Source: a virus. Taken from it: a DNA stretch of 39,816 nt. The notes under the pieces were generated by a model. It was given only the letters and a program-made list of their open reading frames with translations, made no database searches and had not been told where the DNA came from. The position numbers and the translations under genes were made by a program. Below are positions 1-39,816 of this stretch, piece by piece (within the stretch, counting starts at the first letter, position 1; each line of letters starts with the position of its first letter). The stretch lies in the IMG/VR virus record IMGVR_UViG_3300020581_000020, positions 1-39,816 of that record. One strand, written 5' to 3'.

Positions 1-147
1 GGAATTGGCGGTTGCGGGGGGCGAAGGGCGAGTGCGACTTATGCAGTTAGCCCAGGCATTGGGCACTAATGATGGCAGTAACGCCTATAACCACCTTGCT
101 TTTGCTCTCCGCGAAGCGTGGTTGCAAAGGAATGCCAAGGATGCCAG
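1..147. repeat. Left copy of the terminal overlap of a circular genome
   Basis: This stretch matches bases 39670-39816 at 143 of 147 positions. The four differences are at bases 11, 16, 17 and 21, and everything from base 22 onward is identical. Joining the two copies keeps one reading frame open through the junction (39593 to 166). This is what a circular or circularly permuted phage genome looks like after assembly. The G-rich mismatches beside the contig end look like read-end error rather than biology. Confidence 0.93.
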
Positions 148-166
148 GCGAGAAGGCGGGAAATGA
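2..166 (+). CDS. Small putative DNA-binding protein, C-terminal part (continues from 39593)
   Basis: This is the 3' part of a gene split by the linearisation point; its start is at 39593. The joined product is about 80 residues, and its middle reads like a small helical protein (AEGRVRLMQLAQALG, then AYNHLAFALREAWLQRN). The helix pair resembles a helix-turn-helix, but I do not recognise the family. Residues encoded by 11-21 differ from the right-end copy, which is probably the correct one. The gene ends in an ATGA overlap with the next. Lying directly after the HTH regulator, it may be a second regulator; that is inference. Confidence 0.75.
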   Translation, partial: ELAVAGGEGRVRLMQLAQALGTNDGSNAYNHLAFALREAWLQRNAKDARREGGK

Positions 167-387
167 CCGCTAAGATTCTGCAATTCGACCCTAGTACGTA
201 CACGCACGACGAAGCAGTCGATACCCTGCATAGCGTGTTGCGGTACTTGCAGGACCAGTTTCTATTCTGGTTTTTCATTGGCTCAGAATGGTCAAGGGCG
301 AATCTGGCGGCGCGGAACATCGTTCTGGACGCCATGATTGCGAAGCTGGACGAAGGCGATGAACAACGCAAGGAAAGAGAGATATGA
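163..387 (+). CDS. Hypothetical early protein, 74 aa
   Basis: The start ATG overlaps the preceding stop (ATGA), and the stop overlaps the next start the same way, so it sits in a translationally coupled early operon. The predicted protein has an aromatic patch near residues 29-37 (FLFWFFIG), too short and too flanked by polar residues to be a clear membrane segment, and a charged C terminus. No family recognised. Confidence 0.75.
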   Translation: MTAKILQFDPSTYTHDEAVDTLHSVLRYLQDQFLFWFFIGSEWSRANLAARNIVLDAMIAKLDEGDEQRKEREI

Positions 388-896
388 CCGACATAGAACG
401 AGAAGCAAAAGCGTGCCGCGTTGCCTGTGCCAATGTGAAGGTGGGCGACGTAATGAGCCACATCCATCACGGGCTGTGGCTGGAAATACTCACTGAGCCG
501 ATTGAGAATCGCATCAATTTTATTCTTACGAATAAGCCAATAGAGGAGCAGGCAGAACGCCTGCGAAGGATGCGGCCTTTCGACTGGCAGAAGGCCGACG
601 CGGACTGGCAGAAGGCCGACGCGGACTGGCAGAAGGCCGGCGCGGACCGGCAGAAGGCCTACGCGGACTGGCAGAAGGCCTACGCGGACTGGCAGAAGGC
701 CTACGCGGACTGGCAGAAGGCCGGCGCGGACTGGCAGAAGGCCTACGTGGACCGGCAGAAGGCCTACGCGGACCGGCAGAAGGCCTACGCGGACTGGCAG
801 AAGGCCTACGCATCGCCTGCCATGCTTGCCATTCATCCTGAAGTTTGCGGGTGTGCGTGGGGGCCTAAAACTGACATCTTCGGGAAGGAAAGGTGA
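384..896 (+). CDS. Heptad-repeat protein, 170 aa
   Basis: A unique N-terminal domain of about 65 residues is followed by 11 perfect seven-residue repeats of the type D-W/R-Q-K-A-Y/D/G-A (residues about 67-143) and a short unique tail with CGC. The repeats come from 21-bp DNA units with almost identical codons, so they expanded recently. The period of seven and the Ala/Gln/Lys content suit a long helix or coiled coil. Function unknown. The start overlaps the previous stop (ATGA). Confidence 0.85.
   Translation: MTDIEREAKACRVACANVKVGDVMSHIHHGLWLEILTEPIENRINFILTNKPIEEQAERLRRMRPFDWQKADADWQKADADWQKAGADRQKAYADWQKAYADWQKAYADWQKAGADWQKAYVDRQKAYADRQKAYADWQKAYASPAMLAIHPEVCGCAWGPKTDIFGKER
582..812 (+). 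repeat. Tandem 21-bp repeat, 11 units
   Basis: Eleven head-to-tail 21-bp units fill exactly 231 bp without interruption and in frame. Differences between units fall at few places: the Trp/Arg codon, the GAC/GGC/TAC codon and one GCG/GTG position. There is no non-repetitive spacer between units, which rules out a CRISPR array. Confidence 0.97.
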
Positions 897-905
897 GAAG
901 CAGAT

Positions 906-1061
906 ATGAGCGTGCAATGGGAAGCATGGGAGATCGACCTACTTCGCCGGGAGCCGAAGCCGCGCGTGATTCCCGACACTGAGCCTGCGCGGTGGTTCTG
1001 GTGGCTGATCGCTGCCATTCCCTGCGTGTGCCTGGGGATTGTGATCTGGTGGCTGCGATGA
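906..1061 (+). CDS. Small single-span membrane protein, 51 aa
   Basis: The predicted protein has a polar N-terminal half and a Trp-rich hydrophobic segment at about residues 30-50 (WFWWLIAAIPCVCLGIVIWW), so it is probably an inner-membrane protein with its N terminus in the cytoplasm. It ends by an ATGA overlap with the next gene. No family recognised. Confidence 0.7.
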   Translation: MSVQWEAWEIDLLRREPKPRVIPDTEPARWFWWLIAAIPCVCLGIVIWWLR

Positions 1062-1294
1062 GGCTCGCCGGCTGGAAGTGTGACGTGTGCGGAGCGGAGA
1101 AGAAAGAGAAGAACCACTGGTGGCTGCTGGGAGTTAGCCTGGGCGGTCCGATGGAACTTCGCCTGTGGGATGAAAAGACGGCGCAAGTTGCGAACTGGCA
1201 GCATCTCTGTGGAGAGAAGTGCGTAATGGCTCAAGTTGGTAAGTTTATGGGAGGAAAAAAGGGCCAAGTTAGTGAATTCATGGGGGCACAATGA
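1058..1294 (+). CDS. Small zinc-finger-like protein, 78 aa
   Basis: The N terminus has CDVCG and the middle has HLCGEKC, two Cys pairs that could bind one zinc ion. The rest is basic and glycine-rich. The start ATG overlaps the preceding stop, and the end overlaps the erf start. Such proteins are common beside phage recombination genes, but the exact role is unknown. Confidence 0.75.
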   Translation: MRLAGWKCDVCGAEKKEKNHWWLLGVSLGGPMELRLWDEKTAQVANWQHLCGEKCVMAQVGKFMGGKKGQVSEFMGAQ

Positions 1295-2016
1295 CACAGC
1301 AGATTGATCTACCTGTGGACATGGAACGAAAGCCAGAAGCACTGGCCAAGACTCCGTTCGACCTTCTCTCGATTGCACTGCACAATAACGCGGCGATAGA
1401 CGTAATTGAGCGTCTGGCGGCCTTGCAGGAGAAGCAGTTAGCGCGGGATGCCGAGATTGACTTCAATGCGGCAATCAGCCGGGTACAGGAGCAAATAAAG
1501 CGGATCGCGCCGGACCTCGACAATCCACAAACCCATAGCCGATATGCTTCTTATGCTGCAATTGACCGGGTAATCCGCCCTATCTACTCGAGGGAGGGCT
1601 TGGGCCTGTCCTTCGACACGGCAGACTGCCCCCTGCCTGAGCATGTCCGGGTCGTCTGCTATGTCGCTCTCGGCTCTCACACTCGGCGGTATCAGATTGA
1701 TATGCCCTGCGATGGCAAGGGTGCCAAGGGCGGGGACGTGATGACCAAGACGCACGCGGCCGGCGCTGCCATGAGCTATGGGATGCGCTACTTAGTTAAG
1801 GGGATTTTCAACATTGCCGTTGGGGAGCTTGACGACGATGGCAACCTAGGCACCAATGGTGAGCTACAGGAGCAGATTGAGTGGCTGGCCAGTGCGAAAG
1901 ACCTTGACGAGCTAAAACGGCTCTATAAGGCCGCTTATGCGCAATTCGAGGCATCCCCTGCGGCCCTCAAGCAGATTATCGCGGCAAAGAATGCCCGGCG
2001 AAAGGAGATGGAATAA
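1291..2016 (+). CDS. erf: ERF-family single-strand annealing protein
   Basis: The 241-aa protein carries hallmarks of the ERF family (P22 Erf-like recombinases): a central SRYASYAAIDRVIRP region at about residues 83-97, the glycine-rich DGKGAKGGD near 141-149, and the C-terminal core SYGMRYLVKGIFNIA at about 162-176 followed by an acidic run. ERF proteins anneal complementary single strands and circularise or recombine phage DNA. The next gene, an exonuclease joined by a one-base TAATG overlap, is the usual partner. Length is normal for the family. Confidence 0.93.
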   Translation: MTQQIDLPVDMERKPEALAKTPFDLLSIALHNNAAIDVIERLAALQEKQLARDAEIDFNAAISRVQEQIKRIAPDLDNPQTHSRYASYAAIDRVIRPIYSREGLGLSFDTADCPLPEHVRVVCYVALGSHTRRYQIDMPCDGKGAKGGDVMTKTHAAGAAMSYGMRYLVKGIFNIAVGELDDDGNLGTNGELQEQIEWLASAKDLDELKRLYKAAYAQFEASPAALKQIIAAKNARRKEME

Positions 2017-2657
2017 TGCCTCTCATTGAAGGCGTAGAGCAGCAGACCCCGGACTGGCTACACATGCGCTGTGGGATCGTGACCGCCTCCCGCATGTCGG
2101 ATGTCATGTCGCGCCTAAAGGTCAAGAGCAAGAACGGCGACAAGGGTGCCCCGTCTGGGAAGAGGCTTCAATACCGCAAAGAGTTGGTCTACGAGACCCT
2201 TACCGGGCGGTCTTGGGAGCGTTTTGTTAGTCCGTTCATGGATTATGGCACGGAGAACGAGCCGCTTGCTAGGGCCGCTTATGAGATCAGGAACGATGTG
2301 GAGGTAGTTCCGGGCGGGTTCTGGCTCCATGACCGCATAGCGAGGCTGGGAGCGTCGCCGGATGGCCTTGTAGGCGAGGATGGGCTAGTCGAATACAAGG
2401 TTCCGCCGTCCCGCCATTTGGACATTCTGTACTCCAGGGATATCCCGGAAGAGTACCTGTGGCAGATGCAGACGGAAATGGCCTGCACTGGGCGCAAATG
2501 GTGTGACTTTGTGAGCCACGAGCCGAGTTTGCCAAAGAGCGTCAACACTTGGATTAAGCGGGTGCCTCGGAATGATGAGCTGATCGCGGCAATCGAGGCG
2601 GAAACGCTTCAATTTCTCGAAGAGGTTGTGGCAATGATTCACAGTCTGGAGGCTTGA
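2016..2657 (+). CDS. YqaJ/lambda-exonuclease-type recombination nuclease
   Basis: The 213-aa protein contains the YqaJ-type PD-(D/E)XK nuclease core: GTENEPLARAAYE near residue 78, GASPDG with Asp116, then the VEYK motif with Glu126 and Lys128, and a helix WQMQTEMACTG near 148-158. The expected activity is 5' to 3' resection of double-stranded DNA to give the single strands that the ERF protein anneals. Coupling to erf by a TAATG overlap supports a two-component recombination system. Confidence 0.92.
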   Translation: MPLIEGVEQQTPDWLHMRCGIVTASRMSDVMSRLKVKSKNGDKGAPSGKRLQYRKELVYETLTGRSWERFVSPFMDYGTENEPLARAAYEIRNDVEVVPGGFWLHDRIARLGASPDGLVGEDGLVEYKVPPSRHLDILYSRDIPEEYLWQMQTEMACTGRKWCDFVSHEPSLPKSVNTWIKRVPRNDELIAAIEAETLQFLEEVVAMIHSLEA

Positions 2658-2658
2658 T

Positions 2659-2835
2659 ATGTACGAAGGCAAAACCATAGCAGAACTGAAAGAATTAGCA
2701 GAGAGGATGGTGCCTGACCCGCTCGAAGAGGCTTACGCACTCACGCGGTATCAAGGCTTGGTGTTAGTCGAGCGTTCACTGCGGAACACGTGGCCCGTGG
2801 GCACAGTAAGTCCTGAAGACGAAACGTCGTACTAA
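2659..2835 (+). CDS. Hypothetical protein, 58 aa
   Basis: A small acidic ORF with a clear GGAGG ribosome-binding site just before its ATG. The N-terminal half is amphipathic and helical (TIAELKELAERM). It lies two bases after the exonuclease gene. No family recognised. Confidence 0.75.
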   Translation: MYEGKTIAELKELAERMVPDPLEEAYALTRYQGLVLVERSLRNTWPVGTVSPEDETSY

Positions 2836-2856
2836 CTAAAGAAAGGAGAGCGATAA

Positions 2857-3027
2857 ATGTTTGCATTCAAAGCAAGTTATCTGCGGTTAAAGGATGACTC
2901 AGTCGAAACCAAAATCATTGGCGCCGGGAGTTTTACCGCTGCCGCGAAAAAGGCCGAAACACAAGAAACCCCTGGATCAGTGGAACTCCGCAGTCTTGAA
3001 CGCGATGATGAGACTGTGATTTTGTGA
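2857..3027 (+). CDS. Hypothetical protein, 56 aa
   Basis: The ORF is preceded by AAAGGAGAG at good spacing. The product ends in an acidic stretch (ERDDETVIL). The pattern resembles small phage proteins in which a beta-strand is followed by AAxKAxT, but I cannot name a family. Confidence 0.7.
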   Translation: MFAFKASYLRLKDDSVETKIIGAGSFTAAAKKAETQETPGSVELRSLERDDETVIL

Positions 3028-3043
3028 CATTAGGAGAGGGAAG

Positions 3044-3367
3044 ATGGCAAGCAATTTGAGACGAGAATGCGTCGATAGCAATAAAACAGCACTTCCCGAC
3101 GATACGGCCCTGTTTTTGATACGAGAAGCAGTGGCCAGACGGAGGGAGTTGATTCACGGGCGATTGGATGGACCAGCCGATACGCATTGCGCTCTAGGGT
3201 GTTTCTGGGCTGACAATCCAAAAGCTACGCTGAATAGCACTTTGATTGACGAAGTTGCGGCGGTCAACGATGCTGTGCCGCCTACTGCAACTGCACACGA
3301 ACGATGGAAAAAGGTGAACAGTTGGCTGCGGTGGAAGATTAAAGTCTTGGCTGCGGCCAAGAAGTGA
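3044..3367 (+). CDS. Hypothetical protein, 107 aa
   Basis: Preceded by a purine-rich GGAGAGGG ribosome-binding site. The protein has a mixed helical composition, with a CALGCFW stretch near residue 49 and a basic, Trp-containing C terminus (WKKVNSWLRWKIKVL). No recognisable domain. It is followed by an 85-bp gap with small GC-rich palindromes (CTGAG..CTCAG). Confidence 0.7.
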   Translation: MASNLRRECVDSNKTALPDDTALFLIREAVARRRELIHGRLDGPADTHCALGCFWADNPKATLNSTLIDEVAAVNDAVPPTATAHERWKKVNSWLRWKIKVLAAAKK

Positions 3368-3452
3368 CATTCGCGGAATCCCTTGATTCGTACAAGGCCG
3401 CGATTACTCGGGGCTGAGGGCTCAGGCTCTCGGCTCCGGGCCGGTAAAGATT

Positions 3453-3650
3453 ATGGAAATTAAACCTAGGCAGCGATGGATTCGGAAGCGGGACGGCGCA
3501 GAGGCTCGCATTATGGCCGTTGCCGATGGCTGGGTAATGGCTAGATTGAAAGGGTGTATACCTTGGGTGTTGATGGTACCAGAGTTTTTGAGTGAATTTA
3601 CCGTGGTGGCTCCGGGCCGGCGAAAAGACATGAATGTAGATTCCAAGTGA
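3453..3650 (+). CDS. Hypothetical basic protein, 65 aa
   Basis: A small beta-rich basic protein (KPRQRWIRKRDG...VADGWVMAR) reminiscent of short SH3-like or KOW-like folds, though this is only a pattern resemblance. It is adjacent to the zinc-binding ORF downstream, one base apart. Confidence 0.65.
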   Translation: MEIKPRQRWIRKRDGAEARIMAVADGWVMARLKGCIPWVLMVPEFLSEFTVVAPGRRKDMNVDSK

Positions 3651-3651
3651 A

Positions 3652-3867
3652 ATGGCGACGAAGAACCTACTGGCGCACCGCTGCCACATGCGGGTTTATC
3701 GGGCGATTAGACGCGGAGAGATGGATGCCGCGTACTATCAGCAATGCGTGGATTGCGGATGGTCGCCCTGCGAATATGATCACGAATGGGGTTACAGATG
3801 GTGGAAGCGAGTAGTGGCGAGGTGCCGCTGGTGTCATCGAAGACGACATGCGAAGAAACGGGCTTGA
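3652..3867 (+). CDS. Small HNH-like zinc-binding protein, 71 aa
   Basis: The protein contains CVDCG, then a DHEWG element, then CRWCHRRRH. This layout is that of the zinc-ribbon plus beta-beta-alpha core of very small phage HNH proteins. The second HNH histidine is not certain, so it may bind DNA without cutting. The 3' end overlaps the promoter at 3864. Highly basic C terminus. Confidence 0.75.
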   Translation: MATKNLLAHRCHMRVYRAIRRGEMDAAYYQQCVDCGWSPCEYDHEWGYRWWKRVVARCRWCHRRRHAKKRA

Positions 3868-3893
3868 CTTGTGAGGCAGAGTGTGCGTAAGAT
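3864..3893 (+). promoter_or_regulatory. Sigma70-like promoter upstream of the structured RNA
   Basis: TTGACT (3864-3869) and TAAGAT (3888-3893) are separated by 18 bp, a good match to the sigma70 consensus. The start of transcription would be at about 3900, just before the strongly folded gene-free region. Confidence 0.6.
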
Positions 3894-3899
3894 TGAATT

Positions 3900-4214
3900 C
3901 AACCGCCTGATCCGCGGCCTTCCTTCTCGGAATTTGGTTGGGGCACTACCCAGTGCCCCTCTCACTTACCAAGTTGGAATATCGGTGAGGAACCAAATTT
4001 CGGAATCAACGATTAGATTCCAGACAAGTATTTTCGATGACATTCGTAATTGCGGGTTGCCAACTTACCGCAGCCGTCCACGGGGAGTGATTCTCGGTCC
4101 CCGAAAACGGGGATGCGTCCGCCCAGCGAGGCATTGTGAAGTGACGCAGGACCAGGTGGCGAATGCCAGATGCGGAAAGAATAAGGCTGGGGAATTTAAG
4201 TTGCCTTTTCTTCT
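3900..4214 (+). ncRNA. Candidate structured RNA or leader with perfect three-way junction
   Basis: This interval has no convincing gene. Its core at 3928-4002 folds into a three-way junction with no unpaired base at the junction. Stem A is 3928-3939 with 3991-4002 (12 bp). Stem B is 3940-3947 with 3952-3959 (8 bp, loop ACCC). Stem C is 3960-3965 with 3985-3990 (6 bp). G-U pairs in A and C favour + strand transcription. Further hairpins follow: 4002-4007/4016-4021, 4051-4055/4068-4072, two competing stems at 4081-4113, and 4130-4135/4162-4167. It may be a free small RNA or the regulatory leader of the gene at 4215, which lacks a ribosome-binding site. Confidence 0.65.
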
Positions 4215-4700
4215 ATGAATGAATTGTTTTCAAACCCGCTCTGTGAAGGTGCAGAAGAGATTTACGATGCTTACCCGAGGCACATCGGGAAACGAGATGC
4301 ACTGAAGGCGATAGAGAAAGCAATTCAAAGGCTAGTCAAAGGCGAATACGAGGGGCAAGTTCTGTCTCGAACGCAGGCAATTGCTGGATTAAAAAATCGT
4401 GCAATCATGTTTGCAAATTCTCCAGCAGGCAGGAGAAAAAGTTTTACCGCGCATCCGGCAACTTGGTTCAATCGCGGCAGTTATTTGGATGATCCAGAGG
4501 AGTGGACGCATGAAGAAAACCGACTTAGCCCAGCCGAGCAACGAAGCACTGCAACCCATTCAGCAATTATTGACGCCCTCCGAAATCGCGTTGAGCAGAG
4601 AAATGGAACTCACAGCCGTGAACGGCAAAACGGTCCTGACGGACGTTCTGGCCAACGAACTTTTCCGGCTTTACAGCTCAAATCTCCCGGGCGCGATTGA
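4215..4700 (+). CDS. Putative phage replication protein
   Basis: The 161-aa product has the pattern seen in the C-terminal part of many phage replication and helicase-loading proteins: YPRHIGKRDALKAIEKAI near residues 20-37, then AHPATWFNRGSYLDD near 79-93. Downstream of about residue 100 the sequence is low in recognisable structure and overlaps the next gene in another frame. No Shine-Dalgarno is visible before the ATG; the structured region upstream may control it. It probably helps recruit host helicase to the phage origin, which is inference from the family. Confidence 0.75.
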   Translation: MNELFSNPLCEGAEEIYDAYPRHIGKRDALKAIEKAIQRLVKGEYEGQVLSRTQAIAGLKNRAIMFANSPAGRRKSFTAHPATWFNRGSYLDDPEEWTHEENRLSPAEQRSTATHSAIIDALRNRVEQRNGTHSRERQNGPDGRSGQRTFPALQLKSPGRD

Positions 4701-4980
4701 GTGGGTATTTAGAACTCACCGGGATGCGTCGGACTTTTGGCCTTCAATTCGCCAACTGAATGCACTGTTTGAAGAGTTTGAGAACCGGCAACGGAAAGAA
4801 GAAAAGGCGGCACTCGAGGCTCAATGGACTCCTGAGGGTCTAGCGCAGTGGCGGGAGATTCTGAAGCAGTTCGCGGCGATTTGCCGAACCACTCCACGCA
4901 AGAAGGTGGAAGATAGAAAGCACACGCGAGAGCAATTGAAGGCACAGGCCGCTAGTATTCAGGCGCGGAAAGGGCTATGA
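4510..4980 (+). CDS. Putative replication-associated protein, 156 aa
   Basis: Starting at ATG 4510, this frame overlaps the previous gene by 191 bp. The product has a helical region (VLTDVLANELFRLYSSNL) and an element DFWPSIRQLNALFEEFENR near residues 75-93, then a long charged helix. The arrangement (initiator-like gene, then a helical partner) recalls the O/P pair of lambda-like phages, but sequence alone does not prove it. A later ATG near 4602 would reduce the overlap. Confidence 0.7.
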   Translation: MKKTDLAQPSNEALQPIQQLLTPSEIALSREMELTAVNGKTVLTDVLANELFRLYSSNLPGAIEWVFRTHRDASDFWPSIRQLNALFEEFENRQRKEEKAALEAQWTPEGLAQWREILKQFAAICRTTPRKKVEDRKHTREQLKAQAASIQARKGL

Positions 4981-5336
4981 AGCAGCACGGCACAAACAGC
5001 ATGTACCAGTCGATGGGCGTCCGCGGTGACCAAGGCTGTCGCTGCGACCTGTGCAGAGAGGCTCATCGGAAGGCTCGTGCTAAGACTCTGATCAAGAAAC
5101 AACTGCAACAGGTCGCAACCATGCCGGCCTTGGGGCGCAAGGCGATGCAGAACGAGTTCGCCCGGCAATCTGTAGGCTTCTATACCGCGATGAACCGAAA
5201 TCGGCACGGTTGGAAAACGACACTGGGCAAGAAACAGGCCGAAGCGTTGCAAATCGAAGCCATCAAGAAGCAGGTTGGGCGGGTTGAGCAGTTGCGGAGC
5301 CAGTTAGAGAGGACCAAATGCCAGAGAGAGCAATGA
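4977..5336 (+). CDS. HGT-GCRC motif zinc-binding protein, 119 aa
   Basis: The N terminus reads HGTNSMYQSMGVRGDQGCRC followed by DLCREAH. This HGT...GCRCxxC pattern is a small Cys/His motif found widely in phages and Actinobacteria, of unknown function. The rest is a basic helix with coiled-coil character (RVEQLRSQLERTK). ATGA overlaps at both ends place it in the replication operon. Confidence 0.78.
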   Translation: MKQHGTNSMYQSMGVRGDQGCRCDLCREAHRKARAKTLIKKQLQQVATMPALGRKAMQNEFARQSVGFYTAMNRNRHGWKTTLGKKQAEALQIEAIKKQVGRVEQLRSQLERTKCQREQ

Positions 5337-5434
5337 AGCGCGGCGAACTCAAGAAGCTGAAGCAGTTGGCAAAGTACAGTCCACTCTTTAAGCTGCTCTA
5401 CGTTCTCAGCTTGCCGAAGCGGGAGGGCAAGTGA
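5333..5434 (+). CDS. Tiny basic protein, 33 aa
   Basis: A very short ORF tied to both neighbours by overlaps (ATGA at the start, GTGA at the end). It is rich in Lys and Leu (KRGELKKLKQLAK). The coupling suggests it is translated; no function can be given. Confidence 0.55.
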   Translation: MKRGELKKLKQLAKYSPLFKLLYVLSLPKREGK

Positions 5435-5850
5435 AGCGTTCTCCTAAAGCCGCAGCACGGGCAAAGGAATTCGCCGAACTGGATCACCTTGTGGGGAATT
5501 ACATCAAAGCCCGTGCTGAATGGTGCTGCGAACGATGCGGGAAGTATTGGCCTCCAGGGGTTAAGTGCGAAACGATGAATCGGTTGACCTCGGCTCACGT
5601 TAAGACTAAGGGACGTTATGGCCTGATTCGCTTCGAGCCGGACAACCTGATGGCATTGTGCTGGTTGCCGTGTCACGATTCTTGGTGGCACAAAGACCCA
5701 GCAGATGCGATGCGCTGGTTTAACGCTAAGTGGCCGGGGCGACTTGAACGGATTGAGATTGCGGCAAGATGCGCACCGAAGTTAGATCTAAACTTGCTGC
5801 TGCAAATCTGGCGTAAAGAGGTGGCGAGTGTAAGAGAGGGGAGTCAGTAG
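5431..5850 (+). CDS. HNH / NinG-like nuclease-fold protein
   Basis: The 139-aa product starts at GTG 5431. It has CCERCG (Cys33/Cys36), a central SAHV with His56, RFEPDNLMALC (Asn72, Cys77) and CHDSWWH (Cys81, His82). This is the order of an HNH nuclease with a structural zinc site and is close to the plan of phage NinG-type recombination proteins. A role in processing recombination or packaging intermediates is plausible. Confidence 0.83.
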   Translation: MKRSPKAAARAKEFAELDHLVGNYIKARAEWCCERCGKYWPPGVKCETMNRLTSAHVKTKGRYGLIRFEPDNLMALCWLPCHDSWWHKDPADAMRWFNAKWPGRLERIEIAARCAPKLDLNLLLQIWRKEVASVREGSQ

Positions 5851-6717
5851 TTGAAGATTCAGCATCTTTGGCGAAGCGGGATTCTGACGTGGGACGACGG
5901 GGACGCTTTGTGTATCTCGGTTGTCTTTACGTGGCATCTGCCGCTTGCCCGAAGGTATGCAGAGTCTATGTCTCATCGGCGCGTGCGGATCGGCGGTCCT
6001 GCGGTCGGGTTGATGCCTGAGTTTTTCTTCGGTTGCAAGGCTGAGATTGGCGGCTCGCTTCCGGGTGTGCTTCAACGCTGGAATCCGTTAGCGACTCGCA
6101 CTTCTCTTGGCTGTCCGCGCAAGTGCAAGTTCTGCGGAGTTCCTAAAGTGGCGGCTCAAGAAGCGATTGAGTTGTCCGGTTTTCCGATTATGCGCTTCGA
6201 GGACTGGCCGGATTTGCCCGTCATCGCGGACGACAATTTGCTTCTCGCTGGAAAGACTCAGGCAGAGCGGATCGCACACTTTGACAAGGTTTGCGACCGC
6301 CTGGAAAAGCATGAATGGTGCGATTTTAATCAGGGCACCGATGCACGCGCTGTGACCGAGCATCACGCCGAACGGCTAGCGCGGCTCAAGAAACCGATGA
6401 TTCGCATGGCGCTCGATTCAATGAGTTATGTGGCGGCGTGGGACGAAGCTCTCGACAAACTTCTCAGGGCAGGCGTGGCGAAGCGGAATATTCGGACCTA
6501 CTGCATCATGGCGTTCGGAACGTCGCCGGATGAGTGCTGGAAAACCTGCGAACACGTCGAGAGTCGCGGAATCAAACCGCTGCCGATGTGGTTCCATGAA
6601 CTCGATGCTCTAGAGCGCAACATCGTGACGCCGCGACAGGCAGAACTCGGCTGGAATGATTACGAACGCCGCCGACTAATGCAGTGGTTCTATCAGCACA
6701 AAGAAGCAGTTGTGTAA
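5851..6717 (+). CDS. Radical SAM enzyme
   Basis: The 288-aa protein begins at TTG 5851, directly after the previous stop, with GAGGGGAG upstream. It has CPRKCKFC (Cys88, Cys92, Cys95), the CxxxCxxC cluster that binds a 4Fe-4S centre and S-adenosylmethionine. Other conserved-looking parts are DDNLLLA near 127-133, FNQGTDAR near 159-166, and LPMWFHELDALE with a C-terminal LMQWFY. These suggest a phage-associated radical SAM subgroup of unknown substrate. It has no B12 domain and no second cluster. It could modify nucleic acid, protein or a small molecule. Confidence 0.88.
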   Translation: MKIQHLWRSGILTWDDGDALCISVVFTWHLPLARRYAESMSHRRVRIGGPAVGLMPEFFFGCKAEIGGSLPGVLQRWNPLATRTSLGCPRKCKFCGVPKVAAQEAIELSGFPIMRFEDWPDLPVIADDNLLLAGKTQAERIAHFDKVCDRLEKHEWCDFNQGTDARAVTEHHAERLARLKKPMIRMALDSMSYVAAWDEALDKLLRAGVAKRNIRTYCIMAFGTSPDECWKTCEHVESRGIKPLPMWFHELDALERNIVTPRQAELGWNDYERRRLMQWFYQHKEAVV

Positions 6718-6737
6718 GAGAGGGGAGTTGAGGCAAC

Positions 6738-7325
6738 ATGAAAACATGGCTTACTGACGTAAATAACAACCGTTGTTCGGTGGAATATTTCGGATCACGC
6801 GAGGCAGCGCAAACTGCCCTGGATAGTCTAATCGGTTGCTCCGATTGCTCCGATTGCTCCGGTTGCTCCGATTGCTCCGGTTGCTCCGGTTGCTCCCGTT
6901 GCTCCCGTTCCTCCGGTTGCTCCCGTTGCTTCGGTTGCTCCGATTGCTCCGGTTGCTCCGGTTGCTCCGGTTGCTCCGGTTGCTTCGGGTTAATTGAAGC
7001 TGCCCCTGTGACTGGCTCCGCAGACCCAGTCACAGTTCCGGTCATTCCCGACATTCACAAAGCAGTCTACGCGGCGGCATCGCAACCGAAAGCCTTGGCT
7101 ATGGACACTTGGCACACCTGCCAAAACACACATTGCCGAGCGGGATGGATTGTGACACTCGCAGGAGCGGAAGGACGCAAACTCGAACAGAGATTCGATA
7201 CGCTCTCGGCAGCGATGCGAATCTACGACGCCAGCGATCCAGCGTTCAAGATCAATCCGTGTCGTTTTTTCGATTCCAATGAAGATGCGCTGGCCGACAT
7301 GAAGAAACTGGCTGAGGGGAGTTGA
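6738..7325 (+). CDS. Cys-Ser-X triplet repeat protein with WHTC/THCRAGW domain
   Basis: The 195-aa protein has three parts: an N-terminal domain (residues 1-33), 17 tandem triplets C-S-[D/G/R] (34-84), and a C-terminal domain containing [15 protein letters not shown] near 126-140 and [19 protein letters not shown] near the end. From memory of the family, this C-terminal domain occurs in phage proteins whose N terminus carries other simple repeats such as pentapeptide repeats. The 16 repeat cysteines every third residue could bind metal or form a disulphide-rich rod. Function unknown. Confidence 0.82.
6837..6989 (+). repeat. Tandem 9-bp repeat coding for 17 Cys-Ser-X triplets
   Basis: Seventeen 9-bp units of the form TGCTCCGAT or TGCTCCGGT follow without gaps and stay in frame. 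Three units deviate: one loses the Cys (SSG) and two carry Phe (CFG). The unit size is a multiple of three, so gain or loss of units changes length and not frame. Confidence 0.95.
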
Positions 7326-7326
7326 G

Positions 7327-7800
7327 ATGGACGGAGCAAAACATCAGTCGCAGTTGCAGCCGAAGAATAACAAGTTCCATCTCGGGAATGGGGATGACGG
7401 ACTGCATTACTGGATCACTCCGCCCGTTTTGTACGAATCTCTCAGGGCCGAATTTGGCTTCACCTTTGATCCTTGTCCGCATCCGTTACCAGAGGGATTT
7501 GACGGCCTGACTTGCGAGTGGGGTGCCTCGAACTACGTGAATCCTCCGTTTGGATCCATCGTCCACCAAGGCAAGAAGAAAGGCCCGACCGCATGGGCAC
7601 GAAAGGCAATCGTCGAGGCAAACAAGGGCCGAAGCGTTGTGCTCGTCTATCCCATTGACAAGTGGGTTCTGATGCTCATGGCCGCTGGGGCACAGGTTCG
7701 CAATCTCGGAGACGTGCGCTGGCTCTCGACGGAAAACGGTCAACCCGGCAAAGGTACTGGCCGACACATCGCAGCATTCATTCTAAGGAGTTCACTTTGA
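7327..7800 (+). CDS. Phage DNA N6-adenine methyltransferase (Dam-like)
   Basis: The 157-aa product has the features of the compact phage N-6-adenine methyltransferase family: HYWITPPVLYESL near residues 27-39, FTFDPCPHP near 45-53, the catalytic NPPF at 72-75 and AWARKAIVEA. It lacks a separate target-recognition domain, which is usual for the family. It probably protects phage DNA from host restriction or marks it. The gene ends in a TGATG overlap. Confidence 0.9.
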   Translation: MDGAKHQSQLQPKNNKFHLGNGDDGLHYWITPPVLYESLRAEFGFTFDPCPHPLPEGFDGLTCEWGASNYVNPPFGSIVHQGKKKGPTAWARKAIVEANKGRSVVLVYPIDKWVLMLMAAGAQVRNLGDVRWLSTENGQPGKGTGRHIAAFILRSSL

Positions 7801-8063
7801 TGGACGGAGCAGAGAACAAACCGAGTCTAACCGACGAAGAAATTCGATGCGCTGCGTTGCTGAAGCGCCACGGGGCGGAATGGATATGGCACATGACGGA
7901 CGAAGAATATCTTATAGCCAAACTAGTAGAGCGACGATTGGCGAAGGAACGGCCCACGGAAATTGTTAACGGCATCGAGGTCTGCAAGCTGTGCGCCTGG
8001 CCAACCTCGTTCACTTGTCATCATCCATCTTCTCAATTGGTGGTGGAGGAACCCCATGACTGA
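7800..8063 (+). CDS. Hypothetical protein with CxxC, 87 aa
   Basis: The start shares the sequence MDGA with the upstream methyltransferase gene. The middle is helical and acidic (DEEIRCAALLKRHGAEWIWHM), and CKLC with a later CHH could bind zinc. No family recognised. It overlaps the next gene by 8 bp. Confidence 0.72.
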   Translation: MDGAENKPSLTDEEIRCAALLKRHGAEWIWHMTDEEYLIAKLVERRLAKERPTEIVNGIEVCKLCAWPTSFTCHHPSSQLVVEEPHD

Positions 8064-9171
8064 AAACGGAGCACCGCAACTCGGAACGTGCCAACGCATG
8101 AAGATTCCTCACGTTGTACAAATAGCAGGTCAAAAGGTAGACCTGAACATGCCCGGACATCTCACCGCTTGCGTAGACTGGAAACCTATGGCCGATCCCG
8201 CTCCCGAAGTACCGAAACTCAACCTCTGTCCTCCTGGATACACAATCGTGCCGAAAGCCGATGGGGTTTGGTTGCAGATCAAGACTTCCACGAATCGGCA
8301 GGCGGCACTTCAGCTTGAATCTGTAGCCGAGAAACAAGGAAACATGGTCGGCGCAATTCTACTGGAATGGTGTCAGGAGTTCCGTGGCGAAGTGGCCGAC
8401 ACTGCTCCCGAAGTACCAGTGCCAGTAAAAGAATCGAGACGGCAGATGGGTCAATGTACGAATTGCGGCGAGATGCCTGACGAGTGCAAATGCAAAGTAC
8501 CAGCGCCGCCCGGAGAAAACATGCAGATCACAATCGAAGTCGATTCGCAGGAACGGTTGGATGTATTGAAACGGCACTTCGGATTCTACGACTATCGGGA
8601 ATTATTTGAAGCAAGCATTGAGATGATGGAGAAGTCCGTTTTACGTACCAAGGCTAATCAGGCCGAAAATGGGCCTACAGTACCAGCGCAGCAGGATGCG
8701 GAGGCATTCTGGCGAAGCTATCACAGCATCGAGCCTTTACCTCATGAATTAAGTTTTGCCGAAGCCTACGCCGCTGCCCGAGTTAAAGAAGCCACGAAAC
8801 TGGAAACCGTCATCGCGTCCAAAGACTTGTTCAAGGCTAAGTATGAAGCTGCTAAGGCAGACCTGGCGCAACTCAGGGGAGCACTCACGAAGATTGCATA
8901 CGCTCCACCAAACTCAGCCAGCAGTATGCGCAGTTGGGCAATGGCGGCCCTCTCTAGTGCACCATCGACTCCCGTGCACAGTTACCCCGTTCCAACTGTT
9001 TACCAAACGACGGGCAACTCAGGTGGAGATTGTCCGAAGTGCGGGGCTGAGATGGATACGATTGGATGCTCATCATGTTCTTACACGAAACCTGCACCAG
9101 TAAGTCCCCCGGAATCGCCTGGCGCACCATCGACTCCCACTACCGGAACATCGGAGAAAGGAGGCTTATGA
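8056..9171 (+). CDS. Mosaic protein with zinc ribbons and Pro-rich linkers, 371 aa
   Basis: Modules are joined by proline-rich linkers (PAPEVPK, TAPEVPVPV, KVPAPPGEN, and a final run of Pro, Ser and Thr). Visible modules are an N-terminal domain (CQRMKIPHVV), a CTNCG...CKC zinc-ribbon near residues 134-146, a domain with VDSQERLDVLKRHFG, a helical coiled-coil region near 240-280, and a second ribbon CPKCGAEM...CSSC near 332-345. It looks assembled from pieces shared with neighbouring small genes. Function unknown. Confidence 0.75.
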   Translation: MTENGAPQLGTCQRMKIPHVVQIAGQKVDLNMPGHLTACVDWKPMADPAPEVPKLNLCPPGYTIVPKADGVWLQIKTSTNRQAALQLESVAEKQGNMVGAILLEWCQEFRGEVADTAPEVPVPVKESRRQMGQCTNCGEMPDECKCKVPAPPGENMQITIEVDSQERLDVLKRHFGFYDYRELFEASIEMMEKSVLRTKANQAENGPTVPAQQDAEAFWRSYHSIEPLPHELSFAEAYAAARVKEATKLETVIASKDLFKAKYEAAKADLAQLRGALTKIAYAPPNSASSMRSWAMAALSSAPSTPVHSYPVPTVYQTTGNSGGDCPKCGAEMDTIGCSSCSYTKPAPVSPPESPGAPSTPTTGTSEKGGL

Positions 9172-9623
9172 CGCCACACAACATGCTCATTGGGGAAGCC
9201 GGAAAGCATCGAGTTGCGGCAGAGCTTCTACTGAGAGGAATCAACGTTTACTTCCCTGCTGCCGATAGCGGAGTAGACCTCTATACAGACAACGGTTTGG
9301 CTATCCAGGTCAAGGCTGCAACTAAGAATTGCAAAGGAAGCTACTACTTTAGTTTCAAATCATGGCATCGCCGAAAAGGTACAGCGAAGCAACTACCCCG
9401 ACTTCACGGCAGCGTCACCCACGCGGTCCTGTGGGGTATTACTGATGACGTGTTCTGGGTTGTGCCTTCCGCTGTGATCCTTCAAGGTGCTGAGGGTATA
9501 ACTACCTCCAAGGCTTCGCTCGCCATAGCAAAACAATTTCACTCAACTCGTGCTGGACGGATTGAGCCGTACCGCAATGCGTGGGATTCACTAACAGTCC
9601 AGCAGATCGGAGGTGCCGATTGA
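9168..9623 (+). CDS. PD-(D/E)XK nuclease-fold protein
   Basis: The 151-aa product has GEAGKHRVAAELLLRGINV at residues 8-26, then DSGVDLY with Asp near 35 and AIQVKA at about 43-48. The order helix, Asp, then Q/E-x-K matches Holliday-junction-resolvase-like and small restriction-like nucleases; the usual Glu is Gln here, a variant seen in the superfamily. It could resolve recombination intermediates made by the ERF/exonuclease pair, or be a solitary nuclease. Confidence 0.72.
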   Translation: MTPHNMLIGEAGKHRVAAELLLRGINVYFPAADSGVDLYTDNGLAIQVKAATKNCKGSYYFSFKSWHRRKGTAKQLPRLHGSVTHAVLWGITDDVFWVVPSAVILQGAEGITTSKASLAIAKQFHSTRAGRIEPYRNAWDSLTVQQIGGAD

Positions 9624-9813
9624 TAAAACGGATCGTTCAGGATTCAAGAAAGACCTTTACTGGGCAACGCAGTGGTGCGAAGGAAAAACTAACGACGAGA
9701 ATGCCTATGCTTCTTTTCCTTCTTCTGGTGTGTCTAACCAACCCTGCAAATACCTTGCTTACTACGTTCAGGGCGTCTGGAAGGGTGAATACTTATTTGA
9801 ACGCCATGATTGA
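9613..9813 (+). CDS. Hypothetical protein, 66 aa
   Basis: Starts at GTG 9613 inside the end of the previous gene. The product is hydrophilic and aromatic (DLYWATQWCEGKTNDENAY), with a plausible globular composition. A competing frame from 9581 to 9883 looks less protein-like. The following gap holds a 6-bp stem (9826-9831 with 9853-9858). Confidence 0.6.
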   Translation: MPIDKTDRSGFKKDLYWATQWCEGKTNDENAYASFPSSGVSNQPCKYLAYYVQGVWKGEYLFERHD

Positions 9814-9879
9814 CGCGGCCCGTAGGCACCGTACCGGAGCGCGAAGTTTAGACGGTGCGACTCCCCCAAAGGAGCAGAA

Positions 9880-10059
9880 ATGAAAGTTCGCCACGTTCGT
9901 ACCTGCCCGTTATGTGGAGAAAATCGGCTCAGGGAATCTTTAACACGCCATCTCCGCGAGACGCACGAGAATGACTTCATGGCTGTCTGCTATCAGCTCT
10001 GGAAGGCGTTACATAAGGCGCTGAATCGTCCGAAGAGGAAGGAGAACTCCAATGGCTGA
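9880..10059 (+). CDS. C2H2 zinc-finger protein, 59 aa
   Basis: The sequence CPLCG at residues 9-13, followed by a helix and HLRETH near 24-29, gives one classical C2H2 finger (C-x2-C...H-x4-H). The rest is a basic helix. Prokaryotic single-finger proteins of this size are known DNA binders. AAAGGAGCAGAA precedes the ATG. It ends with ENSNG, overlapping the next start. Confidence 0.75.
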   Translation: MKVRHVRTCPLCGENRLRESLTRHLRETHENDFMAVCYQLWKALHKALNRPKRKENSNG

Positions 10060-10273
10060 TCCACTGGAATTTACGCTGCAAGAAGCAACACTTCAGAAGC
10101 TGTGCGCTCTGTTGTTCTGGACACATCGCGTGGCATCTGCTGCCGCCGATGTAGCGATTGCGGAATCTTTAACGCCTAATCCAGTGGGAGAACTGAAGGA
10201 CGCTTTACAGCGATTGGGAATACTAGCAAGTGACTGGTTCGACGAAATTCAAGGGAGTAACTCCAATGGCTGA
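10052..10273 (+). CDS. Hypothetical helical protein, 73 aa
   Basis: A helical, Ala/Leu-rich protein starting MADPLEFTLQEATLQKLC. Start and end sit in near-identical 22-bp junctions shared with its neighbours. No family recognised. Confidence 0.72.
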   Translation: MADPLEFTLQEATLQKLCALLFWTHRVASAAADVAIAESLTPNPVGELKDALQRLGILASDWFDEIQGSNSNG

Positions 10274-10481
10274 TCCACTGAAGCCTGATTTGCCTTTACT
10301 GATGAAGCTCGGCTCGATTGTGGTTCACGTGGATGAACTGCTTTCGGCGCAGGGGCACGATTATGACCGTCAAGCAATAGCCGTGCTTCTTAGTAATGAA
10401 GACGTGCGACAGTGGATCAAGCAGATGGGCGTATATCTGCCCGTGAAACGTGTGTGTGTGGGGGGGGGCTCCAATGGCTGA
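10266..10481 (+). CDS. Hypothetical protein, 71 aa, with terminal G9 tract
   Basis: Starts MADPLKPDLPLL. The 3' end crosses (TG)5 followed by nine G (10460-10468), coding for VCVGGGSNG. Loss of one G would fuse this frame to the DUF4326 gene downstream. The body is helical and acidic (LSAQGHDYDRQAIAVLLSNEDV). No family recognised. Confidence 0.7.
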   Translation: MADPLKPDLPLLMKLGSIVVHVDELLSAQGHDYDRQAIAVLLSNEDVRQWIKQMGVYLPVKRVCVGGGSNG

Positions 10482-10755
10482 TGGTCCCAAACGGATTCAA
10501 CGAAAGCGGACGAAGGGATGGAAGATGCCCAAGGGTGCTGTGTATGTGGGCAGGCCGACGCCATTTGGCAACCCTTATTCAGTTCAAGCGTGGGGGCGAA
10601 AGGGCGCGGTTTCAGCATACAGGCTATTGATGGTTCACCCCGCCGCAGACCTCGATTTGATTCGTCGTGAGCTTCGCGGCAAAGACCTAGCCTGCTGGTG
10701 CCCACTGGATCAGCCGTGCCATGCCGACGTACTTTTGGAGATTGCCAATGGCTGA
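10474..10755 (+). CDS. DUF4326 family protein
   Basis: The 93-aa protein has the DUF4326 signature: RIQRKRTKGWKMPKGAVYVG at residues 7-26, PFGNPY, and LRGKDLACWCPLDQPCHADV near 68-87. The family is common in phages and has an unknown role; the CWC...CHAD cysteines and histidine suggest metal binding. It starts in the repeated CCAATGGCTGAT junction. Confidence 0.88.
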   Translation: MADGPKRIQRKRTKGWKMPKGAVYVGRPTPFGNPYSVQAWGRKGAVSAYRLLMVHPAADLDLIRRELRGKDLACWCPLDQPCHADVLLEIANG

Positions 10756-10951
10756 TGGTCCATACAAAGAGATTGAAGCTGAATTACGGCAGAGACCTGG
10801 CATTGCCGTACCTGCTGGATTCATCTCAGAGCTAATTCAGGTAGCGGTAGAGGCGACCCTGCAAGTGAAGTCAGAACACGCCGAGGGAGAACAGCTACCG
10901 CGCACGGAAATCGCCGCTCGCATAGCTGAGTTGCTGAAGGAGCAAGCATGA
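10748..10951 (+). CDS. Hypothetical protein, 67 aa
   Basis: Begins MADGPYKEIEAEL inside the end of the DUF4326 gene, using the same junction motif. It is a helical acidic protein ending in RIAELLKEQA. The stop overlaps the next start. Confidence 0.7.
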   Translation: MADGPYKEIEAELRQRPGIAVPAGFISELIQVAVEATLQVKSEHAEGEQLPRTEIAARIAELLKEQA

Positions 10952-11115
10952 CCCGAGCAGAGATGATTAACTGGCTGGTCGAATGGCGTCAGACCATGAA
11001 GGGTTCCATCTCACCAGAGAATCATCGTCGCCTGCTGAGCACCCGGAAAACGAAAGAATTGGAGCGCATGATTAAGCAAATCACAGAGGTTCATCAATTT
11101 TTCAATCGAGACTGA
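10948..11115 (+). CDS. Hypothetical protein, 55 aa
   Basis: ATG overlaps the upstream TGA (ATGA). The protein is basic and helical (RKTKELERMIKQI). No family recognised. Confidence 0.65.
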   Translation: MTRAEMINWLVEWRQTMKGSISPENHRRLLSTRKTKELERMIKQITEVHQFFNRD

Positions 11116-11140
11116 AGGAGCAAGCTGTGGAGAGGGAGAA

Positions 11141-11257
11141 ATGAGCGGTATTGATGCGTTTTTCGTGGGCCTGCTGATTGGAATCGCACTCGGCATTGGC
11201 ATAGGACTTAGAGCTGGATCGGCTAAGGAGCGGACACACCCGAATGACCGAAAATGA
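11141..11257 (+). CDS. Small single-span membrane protein, 38 aa
   Basis: A GxxxG-rich hydrophobic segment at about residues 7-24 (FFVGLLIGIALGIGIGL) is followed by a basic tail. GGAGAGGGAGAA lies upstream. It may be a membrane accessory or inhibitory peptide; no homologue recognised. Confidence 0.62.
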   Translation: MSGIDAFFVGLLIGIALGIGIGLRAGSAKERTHPNDRK

Positions 11258-11426
11258 GCGATTGATACTTTGTCTCGAACCGGACGATCCAGCGATGCAG
11301 CGGCCTAAACAGTGCTGTTCATTCTGCGGAGAAGGTCTGACCTGCGAACACGGCTACTGCCGAGAATGCCAAATTTGCAGGGAATGTGCTGAAGAGGCTC
11401 AAATTGAGGAAGGCGGAAAGCCGTGA
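11244..11426 (+). CDS. Cys-rich zinc-binding protein, 60 aa
   Basis: Nine cysteines and a histidine in the pattern CCSFC...CEHGYCRECQICREC indicate one or two zinc sites, like a treble-clef or RING-like knuckle. The start lies inside the preceding gene. It is the last gene before the late promoter. Confidence 0.72.
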   Translation: MTENERLILCLEPDDPAMQRPKQCCSFCGEGLTCEHGYCRECQICRECAEEAQIEEGGKP

Positions 11427-11440
11427 GACCGAATCAACCC

Positions 11441-11468
11441 TTGACATTCCCTCCGATTCGCGTATGCT
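11441..11468 (+). promoter_or_regulatory. Strong sigma70-like promoter for the late region
   Basis: TTGACA (11441-11446) and TATGCT (11463-11468) are 16 bp apart. The -35 is perfect and the -10 matches four of six consensus bases. The first ten bases, TTGACATTCC, equal those of the promoter at 39321. Transcription would start near 11475 and read into packaging genes. Confidence 0.72.
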
Positions 11469-11494
11469 GATTCCGACACTGCCTCCGTAGACCG

Positions 11495-11533
11495 AAGGGG
11501 CTTGCTGCGCACGAGTGAGCCCCTTACCGCAGC
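11495..11533 (+). promoter_or_regulatory. Structured late leader with two competing stems
   Basis: AAGGGGCT (11495-11502) pairs with AGCCCCTT (11518-11525). GCTGCG (11504-11509), inside that loop, pairs with CGCAGC (11528-11533) just downstream. The two stems interlock, so they form either a pseudoknot or two alternative folds. No T-run follows, so it is not an ordinary terminator. Position right after the predicted start suggests a role in elongation control. Confidence 0.5.
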
Positions 11534-11589
11534 CTGGGCGCTAAGCCAAACCGGGCCGATGGAATGGGTAGGGCAGTCTCGTCTCGCAA

Positions 11590-11916
11590 ATGTCCCGCAA
11601 GCTCGGAATTCTAGACATTCATCAACAAGCTGCTGAGCGACCGGCACAGTTCTATCCTAAGCGCATTGTGCAAATCCTCGTACTCAGACAACTGGCGGAA
11701 TGGGTGGTTACAGGCGTTCTGGCGCGCGCGATCAAACCGAAGACAGTCTTGCACGGATTACCCCTCAAAGCCCGCTACACCAGCCTCGCACAGCTTAGAA
11801 ATTACCTTCCAGAGCATGATTCAACTCCACTTCCACCTTCAGAGCTTCCAGGGATTAAGTTTGAGGAGCCGTTGCGCCGCAAACGAGAGGTAAGTCCTTG
11901 TGCGGTAATTAGCTAG
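11590..11916 (+). CDS. Hypothetical protein, 108 aa
   Basis: First ORF of the late transcript. It has no clear ribosome-binding site. The N-terminal part is helical and basic (YPKRIVQILVLRQLAEWVV) and the C terminus is Pro/Arg-rich. It is plausible as a gene but not certain; no family recognised. Confidence 0.55.
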   Translation: MSRKLGILDIHQQAAERPAQFYPKRIVQILVLRQLAEWVVTGVLARAIKPKTVLHGLPLKARYTSLAQLRNYLPEHDSTPLPPSELPGIKFEEPLRRKREVSPCAVIS

Positions 11917-11929
11917 CAGTCTGTAACAC

Positions 11930-12187
11930 ATGAGAACTGACGACACAATTGCAGTTGCAACAGCGGTGGCTCCGGTTGGCATGGGCTTACAGGAAGAAAT
12001 TGTTAGGGTAATTCATGACCACGCCAAAGCTCTCACCGAAACTAGTATCAAGGCTGCTGTCAGTAAATTTGAACAAGAGTTACGATTGTCCATTGGGCAG
12101 ACAGCGATTAGCGTAGCCGACTTCTACTCCATGCAAAGGCTAGGCTCAGAGCTTATCATCCATGTAAAACTGGAGTCGTCAAAGTGA
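11930..12187 (+). CDS. Hypothetical protein, 85 aa
   Basis: A helical protein (EEIVRVIHDHAKALTE) with a beta-rich end (ELIIHVKLESSK). It overlaps the next start by GTGA. Its place just before terminase genes suggests a packaging or early-late role; no family recognised. Confidence 0.7.
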   Translation: MRTDDTIAVATAVAPVGMGLQEEIVRVIHDHAKALTETSIKAAVSKFEQELRLSIGQTAISVADFYSMQRLGSELIIHVKLESSK

Positions 12188-12720
12188 AAATAGATGACGC
12201 GATACCGCCAATTGTCAATAGCAGAAAGCAGAGTGAAAATCAGCAGCCACAGGAATCTGTCAACGCAGTGAAAATCGACAAACGTGGTAAACACCCTAAT
12301 TCTCTCAAGAACTTAGCGCCGTGGCCGAAGGGTCGCTCAGGGAATCCGGGCGGAGAGCCGGGCTATGATGTGGCTGCTTGGTTGTGTCGCAAGGTCATTG
12401 AGGAGAACTTGCGGACAACGTACAAGGGATTAGCCAAGCAGCTCGGCAAGGGCAATGGGTACGTGCTGAATGTCATGGCGGACCGCGGATACGGTAAACT
12501 CAAGGAGACGAAGGAAGTATTCCACAAATACCAAGAGATGGCGGACAAGGATCTAGATGAGCGAATTGCAGACATCCTCCGAGAAACAGGACTCGCCGCT
12601 CAGGTCGAAGAAGTTGGAGCTGTTGGAGTTGCTGCAGGAGCGGAAAAGGCGAACGGACACGCGCAAGATTCTGCGATACTTCCCGGAAACGGGGCCGCTA
12701 AGACGGGCACTCTATCCTAA
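12184..12720 (+). CDS. terS: Putative terminase small subunit
   Basis: The 178-aa product (GTG start) has the motif WPKGRSGNPGG near residues 48-58, typical of DUF5681-like proteins next to terminase genes, followed by a helical region that could bind DNA (KVIEENLRTTYKGLAKQLG). It overlaps the large subunit by 164 bp, which links their translation. Small terminases pick the packaging site; the identity rests mainly on context. Confidence 0.65.
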   Translation: MKIDDAIPPIVNSRKQSENQQPQESVNAVKIDKRGKHPNSLKNLAPWPKGRSGNPGGEPGYDVAAWLCRKVIEENLRTTYKGLAKQLGKGNGYVLNVMADRGYGKLKETKEVFHKYQEMADKDLDERIADILRETGLAAQVEEVGAVGVAAGAEKANGHAQDSAILPGNGAAKTGTLS

Positions 12721-14029
12721 GCACTGCGAGTTCTTTGCCGCAGGGATAGACCACCGCGAACGGCTGATGTTAGCGGCGAACCGGGTAGGGAAGACTGAAG
12801 GGGTTGGCGGGTATGAGACAACACTTCATCTCACGGGTCAATATCCGGCATGGTGGACGGGTAGACGTTACACTCGCCCCGTATCGGCCTGGGTCGCAGG
12901 CGACACCGGAACTACCGTCCGGGACATTCTGCAGCAAAAGCTTTTGGGTCCAATCGGCGCACTCGGCACCGGCCTTATACCGGGCGACAGTCTTGAACGC
13001 ACAGTTCGAGCGCCGGGAGTACCTGATAAAATTGAGTCGTTTTTCGTTAGGCACACGTCAGGCGGCTTAAGTCGTGCAGTCTTTAAGAGTTATGCTGAAG
13101 GCCGCGAGTCATTCCAGGGTACGGAGCAAGACGTAATATGGCTGGACGAAGAACCGCCGCTGGACATCTACACCGAATGCGTACTCCGCACAATGACGAA
13201 CAACGGGCTTATCATGCTTACCTTTACGCCCTTGCTTGGCATGAGCGAAGTGGTCTTAGCTTTTCTGCCTGGAGGGAAGCTCGGCGCCGGCGCGCTCTCG
13301 GGCAAGTTCATTGTGATGGCGACGTGGGACGATGCCCCACACCTGACACAGGAGGCCAAGGATGAACTCTGGCAATCAATACCGCCTTATCAGCGCGACG
13401 CACGATCCAAAGGGATTCCTCAGTTGGGCTCAGGTGCTATATATCCCGTGCCCGAATCGGATCTACTCATTGATGCATTCATTGTGCCTGCCCATTGGCC
13501 TCAAGGTTACGGCATGGATGTGGGATGGAACTTCACTGCGGCTGTATGGGGAGCCCACGACCGCGAAACCGACTGTCTCTATCTAACCCATGAATACAAG
13601 CGCAGCCATGCCGAGCCCTCTCTCCATGTGCATTCTATCCAAGCTCCTGGTGCGTGGATTCCTGGTTTTATTGACCCTGCAAGCCGCGGGCGATCTCAGA
13701 AAGATGGGAGCCAGCTTCTCTCGGACTATCTGCAGTTGGGCCTCAAGCTTGAGATTGCGGACAATGGCGTCGAATCCGGGCTCTACTCTGTGTGGAATCG
13801 CATGTCAACGGGGCGACTCAAGGTCTTTCGCAATATGGGCAAATGGCTCGAAGAGTTTCGGCTGTATCGGCGGGATGAGCGCGGCCGGGTTGTGAAAGAG
13901 AATGACCACGAAATGGATTGCACGCGGTACCTTGAGAGCCGGATTCTGCAGATGACATTAAAGCCTATGCCCAAGCCAGAAGTGAAGTATGCTTACCCTG
14001 GGCAGCAAAACCAGGCGTGGATGGGATGA
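12557..14029 (+). CDS. terL: Terminase large subunit
   Basis: The 490-aa packaging ATPase/nuclease shows Walker A at residues 73-81 (AANRVGKTE), Walker B near 193-198 (VIWLDEE), a coupling motif LTFTP near 221-225, and nuclease acidic residues in GMDVGWN (Asp321), FIDPAS (Asp373) and NDHEMDC (Asp450/Asp454). It pumps DNA into the prohead at the portal and cuts it. The length fits the family. Circular assembly fits headful packaging, but the ends are not shown by sequence alone. Confidence 0.94.
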   Translation: MSELQTSSEKQDSPLRSKKLELLELLQERKRRTDTRKILRYFPETGPLRRALYPKHCEFFAAGIDHRERLMLAANRVGKTEGVGGYETTLHLTGQYPAWWTGRRYTRPVSAWVAGDTGTTVRDILQQKLLGPIGALGTGLIPGDSLERTVRAPGVPDKIESFFVRHTSGGLSRAVFKSYAEGRESFQGTEQDVIWLDEEPPLDIYTECVLRTMTNNGLIMLTFTPLLGMSEVVLAFLPGGKLGAGALSGKFIVMATWDDAPHLTQEAKDELWQSIPPYQRDARSKGIPQLGSGAIYPVPESDLLIDAFIVPAHWPQGYGMDVGWNFTAAVWGAHDRETDCLYLTHEYKRSHAEPSLHVHSIQAPGAWIPGFIDPASRGRSQKDGSQLLSDYLQLGLKLEIADNGVESGLYSVWNRMSTGRLKVFRNMGKWLEEFRLYRRDERGRVVKENDHEMDCTRYLESRILQMTLKPMPKPEVKYAYPGQQNQAWMG

Positions 14030-14331
14030 AGATGAAGCACCCCATTTGTTTACAGGAAAACACCATTCCTTACGAGGCATGGATGTGGGACGAATTCAAT
14101 TCCGAGGCAATCGAAAACATCATCCAAAACTTTAAAAGGAGCAATACCATGGCAAAGCACAGCAACCCGAACAATGAGGAAAACACCATTCCTTACGAGC
14201 AGATCAACCCAAGCCGGATGCGCGAAGAAGCCGAGCGTCATGGCAGCACTGATCCGCGGATGCACAAACAGCACGAGCGGCAGATTGCCGAACTCGACAA
14301 GGGCGAAGGGGCCATCAAGGGCGGCCGATGA
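14026..14331 (+). CDS. Small hydrophilic protein with internal duplication and second start
   Basis: The full frame from ATG 14026 gives 101 aa and overlaps the terminase stop. The segment ENTIPYE occurs twice, 41 residues apart. A second in-frame ATG at 14149 has a much better ribosome-binding site (AAAGGAG, 7 bp away) and would give 60 aa starting MAKHSNPNNEE. The shorter protein looks like the standard gene, with the upstream part added by duplication. Function unknown. Confidence 0.65.
   Translation: MKMKHPICLQENTIPYEAWMWDEFNSEAIENIIQNFKRSNTMAKHSNPNNEENTIPYEQINPSRMREEAERHGSTDPRMHKQHERQIAELDKGEGAIKGGR
14054..14076 (+). repeat. First copy of a 23-bp direct repeat
   Basis: Identical 23-bp sequence recurs at 14177-14199, a spacing of 123 bp (41 codons, in frame). 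It codes for ENTIPYE in both places. Confidence 0.93.
14177..14199 (+). repeat. Second copy of the 23-bp direct repeat
   Basis: Matches 14054-14076 exactly; lies just inside the start of the shorter, better initiated reading frame at 14149. Confidence 0.93.
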
Positions 14332-14344
14332 AAGGGGGTGATCC

Positions 14345-14620
14345 ATGCAAGCCTACAAGGAAGCTAAGACACCCGCATCACGCGGGAAGGTAATCTCGCA
14401 TCTGGAGATCTCAGAGGGCGAGGAGGGTGGCCACGTTGTACGGCATCATTACGCCGAAGATGGAATGAGCTATCACAAGCCGAAGGAATACACCTTTGGC
14501 AAGGATGAAGGCTCAGACCTGATGGACCATCTCAAGCGGCACATGCACATCGACGCGGACAGCAAGCCGAAGCAGGAGGACCGCGAGCGAGAATCGGAAA
14601 CTGAGGGCGAAGAGGAATGA
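14345..14620 (+). CDS. Hypothetical acidic protein, 91 aa
   Basis: A highly charged protein with His-rich patches (VVRHHYAEDG, LKRHMHIDAD) and an acidic tail (ETEGEEE). GGGGGTGATCC lies before the ATG. Its position between terminase and portal suggests a morphogenesis role, without direct evidence. Confidence 0.72.
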   Translation: MQAYKEAKTPASRGKVISHLEISEGEEGGHVVRHHYAEDGMSYHKPKEYTFGKDEGSDLMDHLKRHMHIDADSKPKQEDRERESETEGEEE

Positions 14621-14763
14621 AGTGGCGTATTCAGAAGAACGGTGCCGGGAACTGGGAGGCAACGTCTCCCAGTGGATGGCATTATGTGTTCTGTTCCTTT
14701 GCTGAGTGTGTCATTATGATCGGCTGGGGTTACCCCATATTTTGTCGAGTCTATCGTGCCTAA
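14617..14763 (+). CDS. Hypothetical small protein, 48 aa
   Basis: Coupled to the previous gene by ATGA. The centre is hydrophobic (HYVFCSFAECVIMIGWGYPIF), perhaps one membrane span or a compact domain. No family recognised. Confidence 0.55.
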   Translation: MKWRIQKNGAGNWEATSPSGWHYVFCSFAECVIMIGWGYPIFCRVYRA

Positions 14764-14941
14764 GTTTCTCGAAGACAAGCTCAAGCGGGAATACCCGCAC
14801 AACCCTGGGGCTGTCTGGGGCACGATGAACAAGATTGGCGCAGTGCGTGGCAACAAAATCACAAAGAAGGGCGAAGAGATGCAGGCAAAGCACGACCGCA
14901 AGCGCAGGACATTTCATCTCTCAGCCCTGACGGGAAGGTAA
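14756..14941 (+). CDS. Conserved small phage protein, 61 aa
   Basis: GTG start overlapping the previous gene by 8 bp. The pattern LKREYPHNPGAVWGTMNKIG then RGNKITKKGEEM is one I recall from small proteins encoded near phage packaging genes, of unknown function. Basic. Confidence 0.72.
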   Translation: MPKFLEDKLKREYPHNPGAVWGTMNKIGAVRGNKITKKGEEMQAKHDRKRRTFHLSALTGR

Positions 14942-14945
14942 ACCA

Positions 14946-15221
14946 ATGGCAGAGGATCTGGCGCTGAGTCTCGAAACATTTGTACAAAAGTACGTATTAC
15001 CGGCATTTCGTCAGGCTATGGAGGAGGAAGACATGGCAAACACCAAACGAACGCATCAGGAACGCGGTCGGCACGAAGACCCGGACTATTCGAGGCCAGA
15101 GAAACACGCTCCGAACAATGGCGGCGGGACTACGACTCGCGGCGATCAGATCAATGGCACGTACAAACAGCCTTGGGTTGAGCATGACCCAGTGGCACCG
15201 GACGATCCAAAGCTTGGGTAA
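14946..15221 (+). CDS. Hypothetical protein, 91 aa
   Basis: The first 30 residues form an acidic amphipathic helix (SLETFVQKYVLPAFRQAMEE). The rest is low-complexity and hydrophilic with many Gly, Thr and Asn. Probably flexible. No family recognised. Confidence 0.68.
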   Translation: MAEDLALSLETFVQKYVLPAFRQAMEEEDMANTKRTHQERGRHEDPDYSRPEKHAPNNGGGTTTRGDQINGTYKQPWVEHDPVAPDDPKLG

Positions 15222-15396
15222 GTCGCGGATTCGATGTGTTGGAAATGCTTCTGGTCACTGGCATTGGGAATTGCTTGACGCCACCGGAATACAACGGCAT
15301 TTCGGCTCGGCATCTAACTGTTTCCGAGTCTTGTGCGGTTTGCCTACCCAAAAGCCGGATTGGGAATATGCTTCATATGAGTTTATGATTCGATGA
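15214..15396 (+). CDS. Hypothetical protein, 60 aa, TTG start
   Basis: This frame is open through the gap before 15393 and ends in an ATGA overlap with the next gene. A TTG at 15214 overlaps the preceding stop. The product contains GHWHWELLDATG and CGLP, a reasonable folded composition. Start choice is uncertain. Confidence 0.48.
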   Translation: MGKSRIRCVGNASGHWHWELLDATGIQRHFGSASNCFRVLCGLPTQKPDWEYASYEFMIR

Positions 15397-15641
15397 GCTA
15401 CCGCGAAGCTGAATCGCCGCACGATGACGCAGCCCGTACCGGCGAGGAGACGGCTGGGTACATGGAACTCGACGGAGCCGACAAAGATGCAGATTGTAAT
15501 TTGGTTGAGGTTCGCGGCGGGGTGAGTTCGGAGTTGGGCTGCTGCAATCTGTTCGATCCAGACCGCGGGGCGGTGAAGTTTACCTGCGGCACCTGTGGGC
15601 ATGTGAGAAAGGTAGAGGATGAAGACCCCGAAAGAAGTTGA
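15393..15641 (+). CDS. Hypothetical protein with possible zinc ribbon, 82 aa
   Basis: Acidic N-terminal part, then CC and CGTC near the end that may bind zinc (FTCGTCGHVRK). Coupled to the previous ORF by ATGA and overlapping the next start by 23 bp. Function unknown. Confidence 0.68.
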   Translation: MSYREAESPHDDAARTGEETAGYMELDGADKDADCNLVEVRGGVSSELGCCNLFDPDRGAVKFTCGTCGHVRKVEDEDPERS

Positions 15642-15864
15642 GGCATTTCTACTCGCTAAGGCCCACGAAATCTTCGATGAAGGATTTCGAGATGGTTATG
15701 AACATGGCCTGATGACATTCGGACAAGTGCCACCAGATCAGCATATATGGGCTGATAGAGTGCAGCGCGTCGAAGGTACACCTGAAGCGCCAGAATCGGA
15801 GACATGGGATGATATGCAACGCCGGGAAGCTCGAGATGGTGCAATTCTCCTGAAGGCCAAATGA
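15619..15864 (+). CDS. Hypothetical helical protein, 81 aa
   Basis: A charged, mainly helical protein (KEVEAFLLAKAHEIFDEGFRDG). It ends in an ATGA overlap with the GroES-like gene. No family recognised. Confidence 0.7.
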   Translation: MKTPKEVEAFLLAKAHEIFDEGFRDGYEHGLMTFGQVPPDQHIWADRVQRVEGTPEAPESETWDDMQRREARDGAILLKAK

Positions 15865-16163
15865 ACAAACTTATCACTAATCGCGCAACCGCTATCCTGC
15901 AGGAGCCAACCATTCAGCCATTGCACGACCGCATTCTGGTCCTACGTATGCCGCCTGAAGTGAAAGCTGGCCTTGTCTGGATTCCCGACGTGGCAATGGA
16001 GAACTCGAAGCGCGCGCAAGTCTTGGCCGTTGGCAATGAAGTGCGTGGCGTGAAGCGTGGCGATATTGTGCTGGTGCCGGGGGCCGCGTCGAAGTATCCC
16101 GACTGGGAAGACCGCGAAATCATGCTGATTCAGGAGGCCGACATTGGCGGAATCTTCACTTAG
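15861..16163 (+). CDS. GroES-like co-chaperonin
   Basis: The 100-aa protein follows the Cpn10 plan: IQPLHDRILVLRMPPEV near residues 18-34, a mobile-loop region VAMENSKRAQVLAVG at about 44-58, and GDIVLVPGAASK near 67-78. The typical G-G-I-hydrophobic mobile-loop tripeptide is altered. T4 gp31 is a known phage co-chaperonin that helps GroEL fold its capsid protein; a similar role for this phage's coat is likely, given its place in the head operon. Confidence 0.85.
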   Translation: MNKLITNRATAILQEPTIQPLHDRILVLRMPPEVKAGLVWIPDVAMENSKRAQVLAVGNEVRGVKRGDIVLVPGAASKYPDWEDREIMLIQEADIGGIFT

Positions 16164-16371
16164 CGTCCCAACGGCCAGTGAAATGATTGAGCAGGTGGCC
16201 TTTGAGCGTGAGGCTGACAACTGGATCACGGAGATTGCGAACCAAATTCCAGACAACAATGTGCTCTATCAACTCTTGCAGAAGGTGCCGCACAATGCCC
16301 GGCGCGGGCTGTATAACGCGCTGAGACCGCGGTTGAAGTTCCAAGCCAAGCCCTACATCCTCTTTCTCTAA
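16144..16371 (+). CDS. Hypothetical protein, 75 aa, TTG start
   Basis: TTG at 16144 has AGGAGG six bases upstream inside the GroES-like gene, so it is preferred to the later ATG near 16183. The product is helical (SEMIEQVAFEREADNWITEIA) with an aromatic C terminus. It sits directly before the portal gene. Unknown function. Confidence 0.68.
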   Translation: MAESSLSVPTASEMIEQVAFEREADNWITEIANQIPDNNVLYQLLQKVPHNARRGLYNALRPRLKFQAKPYILFL

Positions 16372-16373
16372 TC

Positions 16374-18635
16374 GTGCCCAAACCCCGTAAACCGAAGTCT
16401 GGCGAGATATTTGAGGCCAACTCTCCCGTACCCGAGCGGGACAGGCTAGACCGTGCGCTCTCAAAGTCTGCCAAGGCGGATGACTACCAACGCGAGGCCA
16501 AGAAGAAAGGCCGCGCTAAGCCCGGGGAAGTGCTCGAAGCCAGCGGAACGACCAAAGAGCAGACGGACGATGCTAAGGTCAAAAAGTTCATCCACAAGGC
16601 TACGGAGCGATTCAAGCTAGCGGCTGAGGCTGAGGCTGCATGGCGGCGGGAAGCTCTCGACGATTTCGAGTTCCGCATTGGCAAGCAATGGCCTTCGGAC
16701 ATTCAAACCCAGCGCGGGATGGATGGAAGACCGTGCCTGGTAATGAACCGCCTTCCTCAATACATCCGCCAAATCACGAACGAGCAACGGCAGAACCGCC
16801 CGGCAGGGATGGTGAACCCTACAGGTGATGGTGCCGATGTGGATACTGCCGAGATCCTGCAAGGCTGCATTCGGCACGTAGAGACGAATTCTGATGCCGG
16901 CGTAGCCGATGACATTGCCTTCGACCACATGGTTACCTGCGGTCTGGGCTGGGAGCGAGTTCTTACCGACTACATCGACGCAGCCAATAGCGATGAGCAA
17001 GACATTTTCGTTAAGCCAATCCGAAACCCATTTCTGGTTTACGATGACCCGGCCGCCACAGCTCCCGACCGATCAGATGCGCGATTCCGCTTCATCATCG
17101 AAGATGTGCCAATCAGTCAGTATCAAGATCAGTACGAGGACTCAGAAGCGGCTACACTGAATGACTTTTCGAGCATTGGCGATCAGGCACCTGAATGGGC
17201 AACACGCGACACAATTCGAGTGGCTGAATATTTCTACATCGAAGAGGAAGAGGTTGACGGGCGCAAAGTTGATACCGTCCGATGGGCGAAGATCAACGCA
17301 ATCGAGGTTTTAGAGGGCAATGAGAACAAAACCGAAGGGCGCAAGATTGCGGGCAAGGAAATCCCCATCATTCCCTTTATTGGGGATGAGGTTGAATTCA
17401 ACGGCAAGCGGCACATCTCCGGCCTGGTGCGCAACGCCAAAGACCCGCAACGCATGTACAACTATTGGGTCTCGGCGGCAACCGAAATGATCGCGCTGGC
17501 ACCGAAGGCTCCGTTTATCGGCGTAGAGGGGCAGTTTGAAGGCCATGAAACCGAGTGGCAGCAGTCGAATAACCGCAACTTCGTAAAGTTGGAGTACAAG
17601 GGCGTCTCTGTAGCCGGGACGCCTGTAGGACCGCCGCAACGTCAACAGTTTGAGCCGCCAGTGCAATCCATTAATCTGATGACGATGCAAGCGGACCACG
17701 ACATGAACGCAACCACCGGGATTTATCCCGCTGCACTCGGTTCGCACGAAGGCCCGGAGCAGTCAGGCAAGGCAATTCTTGCACGGCAGAAAGAGAGCGA
17801 CGTTTCCAACCTGAATTATTCGGACAACGGAGCTCGTTCGATCCGGCACCGCACGCGCGTCATCCTGAGTCTGATTCCTGAAGTCTACGATACGGCTCGA
17901 GTGCAGAGAATCTTCCGTCCTGATCAATCTGTTGATCATGTAGGCATCTTCAATTCCAAGAACGTTTCCAAGCAGGCAGCCTTTGAGCAGTTTGCTGAGA
18001 ATCCCGCGGTTAAGCAGGTTTACGACATTGGTGTTGGACGGTATGACGTAAGTGTTTCGGTTGGGCCATCGTATCAGTCGAAACGGCAGGAAGCCGCGGC
18101 TGCGAAGATGGAGATGGTCAAAGCCTTTCCCCAACTGATGCAGATTGCTGGCGACTTGATTGTCAGCGACTTCGATTGGGAAGGCTCAAAGGAACTGCAG
18201 AAGCGGCTAAAGAAGACCATCCCGCCACAACTGCAGGATGACGATGATACTGATCCCGAGGCCCAGGTTACAAAGCTTCAGGCGCAACTTGCGCAACAGA
18301 CTCAGCAGGTGCAAACGTTGCAACAGGCGGTTCAAGAGGCAAAGGAAATCATTCAGGCTAAGACCTTAGAACTGCAGTCGAAGGAGCGCATGGATGCTGC
18401 AGATAATCAGACCAAGATTGTAGTCGCCCAGATTGGCACGCAACACGAAAAACGACTGGCCGACATCGAGAACACCTTGCGAATCTGGACGGAAATTAAG
18501 AAGCAAGACTTTGAAAAATTCAAACTAACCCACAGTTCTGCGCACGAAGCGGCATCGCAGGCAGTCGAGCATTCCCACGAAAAAGAATTGGCGGAGTTGG
18601 CGAATGATAACCAACCTGAGGAGACAACACAGTAA
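16374..18635 (+). CDS. P22-type portal protein
   Basis: The 753-aa product (GTG start) has an acidic, tryptophan-containing N-terminal domain (DDFEFRIGKQW), the motif RPCLVMNRLPQYIRQITNEQ characteristic of P22-type portals, the NYWVSAATEMIALAPKAPFI helix region, and a Gln-rich coiled coil near residues 628-665. Such portals form a 12-subunit ring at one capsid vertex, where DNA enters and the tail attaches. The long helical C terminus matches the P22 portal barrel. Confidence 0.94.
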   Translation: MPKPRKPKSGEIFEANSPVPERDRLDRALSKSAKADDYQREAKKKGRAKPGEVLEASGTTKEQTDDAKVKKFIHKATERFKLAAEAEAAWRREALDDFEFRIGKQWPSDIQTQRGMDGRPCLVMNRLPQYIRQITNEQRQNRPAGMVNPTGDGADVDTAEILQGCIRHVETNSDAGVADDIAFDHMVTCGLGWERVLTDYIDAANSDEQDIFVKPIRNPFLVYDDPAATAPDRSDARFRFIIEDVPISQYQDQYEDSEAATLNDFSSIGDQAPEWATRDTIRVAEYFYIEEEEVDGRKVDTVRWAKINAIEVLEGNENKTEGRKIAGKEIPIIPFIGDEVEFNGKRHISGLVRNAKDPQRMYNYWVSAATEMIALAPKAPFIGVEGQFEGHETEWQQSNNRNFVKLEYKGVSVAGTPVGPPQRQQFEPPVQSINLMTMQADHDMNATTGIYPAALGSHEGPEQSGKAILARQKESDVSNLNYSDNGARSIRHRTRVILSLIPEVYDTARVQRIFRPDQSVDHVGIFNSKNVSKQAAFEQFAENPAVKQVYDIGVGRYDVSVSVGPSYQSKRQEAAAAKMEMVKAFPQLMQIAGDLIVSDFDWEGSKELQKRLKKTIPPQLQDDDDTDPEAQVTKLQAQLAQQTQQVQTLQQAVQEAKEIIQAKTLELQSKERMDAADNQTKIVVAQIGTQHEKRLADIENTLRIWTEIKKQDFEKFKLTHSSAHEAASQAVEHSHEKELAELANDNQPEETTQ

Positions 18636-18680
18636 GCCCTACGGCTGGGCAAAAGCCGGAAACCAATCCAGAGGCGAAAC

Positions 18681-19610
18681 ATGGCTGATATGACCGTAGC
18701 ATCCACGACTGACACGCAGGCCGAAATCAATCGGGCTGCAGGTGTCATGGACAAACCAGAAGTCGAGAAACCCGAAACTGAGGAAACCACACAACCAGAA
18801 ACAGAACAGACGAAACCGGAAACTGATTCCGAAGCGCAACCGAGTGAACATCGTTCCAAGTCTGGCTTTCAGAAACGCATCGACAAACTTACCCGTGAAC
18901 GTCATGCCGACCGCGACCGCCTGGCGGCTCTTGAAGCGGAACTGCAAAGTATCAAGGGTGCCAAGCCTGCGGTCGTAGAGGAAACGAAGCCGGCAGTCGA
19001 GGCCGACCCCGAACCCAAGGAAGCCGACTTTACCGATTTCAAGGAGTTTACAAAGGCTTTGGCCCGCTGGACGTTCCGGCAGGAGAAGAAAGAGCAAGAC
19101 ACAAAGACTGCAGAGCAAAGTGCTCAGGAGAAATTCAATGCGGAGCGCAAGGCGGAATTCGATGCGCATCTTTCAAGGCTCGATGAAGCTCGTGAGCGTT
19201 ACGATGACTTCGACGACGTTGCGGATCGCGTGCAACGCTCTGGATCGTTTCAGCTTCCACAAGCGACTCAGGTTGCTATTGTCGGAGCCGAGAATTCAGG
19301 CGACGTGGTTTATTACCTGATGAAGCATCCTGAAGTCTGCAAGAAGATTCTCGGGATGAACGATGCGCGGGCCGTCATGGAGATTGGCAGAATTTCAGCA
19401 CAACTCGAACCGCGAGAGGCGGAAGCCGAAGAGGAAGAAGAGATGGTACCTGTGGGCGCTCCGCGACCGAAGAAAACCAGCACAGCACCAGCCCCGATTC
19501 GGCCGGTAAGCGGCAGCGCAACGCGGTCCAGTGTGCCGCTTGATGAATTGAGTTATCAGGATTATCGGCGCATTCGCGACCAGCAGGATAAGGCACGGTA
19601 TCGCCGATAG
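18681..19610 (+). CDS. Scaffolding protein
   Basis: The 309-aa product sits between portal and coat, as in P22. It has an acidic Glu/Thr/Pro-rich N-terminal half, helical middle segments and a strongly basic C terminus (YQDYRRIRDQQDKARYRR). The P22 scaffold binds coat with a basic C-terminal helix hairpin, so this layout fits. It would direct prohead assembly and then leave. Confidence 0.85.
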   Translation: MADMTVASTTDTQAEINRAAGVMDKPEVEKPETEETTQPETEQTKPETDSEAQPSEHRSKSGFQKRIDKLTRERHADRDRLAALEAELQSIKGAKPAVVEETKPAVEADPEPKEADFTDFKEFTKALARWTFRQEKKEQDTKTAEQSAQEKFNAERKAEFDAHLSRLDEARERYDDFDDVADRVQRSGSFQLPQATQVAIVGAENSGDVVYYLMKHPEVCKKILGMNDARAVMEIGRISAQLEPREAEAEEEEEMVPVGAPRPKKTSTAPAPIRPVSGSATRSSVPLDELSYQDYRRIRDQQDKARYRR

Positions 19611-19741
19611 ATATTTCCGCGCTCTGGGTGCGCGTCATACGCCCTGTCTTATAAGTTTCTCCGCCGACTCGCTCTGAGTCAAAAGCTAGCTCCGATTCGG
19701 AACCGGAACAAACCATACATCCGAATTGCAAGGAGTTTGCT
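19611..19741 (+). promoter_or_regulatory. 131-bp leader before the coat gene
   Basis: No gene fits here. The region has several small palindromes, such as GACTC..GAGTC at about 19664-19678 and a CGG/CCG pair near 19697-19705. It ends in AGGAG, six bases before the coat TTG. It may be a 5' leader that protects or tunes the coat mRNA; no clear promoter was seen. Confidence 0.4.
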
Positions 19742-20962
19742 TTGGCAAATACCCTTTTAACTATCAGTATGATCACCCGAGAGGCGCTTCGCGTCTTGGA
19801 GAACAATCTCACGTTCACCAAGTATGTGCGCCGGGACTTTGACGACTCGTTCGGGCGAGCCGGTGCAAAAATCGGCACAGTCCTCAATATCCGTAAACCG
19901 GCCCGCTATGCAGGCCGCGTAGGACAGGGGCTCTCCATCGAAGATGCCACTGAAACCCAGGTGCCGCTGACCTTAACAACTCAGCGCGGCGTTGACATCG
20001 CGTTCACGTCTCAGGATTTGGCTTTGAGTGTGGACGATTTCTCCGACCGCTTTGTCCGTCCGGCAGTGGCAAACGTTGCCAACAACATCGACTTTGACGG
20101 CCTCGCGCAGTACGTCAATGTCTTCAACCAGATTGGGACGCCGGGAACGGTTCCAAACCTTTTGCTGACCTACTTGCAGGCGGGTCAGAAATTGGACGAG
20201 GAAGCGGCTCCGCGCGACAATCTGCGGGCTCTGATCATCAGTCCGGCCATGCAAGCGACCATCCTCGATGCTCTGAAAGGACTTTTCCAGTCTGCTCAGG
20301 ACATTGCGACTCAGTACGAGTCTGGCAAAATGGGCCTTGCAATCGGGTTCAAGTGGTCGATGGACCAGAACGTCAACGTCAACACCATTGGCCCTCTGGG
20401 TGGGGCTCCGGTCGTCAACCAAGTTGGTGCCACCGGAAGCACCCTGATCACCAACGGCTGGACCGCTGCCGCTGCACTTCGCGTCAAAAAGGGCAACGTC
20501 TTTACCATCGGCGCCGCCGCAACCGGAACGTTTGCAGTCAACCCGCAGAACAAACAGTCTACGGGTGCGCTGCGAAACTTCACCCTGACCACAGACGGTT
20601 CTTCGGACGGTGCGGGCAACCTCACCTTGAATATTTCGCCGTCCATTGTCGTCGCTGGGCCATTCCAGAACGTCGTTGCCTCCCCGACCAACGGCGCGAC
20701 CATCAACATCAACGGAGCCGCGAACACGGCGTCACCGCAAGGCTTGGCATTCCACAAGGATGCTTTCGCTTTGGGTTGCGCTGATCTGCCGCTACCTGGC
20801 GGCGTAGACATGGCTGCGCGTGTCTCGGACAAACAGCTCGGGCTTTCGCTTCGGCTGGTTCGTGCCTATGACATCAACACTGACCGTTTCCCAACCCGTT
20901 TGGATATTCTTTACGGCTGGGTCACGCTTTACGCGGAACTCGCTTGCCGAGTGGCCAGCTAA
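19742..20962 (+). CDS. Major capsid protein, P22 coat-like
   Basis: The 406-aa protein matches the P22 coat protein family pattern: an N-terminal LLTISMITREALRVLENNL region, the basic AGAKIGTVLNIRKPARYAG, then VPLTLTTQRGVDIAFTSQDL and a long DNIDFDGL-type helix (VANNIDFDGLAQYV). A Thr/Ala/Asn-rich insert in the second half likely matches the telokin-like insertion domain. The start is TTG with AGGAG at good spacing; the nearest ATG is inside the conserved start. Confidence 0.93.
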   Translation: MANTLLTISMITREALRVLENNLTFTKYVRRDFDDSFGRAGAKIGTVLNIRKPARYAGRVGQGLSIEDATETQVPLTLTTQRGVDIAFTSQDLALSVDDFSDRFVRPAVANVANNIDFDGLAQYVNVFNQIGTPGTVPNLLLTYLQAGQKLDEEAAPRDNLRALIISPAMQATILDALKGLFQSAQDIATQYESGKMGLAIGFKWSMDQNVNVNTIGPLGGAPVVNQVGATGSTLITNGWTAAAALRVKKGNVFTIGAAATGTFAVNPQNKQSTGALRNFTLTTDGSSDGAGNLTLNISPSIVVAGPFQNVVASPTNGATININGAANTASPQGLAFHKDAFALGCADLPLPGGVDMAARVSDKQLGLSLRLVRAYDINTDRFPTRLDILYGWVTLYAELACRVAS

Positions 20963-20974
20963 GGAGCCCACACT

Positions 20975-21628
20975 ATGACAATGACAGCAACTACGCTATC
21001 CGCAGCCTGTGGCGCTTCTGACGTAACCATTGCAGTAACGAGCGCCACTGGCATTACCGCCCCAAACTTCACCTCTGGGGCGGGCATCGTTTACCTGTAC
21101 CTTGACTCTGAATTCATGCTTGTGACTAACGTTCTGGGCACATTGGTATCAGTCACTCGCGGAATGTTCGGAACCAATGCACAGCCTCACGTCGTCGGTT
21201 CGCAGGTCCAGATCGGACTTCCGGGCGACTTCAACGAGTTCACCGAGTTCGTGCAGCGGTCGATTACGGCCACGCAAGTTGAAGCGGCATTCACTTGGCC
21301 AGCGACCTTCCTACAAGGCACAACTGATGCCATTCCAGCCAACGTTCCGGGATTCTATGTCGTGAAAACCGGATCGGCGGATGCGATGACCTTGGCCGCG
21401 CCTCCGGTGTCCGCAGAAGGCAACATTATCCAGGTGTGGTCGGACACTCTGTTCGCCCATACCATCACAACCGTTTCCTTGATTGCTGCAGGGGTGGCGT
21501 TGAAGAATACGGCAACCTTCCCAGCATTTCGTGGGGCAGGCGTGATCTTGCGAGCCTGCAACGGTGTGTATCACCTGTTGAGTGGCGGAGGTAGCGCCAC
21601 CAACGGTGGGCCAGTCGTACTGAGTTAA
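20975..21628 (+). CDS. Head-associated protein, 217 aa, with duplicated C-terminal domain
   Basis: The N terminus has a beta-rich domain (YLDSEFMLVTNV, VTRGMFGT) of the type found in phage head and tail accessory proteins. The C-terminal part (FAHTITTVSLIAAGVALK) resembles that of the next gene. It probably decorates or stabilises the capsid; that is inference from position and composition. Confidence 0.75.
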   Translation: MTMTATTLSAACGASDVTIAVTSATGITAPNFTSGAGIVYLYLDSEFMLVTNVLGTLVSVTRGMFGTNAQPHVVGSQVQIGLPGDFNEFTEFVQRSITATQVEAAFTWPATFLQGTTDAIPANVPGFYVVKTGSADAMTLAAPPVSAEGNIIQVWSDTLFAHTITTVSLIAAGVALKNTATFPAFRGAGVILRACNGVYHLLSGGGSATNGGPVVLS

Positions 21629-21639
21629 TTTGAACCGCA

Positions 21640-21669
21640 GGGCGGCGGAGTTCCGCCCCAATTTTCTTT
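21640..21669 (+). terminator. Weak terminator-like hairpin
   Basis: GGGCGG (21640-21645) pairs with CCGCCC (21653-21658), followed by CAATTTTCTTT. The stem is short and the T-run broken, so it may only reduce transcription after the coat genes, or act as an mRNA 3' stabiliser. Confidence 0.5.
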
Positions 21670-21681
21670 AGGAGAATCGCT

Positions 21682-22155
21682 ATGCCGGTAACTCCGACAC
21701 TGTTTCAGGAAGGCGCACTGAGTTCCGATGTCAGGAACACAATCAACACCTTTTTCACTAACCTTACTGGTGGCCTTTTGCAAGTCAATGCGTTGGTGGG
21801 ATTGAATCCCTCAAACTTTACTGTCTTGCCAACGCCTGCCAGCGCGACCGTGATTCCAGTCGGGCCTCCTCTGGTGCCTACGGTCTATCAGATCACCAAG
21901 GGGAGTGCCTTTCTCGGCACGCTTGCCGCGCCAGTCGCGGGTGCGCAATCCGCAGGCGGAGATGATGGGAAGATTCTCTATATCTTCTCGACTACGGCAT
22001 TTGCCCATACCATCACTGCGACGGGCCTGTTTCAGACCGGCTCGGCCTCAGTCAACTTGGCTACCTACGCTGCTTTCGCTGGTGCGGCCATTACCATCAT
22101 GGCACTCAACGCGAAGTGGGTTGTCATTTCCTCGGTCGGCGTTACCTTCACATAG
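21682..22155 (+). CDS. Head-associated protein, 157 aa, paralogous C-terminal domain
   Basis: The C-terminal 60 residues (FAHTITATGLFQTGSASVN, TYAAFAGAAITIMAL) resemble the end of the preceding protein in the same order, pointing to domain duplication. The N terminus has a helix (SSDVRNTINTFFTNL). It may be a decoration or minor capsid protein. Confidence 0.75.
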   Translation: MPVTPTLFQEGALSSDVRNTINTFFTNLTGGLLQVNALVGLNPSNFTVLPTPASATVIPVGPPLVPTVYQITKGSAFLGTLAAPVAGAQSAGGDDGKILYIFSTTAFAHTITATGLFQTGSASVNLATYAAFAGAAITIMALNAKWVVISSVGVTFT

Positions 22156-22168
22156 AAAGAGGCGCAAT

Positions 22169-22375
22169 ATGGCAGGACAATATCCGAAGTGCAAATACAA
22201 CGCGACTAAGCCCCCGGTCGTGGTTTCAAGCGAAGCTGAAGAAATGGCCCTTGGCAAAGGCTGGTTTGACCTCCCTGGATTAACCAATCGAATACCCGAA
22301 ACGGAAACACCGACACCATCCCAGAAACAGGCAAAACCTGCAGAGGAAACCAAGAGTCCAACTGATTTGAAATGA
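22169..22375 (+). CDS. Small structural-region protein, 68 aa
   Basis: Short protein with YPKCKYN near the start, LGKGWFDLPG in the middle and a Pro/Glu/Thr-rich tail. Similar small proteins occur beside phage coat genes, with unknown role. Its last codons overlap the minus-strand tRNA-like element. Confidence 0.72.
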   Translation: MAGQYPKCKYNATKPPVVVSSEAEEMALGKGWFDLPGLTNRIPETETPTPSQKQAKPAEETKSPTDLK

Positions 22376-22595
22376 AGGCCAGTGCTCTGACCACGCGGGG
22401 AGGCGAACCCCTTCCGAGCTATAGTACGCTGCCGATGAGCAATCGTCTCAAGTCGTACATGCTGGCTCTCATCGTAGGACCACTATCCGGTACCGTCGAT
22501 AGTTCCCCTGATCGGAATACCAACAAACCAAAAGCATCCACTCATCGGCGCATGTTTTGTACTAGGGGGAGTCGAACCCCCGACCTCTGGCCGCC
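22371..22595 (-). tRNA. Candidate circularly permuted tRNA-like RNA
   Basis: Read on the minus strand, the 3' half comes first: anticodon-stem strand GGCCAG (22592-22587), 5-nt variable loop AGGTC, T-arm of five G-C pairs with the canonical loop TTCGACT (22581-22565), 3' acceptor strand TAGTACA (22564-22558) and A73. A spacer closed by a 9-bp stem (22549-22541 with 22439-22431) follows. The 5' half then gives acceptor CGTACTA (22428-22422), TA, D-stem GCTC/GAGC (22419-22416, 22387-22384) and anticodon strand CTGGCC (22382-22377). All stems pair across the permutation; base 1 to 72 is C-A. The D-loop carries a 20-nt hairpin. No CCA is encoded. The anticodon cannot be fixed because the loop is where the ends lie. 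Confidence 0.62.
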
Positions 22596-22601
22596 ATTTG
22601 G

Positions 22602-22610
22602 AATATAGCA
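22602..22610 (-). promoter_or_regulatory. Extended -10 element for the tRNA-like RNA
   Basis: On the minus strand the sequence TGC-TATATT forms an extended -10 (TGn plus a near-consensus hexamer). No good -35 is seen. Transcription from it would start about seven bases on, at the anticodon-stem edge of the permuted RNA. Confidence 0.4.
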
Positions 22611-22611
22611 C

Positions 22612-23349
22612 ATGACTGGACAAGATCTCATCAATAGTTCCCTCCGTCTCGTAGGGGCGCTGGCCTCTGGGGAATCGCCTTCTGCGGCAGAATCGCAGGA
22701 CTGCCTGCTTGTGGGGAATCAGATGATGGATTCCTTTCAGGCAGAGCGGTTGATGATCTTTGCCATCCAGATGAACGAATTCCCGCTAACCACAGGCCAG
22801 CAGACTTACACGCTCGGAATCGGCGGCAATTTCAACATCGCCCGGCCGCCCAAGATTCAGCGTATGGGCATTGTCAGCCTCAACAATCCCGCACAACCCC
22901 TGGAATTTCCGCTCGAATATTTGACGACAGAGCAATGGGCGGCAATCCCGGTCAAACTGATTCAGAGTTCGCTGCCACAAAAGGTTTACGATGATGGAGC
23001 CTTTCCTCTGCGGAATCTGAATTTCTGGTGCATCCCGAATGTCGCAGTCAACACGCGGATTTATAGCTGGACACTCTTGACCGCGTTTCCTGACTTCACT
23101 ACCGACATCCAATACCCTCCCGGTTATGCTGAATGCTTACGCTATAACCTAGCTCTACGGCTGATGGCGGAGTTCCCTGGCAATCTTTCAACTGCACCGC
23201 TGGTTATCCAGTTGGCAACAGAATCGAAAGCCCGCGTCAAATCCAGCAACACGCCTCTGCTCGATTCCTACTGTGATCGCATGTTGGTTGACCCCGGAAA
23301 GCAGTTATACAACTGGCTTACAGATCAGCCTGCAGGGAGGGGATACTAA
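22612..23349 (+). CDS. P22 gp4-like tail-accessory / head-completion protein
   Basis: The 245-aa product begins with the pattern of the P22 gp4-type adaptor: LINSSLRLVGALASGESPSA near residues 5-24, GNQMMDSFQAERLMIFAI at about 37-54 and YPPGYAECLRYNLALRLMAEF in the second half. In P22 this protein binds under the portal ring and starts tail assembly. Order after coat and before gp10-like fits. The ATG overlaps the promoter region of the minus-strand RNA. Confidence 0.85.
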   Translation: MTGQDLINSSLRLVGALASGESPSAAESQDCLLVGNQMMDSFQAERLMIFAIQMNEFPLTTGQQTYTLGIGGNFNIARPPKIQRMGIVSLNNPAQPLEFPLEYLTTEQWAAIPVKLIQSSLPQKVYDDGAFPLRNLNFWCIPNVAVNTRIYSWTLLTAFPDFTTDIQYPPGYAECLRYNLALRLMAEFPGNLSTAPLVIQLATESKARVKSSNTPLLDSYCDRMLVDPGKQLYNWLTDQPAGRGY

Positions 23350-25409
23350 TGAAGAAATGGCTTTGCTTGTTCGTTCTGTTTACGAGCATGATGGCGGGAC
23401 AGGCTCCTACAGCTTTACTCCCGATTCCCGAACAGCAATTCTTTACTCTAAACGGTCAGCCCAATTCCAATGGGTTCGTGTTTACCTATGCGACGGGCAC
23501 GCTGACCCCGCAACCGACTTACACCGATTACACTGGCGTTGCACTCAATAGCAATCCGGTCATTTTGAATTCTGGAGGTTTTCCAACCTGCTCAGGTCTG
23601 CAATGCGGCATCTGGCTACAGCCAGGCGTGAGTTATCGGATCATCGTGCAGAACGCTTCACACGTTCAGCAGTATCAGATTGATGGCATAGTAGGCATCA
23701 ATCCTAGCAACCCATTGGGCATTCAAGTAGCCGATGGCGTCGCCAACCTAACCATTCAAGCCGCAATTAACAACCTGCCCTCCACTGGCGGGGTCGTAAT
23801 CATTCCATCGAATGTTAGTTTGCCGACGATCACTACGCAAACGGCGGTCGGGACGGCCACAAAACCTGTCACACTCCTCGGCTATCCTCCATTCATCATC
23901 AATTGCAATCCGAACAATGCTACTCAATCGTGCTTTCAGTTAAACAATGCTTCTGTAATGGCTTGCGTTGCTCCATCCCAAGCGAACACATGCGAAATCA
24001 ACAATGGGAGCACGTTTGTTGGGGATTCAGCGATCAGCACCGCGACCGGAACGACGGCTTACGCGGCGATTGATGGCTGGTCGATAAGAAGTGATCCCGC
24101 AGCGACCTATACCCATGGAGTGATTTACTGGAACAACGTCTCGACCGCGAGCCACATTGATCATATGCTAGTCTTCAATTTCCAGACGGCTCCGGGACTG
24201 CTGGTGACTAATGGCGGAAGTGAGATCACTCTGCACGACAACAACTTCAACGGAACCTGTGCAAACACGACTCCGATTGTGAGTTTCATCGGGACTGCAG
24301 CCGGCTCACTCCAGAGCATCGGAATCTCAGGCGGAGGGATTTCGTTTGGTGGCCCATTGTTTTCTAATCTTAATATCGACGGGGCTGGTTGGACCGGCAT
24401 CAATAGCTTCAGCATTGGCGGCAACAATTTTCGCTCCGAGCAGTGCGTCGCCAATGCCGCTACGCAAACCGCTCCTGCCATCCGCATCCGCGACGTGCAG
24501 GGTGTCGGCATTCACGATACTCATGTGACTCTGGCCAATGCAGGAGCGACTACTTACGCCGTGGAGATCTCGCAATCGGCAGGCGGGATTACGGACATGA
24601 TCGGCGTGGACAAACTCTATGTCATCGGCAGCCAAGGGGTAAACGACACGATTCACGGCATAAAGACTGCTTCCCCGAACAGCGACTATCTCTACGACAA
24701 AAGCACAACCTGCGGATTTCTCGACGGCATAAAGCATTGCGGAGATTCAACGGTAACGCTGAACAACAATGCGGATGCGACGTATGCGGCACTCACGATT
24801 TCCTCCGGCCTTACTGCACAACAAATCGCATCGTTCAATTTTGTTGATCGTATTGGGAGCGTGAACACGCTGGAATGGTCGATCACGAAGACGGCGGGAG
24901 GGCAGAGCTTGCAGGTACAGGATTCGTCTGGATTGGCCATCCTCAATTTTGTACAGGGTGGTCTGTCGCAGATCAATTCGCACGGAGCGACTGCGGTGCA
25001 GTGTAATGTATTCAACGGTGCAGGCACGGGCGGGTGCGTCTTCGGTGATGGCTTGGGCAACATCAAAGCATCCATTGATGCCACAGGTAAGGGCACGTTC
25101 GTCTCCGAGGTCATCGGCAGTGGAACCACGCTGGCGAAATATTACGTCGTATCTGGGGCAATTACGCCGGGTTCCACGAATGCGAACACCTGTGCCGAAC
25201 AATCCTTCACGCCCGCAGCCTTTAACGGTGTCGTAAACGCTGGCGACAACATTTTCCTGACCGGCTCCGCCACTATGGCCGCGAATGGCGTGTTTCCCGT
25301 GATGGGCATTCGCGCGGTGGCGAACGGAGTAGACATCACCTATTGCAACACGACCGCAGGCGCACTCACCGCTCCCGCCGTCACCATCACCGTAGTAGGC
25401 ACTCGGTAA
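23349..25409 (+). CDS. Putative tailspike with beta-helix domain and Sec-like leader
   Basis: The 686-aa protein starts with a signal-peptide-like stretch (KKWLCLFVLFTSMMAG). Next comes a domain with GFVFTYATGTLTPQPTY and GVSYRIIVQNA, seen at the N termini of phage fibre proteins. Then NLTIQAAINNLPSTGGVVII near residues 129-148, the typical entry to pectate-lyase-like right-handed beta-helices, and a long Asn/Gly/Thr-rich repeat-like region. It probably binds or cuts surface polysaccharide. A hydrophobic leader on a tailspike is unusual. Confidence 0.75.
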   Translation: MKKWLCLFVLFTSMMAGQAPTALLPIPEQQFFTLNGQPNSNGFVFTYATGTLTPQPTYTDYTGVALNSNPVILNSGGFPTCSGLQCGIWLQPGVSYRIIVQNASHVQQYQIDGIVGINPSNPLGIQVADGVANLTIQAAINNLPSTGGVVIIPSNVSLPTITTQTAVGTATKPVTLLGYPPFIINCNPNNATQSCFQLNNASVMACVAPSQANTCEINNGSTFVGDSAISTATGTTAYAAIDGWSIRSDPAATYTHGVIYWNNVSTASHIDHMLVFNFQTAPGLLVTNGGSEITLHDNNFNGTCANTTPIVSFIGTAAGSLQSIGISGGGISFGGPLFSNLNIDGAGWTGINSFSIGGNNFRSEQCVANAATQTAPAIRIRDVQGVGIHDTHVTLANAGATTYAVEISQSAGGITDMIGVDKLYVIGSQGVNDTIHGIKTASPNSDYLYDKSTTCGFLDGIKHCGDSTVTLNNNADATYAALTISSGLTAQQIASFNFVDRIGSVNTLEWSITKTAGGQSLQVQDSSGLAILNFVQGGLSQINSHGATAVQCNVFNGAGTGGCVFGDGLGNIKASIDATGKGTFVSEVIGSGTTLAKYYVVSGAITPGSTNANTCAEQSFTPAAFNGVVNAGDNIFLTGSATMAANGVFPVMGIRAVANGVDITYCNTTAGALTAPAVTITVVGTR

Positions 25410-25410
25410 T

Positions 25411-27264
25411 ATGCCTCGATTTAATCTCTGCGGACCGACGTATCAAAGCCTCTCGCCTTCGCTAGATGCGCAGTTCACGATGAACTGGTATTTGGAGCAG
25501 GACGAATCGGGGGATGGGCGTTCAAAGATGGCCATGTATCCCACGCCGGGGCTCTCGCTTTTCTCGAATCTAGCTGGAGCTACGTCGGTCATTGGGATGC
25601 TCAATTATCTCGGCACCCTATATGCGGTGGGACAGCTCACGGCCAACGGCTTTAACCTCTGGCAAATTTCCTCGACTGGAGTTGCGACACAAGCATCAAC
25701 TTCCCTGGTCACCCTACCGAACACCAACTTCGGCCCCGGCGGACTCGCTTCCATGTTCGGCACTCCAGCCACGACCACAGCCGCACAAGTGCTGATCGGG
25801 GTGACCGCCCTTGGGGTTATCAGTTATTTTCAGATCAATCCTCTACGCTTATTTGGAACGGAAAGCACGCAAGTCTATTCGCTTGGGGAGTGGGTCGATG
25901 GATTTGTGGTGACCTTGATTCCGCCCAACCAGTTCCAAATATTTGGGCCGCAAAATCCCTTCAATTACAACCCGTTGAATATCGCGACCGTATCCGAATT
26001 CCCTGACAACATCGTTTCGATGATTGAAAATCAGCGAATGATTCTGCTGTTCGGGGAGAAGCGGACAGTGCCTTATTACAATTCCGGCGCCTTGTTCCCG
26101 TTCGTTCCCGTGCCTGGGGTTTATGTCGAATCGGGCTGTGCGGCTTTGCGTTCTCCGGTCCGTGCAGACAATACCGTATTCCTAATCGGAGCCGACGAAC
26201 GCGGGGCGGGCATTGCGTACCGGATCAGCGGCTATACCGGGGATCGGATTTCAACCTTCGCAGTGGAGGAAGTCTGGCGCGGTTATTCCACCATCACCGA
26301 TGCTCAAGGCTACAGTTATCAGGACATGGGTCATACTTTCGTAGTCTGGAATTTCCCGACCGCGAATGCTACTTGGGTTTATGACATTTCTAACGGCAGT
26401 TGGCATCAGCGCGGCTACTGGACCGGAGGACAATTTAATAAGCAACTTCAGCAGGTTCATGCTTATTGCTATGGGCAACACTTCGTCGGAGATTCGCAGT
26501 CAGGCAATATCTATACTCAATCGGTAGCGAATCTCAGCGACAATGGCAACACGATTCGACGGGTTCGCAGAGCGCCATACATTGCCAAAGAGCATGAATG
26601 GGTCTTTCACAACACCCTCGAAGTCCTTGCCGAAATGGGCCTCCCGACGAACATCCCCGGCCCATCGCTGAATGCGAATCAACTCAATCTGACAGCACCG
26701 AATGGGAGTCTTTGGACGGTAACGATCACCGATGGCGGCGCGATCACGGTTGCGGCTGCAGGGTTGGGGCAGGTTGCTACGCCCGGACGTGTAGTTCTCG
26801 CGGATAATGTGAACGAAACAACCTACTGGCAGTTGCAAGTCTCGAATGCCGGAGCCCTAAGCGGTTTACAGCAGTTCTCGGGATTGCCGACAAAGATTCC
26901 GCCAGTAGCGAATTATGCCATGGCAAGTCTGCCGAGTTTCAATGATACCGGCCTGCAGGTGAATCAGGCAGGCGTGGTCAATGCGATTCCGCCGCAAGCA
27001 CATTTGCAAGGGCCACAACTCTCTCTGCGCTGGTCTGATGACGGTGCAAAAACGTGGTCCAATTACTATACTGTAAGTCTTGGATTGACTGGGCAATATT
27101 CCGTCCGTGCGATGTGGCGAAGGTTGGGAAGATCGCGTAACCGCGTCTATGAAGTCTCCTGCAGCGATGCTTATGCCCTGCGACTAATCGACGGATTCAT
27201 AAATGGTGATCCTGACTTAAAACCGAAACAACGCCTGAGCGACCAAATGAGGCAGGTAGCGTGA
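25411..27264 (+). CDS. P22 gp10-like packaged DNA stabilisation protein
   Basis: The 617-aa protein follows the tailspike gene. The N terminus (FNLCGPTYQSLSPSLDAQ, NWYLEQ) and its repeated beta-propeller-like segments (VIGMLNYLGTLYAVG, YQDMGHTFVVWNFP, ANATWVYDISNGSWHQRGYW) match the plan of P22 gp10, which forms the tail hub below gp4 and plugs the channel. Its length is more than that of P22 gp10, with extra C-terminal beta domains. Confidence 0.85.
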   Translation: MPRFNLCGPTYQSLSPSLDAQFTMNWYLEQDESGDGRSKMAMYPTPGLSLFSNLAGATSVIGMLNYLGTLYAVGQLTANGFNLWQISSTGVATQASTSLVTLPNTNFGPGGLASMFGTPATTTAAQVLIGVTALGVISYFQINPLRLFGTESTQVYSLGEWVDGFVVTLIPPNQFQIFGPQNPFNYNPLNIATVSEFPDNIVSMIENQRMILLFGEKRTVPYYNSGALFPFVPVPGVYVESGCAALRSPVRADNTVFLIGADERGAGIAYRISGYTGDRISTFAVEEVWRGYSTITDAQGYSYQDMGHTFVVWNFPTANATWVYDISNGSWHQRGYWTGGQFNKQLQQVHAYCYGQHFVGDSQSGNIYTQSVANLSDNGNTIRRVRRAPYIAKEHEWVFHNTLEVLAEMGLPTNIPGPSLNANQLNLTAPNGSLWTVTITDGGAITVAAAGLGQVATPGRVVLADNVNETTYWQLQVSNAGALSGLQQFSGLPTKIPPVANYAMASLPSFNDTGLQVNQAGVVNAIPPQAHLQGPQLSLRWSDDGAKTWSNYYTVSLGLTGQYSVRAMWRRLGRSRNRVYEVSCSDAYALRLIDGFINGDPDLKPKQRLSDQMRQVA

Positions 27265-27638
27265 GCAGTGCAAGCATTGGCATTCCTCCGCCGCGGGGGA
27301 ATGCAGTCCTCGTGGACCCAGCAGGGAAACTAGCCATTGACGGTCTCCGCACCCTTATCCCGGTTTTCAATTCATGCCTTCTGCAGACTCTCGACACGCA
27401 TCTTGGGCCAGCATCTTTCGGGGTGCCACTGGCGGCGAACAATCAGAATCAGGAGATTGTGTACGTCAAGATTTCCTCTGATGGGAATATTCCGACATTA
27501 ACTGCTTCGCTTGGGCCTGGGGGAGTGTCGGATAAGATCAATGGAGCTACGAGCCAACCGATGGGCACAGCGCAATATTCCAAGATGAGATTAAAGAGTG
27601 ACGGCCAAACGCCGGGGAACTGGTACATCGTAGGATGA
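27261..27638 (+). CDS. Hypothetical tail-region protein, 125 aa
   Basis: GTG start overlapping the previous stop. The protein has a helix-poor middle (YVKISSDGNIPTLTASLG) and ends with NWYIVG. It occupies the place of P22 gp26 (tail needle), but lacks an obvious long coiled coil, so that role is not supported. Confidence 0.68.
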   Translation: MSSASIGIPPPRGNAVLVDPAGKLAIDGLRTLIPVFNSCLLQTLDTHLGPASFGVPLAANNQNQEIVYVKISSDGNIPTLTASLGPGGVSDKINGATSQPMGTAQYSKMRLKSDGQTPGNWYIVG

Positions 27639-27850
27639 CAATCGCAGAGTTTGCCCAATCGTATTTCAATCGTCCGGTCATGCCGAGCACGAAGCTAATC
27701 GACTTGTGCGATGACTCGCTCGAAAAAGCCGACATGATTCTCGAACTGGAAAACACGTTTGGCGTTGACATTCTGGACGACGATCTTTCCAAGCTTTCCA
27801 CACTGCAAGACCTCGAGGATTACATTGATTCGCACCGCAGAAGAAACTGA
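27635..27850 (+). CDS. Acyl-carrier-protein-like protein
   Basis: The 71-aa protein has the ACP pattern: a DSL motif with Ser28, the site that would carry the phosphopantetheine arm, then EKADMILELENTFGVDI and DDDLSKLSTLQDLEDYI. Charge distribution, length and helix pattern fit the small four-helix ACP fold. Its substrate is unknown. It overlaps the GNAT gene and sits between tail genes, which is unusual. Confidence 0.78.
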   Translation: MTIAEFAQSYFNRPVMPSTKLIDLCDDSLEKADMILELENTFGVDILDDDLSKLSTLQDLEDYIDSHRRRN

Positions 27851-28277
27851 TATCCCGCGCATCGTAGAACTGGGAATGCAATCGCTGCTTGATGGGCCTT
27901 ATGCGGGCATCATCAAACAGAATCCTAAGAAGGCTGCGGAATCAGCGTTGAGGGTCATTCAGGCCGCGAACGGAAAGATCCTGCTCTACCTGAACGATGC
28001 AGCGGTCATTGTTGGAGTTCTGGCCTTCGTGATCTATCCCGAAATCTTTACGGGCGAGGACACAGCGCACGAGCTTATGTGGTACGTCCTGCCGGATGAA
28101 CGCAAGGGTGGAGCAGGCACAAAGCTCTTGTGGGCAGCAGAAAACCTCGCAAAGTCTCTCGGTGCTGTATGGATGGGGGTCACTTCTCCTAGTCCTGATG
28201 TGTCCGCAATCTACAAGCGTTTTGGCTACAACCCGATGGAAACCGCGTACCTGAAAAGGCTCACATGCCATTCCTAA
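27825..28277 (+). CDS. GNAT-family acetyltransferase
   Basis: The TTG start at 27825 has GAGGA five bases upstream and gives the usual GNAT beginning (IRTAEETDIPRIVELG). The 150-aa product has the acetyl-CoA binding motif R-K-G-G-A-G (in PDERKGGAGTKLLWAAENLAK) and a typical final YKRFGYNPMETAYLKRL. It overlaps the ACP-like gene by 26 bp, so the two probably work together. It may acetylate a small molecule, a protein or a cargo held by the carrier. Confidence 0.87.
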   Translation: MIRTAEETDIPRIVELGMQSLLDGPYAGIIKQNPKKAAESALRVIQAANGKILLYLNDAAVIVGVLAFVIYPEIFTGEDTAHELMWYVLPDERKGGAGTKLLWAAENLAKSLGAVWMGVTSPSPDVSAIYKRFGYNPMETAYLKRLTCHS

Positions 28278-29617
28278 GCGCAGCACTCGCAGTTGGTGGA
28301 ATTGCCTCATCTCTTGGAGGGGGAGCCATTGCGGCACATGGCGCTCAACAGGCGGCAAAGACTCAGGCTCAAGCCGCCGAAGATGCTGCGACCCTTCAGC
28401 AACAAGACGCGAACGCCGCACTGCAAGAGCAGAACCAGCAAAGCAATCTTGCGCAGCAGAACTCGGCACCCTATCGCCGCGCGGGACAGAATGCGGTCAT
28501 CAGCCTCAACGATCTTTTAGGGCTCAAGCCTTTCAATCCTTATCCGATAAACGCGGGCGGAAATATCGCTCCGCAAGCGGGAGGGTTGAATAGTCCCGCA
28601 GTAGCTGGACAGATCGTTAATCCTGCCGCACCTTCAGGAGTTGCACAGAATCCAAACCCATTGATTCCGCGGGCAAAGGGTGGACGCGCTACGGTCGGAT
28701 TGCATTATCTGGTCGGAGAAAAAGGGCCGGAAGAGTTGGTCATGCACGGAGATGGTACGGGCACGATTTTGCCGCATCCCGTCCATCCTGATTTGATTCC
28801 GCGGGCGTGGGGCGGCGGAGTCGGCCATATTCCAGATACGAACATTCCTCCGGGTCAGATAGATGCGTGGGCCGATAAGCAGCCCGGTGATCCAGGTGAT
28901 CCGCGAGCCAGTACGGGGGGCCGTCCGGCAAATCCGCCAGCGCCTTCGGGAACGGTTAACTCTAGCGGCAATCCGCTCGTTACGGGCGGTAACGCGCCGG
29001 GATCAACCTCGCAACTCAACCCATTTCAATCGTGGGTTATGCCCTTTCAGGCTCCAACTATGCAACAGGCTCAGAATGAGCCTGGGTATCAATTCCAAGT
29101 CCAGCAGGGCGAACAGGCTTTAGCGAATCAGGCCTCAGCAAATGGCGAACTGGGAGATTCAAATTACGGCCGGGCCTTAGTCAACTATGGCCAGCAGGCC
29201 GCACAATCCGATTACCAGAACGTCTACAACCGCGCACGTGATCAGTATCAGCAGCAATACAACATCTTCCAGAACAACCAAGGAAACCAGTTCAATCGGC
29301 TGGCAGCTCTCGCGGGTATCGGTCAGACCTCGACGGGCCAACTGAATCAGGCCGGGCAACAGGGTGCATCGAATAGCGGAAACATCCTGCTTGGCTCTGG
29401 TGGACAGATTGGGCAAAACATCAACAATGCCGGCGCGGCTACGGCTTCCGGTTACGTCGGCGGCGCTAACGCATACGGCGGAGCTCTTGGAAACATCGGA
29501 AACAATCTCAGCCAGTATCTAACCCTGCAGCAGATTTTAGGGCAGCAGGGCGGCGTCGATTTGAGCGGCATCAATATGGGTGCTGGCAGCGGTCCCTACG
29601 TACAGGCACCGGGATAA
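28265..29617 (+). CDS. Internal virion / DNA-ejection protein with tape-measure-like motif
   Basis: The 450-aa protein is Gln/Ala-rich with a helical N terminus like that of P22 ejection proteins (gp7-type): GIASSLGGGAIAAHGAQQAA, then QDANAALQEQNQQSNLAQQN. Near residues 144-170 it carries HYLVGEKGPEELVMHGDG, the short motif found at the C termini of tail tape-measure proteins. The last third is again Gln/Asn-rich. It probably leaves the head with the DNA. Confidence 0.78.
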   Translation: MPFLSAALAVGGIASSLGGGAIAAHGAQQAAKTQAQAAEDAATLQQQDANAALQEQNQQSNLAQQNSAPYRRAGQNAVISLNDLLGLKPFNPYPINAGGNIAPQAGGLNSPAVAGQIVNPAAPSGVAQNPNPLIPRAKGGRATVGLHYLVGEKGPEELVMHGDGTGTILPHPVHPDLIPRAWGGGVGHIPDTNIPPGQIDAWADKQPGDPGDPRASTGGRPANPPAPSGTVNSSGNPLVTGGNAPGSTSQLNPFQSWVMPFQAPTMQQAQNEPGYQFQVQQGEQALANQASANGELGDSNYGRALVNYGQQAAQSDYQNVYNRARDQYQQQYNIFQNNQGNQFNRLAALAGIGQTSTGQLNQAGQQGASNSGNILLGSGGQIGQNINNAGAATASGYVGGANAYGGALGNIGNNLSQYLTLQQILGQQGGVDLSGINMGAGSGPYVQAPG

Positions 29618-29618
29618 C

Positions 29619-30974
29619 ATGAGCATTCCTCTACCAGCTCTCGGCATCAATCCACCCCAGCAGCAACCGGGGCCAATGGATCAGTACGGTAAAATGATCG
29701 CGCTGAAAAGCCTACTTGGGCAGCAGCAGTTACAGCAAGGTCAGGTCCAATTGCAGCAGCAGCAATTGAAAGACCAGCAAGCGACTACGAAAGCGATGCT
29801 CTCATGGGACGGGAAAGATCCCGGCGAATTGCAGAAATCTATTCTCGCCAATGGCGGTTCGTCCAACGCCGCACTTGAAACATCAAAACACTTTCTCGAT
29901 TACCGCGATACAGCGTCGCAAATCGCCTTACGAGACGCACAGAGCGGGGAAACCAACCTCAAGACGCTGAAAGATAAGCACGACCAATACCTAGGGGCGA
30001 TTGAGGCGGCGAAGCAGGCACCTGACGAAAAGCTTGTGCCAACGCTTACGAACACCATAAACCAACTGATTTCAGACCCTACACCGGGACAGCCGCCTGC
30101 CGACCCGCAAGCTGCGATGTTCAAGCAGCAAGCAATGAAGTTGCTACAGTCGGGGGCTCCGCCTGACAAACTGCGAGACGCGCTTACGGTGATCGAGAAC
30201 GGGTTGAAGGGTCAGCAGTCGCAGATTAATGAAGGCGAGAAATTAGCGACCACGCAGAAAACGGAACAGGAGACGCTGAAAAGTAAAGCGGAAATGAAGT
30301 TTTATCAGGACAAAGGGTTAGCTCCCGGAGTCTCTCCTGAACTGCAAAGCTTTGCAGGTTACATGGGAACACCGGGCGCCAAGGCTGAGAACTATCCTGC
30401 ATATAAAGCTGCTGCGGAAGCGAAAGCAACTCAGCCATATAAGTTGCAAGAGGCCCAAGCAGTTGCGGCGACAGTCGAACCGATTCGCCAGCAACTTCTG
30501 CAGCAATACGGGAATCAGAAAGACGCGCGAGACAAGATCGAAACTGGAGTTCTTAAACCCTTCGAGCAGAAGCTTACCGAGATTGAGCAGGGCAAGTCTG
30601 CAGTTGCACAAGCTCAGGGCGGAAACATCGCCGCAGCGCGCGCAACACTCTACAAGGTCATTGGCGTGGCGCAACCGGAAGGCACGCACCGCGTATCGCC
30701 GGCTGAAGTCTCTGGATTCAGTGGTATGGGAAGTCTGCCAGAACGGGTCAGAGGCTCGATTGCGAATGCCCTCAGCGGTGATCCATGGACGCCAAAGATG
30801 GTGACAGACATCAATTCCTTCCTTGATGCTCAGAAACAAGCCGCGCATGACAATTTGAATCGCGGCGTGGATAACGTCAACAAGCTCTATGGCACGAAGG
30901 TTGGCGAAGGCCTGAAGGCTGATACTCCAGCAGGTAAAGGGGGTTATTGGGATCAGTTCCCAGTGCACCAATGA
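29619..30974 (+). CDS. Internal virion / DNA-ejection protein, 451 aa
   Basis: Starts at ATG 29619; a frame extension to 29580 looks like overlap with the previous gene. The product is rich in Gln, Lys and Ala with long helices (LLGQQQLQQGQVQLQQQQL; LKDKHDQYLGAIEAAKQ). The order of three large helical proteins after the tail hub is the P22 gp7-gp20-gp16 scheme. The end overlaps the next gene by ATGA. Confidence 0.78.
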   Translation: MSIPLPALGINPPQQQPGPMDQYGKMIALKSLLGQQQLQQGQVQLQQQQLKDQQATTKAMLSWDGKDPGELQKSILANGGSSNAALETSKHFLDYRDTASQIALRDAQSGETNLKTLKDKHDQYLGAIEAAKQAPDEKLVPTLTNTINQLISDPTPGQPPADPQAAMFKQQAMKLLQSGAPPDKLRDALTVIENGLKGQQSQINEGEKLATTQKTEQETLKSKAEMKFYQDKGLAPGVSPELQSFAGYMGTPGAKAENYPAYKAAAEAKATQPYKLQEAQAVAATVEPIRQQLLQQYGNQKDARDKIETGVLKPFEQKLTEIEQGKSAVAQAQGGNIAAARATLYKVIGVAQPEGTHRVSPAEVSGFSGMGSLPERVRGSIANALSGDPWTPKMVTDINSFLDAQKQAAHDNLNRGVDNVNKLYGTKVGEGLKADTPAGKGGYWDQFPVHQ

Positions 30975-32380
30975 GCACAGCAACCGTAACTGTCTTTGAT
31001 CCGCAAGGCACGATGCGGGATATTCCGCAGAGTGAACTGCCGAATGCTGTGAAGCAAGGCGGGACTCCGGGGGTGCGCGTGCAAGCCCCAGACGGAACGA
31101 TTCATGTTGTGCCAGCACCGAAGATCCACGAAGCCTACCAGAATGGCGGAAAGCTTTTGCCAATCGAAGATCAGGAAACGCCGCATCCGGGCTTCTGGTC
31201 GGCTGTGGCCGAAGATGCTGTCCCAATGCTGAAATCTATCGGCACGGCAGTTCTCACAGGGGCACCCGGCATGGCTTACCGGGGAATCAAGCAGGCAGGC
31301 AACGACCTCCAGGCCAAAATCGAGGGTAAGCCGACTGCCGCTGAAGCGCAGAATGAGGCACAAAAGGCTGCAGGGTATGGGCCTGTCTATCGGCATCTGC
31401 TGACTCCTCTGGCTCAAGGGGTGGGCGTCAATGTGCCCGGAATGGAGGCCAGCGCAGCCTCGGGGGATGTAGGAGGGGTGTTAGGGCATACAGCCGTTCC
31501 GAGCGCGGCTGCAGTCGCTCCATTAGCGGCAGAGGGCATTGTACGCGCTGCCCAGACGCCGCTTGCCTCTAAGATCGGCCAAACTGCGGTGACAGGCGCA
31601 AAGATGACGGGCCGCGTGGCTGATGTGGCTACATTCGACCGTCTGACAGCCGCGTATAAGGCCGCAAAGGGCATTGCTGGGGACGTTAGGCACATCAAGG
31701 ATATTTGGTCACCGGAAACACCTGCAGAGCCAGTACCACAAACGCCAAGCGTGCCAGCAAGCCAAGCACCAAGCGAACAATCGGTTCCTTCGGTTCAAAC
31801 TTCACCAGGCTTTCGGATGCCGCCTGTCAAACAGCCTACACCCGTCCCGCCAATCAAAGCTGCCGATTTTGCGGTAAAAGATGTAATCGACGAAGCCATT
31901 CCGCCTGAGAACAAAGCCGCCAACATGAAAGCGAATGCTGCCGTCGAATTCTATCTCAAGAAAGGGAATGTCAAGGCAGCGGAAAACGCTCTGGACGAGG
32001 TAGCGAAGAATCCGGCATGGCCTCCCGAAAGGCCCCAGTATCGTGGCGGAACGAATGACATTCGAGAAGCAACCAAGTTTCGCACGCCTGCTGATATTGC
32101 AGAAGATCATGCGATTCAACAGGAAATGGGGCAGAACCTTGAGCGACATGGCGAGATGGCGGAAGAGGATGCGCGGAAGGAATTCATTGCGCGGAACTCA
32201 ACCGGAATCACGAAGGGGGAACTGACGGGGAAACTGCCGAGTGCAGAAGGGCAGGCCGTACGAGGGCATATCACTGCACGCGGGGCGAAATCGGCACAAG
32301 CCACTCCAGCAACCGCCGATCTGACTGATATTCTTCAGCAGTCGCTCGATGCGGCTCAGAAGGCAAAGGGCGCACGCTAA
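30971..32380 (+). CDS. Internal virion / DNA-ejection protein, 469 aa
   Basis: The N-terminal domain (VTVFDPQGTMRDIPQSELP, DGTIHVVPAPKIHEAYQNGG) is a compact fold seen at the start of several phage ejection proteins. A Gly/Ala-rich helix follows, then an Ala/Pro-rich middle (APSEQSVPSVQ) and a charged helical end. It lies last in the trio of large internal proteins. ATGA-coupled to the previous gene. Confidence 0.72.
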   Translation: MSTATVTVFDPQGTMRDIPQSELPNAVKQGGTPGVRVQAPDGTIHVVPAPKIHEAYQNGGKLLPIEDQETPHPGFWSAVAEDAVPMLKSIGTAVLTGAPGMAYRGIKQAGNDLQAKIEGKPTAAEAQNEAQKAAGYGPVYRHLLTPLAQGVGVNVPGMEASAASGDVGGVLGHTAVPSAAAVAPLAAEGIVRAAQTPLASKIGQTAVTGAKMTGRVADVATFDRLTAAYKAAKGIAGDVRHIKDIWSPETPAEPVPQTPSVPASQAPSEQSVPSVQTSPGFRMPPVKQPTPVPPIKAADFAVKDVIDEAIPPENKAANMKANAAVEFYLKKGNVKAAENALDEVAKNPAWPPERPQYRGGTNDIREATKFRTPADIAEDHAIQQEMGQNLERHGEMAEEDARKEFIARNSTGITKGELTGKLPSAEGQAVRGHITARGAKSAQATPATADLTDILQQSLDAAQKAKGAR

Positions 32381-32447
32381 AGAGGCCAGCCCATGGCGCA
32401 AAATAGGTCCAATCGAGCTTTGGCATAACACCATTTTAACTAATCCC

Positions 32448-35402
32448 ATGAAAACACTAAAGCACATTTTCGCGGTACTTCTCTTTGTAGCCTTGGCGTT
32501 TGGTCAAGGGTCCAGCCCGAGCACTACGGGCGCTATCAGCGCTTCGGGCGCAACCTGCGCAACCACGAATGCCTGCATCGGCCTGATACTGCAGAATACA
32601 GCCGCGGCTTCGACATCTTCGGTTGTCATAACATTGGTCGGCGGGTTTACCGGAACCATCCAATTTGAAGCGAGCGCCGATGGTGGCAATACTTTCGTGA
32701 GCGTTCCGGGAACACCAGCAGCAGGCGGGACGGCGGTGACGAGTGCGACCGCAGCCGGCGTGTGGAATTTCAGCCTGCCCGCTTATACCAACGTCAGGGC
32801 GCGGGCCTCAGCCTTTGCCAGTGGGCCATTGACGGTAACCATTCAAGCCTCAACCGCTTCCGTTTCAACTGGCCCGGCTGGAAATATTAGCGGACTAGCC
32901 GGAACGTTAGCTGGACAACCTTCTGTCGGAGGTCCGAGTGGAGGTTTGGTTAATGATCCGACTCGTGTTTCGGTACTCGGCTATAAGACCGGATCTGGAT
33001 TAAACTCGCCATGCGCAGCGATTCAGTCCGCGGTTGCCGGTGTCGGGACGATGGGCAACATCATCGACGCTGGAGGGTTAGCGAATGCCTCCAACTCTTT
33101 TTCTGGGCTTGGCTTTACCAATACCACATGCGGACTGGATTCCAACATCTTCGGAGGCACTTCAGGCGGGCAGGCTGCCATTACAGCTCTGAATGCTGGC
33201 GAGATTGACCTGGGGCCGATGAACCTAATTGTTTCGCAAGTCCCTGCACAGTACGGAGTATGCTGCCAAGTAGGCTCAACTCTTCAAACCCCGCCCACGG
33301 CAACGATGTACATCGGCAACGGAGTGAATGGCCTCAAGGGACGTGGGCGCGGCTATGCCGGAACGAAAAACACTACGATCACAGTCGCATCTGCGGCGGG
33401 AAATGGCGGACTCAATCCTCAAACTCGTTCGTGGGCAATCCCTAGCGCGGGAATTGTAGCTTCCAACATCGCCGTTACCAATCAACGGACAGGCGCGGGG
33501 TTCCGCGAGTATCTGACCATTTCGCCGACTGCGAATAGCTGGAGCATCAACTCGATCACGGCCAGCGGCAACCTCGCCACGGTCACACAAAATCAGCTTA
33601 TTTCTGGGCAGTTATCGGCAGGCCAGTTTGTCACGATCTCCGGCAATGCGACTTTCAACAATCAGGTCATGGTGTGCGGGAACAATGCTGGCTTCCCGGT
33701 GACACAGGTAAGCGTAGTGGGCGGAACTACGACCTATGCCGGAACGTTTCCGAACGGGGCCGCGAACGGACTCGCCGGACTTTCTTTTACGCTTAGTGGT
33801 TTCGTCGCGTCGGCCGGCGTAAACAACATCACCTTCACAGCACTCACTAGCAGCGCGATAGCCCTCACCGTGGCGACTACGGTGCAAATCAACGAAACGC
33901 ACACCGCAGCAGCAACGCCAAATATTTGCCCGGTCGCTGGCCCGGTAACCATCGGGGGCGTCACTCAGTGGACTTTCCCGACGCTCACATCAGGGACACT
34001 GGCTGGCGGCTCGCTCGCCGTAGGCATGAACTTCGTCCCCGGAGAATACGTCCAAATCGAGGGCGCAACCGGAGCTCCCGTAGACGACAATCGTTACCGC
34101 GTGTGCGCTCCACAAGCCTTCATCGGAAACGGGGTGGGCGGGGATAACAATTGCACTCCTCCGACAAACGCCAGCATTATGGTTGTGGGCATTCATACGA
34201 GCACGTCTACCAACATGCACGGGGCTACCTCCATCAACTGTGCGGCGAACTGTGGCACCCTCGTCGGAGTTCTCCCCGTCATCGACATTGGGGACCCGAC
34301 AAAGGCGAATAGTCAATTCGCGGAATTGATCGACCACATTCTCATCGACTGCAACAATGTGCCCTCGTGCGTTGGAATCCGCGACCTGAGCGGCAATGAG
34401 CAGTCTGGCGTCCAGTACACGGGCGTTACTGGCACGCAAGAGGCCTGCTACATCATCTCAAGCAACGTCGGCCAAAACTCCTATGGCTGGTTCTCTCTTG
34501 AATGCCTGCCCGACGCGGGGCAATCCTGCTTCCCCGGAACGACTGGCTATATCATGTCCGACAACGGGGCCAGGATTCTCAATGGCTGGACTTACGTTGC
34601 GCCATCTTGCGGAGCAGGTGTCACGCCCATCACGGGGTTCTACAATGACGTAAACGGCACGTCGGTAATCGGCACGGGACATTCCGAGAAAGTGATTTTT
34701 GGTATGATCGCAGGGGCGAACGCCCCTAGTAACGGCTGGATCGCAACAGGCATCGGCGGAATGCCAGCCAATCCCGGCAACGTGACCGATGGACCCTATA
34801 CCGGGAATCCTCCCGCGGGTGCTGCCGCGCATGCCATTTCCGGTGCGTTTCCCTCCCAGATCAATGGCGCAAATTCGGCATTCACTGGGGATTATTGCTT
34901 CCTCGACGAACGCAAATCATCGAACGTCTCTGCATCTTTCTTCACGGATGCCGACGATTATTTCGGATATACCTCGAGCGATCCGAATATCATGCTTAAT
35001 TGCGTGGACACGTTCGGGAATGCGACCTTCCCGGTCCATGTTATTTCGAGTGCCTCAGTGCCGACAGTCTATCAGTCCATCGGCACTGCATCAGTCTGCG
35101 GAGCGGCAGATACCGGGACGCCTCCGGCTGGCGTAGTCGCCTGTCTCGCGGCTTCTTCGGGAGCGTTTACCGCCAAAGCTACAGACACAAGCGTAGTGGT
35201 TTCGACCACGGCCGTAACCGCAACGTCCAAAATCTTCCTGCAAGCGATCACCGATAACACTGGAATTGCCGGGGCACCTGCTTGCGTGGCTCCGACGTTG
35301 ACGACTGATCCTGTCGTATCTGCGCGATCAGCCGGAGTCAGTTTCACCTTCACATTGACATCGTCGGGGATTACCTGCTGGAATTACTGGATTGTGAATT
35401 GA
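32448..35402 (+). CDS. Large beta-rich secreted-type fibre or spike protein, 984 aa
   Basis: ATG 32448 gives a Sec-like leader (KTLKHIFAVLLFVALAFGQ). The mature part is Thr/Gly/Ala/Asn-rich with many Cys pairs (CAANCGTLVGVLP; CNNVPSCVGIRDLSG), mostly beta structure, and a recurring pattern that may be a beta-helix. It probably is a tail fibre, spike or surface adhesin. A hydrophobic leader on such a protein is unusual. The 67-bp upstream gap has a weak TTGGCA and no good ribosome-binding site. Confidence 0.7.
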   Translation: MKTLKHIFAVLLFVALAFGQGSSPSTTGAISASGATCATTNACIGLILQNTAAASTSSVVITLVGGFTGTIQFEASADGGNTFVSVPGTPAAGGTAVTSATAAGVWNFSLPAYTNVRARASAFASGPLTVTIQASTASVSTGPAGNISGLAGTLAGQPSVGGPSGGLVNDPTRVSVLGYKTGSGLNSPCAAIQSAVAGVGTMGNIIDAGGLANASNSFSGLGFTNTTCGLDSNIFGGTSGGQAAITALNAGEIDLGPMNLIVSQVPAQYGVCCQVGSTLQTPPTATMYIGNGVNGLKGRGRGYAGTKNTTITVASAAGNGGLNPQTRSWAIPSAGIVASNIAVTNQRTGAGFREYLTISPTANSWSINSITASGNLATVTQNQLISGQLSAGQFVTISGNATFNNQVMVCGNNAGFPVTQVSVVGGTTTYAGTFPNGAANGLAGLSFTLSGFVASAGVNNITFTALTSSAIALTVATTVQINETHTAAATPNICPVAGPVTIGGVTQWTFPTLTSGTLAGGSLAVGMNFVPGEYVQIEGATGAPVDDNRYRVCAPQAFIGNGVGGDNNCTPPTNASIMVVGIHTSTSTNMHGATSINCAANCGTLVGVLPVIDIGDPTKANSQFAELIDHILIDCNNVPSCVGIRDLSGNEQSGVQYTGVTGTQEACYIISSNVGQNSYGWFSLECLPDAGQSCFPGTTGYIMSDNGARILNGWTYVAPSCGAGVTPITGFYNDVNGTSVIGTGHSEKVIFGMIAGANAPSNGWIATGIGGMPANPGNVTDGPYTGNPPAGAAAHAISGAFPSQINGANSAFTGDYCFLDERKSSNVSASFFTDADDYFGYTSSDPNIMLNCVDTFGNATFPVHVISSASVPTVYQSIGTASVCGAADTGTPPAGVVACLAASSGAFTAKATDTSVVVSTTAVTATSKIFLQAITDNTGIAGAPACVAPTLTTDPVVSARSAGVSFTFTLTSSGITCWNYWIVN

Positions 35403-35409
35403 GGAACCC

Positions 35410-35739
35410 ATGAAGAAACTCGCTGTTGTTCTCTTGCTCTGCGCGCGCGCGTTTGCCGCTCATAGCGTGATATTAAGTTTCACTCAGACGACCGACCCGG
35501 TCGCGTTGAACTGTCTGTATCGTGCGACCGCGAGCGGCAGTTACGACATGACCAAACCATTGACATGCAGCACTTCGCCGGTAACGACCTTCACGGATAA
35601 TGCCGTGGTGGCTGGAGATTCGTGGTTTTACGTGGTGACTGCGGTGAGCTCGAAAGGAACTTCGTCGAAAGCCTCCAACGAAGTTAACGCGGTGATACCC
35701 CTACTGCCACCTTCTGGGCTGTCAGCAACGAGTAATTAA
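35410..35739 (+). CDS. Secreted fibronectin-III-like protein, 109 aa
   Basis: A signal-peptide-like leader (KKLAVVLLLCARAFAAH) precedes a single FN3-like domain: SVILSFTQTTDP, LNCLYRATASGSYDM, VTTFTDNAVVAGDSWFYVVT and SSKASNEVNAVIP. Such domains are frequent in secreted proteins of some soil bacteria. The domain probably binds carbohydrate or another protein; role in the phage unknown. GAGGAACCC precedes the ATG. Confidence 0.75.
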   Translation: MKKLAVVLLLCARAFAAHSVILSFTQTTDPVALNCLYRATASGSYDMTKPLTCSTSPVTTFTDNAVVAGDSWFYVVTAVSSKGTSSKASNEVNAVIPLLPPSGLSATSN

Positions 35740-35778
35740 GAAGGGGACGCAGACCATCACCTGTACGCAAACTTGTCC

Positions 35779-36072
35779 ATGAAACTCTGGGATCTCGTAG
35801 CAGCCGGTTTGACTGAGCGAGAGAGAGAAATCGCCTATTGCCTGCTGGCTGGCTTGGGTCGGGAAGAAATCGCCAAAGAACTCGCCATCAGTTCCCAGGC
35901 GGTCGCGTACCATCTCGCCAGAATGTACCGGAGATTCGAGATTGATCCGGGTTTAATCGGCCACGTGGCGCTTGCGGTTAAGCTCTATGGCTACTGCACG
36001 CACACTTCAGGGGTTACCTCAGGGATTACCGCGGGCATGGCTGCTGGGCCTGCTTTGCCGTGGGCGATGTGA
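35779..36072 (+). CDS. LuxR/GerE-type HTH regulator
   Basis: The 97-aa product carries the GerE-type DNA-binding domain: LTEREREIAYCLLAGLGREE followed by AKELAISSQAVAYHLARMYR. It lacks any N-terminal sensor or receiver domain. The C-terminal tail is a Gly/Ala-rich stretch (GITAGMAAGPALP). It may control late or lysis genes downstream. A TTG at 35773 is an alternative start; neither has a good ribosome-binding site. Confidence 0.82.
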   Translation: MKLWDLVAAGLTEREREIAYCLLAGLGREEIAKELAISSQAVAYHLARMYRRFEIDPGLIGHVALAVKLYGYCTHTSGVTSGITAGMAAGPALPWAM

Positions 36073-36209
36073 GCAAAAAAGAACAAGAATTGCGTGAGGA
36101 GTTGCGTAAGATGCAGGAAGCGCGTAAGGGGGCTCCAGACTGGATGATTCCTGCACTGGATGACAGAATCAAAGAACTAGAGAGTCAACTCGAAAAGGAG
36201 AACCTATGA
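36069..36209 (+). CDS. Tiny charged coiled-coil protein, 46 aa
   Basis: GTG start (GTGA overlap with the preceding stop). The product is a highly charged helix (KEQELREELRKMQEARK) with coiled-coil character (DDRIKELESQLEKEN). It overlaps the candidate holin by ATGA. Function unknown. Confidence 0.6.
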   Translation: MSKKEQELREELRKMQEARKGAPDWMIPALDDRIKELESQLEKENL

Positions 36210-36379
36210 TTTCCACAATCTTGCTCGTCTTTGCGTTCGTGTTAGCGGTGTTGGCGGTATTCATTGGGCCTTATCAGCCGGCCCCGAGCTTTCGCTGGCA
36301 TCTTGGCTGGGCCTCAATTGCCTGCTATTTCCTGAGCCTCCTGCTGGGAAGTTTTGCAGTCGGGCATCCGCTCCGATAA
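36206..36379 (+). CDS. Candidate holin, two membrane spans, 57 aa
   Basis: Two hydrophobic segments, about residues 3-20 (STILLVFAFVLAVLAVFI) and 32-50 (ASIACYFLSLLLGSF), separated by a short polar turn (PYQPAPSFRWHL), and a basic end. Size and topology fit a small two-span holin. The position, between DNA-ejection and end-of-late genes, fits lysis. No endolysin gene was recognised nearby, so the assignment is provisional. Confidence 0.5.
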   Translation: MISTILLVFAFVLAVLAVFIGPYQPAPSFRWHLGWASIACYFLSLLLGSFAVGHPLR

Positions 36380-36407
36380 GACTGAATAAGGGGAATGGAG
36401 AAACCAT

Positions 36408-36626
36408 GTGTCTAGCGTTTTGGGTTCCCAGTTGGTCTCCGGTGTTGTACTTGCTGTATTTAGCGTCGTTCTGCATTTTGCTGGACGCCGTCTGGCGCGT
36501 TGGATCAGCGCTCGTGACCTCTTACGCAAAGACCTGGCCGATACTCGGGAAGAGATTCGCATTGAGCGCGGAGCAATCAATCAGCTTGCATACCGCCTCG
36601 GTATTGACCCGGATACCCTCCGTTAG
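36408..36626 (+). CDS. Small membrane-anchored protein, 72 aa
   Basis: GTG start, immediately overlapping ATG 36406 of another frame. The N terminus has one membrane span (LVSGVVLAVFSVVLHFAG) followed by basic residues and a helical tail (DLADTREEIRIERGAINQLA). The single span plus coiled-coil tail resembles an inner-membrane spanin, without proof. This frame looks more protein-like than the alternative in the same stretch. Confidence 0.62.
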   Translation: MSSVLGSQLVSGVVLAVFSVVLHFAGRRLARWISARDLLRKDLADTREEIRIERGAINQLAYRLGIDPDTLR

Positions 36627-36639
36627 CTTCGTGTTGTGC

Positions 36640-36960
36640 ATGTTCGTTACGGCGGTCTCTTGCTTCACTTGGGGCTATCTGGTTCGGGCAACCGAGCAAT
36701 CGGCAAAGACCAACACGATCAACGAGGTTGGGATCGTAGAACGCTACGATACCTTCAGTTACAAATTGCGGTACGATGGGCAGGATTATGACACCAAGTT
36801 TTGCCGGGGAGTTGTTCCGACGTTTGAACCCGGCGAAAAACTGCGCTGGCTGACCTACATCGACGAAACATATTGTTGGAACATCGGTGATCACGGCGCA
36901 GGCTTTAAGTATTACAAAGAAAACGGAAAGGCGATTAAATTCGCGGAGCTGACACGATGA
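36640..36960 (+). CDS. Membrane-linked protein, 106 aa
   Basis: The frame is open from ATG 36406, but its first part overlaps the previous gene; starting at ATG 36640 (or GTG 36631) gives a short hydrophobic start (FVTAVSCFTWGYLVRA) then a soluble domain with RYDTFSYKLRYDGQDYDTKF and conserved-looking Trp and Cys residues. It ends in an ATGA overlap. Which start is used is unclear. Confidence 0.6.
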   Translation: MFVTAVSCFTWGYLVRATEQSAKTNTINEVGIVERYDTFSYKLRYDGQDYDTKFCRGVVPTFEPGEKLRWLTYIDETYCWNIGDHGAGFKYYKENGKAIKFAELTR

Positions 36961-37193
36961 AAAATCTTACCTATGCCCAAGCCATTGCAGCCGTGAAAGT
37001 GCAAGGCACGACCCAAACTTTTGCCCGCTTGCCGGTATCCTCGCCGGGATGGAGTGATCCGGCAATCTACATTGGCTCACCGGATGGAACGAACGTCCTG
37101 CTTTACCCGGCAGGAACAGCGTACTCTCCGACCGCATCAGACCAGGCCGCAACGACTTGGTACGACGGCCCCGATAAGCCTCCGCACGGATAG
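36957..37193 (+). CDS. Small protein with possible Tad2-like (DUF2829) pattern, 78 aa
   Basis: The protein starts with a helix (TYAQAIAAVKVQGTTQTFAR), then a beta region (AIYIGSPDGTNVLLYPAG) and ends with YSPTASDQAATTWYDG. The order helix, beta sheet, then S-x-x-D-x-x-A-x-x-W resembles Tad2/DUF2829, a phage protein that traps the Thoeris defence signal. The key N-terminal Trp of that family is missing or shifted, so this is a weak resemblance. Confidence 0.55.
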   Translation: MKNLTYAQAIAAVKVQGTTQTFARLPVSSPGWSDPAIYIGSPDGTNVLLYPAGTAYSPTASDQAATTWYDGPDKPPHG

Positions 37194-37196
37194 GAA

Positions 37197-37367
37197 ATGA
37201 AGTCCGGCTACAAAGTCGTCAACCTGATGGATGAATATGCGCGGGACGGTGCCGAGCAGGAGGGCTACCGTCTTGCGCAAGACGCCATGCCAAACGTGTT
37301 TCCGCCCTACGCCAATCCTGACGGCACAATGGTGGCTTGGGCGGTAATGAGGCGAGACCCCGCATGA
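37197..37367 (+). CDS. Hypothetical protein, 56 aa
   Basis: A hydrophilic small protein (KSGYKVVNLMDEYARDGAEQ), joined by ATGA to the membrane protein that follows. No family recognised. Confidence 0.62.
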   Translation: MKSGYKVVNLMDEYARDGAEQEGYRLAQDAMPNVFPPYANPDGTMVAWAVMRRDPA

Positions 37368-37777
37368 CTGGACTGGAAGTCGGATTAATTATCGCAGGAT
37401 TTTCCGTTGGGTTAGCTGCCGTCCTCGGTTTTGTCGTTCGATTGAACGGGAGACAGGCAGACATGCAAATCGCGCTTACCAAACTAGAAACTCAGGTCAG
37501 CCCCATGTGGGCAACGGTGCAAGCTCGCATGTCGGCTGACCTGCATCACCCTGATCAGCGCTATTACGAAATGGATCGGTTGCTCGAAGAACTGGATATG
37601 TTGACGATCACGGCGGCGGGGCGGACACGGCTTAAAAAGTTGCTCGTCGCCCGCTCTATTGACATGCACAAGGACATCACTGAGTCGCAACGCAAGAGTG
37701 CTTTGGCCATGATCCCTCTGATGGACCTCGTAGTCATGGAAGCAGAGGATATTAAGACTAACAAGGAGAACCCATGA
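37364..37777 (+). CDS. Membrane-anchored helical protein, 137 aa
   Basis: One N-terminal span at about residues 5-24 (EVGLIIAGFSVGLAAVLGFV) is followed by a coiled-coil-like region with LHHPDQRYYEMDRLLEELD and a C-terminal helix. This layout is found in phage lysis-region proteins; the family is not clear. It overlaps both neighbours by ATGA. Confidence 0.72.
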   Translation: MTGLEVGLIIAGFSVGLAAVLGFVVRLNGRQADMQIALTKLETQVSPMWATVQARMSADLHHPDQRYYEMDRLLEELDMLTITAAGRTRLKKLLVARSIDMHKDITESQRKSALAMIPLMDLVVMEAEDIKTNKENP

Positions 37778-37872
37778 GCAAAAGCAAACATCCCGACCCC
37801 GCACCCCTTCCCAAACCAATCCCGCCTCCTCCCGAGCCCAAGCCCCACGAGGACGAACCGCAGGGAGGGTAG
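37774..37872 (+). CDS. Tiny proline-rich peptide, 32 aa
   Basis: The product is almost half proline (PDPAPLPKPIPPPPEPKP) with an acidic end. A preceding AAGGAGAACCC gives a good ribosome-binding site. Proline-rich peptides in this place recall the Rz1-type outer-membrane spanin, but there is no signal peptide or lipobox, so the comparison is weak. Confidence 0.55.
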   Translation: MSKSKHPDPAPLPKPIPPPPEPKPHEDEPQGG

Positions 37873-37874
37873 TG

Positions 37875-38324
37875 ATGCACTTTGACCGCGAACAGGAGGA
37901 AATCGAACTTCTCAAACGACAGGAAAGAACTGAGGAGGAAATCGAGCGCGACCTCGATAGAATCGTTGGCTTTCTTAAACCCCGGCTGGCATTCATCAAA
38001 ATCTCATTTGGAGGCAACATGGCACAAGGACCAGTAAAACTCAACGTAGGACAGAAAACCACCGCATCCGTTCTCGGGTTCGATCAGAATGGGGCACCGT
38101 TTGCTATCGACTTCACCGCTAACCCGGTAACCTGGGCGGATGACAACCAAGCCGCTGCGTCGGACGCCCCAGCGGGGGCCACGGATGTATTGACCGGCGT
38201 TGCCGCGGGGGTCTCAAACCTGACCGCAACCTGTGGCGGGTTTACGGATACCGAACAAGCAACCGTCAGCGCCGTGGTTCCGGTACTGTCGAGCATCAAG
38301 ATCGACTTCTCCGGTCCTGCTTAG
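37875..38324 (+). CDS. Ig-like domain protein with second in-frame start
   Basis: From ATG 37875 the product is 149 aa: a charged N-terminal helix (EEIELLKRQERTEEEIERDL) then an Ig-like/BIG-type domain (VKLNVGQKTTASVLGFDQNG...TEQATVSAVVPV). ATG 38019 has GGAGG four bases upstream and would make the Ig-like domain alone (101 aa, MAQGPVKLNVG). Both may be made. Ig-like domains decorate virions or bind surfaces. Confidence 0.72.
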   Translation: MHFDREQEEIELLKRQERTEEEIERDLDRIVGFLKPRLAFIKISFGGNMAQGPVKLNVGQKTTASVLGFDQNGAPFAIDFTANPVTWADDNQAAASDAPAGATDVLTGVAAGVSNLTATCGGFTDTEQATVSAVVPVLSSIKIDFSGPA

Positions 38325-38337
38325 GGGGCGGAGGTAA

Positions 38338-38377
38338 CAAGGGGCGGGACTATCGGGGGATGGCTTACCGCCCCTTG
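38338..38377 (+). other. Long intergenic hairpin with G-rich loop
   Basis: CAAGGGGCGG (38338-38347) and CCGCCCCTTG (38368-38377) form a perfect 10-bp stem with a 20-nt loop that contains GGGGG. No T-run follows, so it is not a rho-independent terminator in the + direction. It lies between the Ig-like and lipoprotein genes. It may be an mRNA processing or stability element. Confidence 0.6.
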
Positions 38378-38400
38378 AAAAATACTCAGAAGGGAGCACT

Positions 38401-38769
38401 ATGCGAAAAGCGCAAATCCTTACACTCGTGCTGGCTATCTTGGCCGGTGCCGGGTGTGCGAAGCAGGCCGTCAAAGCACCATTACCGGGGGCGATCAACT
38501 CCTTCGACCAGATGAGCTATCAGACGCTCATGGACGCGCAGGCCGGCATCAACGCCGTCAAGGCCGACGTATCCTCGGGCAAAGTGACCTTGACGGCCCC
38601 ACAGAAAACCGTTCTCAATCAGGCGATTGCAGACTATGACATTGCACAGGCAGCATGGCACGCCTACCACTCGGGAGCGACGGCAGATCCCGCTGGCCTT
38701 ACTAGCGCGATTAATCAGATCGTCGCAGATATTGCGGCTCTGGCAACGAAAATTCAGGGAGGAAAATAA
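38401..38769 (+). CDS. Probable lipoprotein, 122 aa
   Basis: N-terminal signal with a hydrophobic core (AQILTLVLAILAGAGC), a Cys at residue 19 preceded by Gly-Ala-Gly in a lipobox-like context (position -3 is not typical), then a helical mature region (MDAQAGINAVKADVSSGK). It is a candidate outer-membrane or periplasmic component of lysis (o-spanin role), without direct proof. AGAAGGGAG precedes the ATG. Confidence 0.68.
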   Translation: MRKAQILTLVLAILAGAGCAKQAVKAPLPGAINSFDQMSYQTLMDAQAGINAVKADVSSGKVTLTAPQKTVLNQAIADYDIAQAAWHAYHSGATADPAGLTSAINQIVADIAALATKIQGGK

Positions 38770-38770
38770 C

Positions 38771-39112
38771 ATGTCACTTGCACTGCTGATCGCCTCTCTG
38801 GTGGCTACCGCGATTGGAACGATTCCAGGAGTTCCTTCGCCAGTCGGAATCGCCGCGGGAAGCATTTCGTCAATCCTCGGCGTGCTGCTCAGGAATGGAG
38901 TGGGGACTTCATCTTCCGCCAGTACGACTACCCTCGTTATCGCATCTCTACAGGCACTCGTGGCTCAGTTAAAGAACACGGTAGGCCTCAGCCCTGCGGC
39001 CTTGGCCGACGTTACTCTACTGGACGATGCCTTGACTGCGGCAATCGCACAGAACTCAGCTATCCTGTCGGTAGATCCTACGAAACTGCTGCCCATTGCG
39101 CCAATCGGATGA
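38771..39112 (+). CDS. Hydrophobic protein, 113 aa
   Basis: Start ATG 38771 follows GGAGG at good spacing. Hydrophobic segments at about residues 3-18 and 22-40 (LLIASLVATAIGTIPG; GIAAGSISSILGVLL), then a Ser/Thr-rich and Ala-rich helical end. It may be a membrane or lysis-control protein. No family recognised. Confidence 0.68.
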   Translation: MSLALLIASLVATAIGTIPGVPSPVGIAAGSISSILGVLLRNGVGTSSSASTTTLVIASLQALVAQLKNTVGLSPAALADVTLLDDALTAAIAQNSAILSVDPTKLLPIAPIG

Positions 39113-39210
39113 ACTGGGAAACAAAACTCGAAATCCTGCTGGTCGTGAGCGCGGCGAACGCGATCATGCTGATCCTGATTCTCGTTATGGTGTTGGATGC
39201 GTTGAAGTAG
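39109..39210 (+). CDS. Tiny membrane peptide, 33 aa
   Basis: ATG overlaps the previous stop. A single hydrophobic span covers most of the peptide (ILLVVSAANAIMLILILVMV). It is the last gene before the terminator. Function unknown. Confidence 0.6.
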   Translation: MNWETKLEILLVVSAANAIMLILILVMVLDALK

Positions 39211-39243
39211 TAGACTAGCCTCAATCGAGGGAATGGGACCGAG

Positions 39244-39270
39244 AGCCACCCAGAACAGCGGGTGGCTTTT
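39244..39270 (+). terminator. Rho-independent terminator at the end of the late operon
   Basis: AGCCACCC (39244-39251) pairs perfectly with GGGTGGCT (39260-39267) over 8 bp, followed at once by TTT. It separates the late operon from the regulator and its promoter. Confidence 0.82.
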
Positions 39271-39320
39271 GTATTGCACGCGAGTTGCCAACTTTCTGCG
39301 GACGTGTAAACCGATTTTGA

Positions 39321-39350
39321 TTGACATTCCGTGGAGTGTACGCTTACAGT
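39321..39350 (+). promoter_or_regulatory. Sigma70-like promoter of the HTH regulator
   Basis: TTGACA (39321-39326) and TACAGT (39345-39350) are 18 bp apart. The ATG at 39357 falls at about the predicted start of transcription, so the mRNA may be leaderless or nearly so. The first ten bases are identical to those of the promoter at 11441. Confidence 0.7.
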
Positions 39351-39356
39351 CGTTCC

Positions 39357-39596
39357 ATGATGACGCACTACAAGATGGTAGAAGTTCTCAAGAAGAAGCA
39401 GGGAGAATTAAGCCTGCGGCAGTTTGCCCAGAAGCTCGGCCTCTCCGCAGCGTATCTCTCAGACGTGTATCGTGGCAACCGTCAAGCCGGGCGGAGGCTC
39501 CTGAAGCTGACGGGGATGCACAAGATTGTCACGGTCAAGGTTGATTACTTTCTTGGTGCTGAAGCCGTGGAGACTCGGCGGAATGGAGCGAAATGA
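39357..39596 (+). CDS. Small XRE/Cro-type HTH regulator, 79 aa
   Basis: The protein from ATG 39357 has a helix-turn-helix of the XRE/lambda-repressor type: ELSLRQFAQKLGLSAAYLSD with the recognition helix AAYLSDVYRGNR. No dimerisation or cleavage domain follows, so it resembles a Cro-like regulator. There is no Shine-Dalgarno, in line with a leaderless start as used for the lambda cI PRM transcript. Its end overlaps the next gene by ATGA. Confidence 0.82.
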   Translation: MMTHYKMVEVLKKKQGELSLRQFAQKLGLSAAYLSDVYRGNRQAGRRLLKLTGMHKIVTVKVDYFLGAEAVETRRNGAK

Positions 39597-39816
39597 CAAC
39601 GTTACTTGAAAAGGCATTGGCGGTTAAGGTCGGTCCCCGCGCGGGAAGGGTTCCATCTGCGGAAGTTGTGGAATTGGCGATTGCTTGGGCCGAAGGGCGA
39701 GTGCGACTTATGCAGTTAGCCCAGGCATTGGGCACTAATGATGGCAGTAACGCCTATAACCACCTTGCTTTTGCTCTCCGCGAAGCGTGGTTGCAAAGGA
39801 ATGCCAAGGATGCCAG
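39593..39816 (+). CDS. Small putative DNA-binding protein, N-terminal part (continues at 1)
   Basis: The ATG overlaps the regulator stop (ATGA). The frame runs out at the end of the window and continues at 2-166, giving about 80 residues. This copy of the overlap gives VPSAEVVELAIAWAEGRV, which is more natural than the left-end copy. No known family; likely a second small DNA-binding protein. Confidence 0.75.
   Translation, partial: MTTLLEKALAVKVGPRAGRVPSAEVVELAIAWAEGRVRLMQLAQALGTNDGSNAYNHLAFALREAWLQRNAKDA
39670..39816. repeat. Right copy of the terminal overlap
   Basis: Matches bases 1-147 as described for the left copy. It supports closing the sequence into a circle of about 39,669 bp. 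Confidence 0.93.

Follow-up and report, generated by a model that had tools for sequence, protein, structure and literature searches.

A conserved, structured noncoding RNA element ending at the start of a phage replication gene and its possible role as a cis-acting leader

Introduction

Structured leaders governing replication initiators are classic in plasmids. In phages, the antitermination exerted by the HK022 put RNA goes via the zinc-binding domain of the RNA polymerase β' subunit. The leader of IncI-type plasmids is reported to form a pseudoknot with the start region of the initiator gene, which sets its translation (PMC10724649, PMC10286972, citing Asano and Mizobuchi 1998). The gene 32 leader of T4 and RB69 contains a pseudoknot, which in T4 spans ~28 nt and is joined by a less structured stretch, and is an autogenous translational operator (PMC535899). 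The HK022 put RNA is ~70 nt long, has two stem-loops and occurs twice per genome, after both early promoters (PMC9378689).

Here, we analyze a virus record of IMG/VR that comprises 39,816 bases (hereafter the window, meaning the whole stretch of DNA). Our comparisons show that the gap at 3900-4204 holds a conserved and structured RNA element of ~300 nt, which is noncoding, begins just after a promoter-like site and ends at the start of the replication gene rep. This element was previously uncatalogued and is kept by three otherwise different phages before the same replication gene.

Results

Replication gene and neighbourhood

The window encodes an Erf-like annealing protein (1291-2016), an exonuclease (2016-2657) and, on the + strand, the O-like rep gene (4215-4700), recognized by a profile match to phrog_270; a terminase, a P22-type portal, a scaffold protein and a P22-type coat protein are also encoded. 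The match of Rep to phrog_270 is confined to the C-terminal part (profile positions 180-293 of 383). Among named phages, those of Tunturiibacter (Acidobacteriota) have the Rep closest to that of the window, and for this reason its host may be acidobacterial, which we take only as a hint.

Other features were seen in the window. A 71-aa, Cys/His-rich and possibly zinc-binding protein (3652-3867; CVDCGW...H...CRWCHRRRH) had no relative in an IMG/VR search. The phage early region also encodes a Radical SAM-like protein (5851-6717; phrog_9298, with a sub-threshold Pfam match), and a protein with a long Cys/Ser/Asp/Gly repeat (6738-7325; CSDCSGCS...) has a 61% identical relative in the L011 contig described below. 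Of the 75-nt folds in the window, one of the two most stable is a hairpin of 15 bp that occupies a small gap (3404-3445) and whose GGCTCCGGGCCGG motif is present again near 3608; an equally stable fold (-41.7 kcal/mol) lies near the right end (38306-38380).

Fold of the three-way junction

The initial annotation had proposed, for positions 3928-4002, an RNA three-way junction with stems of 12, 8 and 6 bp. On the + strand, this segment has a minimum free energy (MFE) of -34.2 kcal/mol (z -5.18), none of 200 shuffles being equally stable, and its centroid is identical to the MFE fold. The junction (3927..4003) is composed of P2 (3928-3939/3991-4002; 12 bp, which U3927.G4003 could extend), P3 (3940-3947/3952-3959; 8 bp) and P4 (3960-3966/3984-3990; 7 bp, plus an inner CCA/UGG), all on the + strand. 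The first two stem lengths are thus as proposed, whereas the third stem is one pair longer. The lack of any unpaired base at the junction is borne out in the MFE fold of 3928-4002, and the wobble pairs G3930.U4000, U3960.G3990 and U3966.G3984 fit the + strand alone, as had been claimed.

An equally tight junction was found in 1 of 1000 dinucleotide shuffles of the segment, and about a dozen other junctions turned up when both strands of the whole window were scanned loosely. Because of these, the fold taken by itself is only suggestive, and it is the conservation of the element that supplies the proof.

The RNA had been described as unfamiliar and, indeed, no family of Rfam 15 reached its gathering threshold; the best sub-threshold match, to RsmV on the minus strand, scored 16.9 bits where the cut-off is 100. 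A search for tRNA and tmRNA returned none.

Relatives of the element

Used as lone queries, the Rep, upstream and exonuclease proteins of the window retrieved no close relative, and blastn against phages and plasmids returned either no match or chance matches only. An alignment of Rep with its Tunturi relatives, used as query, retrieved 55 loci. Two of these, on the IMG/VR phage contigs L010 (3300032180_000015) and L011 (3300031754_000007), encode Reps 72% and 66% identical to that of the window, and both carry a homologous gap directly upstream of rep. DNA patterns of the conserved core matched the L010 and L011 contigs plus one chance match in IMG/VR; in genomes, they gave 14 matches, all attributable to chance.

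The covariance model of the core (R1), built from the three phages, finds one copy in each of them, with scores (173.9-176.2 bits) that follow from its construction. It gave no credible match elsewhere in the phage, plasmid and IMG/VR collections or in 396 genomes, all from the phylum to which the L072 (Bryobacter) genome belongs. The sole match among these genomes (L082, 26.6 bits) was rejected because it is located inside a coding gene and has many broken pairs.

The P22-type portal of the window is unmatched in L010 and L011, and the portal and head protein of L010 are different ones, which indicates that the RNA and rep move as a module among phages differing in structural genes. The exonuclease adjoining the element is 83% identical between the window and L010.

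Covariation and conservation along the RNA

The comparison rests on three sequences (window, L010 and L011), and the pair counts for P1-P4 come from a hand-made structural alignment of them. The element opens with a 5'-terminal hairpin, P1 (3903..3917, +; CCGC-CUGAUCC-GCGG), in which 3 of 4 pairs show changes on both sides while the loop, with its conserved UGAUCC, is invariant at 6/7 positions. A kissing contact of this loop was sought by eye, and each RNA has 5-nt complements in differing places, as chance would give.

The junction is the MFE fold of its segment in the window, L010 and L011 (z -5.2, -4.5 and -3.1, respectively). The layout of P2 is constant in the three phages, with 5 bp, one position and 7 bp, the single position being A-U in the window and A.A in L010 and L011, the sole non-pair in P1-P4. 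Pairing is retained despite double-sided changes at 11 of the 13 positions of P2; such changes affect 16/25 pairs of P2-P4 and 19/29 of P1-P4 together. L010 and L011 therefore form the junction from stems that differ largely in sequence, and these are the compensatory changes in related phages that the initial annotation had called for. Stems that are rewritten while their layout of 5 bp, one mismatch and 7 bp is kept provide unusually clean evidence of a folded RNA from three sequences. An optional hairpin, GGAAUC/GAUUCC (4002..4021, +), follows; L011 lacks it, and in L010 it is replaced.

Downstream lies a conserved core of ~140 nt (4029..4166, +), 80% invariant, with a closing helix (4041-4047/4159-4165) and internal helices. 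Over 4029-4170 it aligns without gaps, and all 36 proposed pairs are formed in the three phages; 6 pairs carry double changes, compared to 0-1 when partners are slid. In the P6 hairpin (4051..4072, +; UGCGG/CCGCA), 3 of 5 pairs have changes on both sides and the loop is invariant, as is the stretch GGUUGCCAACUUAC spanning it. P8 and P9 (4081..4113, +; CGGGGAgugaUUCUCG-g-UCCCCGaaaaCGGGGA) lack covariation support because both helices are invariant; P8 CGGGGA could alternatively pair with P9 UCCCCG, at a cost of 1.3-2.8 kcal/mol. The P10 helix (4114..4148, +; UGCGUC/GACGCA) shows changes on both sides in 2 of 6 pairs.

Invariant positions make up 34% of the junction, 80% of the core and 28% of the linker behind it, then 13/13 in GAATTTAAGTTGC and 40% of the spacer to the start codon. 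Conservation is higher in the core (85-87%) than in rep (74-76%). Therefore, the feature at 3928-4002 is real as a junction, but it is only the middle part of a conserved RNA of ~300 nt that reaches the rep start codon and is best conserved downstream of the interval first noted.

Promoter, pre-start element and predicted pseudoknot

A promoter had been claimed just upstream of the junction. The site TTGACT-N18-TAAGAT (3864..3893, +) matches 9/12 consensus positions, and its start would be expected near 3900, but such sites are no commoner than chance, with one found in the scanned region and 1-2 expected (shuffle mean 1.5). At a similar distance from P1, L010 has TTGCAT-17-CATAAT and L011 TTGACT-17-TAAGGT, but both fall below the scan threshold. 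The promoter consensus, scoring lower still in L010 and L011, thus hints weakly at a transcript start near 3900. Scanning the window revealed no + strand terminator between the RNA and rep, for which reason the two are probably co-transcribed.

Directly before rep, the pre-start element GAAUUUAAGUUGC (4192..4204, +) is invariant at 13/13 positions between diverged flanks, and it is retained in L011 although the open frame discussed below stops before it there. It contains UAAGUUG (4197-4203), to which the P6 loop segment CAACUUA (4061..4067, +) is complementary. This is the only 7-mer complementarity common to the three RNAs (chance about 0.01). The duplex of 7 bp is modest (-4.9 kcal/mol), and the predicted pseudoknot rests on bases that are invariant, and hence non-covarying, in the three members. 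A Shine-Dalgarno sequence is absent upstream of rep in the window, L010 and L011; most other genes of the window phage carry one.

The open frame across the gap

The gap had been considered gene-free. This holds for known genes, but an open frame of 115 aa starting with GTG (3871..4218, +) crosses it and overlaps the rep start as ATGA, an overlap type frequent in this phage. The gap is also crossed by an open frame in L010 and L011, the lengths differing by multiples of three (joint chance about 0.2%, combining the chance of open frames with that of the indel lengths), and tblastn gives a similarity of 57-58%. As a protein made from this interval would have contradicted the RNA interpretation, codon statistics were inspected. 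In the core, pS is 0.13-0.20 and pN 0.13-0.14, and substitutions by codon position (9/6/7) show no bias, whereas rep, with pS 0.57-0.68 and pN 0.13-0.17, is strongly biased towards third positions. The synonymous excess expected of a protein-coding gene is therefore absent in the core (pN = pS ~0.14, compared to pS ~0.6 in rep), which shows no amino-acid-level constraint. In addition, the start codons of the frame differ among the phages, lack a Shine-Dalgarno sequence and are located upstream of the inferred transcript start, and the product has no match in Pfam, PHROGs or phage proteins. Therefore, although the open frame is retained, we rejected the protein reading of the gap on the codon statistics and the lack of a family or phage match, and we judge the frame not to be a gene.

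Folded stretches before other short rep genes

Short versions of the O-like Rep were seen again in the Tunturi phages and in other environmental contigs. In the Tunturiibacter phages Tunturi_1 and Tunturi_2, a strongly folded gap of ~165 nt (z -3.8) likewise lies before a related rep (42-44% identical), but no sequence or fold similarity to our element was detected and R1 has no match there. The two phages share this gap (L009 3810-3973 in Tunturi_1 and L008 3369-3532 in Tunturi_2), which has no Rfam match; in Tunturi_1, a gene annotated as endonuclease lies between it and rep, and in Tunturi_2 the best 100-nt stretch before rep reaches z -5.9. Apparently unrelated folded stretches precede rep in L016 (~2840-2950), L018 (~2810-2930) and L035 (~1345-1480), with z of -6.8, -7.3 and -6.2, each being then followed by a TTGACA motif; L016 and L018 have the hairpin CAGGACTCTG..GGGTCCTG in common. 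An Rfam search of the Tunturi, L016, L018 and L035 stretches retrieved no family. L012 and L020 encode a short Rep without a strongly folded stretch before rep. The co-occurrence of a short Rep with a folded stretch is an observation on few cases, not an association established by test; it motivates the replication-start reading weighed below.

Discussion

Proposed role as a leader of rep

Our results describe an uncatalogued structured RNA that is well supported, comes from environmental phages and is tied to rep across phages with differing capsid genes. As to its role, we give an even chance to the element being the 5' leader of the replication operon, controlling the timing of rep translation in cis; in its favor, a single element occupies the identical position before rep in three phages. 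Building on the observed structure and conservation, we infer co-transcription with rep and a contact between the loop and the pre-start element: the invariant UAAGUUG, 8-12 nt ahead of the rep start codon, would pair with the invariant P6 loop CAACUUA, and the making or breaking of this long-range pairing would open or close the region where rep starts. Core folding, including the two nearly equal alternative CGGGGA/UCCCCG pairings, could govern the contact, possibly together with a bound protein, while a scaffold for folding and protection of the 5' end may be provided by the 5' hairpin and the variable junction. The pairing could act either way, activating rep in the manner of IncI plasmids or repressing it. 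If an equally large leader operates in phages with short initiators, it offers a testable route to the timing or the start of replication there.

Alternative readings

The protein-coding reading, in which the message of the 115-aa frame (3871-4218) would be structured incidentally, draws on the frame-preserving lengths and the ATGA overlap described above; it appears highly improbable, as the flat codon statistics stand beside a clearly coding rep and 25 double-changed pairs require an RNA explanation. Other readings accept the RNA and differ in what it does. An antiterminator or anti-pausing RNA of the HK022 put kind, whose nascent form binds RNA polymerase so that downstream terminators are read through, would suit a phage early region in which structure begins with the first transcribed bases, a 5' hairpin and a junction coming right after the promoter-like site. 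However, HK022 has two put copies of ~70 nt with two stem-loops each (PMC9378689), compared to one copy of ~300 nt with many helices here (one in each of the three contigs, which may be incomplete), and the invariant pre-start element at rep would be left unexplained; we regard this reading as unlikely. A trans-acting small RNA, regulatory or related to immunity, could be processed from the rep message or end ahead of rep, and the promoter-like site, the compact conserved core and the conserved loops UGAUCC and GGUUGCCAACUUAC would fit it. Nevertheless, the + strand has no terminator ahead of rep, and action in cis best accounts for a conserved element beside the rep start, which makes a small RNA rather doubtful. 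A translational operator, to which Rep or another early protein would bind to repress its own message, as T4 gp32 does through the pseudoknot of its leader, is compatible with the cis-acting leader and differs in what drives the switch; a long structured leader with a possible pseudoknot ahead of a replication gene would be in line with it, but Rep is not known as an RNA binder, and we consider this version improbable.

The element could also be part of the replication origin, where a structured transcript, or hairpins in single-stranded DNA, would prime or position replication and substitute in origin recognition for the missing N-terminal part of Rep. Indeed, the element is always next to rep, Rep matches the C-terminal part of phrog_270 only, strongly folded stretches precede rep in several other short-Rep phages, and no iteron array or DnaA box was found at the element that would mark a conventional origin in the gap. 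In contrast, the G.U pairs of the fold suit RNA rather than DNA, and the short-Rep phages L012 and L020 lack a folded stretch; an origin role thus seems unlikely to us. In a broader and speculative form, to which we attach a slim chance, the RNA itself would take part in the start of phage replication, a structured transcript replacing origin recognition where an O-like initiator lacks its N-terminal domain, and unrelated short-Rep phages would each have acquired a folded RNA before rep.

Comparison with known systems

Of the two phage systems compared, the HK022 put RNA likewise folds after an early promoter, but the element described here is ~300 nt long, combines a three-way junction with a multibranched core and ends at a start codon. 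The T4/RB69 gene 32 leader shares with it the location at a phage replication-protein gene and a pseudoknot, here a predicted one, and differs in that the element described here reaches ~300 nt with junctions. We claim membership in none of the IncI-type leader, T4 gene 32 or HK022 put classes.

Our comparison with the rep leader of IncI-alpha, IncB and IncL/M plasmids (repZ/repA, with an activating pseudoknot) draws partly on general knowledge. No sequence relation to that leader is known, and the phage structure is much larger. Expression of rep in the IncI type needs a translated leader peptide; the phage element has no conserved leader-peptide start, as the gap is open in the three phages but starts are not conserved and the core shows no amino-acid constraint. 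The IncI type also has an antisense RNA against the hairpin, and a scan of the opposite strand for sigma-70-like sites over the core found no antisense promoter of this type in the window, L010 or L011. Nevertheless, in both systems a structured leader lies directly ahead of the replication initiator gene, and the loop of a hairpin can pair with bases shortly ahead of the initiator start, here CAACUUA/UAAGUUG in all three phages. Functionally, the IncI-type plasmid leader is the closest known case.

What the first reader, a model, noticed from the sequence alone, without database searches (positions are those of the whole stretch)
22371..22595. Circularly permuted tRNA-like RNA on the opposite strand of a phage head operon
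On the minus strand, every tRNA stem pairs only if the 3' half (anticodon 3' strand, variable loop, T-arm, 3' acceptor) is read before the 5' half (5' acceptor, D-arm, anticodon 5' strand). Acceptor pairs GTACTA/TAGTAC, anticodon pairs CTGGCC/GGCCAG, D-stem GCTC/GAGC and the canonical T-loop TTCGACT are all present. A ~130-nt spacer joins old 3' and 5' ends and is closed by a 9-bp inverted repeat, like the pre-RNA of permuted genes. Permuted tRNA genes are known in some algae and an archaeon, and permuted tmRNA genes in alphaproteobacteria; I know of no well-described phage tRNA of this kind. The D-loop also holds an extra hairpin, and base 1-72 is a C-A mismatch.
Basis: partly seen in the sequence, partly recalled or inferred. 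Interest (0 to 1): 0.92.

Follow-up and report, generated by a model that had tools for sequence, protein, structure and literature searches.

The report
Phage Y-RNA-like permuted tRNA mimic
A bacterial virus carries, backwards between two of its structural genes, what looks like a small RNA shaped like a tRNA that was cut open at its anticodon and sealed at its business end; this is the known shape of bacterial 'Y RNAs' rather than a working tRNA gene in scrambled order, and it adds an unusual variant to that poorly understood class.

Summary
In detail: on the minus strand, 22607-22372, two tRNA halves lie in reversed order with all stems able to pair. The interpretation as a permuted tRNA gene that is re-joined into a tRNA is not the best one. 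The same order of parts (closing stem, T-arm, acceptor stem sealed by a loop, U8-A9, D-arm, closing stem) is the architecture of bacterial Y RNAs (YrlA), which I found beside Ro60/Rsr genes in phages and Streptomyces. One true relative exists in another phage (L249): same opening at the anticodon, same T-arm-like hairpin inserted in the D-loop after GGAA, a -10 box 9-10 nt before the closing stem in both, and acceptor sealed by only 3 nt, so no tRNA 3' end could form. Between the two, 9 of 26 pairs changed on both sides and stayed paired. The window element differs from known YrlA: it fails the Rfam YrlA model and a model of 13 YrlAs, its phage has no Rsr gene, its acceptor cap is a 129-nt hairpin, and its D-loop holds a second T-arm-like hairpin. 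I call it a new variant of the capped, permuted tRNA-mimic kind. Expression is unshown; a 78-codon open frame covers it on the other strand; a tRNA relic is not fully excluded.

The parts
22602..22607 (-). -10-like box TATATT with upstream TG (extended -10, TGC-TATATT), 9 nt before the closing stem
   Evidence: Consensus scan: 1 promoter-like site, 0.4 expected in the 800-nt region. L249 has TATAAT 10 nt before its closing stem.
22587..22592 (-). GGCCAG: 3' strand of the anticodon stem, used here as the 5' strand of the closing stem
   Evidence: Pairs 6/6 with 22382-22377; L249 GCCGG/CCGGC with one two-sided change
22565..22581 (-). T-arm GGGGG-TTCGACT-CCCCC, preceded by variable loop AGGTC 22586-22582
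   Evidence: matched by Rfam tRNA and tmRNA models; two two-sided changes versus L249
22558..22564 (-). acceptor 3' strand TAGTACA
   Evidence: Pairs 6/7 with 22428-22422; five two-sided changes in this helix versus L249
22429..22557 (-). 129-nt cap joining the two acceptor strands; folds as a long imperfect hairpin closed by GCCGATGAG/CTCATCGGC
   Evidence: Fold z -2.5; 4 of 200 shuffles at least as stable
22422..22428 (-). acceptor 5' strand CGTACTA, followed by U8-A9 (22421-22420)
22384..22419 (-). D-arm GCTC...GAGC with a 28-nt D-loop that holds GGAA and a T-arm-like hairpin GGGGTTCGCCTCCCC (22411-22397)
   Evidence: The same insertion at the same place occurs in L249 (GGAA-CTGGGTTCGATTCCCAG), the only other true case found in the viral contigs
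22377..22382 (-). CTGGCC: 5' strand of the anticodon stem, used here as the 3' strand of the closing stem
22372..22608 (+). 78-codon open frame on the opposite strand: ATG overlaps the upstream stop (ATGA), TAG ends 3 nt before the next ATG (22612)
   Evidence: Codon usage outside the phage's gene range (only 1.9% of gene pieces score as low); no relative in phages

Best explanation
The element encodes, on the minus strand, a small structured RNA that mimics a tRNA but never becomes one. Transcription would start just after the -10 box at 22607-22602. The RNA's own ends form the closing stem (the former anticodon stem). Above it sit the T-arm, an acceptor stem sealed by a hairpin cap, and a D-arm, so the RNA presents the tRNA elbow and acceptor helix with no anticodon loop and no free CCA end. 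This is the working plan of bacterial Y RNAs (YrlA), in which the closing stem is held by Ro60/Rsr and the tRNA-like part contacts PNPase or tRNA-binding enzymes. I propose that this RNA likewise works by tRNA mimicry, as a tether or decoy for a tRNA-binding host protein. Shown: the layout, its relative in another phage, the compensatory changes, and the YrlA comparison. Inferred: transcription, start and end points, the protein partner and the function.
For: Layout and pairing. Relative L249 with the same permutation point, the same D-loop hairpin after GGAA and a 3-nt sealed acceptor. 26 pairs, 96% standard, 9 two-sided compensatory changes; structures slid by 1-3 columns give 0-1. A model made from L249 alone hits the window in exactly two places, the two halves in the right order (E 8e-4 and 0.01). 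-10 boxes 9 and 10 nt before the closing stem in both. YrlAs next to rsr genes have the same order of parts, and the Y RNA structure 6CU1 superposes on tRNA as a circular permutation (PMC11472068). Further sealed permuted RNAs without an ARAGORN tRNA lie in other phage contigs. The tRNA-like fold is within 0.6 kcal/mol of the minimum.
Against: No expression data. One true relative only. Rfam YrlA gives no match, and a model of 13 YrlAs matches only the T-arm (14.9 bits). No TROVE/Rsr gene in the window or in the 7.8-kb L249 fragment. Whole-element folds are not unusually stable (z -1.2 and -0.25 for the window, -0.28 for L249). The extension of the closing stem is not significant (P 0.07). The plus strand is open for 78 codons.
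Confidence: 0.55

Rival explanations
1. Relic: a piece of a tandem tRNA locus (3' half of one Arg-type tRNA, spacer, 5' half of an identical neighbour) inserted between two phage genes, tolerated because the plus strand stays open; the RNA has no function.
For: 78-codon open frame that begins at the upstream stop (ATGA) and ends 3 nt before the next ATG. Most relatives of this phage have no gap there. C1-A72 mismatch and D-loop insertion.
Against: L249 has the same D-loop hairpin and the same opening, but a 3-nt sealed acceptor that cannot come from two neighbouring tRNA genes. No donor tRNA with this 5' acceptor and anticodon stem in viral or genome contigs (exact patterns only). Both break points fall in the anticodon loop.
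Confidence: 0.2
2. Permuted tRNA gene as in red algae: the precursor is cut at the acceptor ends by RNase P and a 3' nuclease, and the anticodon ends are ligated to give a working tRNA (anticodon UCA or similar).
For: All tRNA stems and U8, A9, GG, U33 present. With the D-loop insert removed and a loop closed by hand, ARAGORN calls a tRNA.
Against: C1-A72 mismatch, no encoded CCA, D-loop with a 15-nt hairpin that ARAGORN does not read correctly, a structured cap. The relative has a 3-nt cap, which leaves no mature 3' end. Bacteria lack the bulge-helix-bulge splicing used for permuted tRNAs (established knowledge).
Confidence: 0.08
3. A true YrlA (Rsr-binding Y RNA) of divergent sequence that uses the host's Rsr.
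For: Same architecture; many phages carry YrlA-type RNAs.
Against: Fails the YrlA models. The Rsr-side consensus (GGNTACTTC...CCGAC) is not found. It is opened at the anticodon loop, whereas the rsr-linked YrlAs collected here keep an anticodon hairpin and open between the D-arm and that hairpin. No Rsr in the phage.
Confidence: 0.1
4. The insert is a protein-coding gene (78 aa) and the tRNA likeness is incidental or historical.
For: Open frame with perfect ATGA coupling and a stop 3 nt before the next gene.
Against: Codon usage below 98% of gene pieces, no relatives in phages, and part of the frame is the antisense of a T-arm.
Confidence: 0.07

Closest known systems
Bacterial Y RNA YrlA (Rfam RF02553; structure 6CU1)
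   Same: Order T-arm, sealed acceptor stem, U8-A9, D-arm, closed by a stem made of the RNA's two ends; a circularly permuted tRNA likeness; found in phages.
   Different: No match to the Rfam model or to a 13-sequence YrlA model; no Rsr gene in this phage; opened at the anticodon loop; D-loop carries a T-arm-like hairpin; cap of 129 nt instead of 3-9 nt.
Circularly permuted tRNA genes (red and green algae, one archaeon)
   Same: 3' half precedes 5' half; opening in the anticodon loop.
   Different: Those are cut and re-joined into tRNAs by tRNA-splicing enzymes; here the acceptor is sealed (3 nt in L249) and no CCA or splice motif is seen.
Permuted (two-piece) tmRNA (Rfam RF04321)
   Same: Permuted order with T-arm first.
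   Different: No tag frame or tmRNA domains; 8.5 bits against a 47-bit cut-off, from the T-arm only.

Membership tests
YrlA / bacterial Y RNA | Order: T-arm, sealed acceptor, D-arm, closed by a stem of the two RNA ends | tested here: met
YrlA / bacterial Y RNA | Match to the YrlA covariance model | tested here: not met
   RF02553 no match at E 10; model R1 of 13 YrlAs hits only the T-arm, 14.9 bits
YrlA / bacterial Y RNA | Ro60/Rsr (TROVE) gene nearby or in the genome | tested here: not met
   PF05731 absent from the window; the host is unknown and could supply it
YrlA / bacterial Y RNA | Rsr-binding bulged stem | tested here: inconclusive
   Closing stem can be extended with small internal loops, but not beyond chance (P 0.07); consensus not seen by eye
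YrlA / bacterial Y RNA | Binds Rsr or PNPase | not testable with these tools
   needs biochemistry
Permuted tRNA gene | Halves in reversed order, all tRNA stems pairing | tested here: met
Permuted tRNA gene | Acceptor ends that can be cut free to give a mature 3' end | tested here: not met
   The relative's cap is 3 nt; in the window C1-A72 mismatch and no CCA
Permuted tRNA gene | Readable tRNA body with a 7-nt anticodon loop | tested here: inconclusive
   ARAGORN gives the expected cloverleaf only after the D-loop insert is removed and a loop is supplied
Permuted tmRNA (RF04321) | Match to the family model | tested here: not met
   8.5 bits, T-arm only

The most novel reading that the evidence does not exclude
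A new family of phage RNAs: sealed, permuted tRNA mimics independent of Rsr, opened at the anticodon and carrying a second T-arm-like hairpin in the D-loop, acting as decoys for a host tRNA-binding or tRNA-cutting protein (for example a defence nuclease).
Probability: 0.3. Interest if true: 0.75.

Novelty: new variant of a known kind. Interest (0 to 1): 0.55.

Why it matters
It links an odd phage sequence to the Y RNA architecture and suggests that sealed, permuted tRNA mimics are commoner and more varied in phages than annotation shows: standard tRNA finders and the Rfam YrlA model miss them, and several lie in phage records where no Rsr gene was found. A phage RNA that presents a tRNA elbow without an anticodon or acceptor end is an obvious candidate for titrating tRNA-directed host enzymes, which is directly testable.

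Tried and rejected
Exact search for the T-arm plus acceptor in viral contigs: none. Search for a donor tRNA by acceptor plus anticodon stem: none in viral or genome contigs. L009's gap at the same site, with a T-loop-like string, is not a tRNA by Rfam. The upstream TGTGCTATA can pair 7/7 with the acceptor 3' strand and gives a 55-nt mini-tRNA alignment; I read it as the -10 region, but it could be a remnant of a 5' acceptor end. Closing-stem extension: not significant. Attachment-site idea: no integrase was found among the ORFs scanned and the site lies inside the head operon, so it was set aside. Group I intron and other Rfam families: none. 396 Actinomycetota genomes with model R2: none. A first guess that the gap is non-coding on both strands was wrong: the plus strand is open.

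Full report
OBSERVATION. On the minus strand of 22607-22372 the sequence reads: -10 box, closing stem strand GGCCAG, AGGTC, T-arm, TAGTACA, a 129-nt spacer, CGTACTA, TA, D-arm, A, CTGGCC. The acceptor, anticodon and D stems pair only in this permuted order. ARAGORN and Rfam at gathering scores call nothing. Rfam's tRNA model scores the 3' half at 28.1 bits. Pairing alone would occur in about 0.26% of shuffled strands (49 of 18,790); the consensus letters of both halves (TTCGACT, TAGCTC, GGTCAGAGC, CTTC) make chance negligible.

SETTING. The window is a virus record of 39.8 kb with a portal protein, scaffold and major capsid protein of the P22 coat-protein kind. The element lies between a small gene ending at 22375 and a gene starting at 22612. 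Of 80 phages found through the capsid gene, those that carry the downstream gene mostly have it directly abutting or overlapping its neighbour; none has this element. So it is an insertion in a packed operon. Its plus strand is open for 78 codons, from an ATG overlapping the upstream stop to a stop 3 nt before the next gene, but codon usage is unlike the phage's genes and no relative is known. The open frame may be what made the insertion tolerable.

WHAT IT RESEMBLES. The order T-arm, acceptor stem closed by a loop, U8-A9, D-arm, all held by a stem made of the RNA's two ends, is that of bacterial Y RNAs. Literature: YrlA has a long stem pairing its 5' and 3' ends plus D, T and acceptor arms, and tethers Rsr (Ro60) to PNPase (PMC8394870); its crystal structure 6CU1 superposes on tRNA as a circular permutation (PMC11472068); Y RNAs have been reported in mycobacteriophages (Chen 2014, cited in PMC12282133). 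I checked this on sequence. Phage records with a TROVE gene and Streptomyces rsr loci carry YrlAs with exactly this order. A set of 13 folds to a permuted cloverleaf with 20 of 27 pairs showing two-sided changes. That set also keeps an anticodon hairpin and opens between the D-arm and that hairpin, whereas the window element opens in the anticodon loop.

IT IS NOT A STANDARD YRLA. Rfam YrlA gives no match in the window. The 13-sequence model finds only the T-arm. There is no TROVE gene.

A TRUE RELATIVE. A search of the viral contigs for a D-loop that contains a T-arm-like hairpin gave one real case, L249. It reads GCCGG AGGTC GCAGGTTCGAGTCCTGC TCTGTTT-CAA-AAACAGG TA GCTC GGAA CTGGGTTCGATTCCCAG CGCGGTA GAGC G CCGGC. 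It shares with the window the permutation point, the variable loop AGGTC, the GGAA and hairpin in the D-loop, and a -10 box (TATAAT, 1549-1554) 10 nt before the closing stem, against TATATT and 9 nt in the window. It lies in a different kind of place, in an intergenic gap upstream of the terminase genes and on the same strand as those genes. In the two-sequence alignment 26 pairs are 96% standard, with 9 two-sided changes; sliding the partner by 1-3 columns gives 0-1. A model from L249 alone, which knows nothing of the window, finds exactly two hits there, the two halves in the right order. The D-loop hairpin is therefore a shared family trait and not decay, and the 3-nt cap of L249 rules out a free tRNA 3' end in that member.

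MORE OF THE KIND. The two-member model and the L249 model also bring up other sealed permuted RNAs with no overlapping ARAGORN tRNA in phage contigs (L146, L112, L160, L162, L095, L118, and L254 in a TROVE-bearing record). For L112, L146, L160, L162 and L118 no TROVE gene was found in the records held, some of which may be fragments. L162 also looks opened at the anticodon loop (my reading of the sequence). Tandem tRNA genes score up to about 28 bits with these models, so scores alone do not prove membership.

MECHANISM. Most likely the RNA is a tRNA mimic held together by its ends, presenting an elbow and an acceptor-like helix but no anticodon loop and no CCA. By analogy with YrlA it would tether or occupy a tRNA-binding protein: Rsr or PNPase of the host, a tRNA-modifying enzyme, or a tRNA-directed nuclease. 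The layout and its conservation across two phages are shown; expression and partner are inferred. The cap in the window is a structured 129-nt hairpin (z -2.5) where L249 has 3 nt. It may be an accessory domain or a later insertion.

RIVALS. A relic of tandem tRNAs remains possible for the window copy, because its plus strand is open and it has a C1-A72 mismatch, but it does not explain L249. A spliced permuted tRNA is unlikely. A coding gene is unlikely on codon usage.

LIMITS. One true relative, no expression data, overall folding energies not exceptional, extension of the closing stem not significant, and metagenome contigs not searched.

Noticed in passing
L007:7030-7138 (minus): A relative of this phage carries a 109-nt tRNA-like gene (Rfam tRNA 42 bits) on the strand opposite its head/tail genes, with about 35 extra nucleotides around the anticodon arm; ARAGORN does not call it.
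   Followed up: partly
L162:1370-1461, L160:2465-2560, L112:5367-5453, L146:9158-9256 (plus): Sealed permuted tRNA-like RNAs in phage records where no TROVE gene was found; some records may be fragments; unannotated by ARAGORN.
   Followed up: partly
L088:10024-10108 (= L214:1501-1616), L216:1501-1565, L215:1501-1614, L254:3398-3492, L177:2001-2122: Phage YrlA-type RNAs; the three scored against Rfam's YrlA model (L214, L215, L216) fall below its cut-off; several lie in records with an rsr (TROVE) gene.
   Followed up: partly
MW802488.1 19406-19506 and five sister Xanthomonas phages; many Mycobacterium phages: Unannotated stretches similar to the L254 YrlA.
   Followed up: no
L256:1697-1733, L257, L258, L261: A long perfect hairpin enclosing a T-loop (GCTCCCGGTGGTGGTTCGAGTCCATCACCGGGAGC) repeated in several related phage contigs, outside any tRNA.
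   Followed up: no
window 1-147 and 39670-39816: The last 100 bases recur exactly at 48-147 and the ends look like imperfect terminal repeats, so the record is probably a complete, circularly permuted genome.
   Followed up: no
window 5851-6717: Radical-SAM-domain protein in the early region.
   Followed up: no
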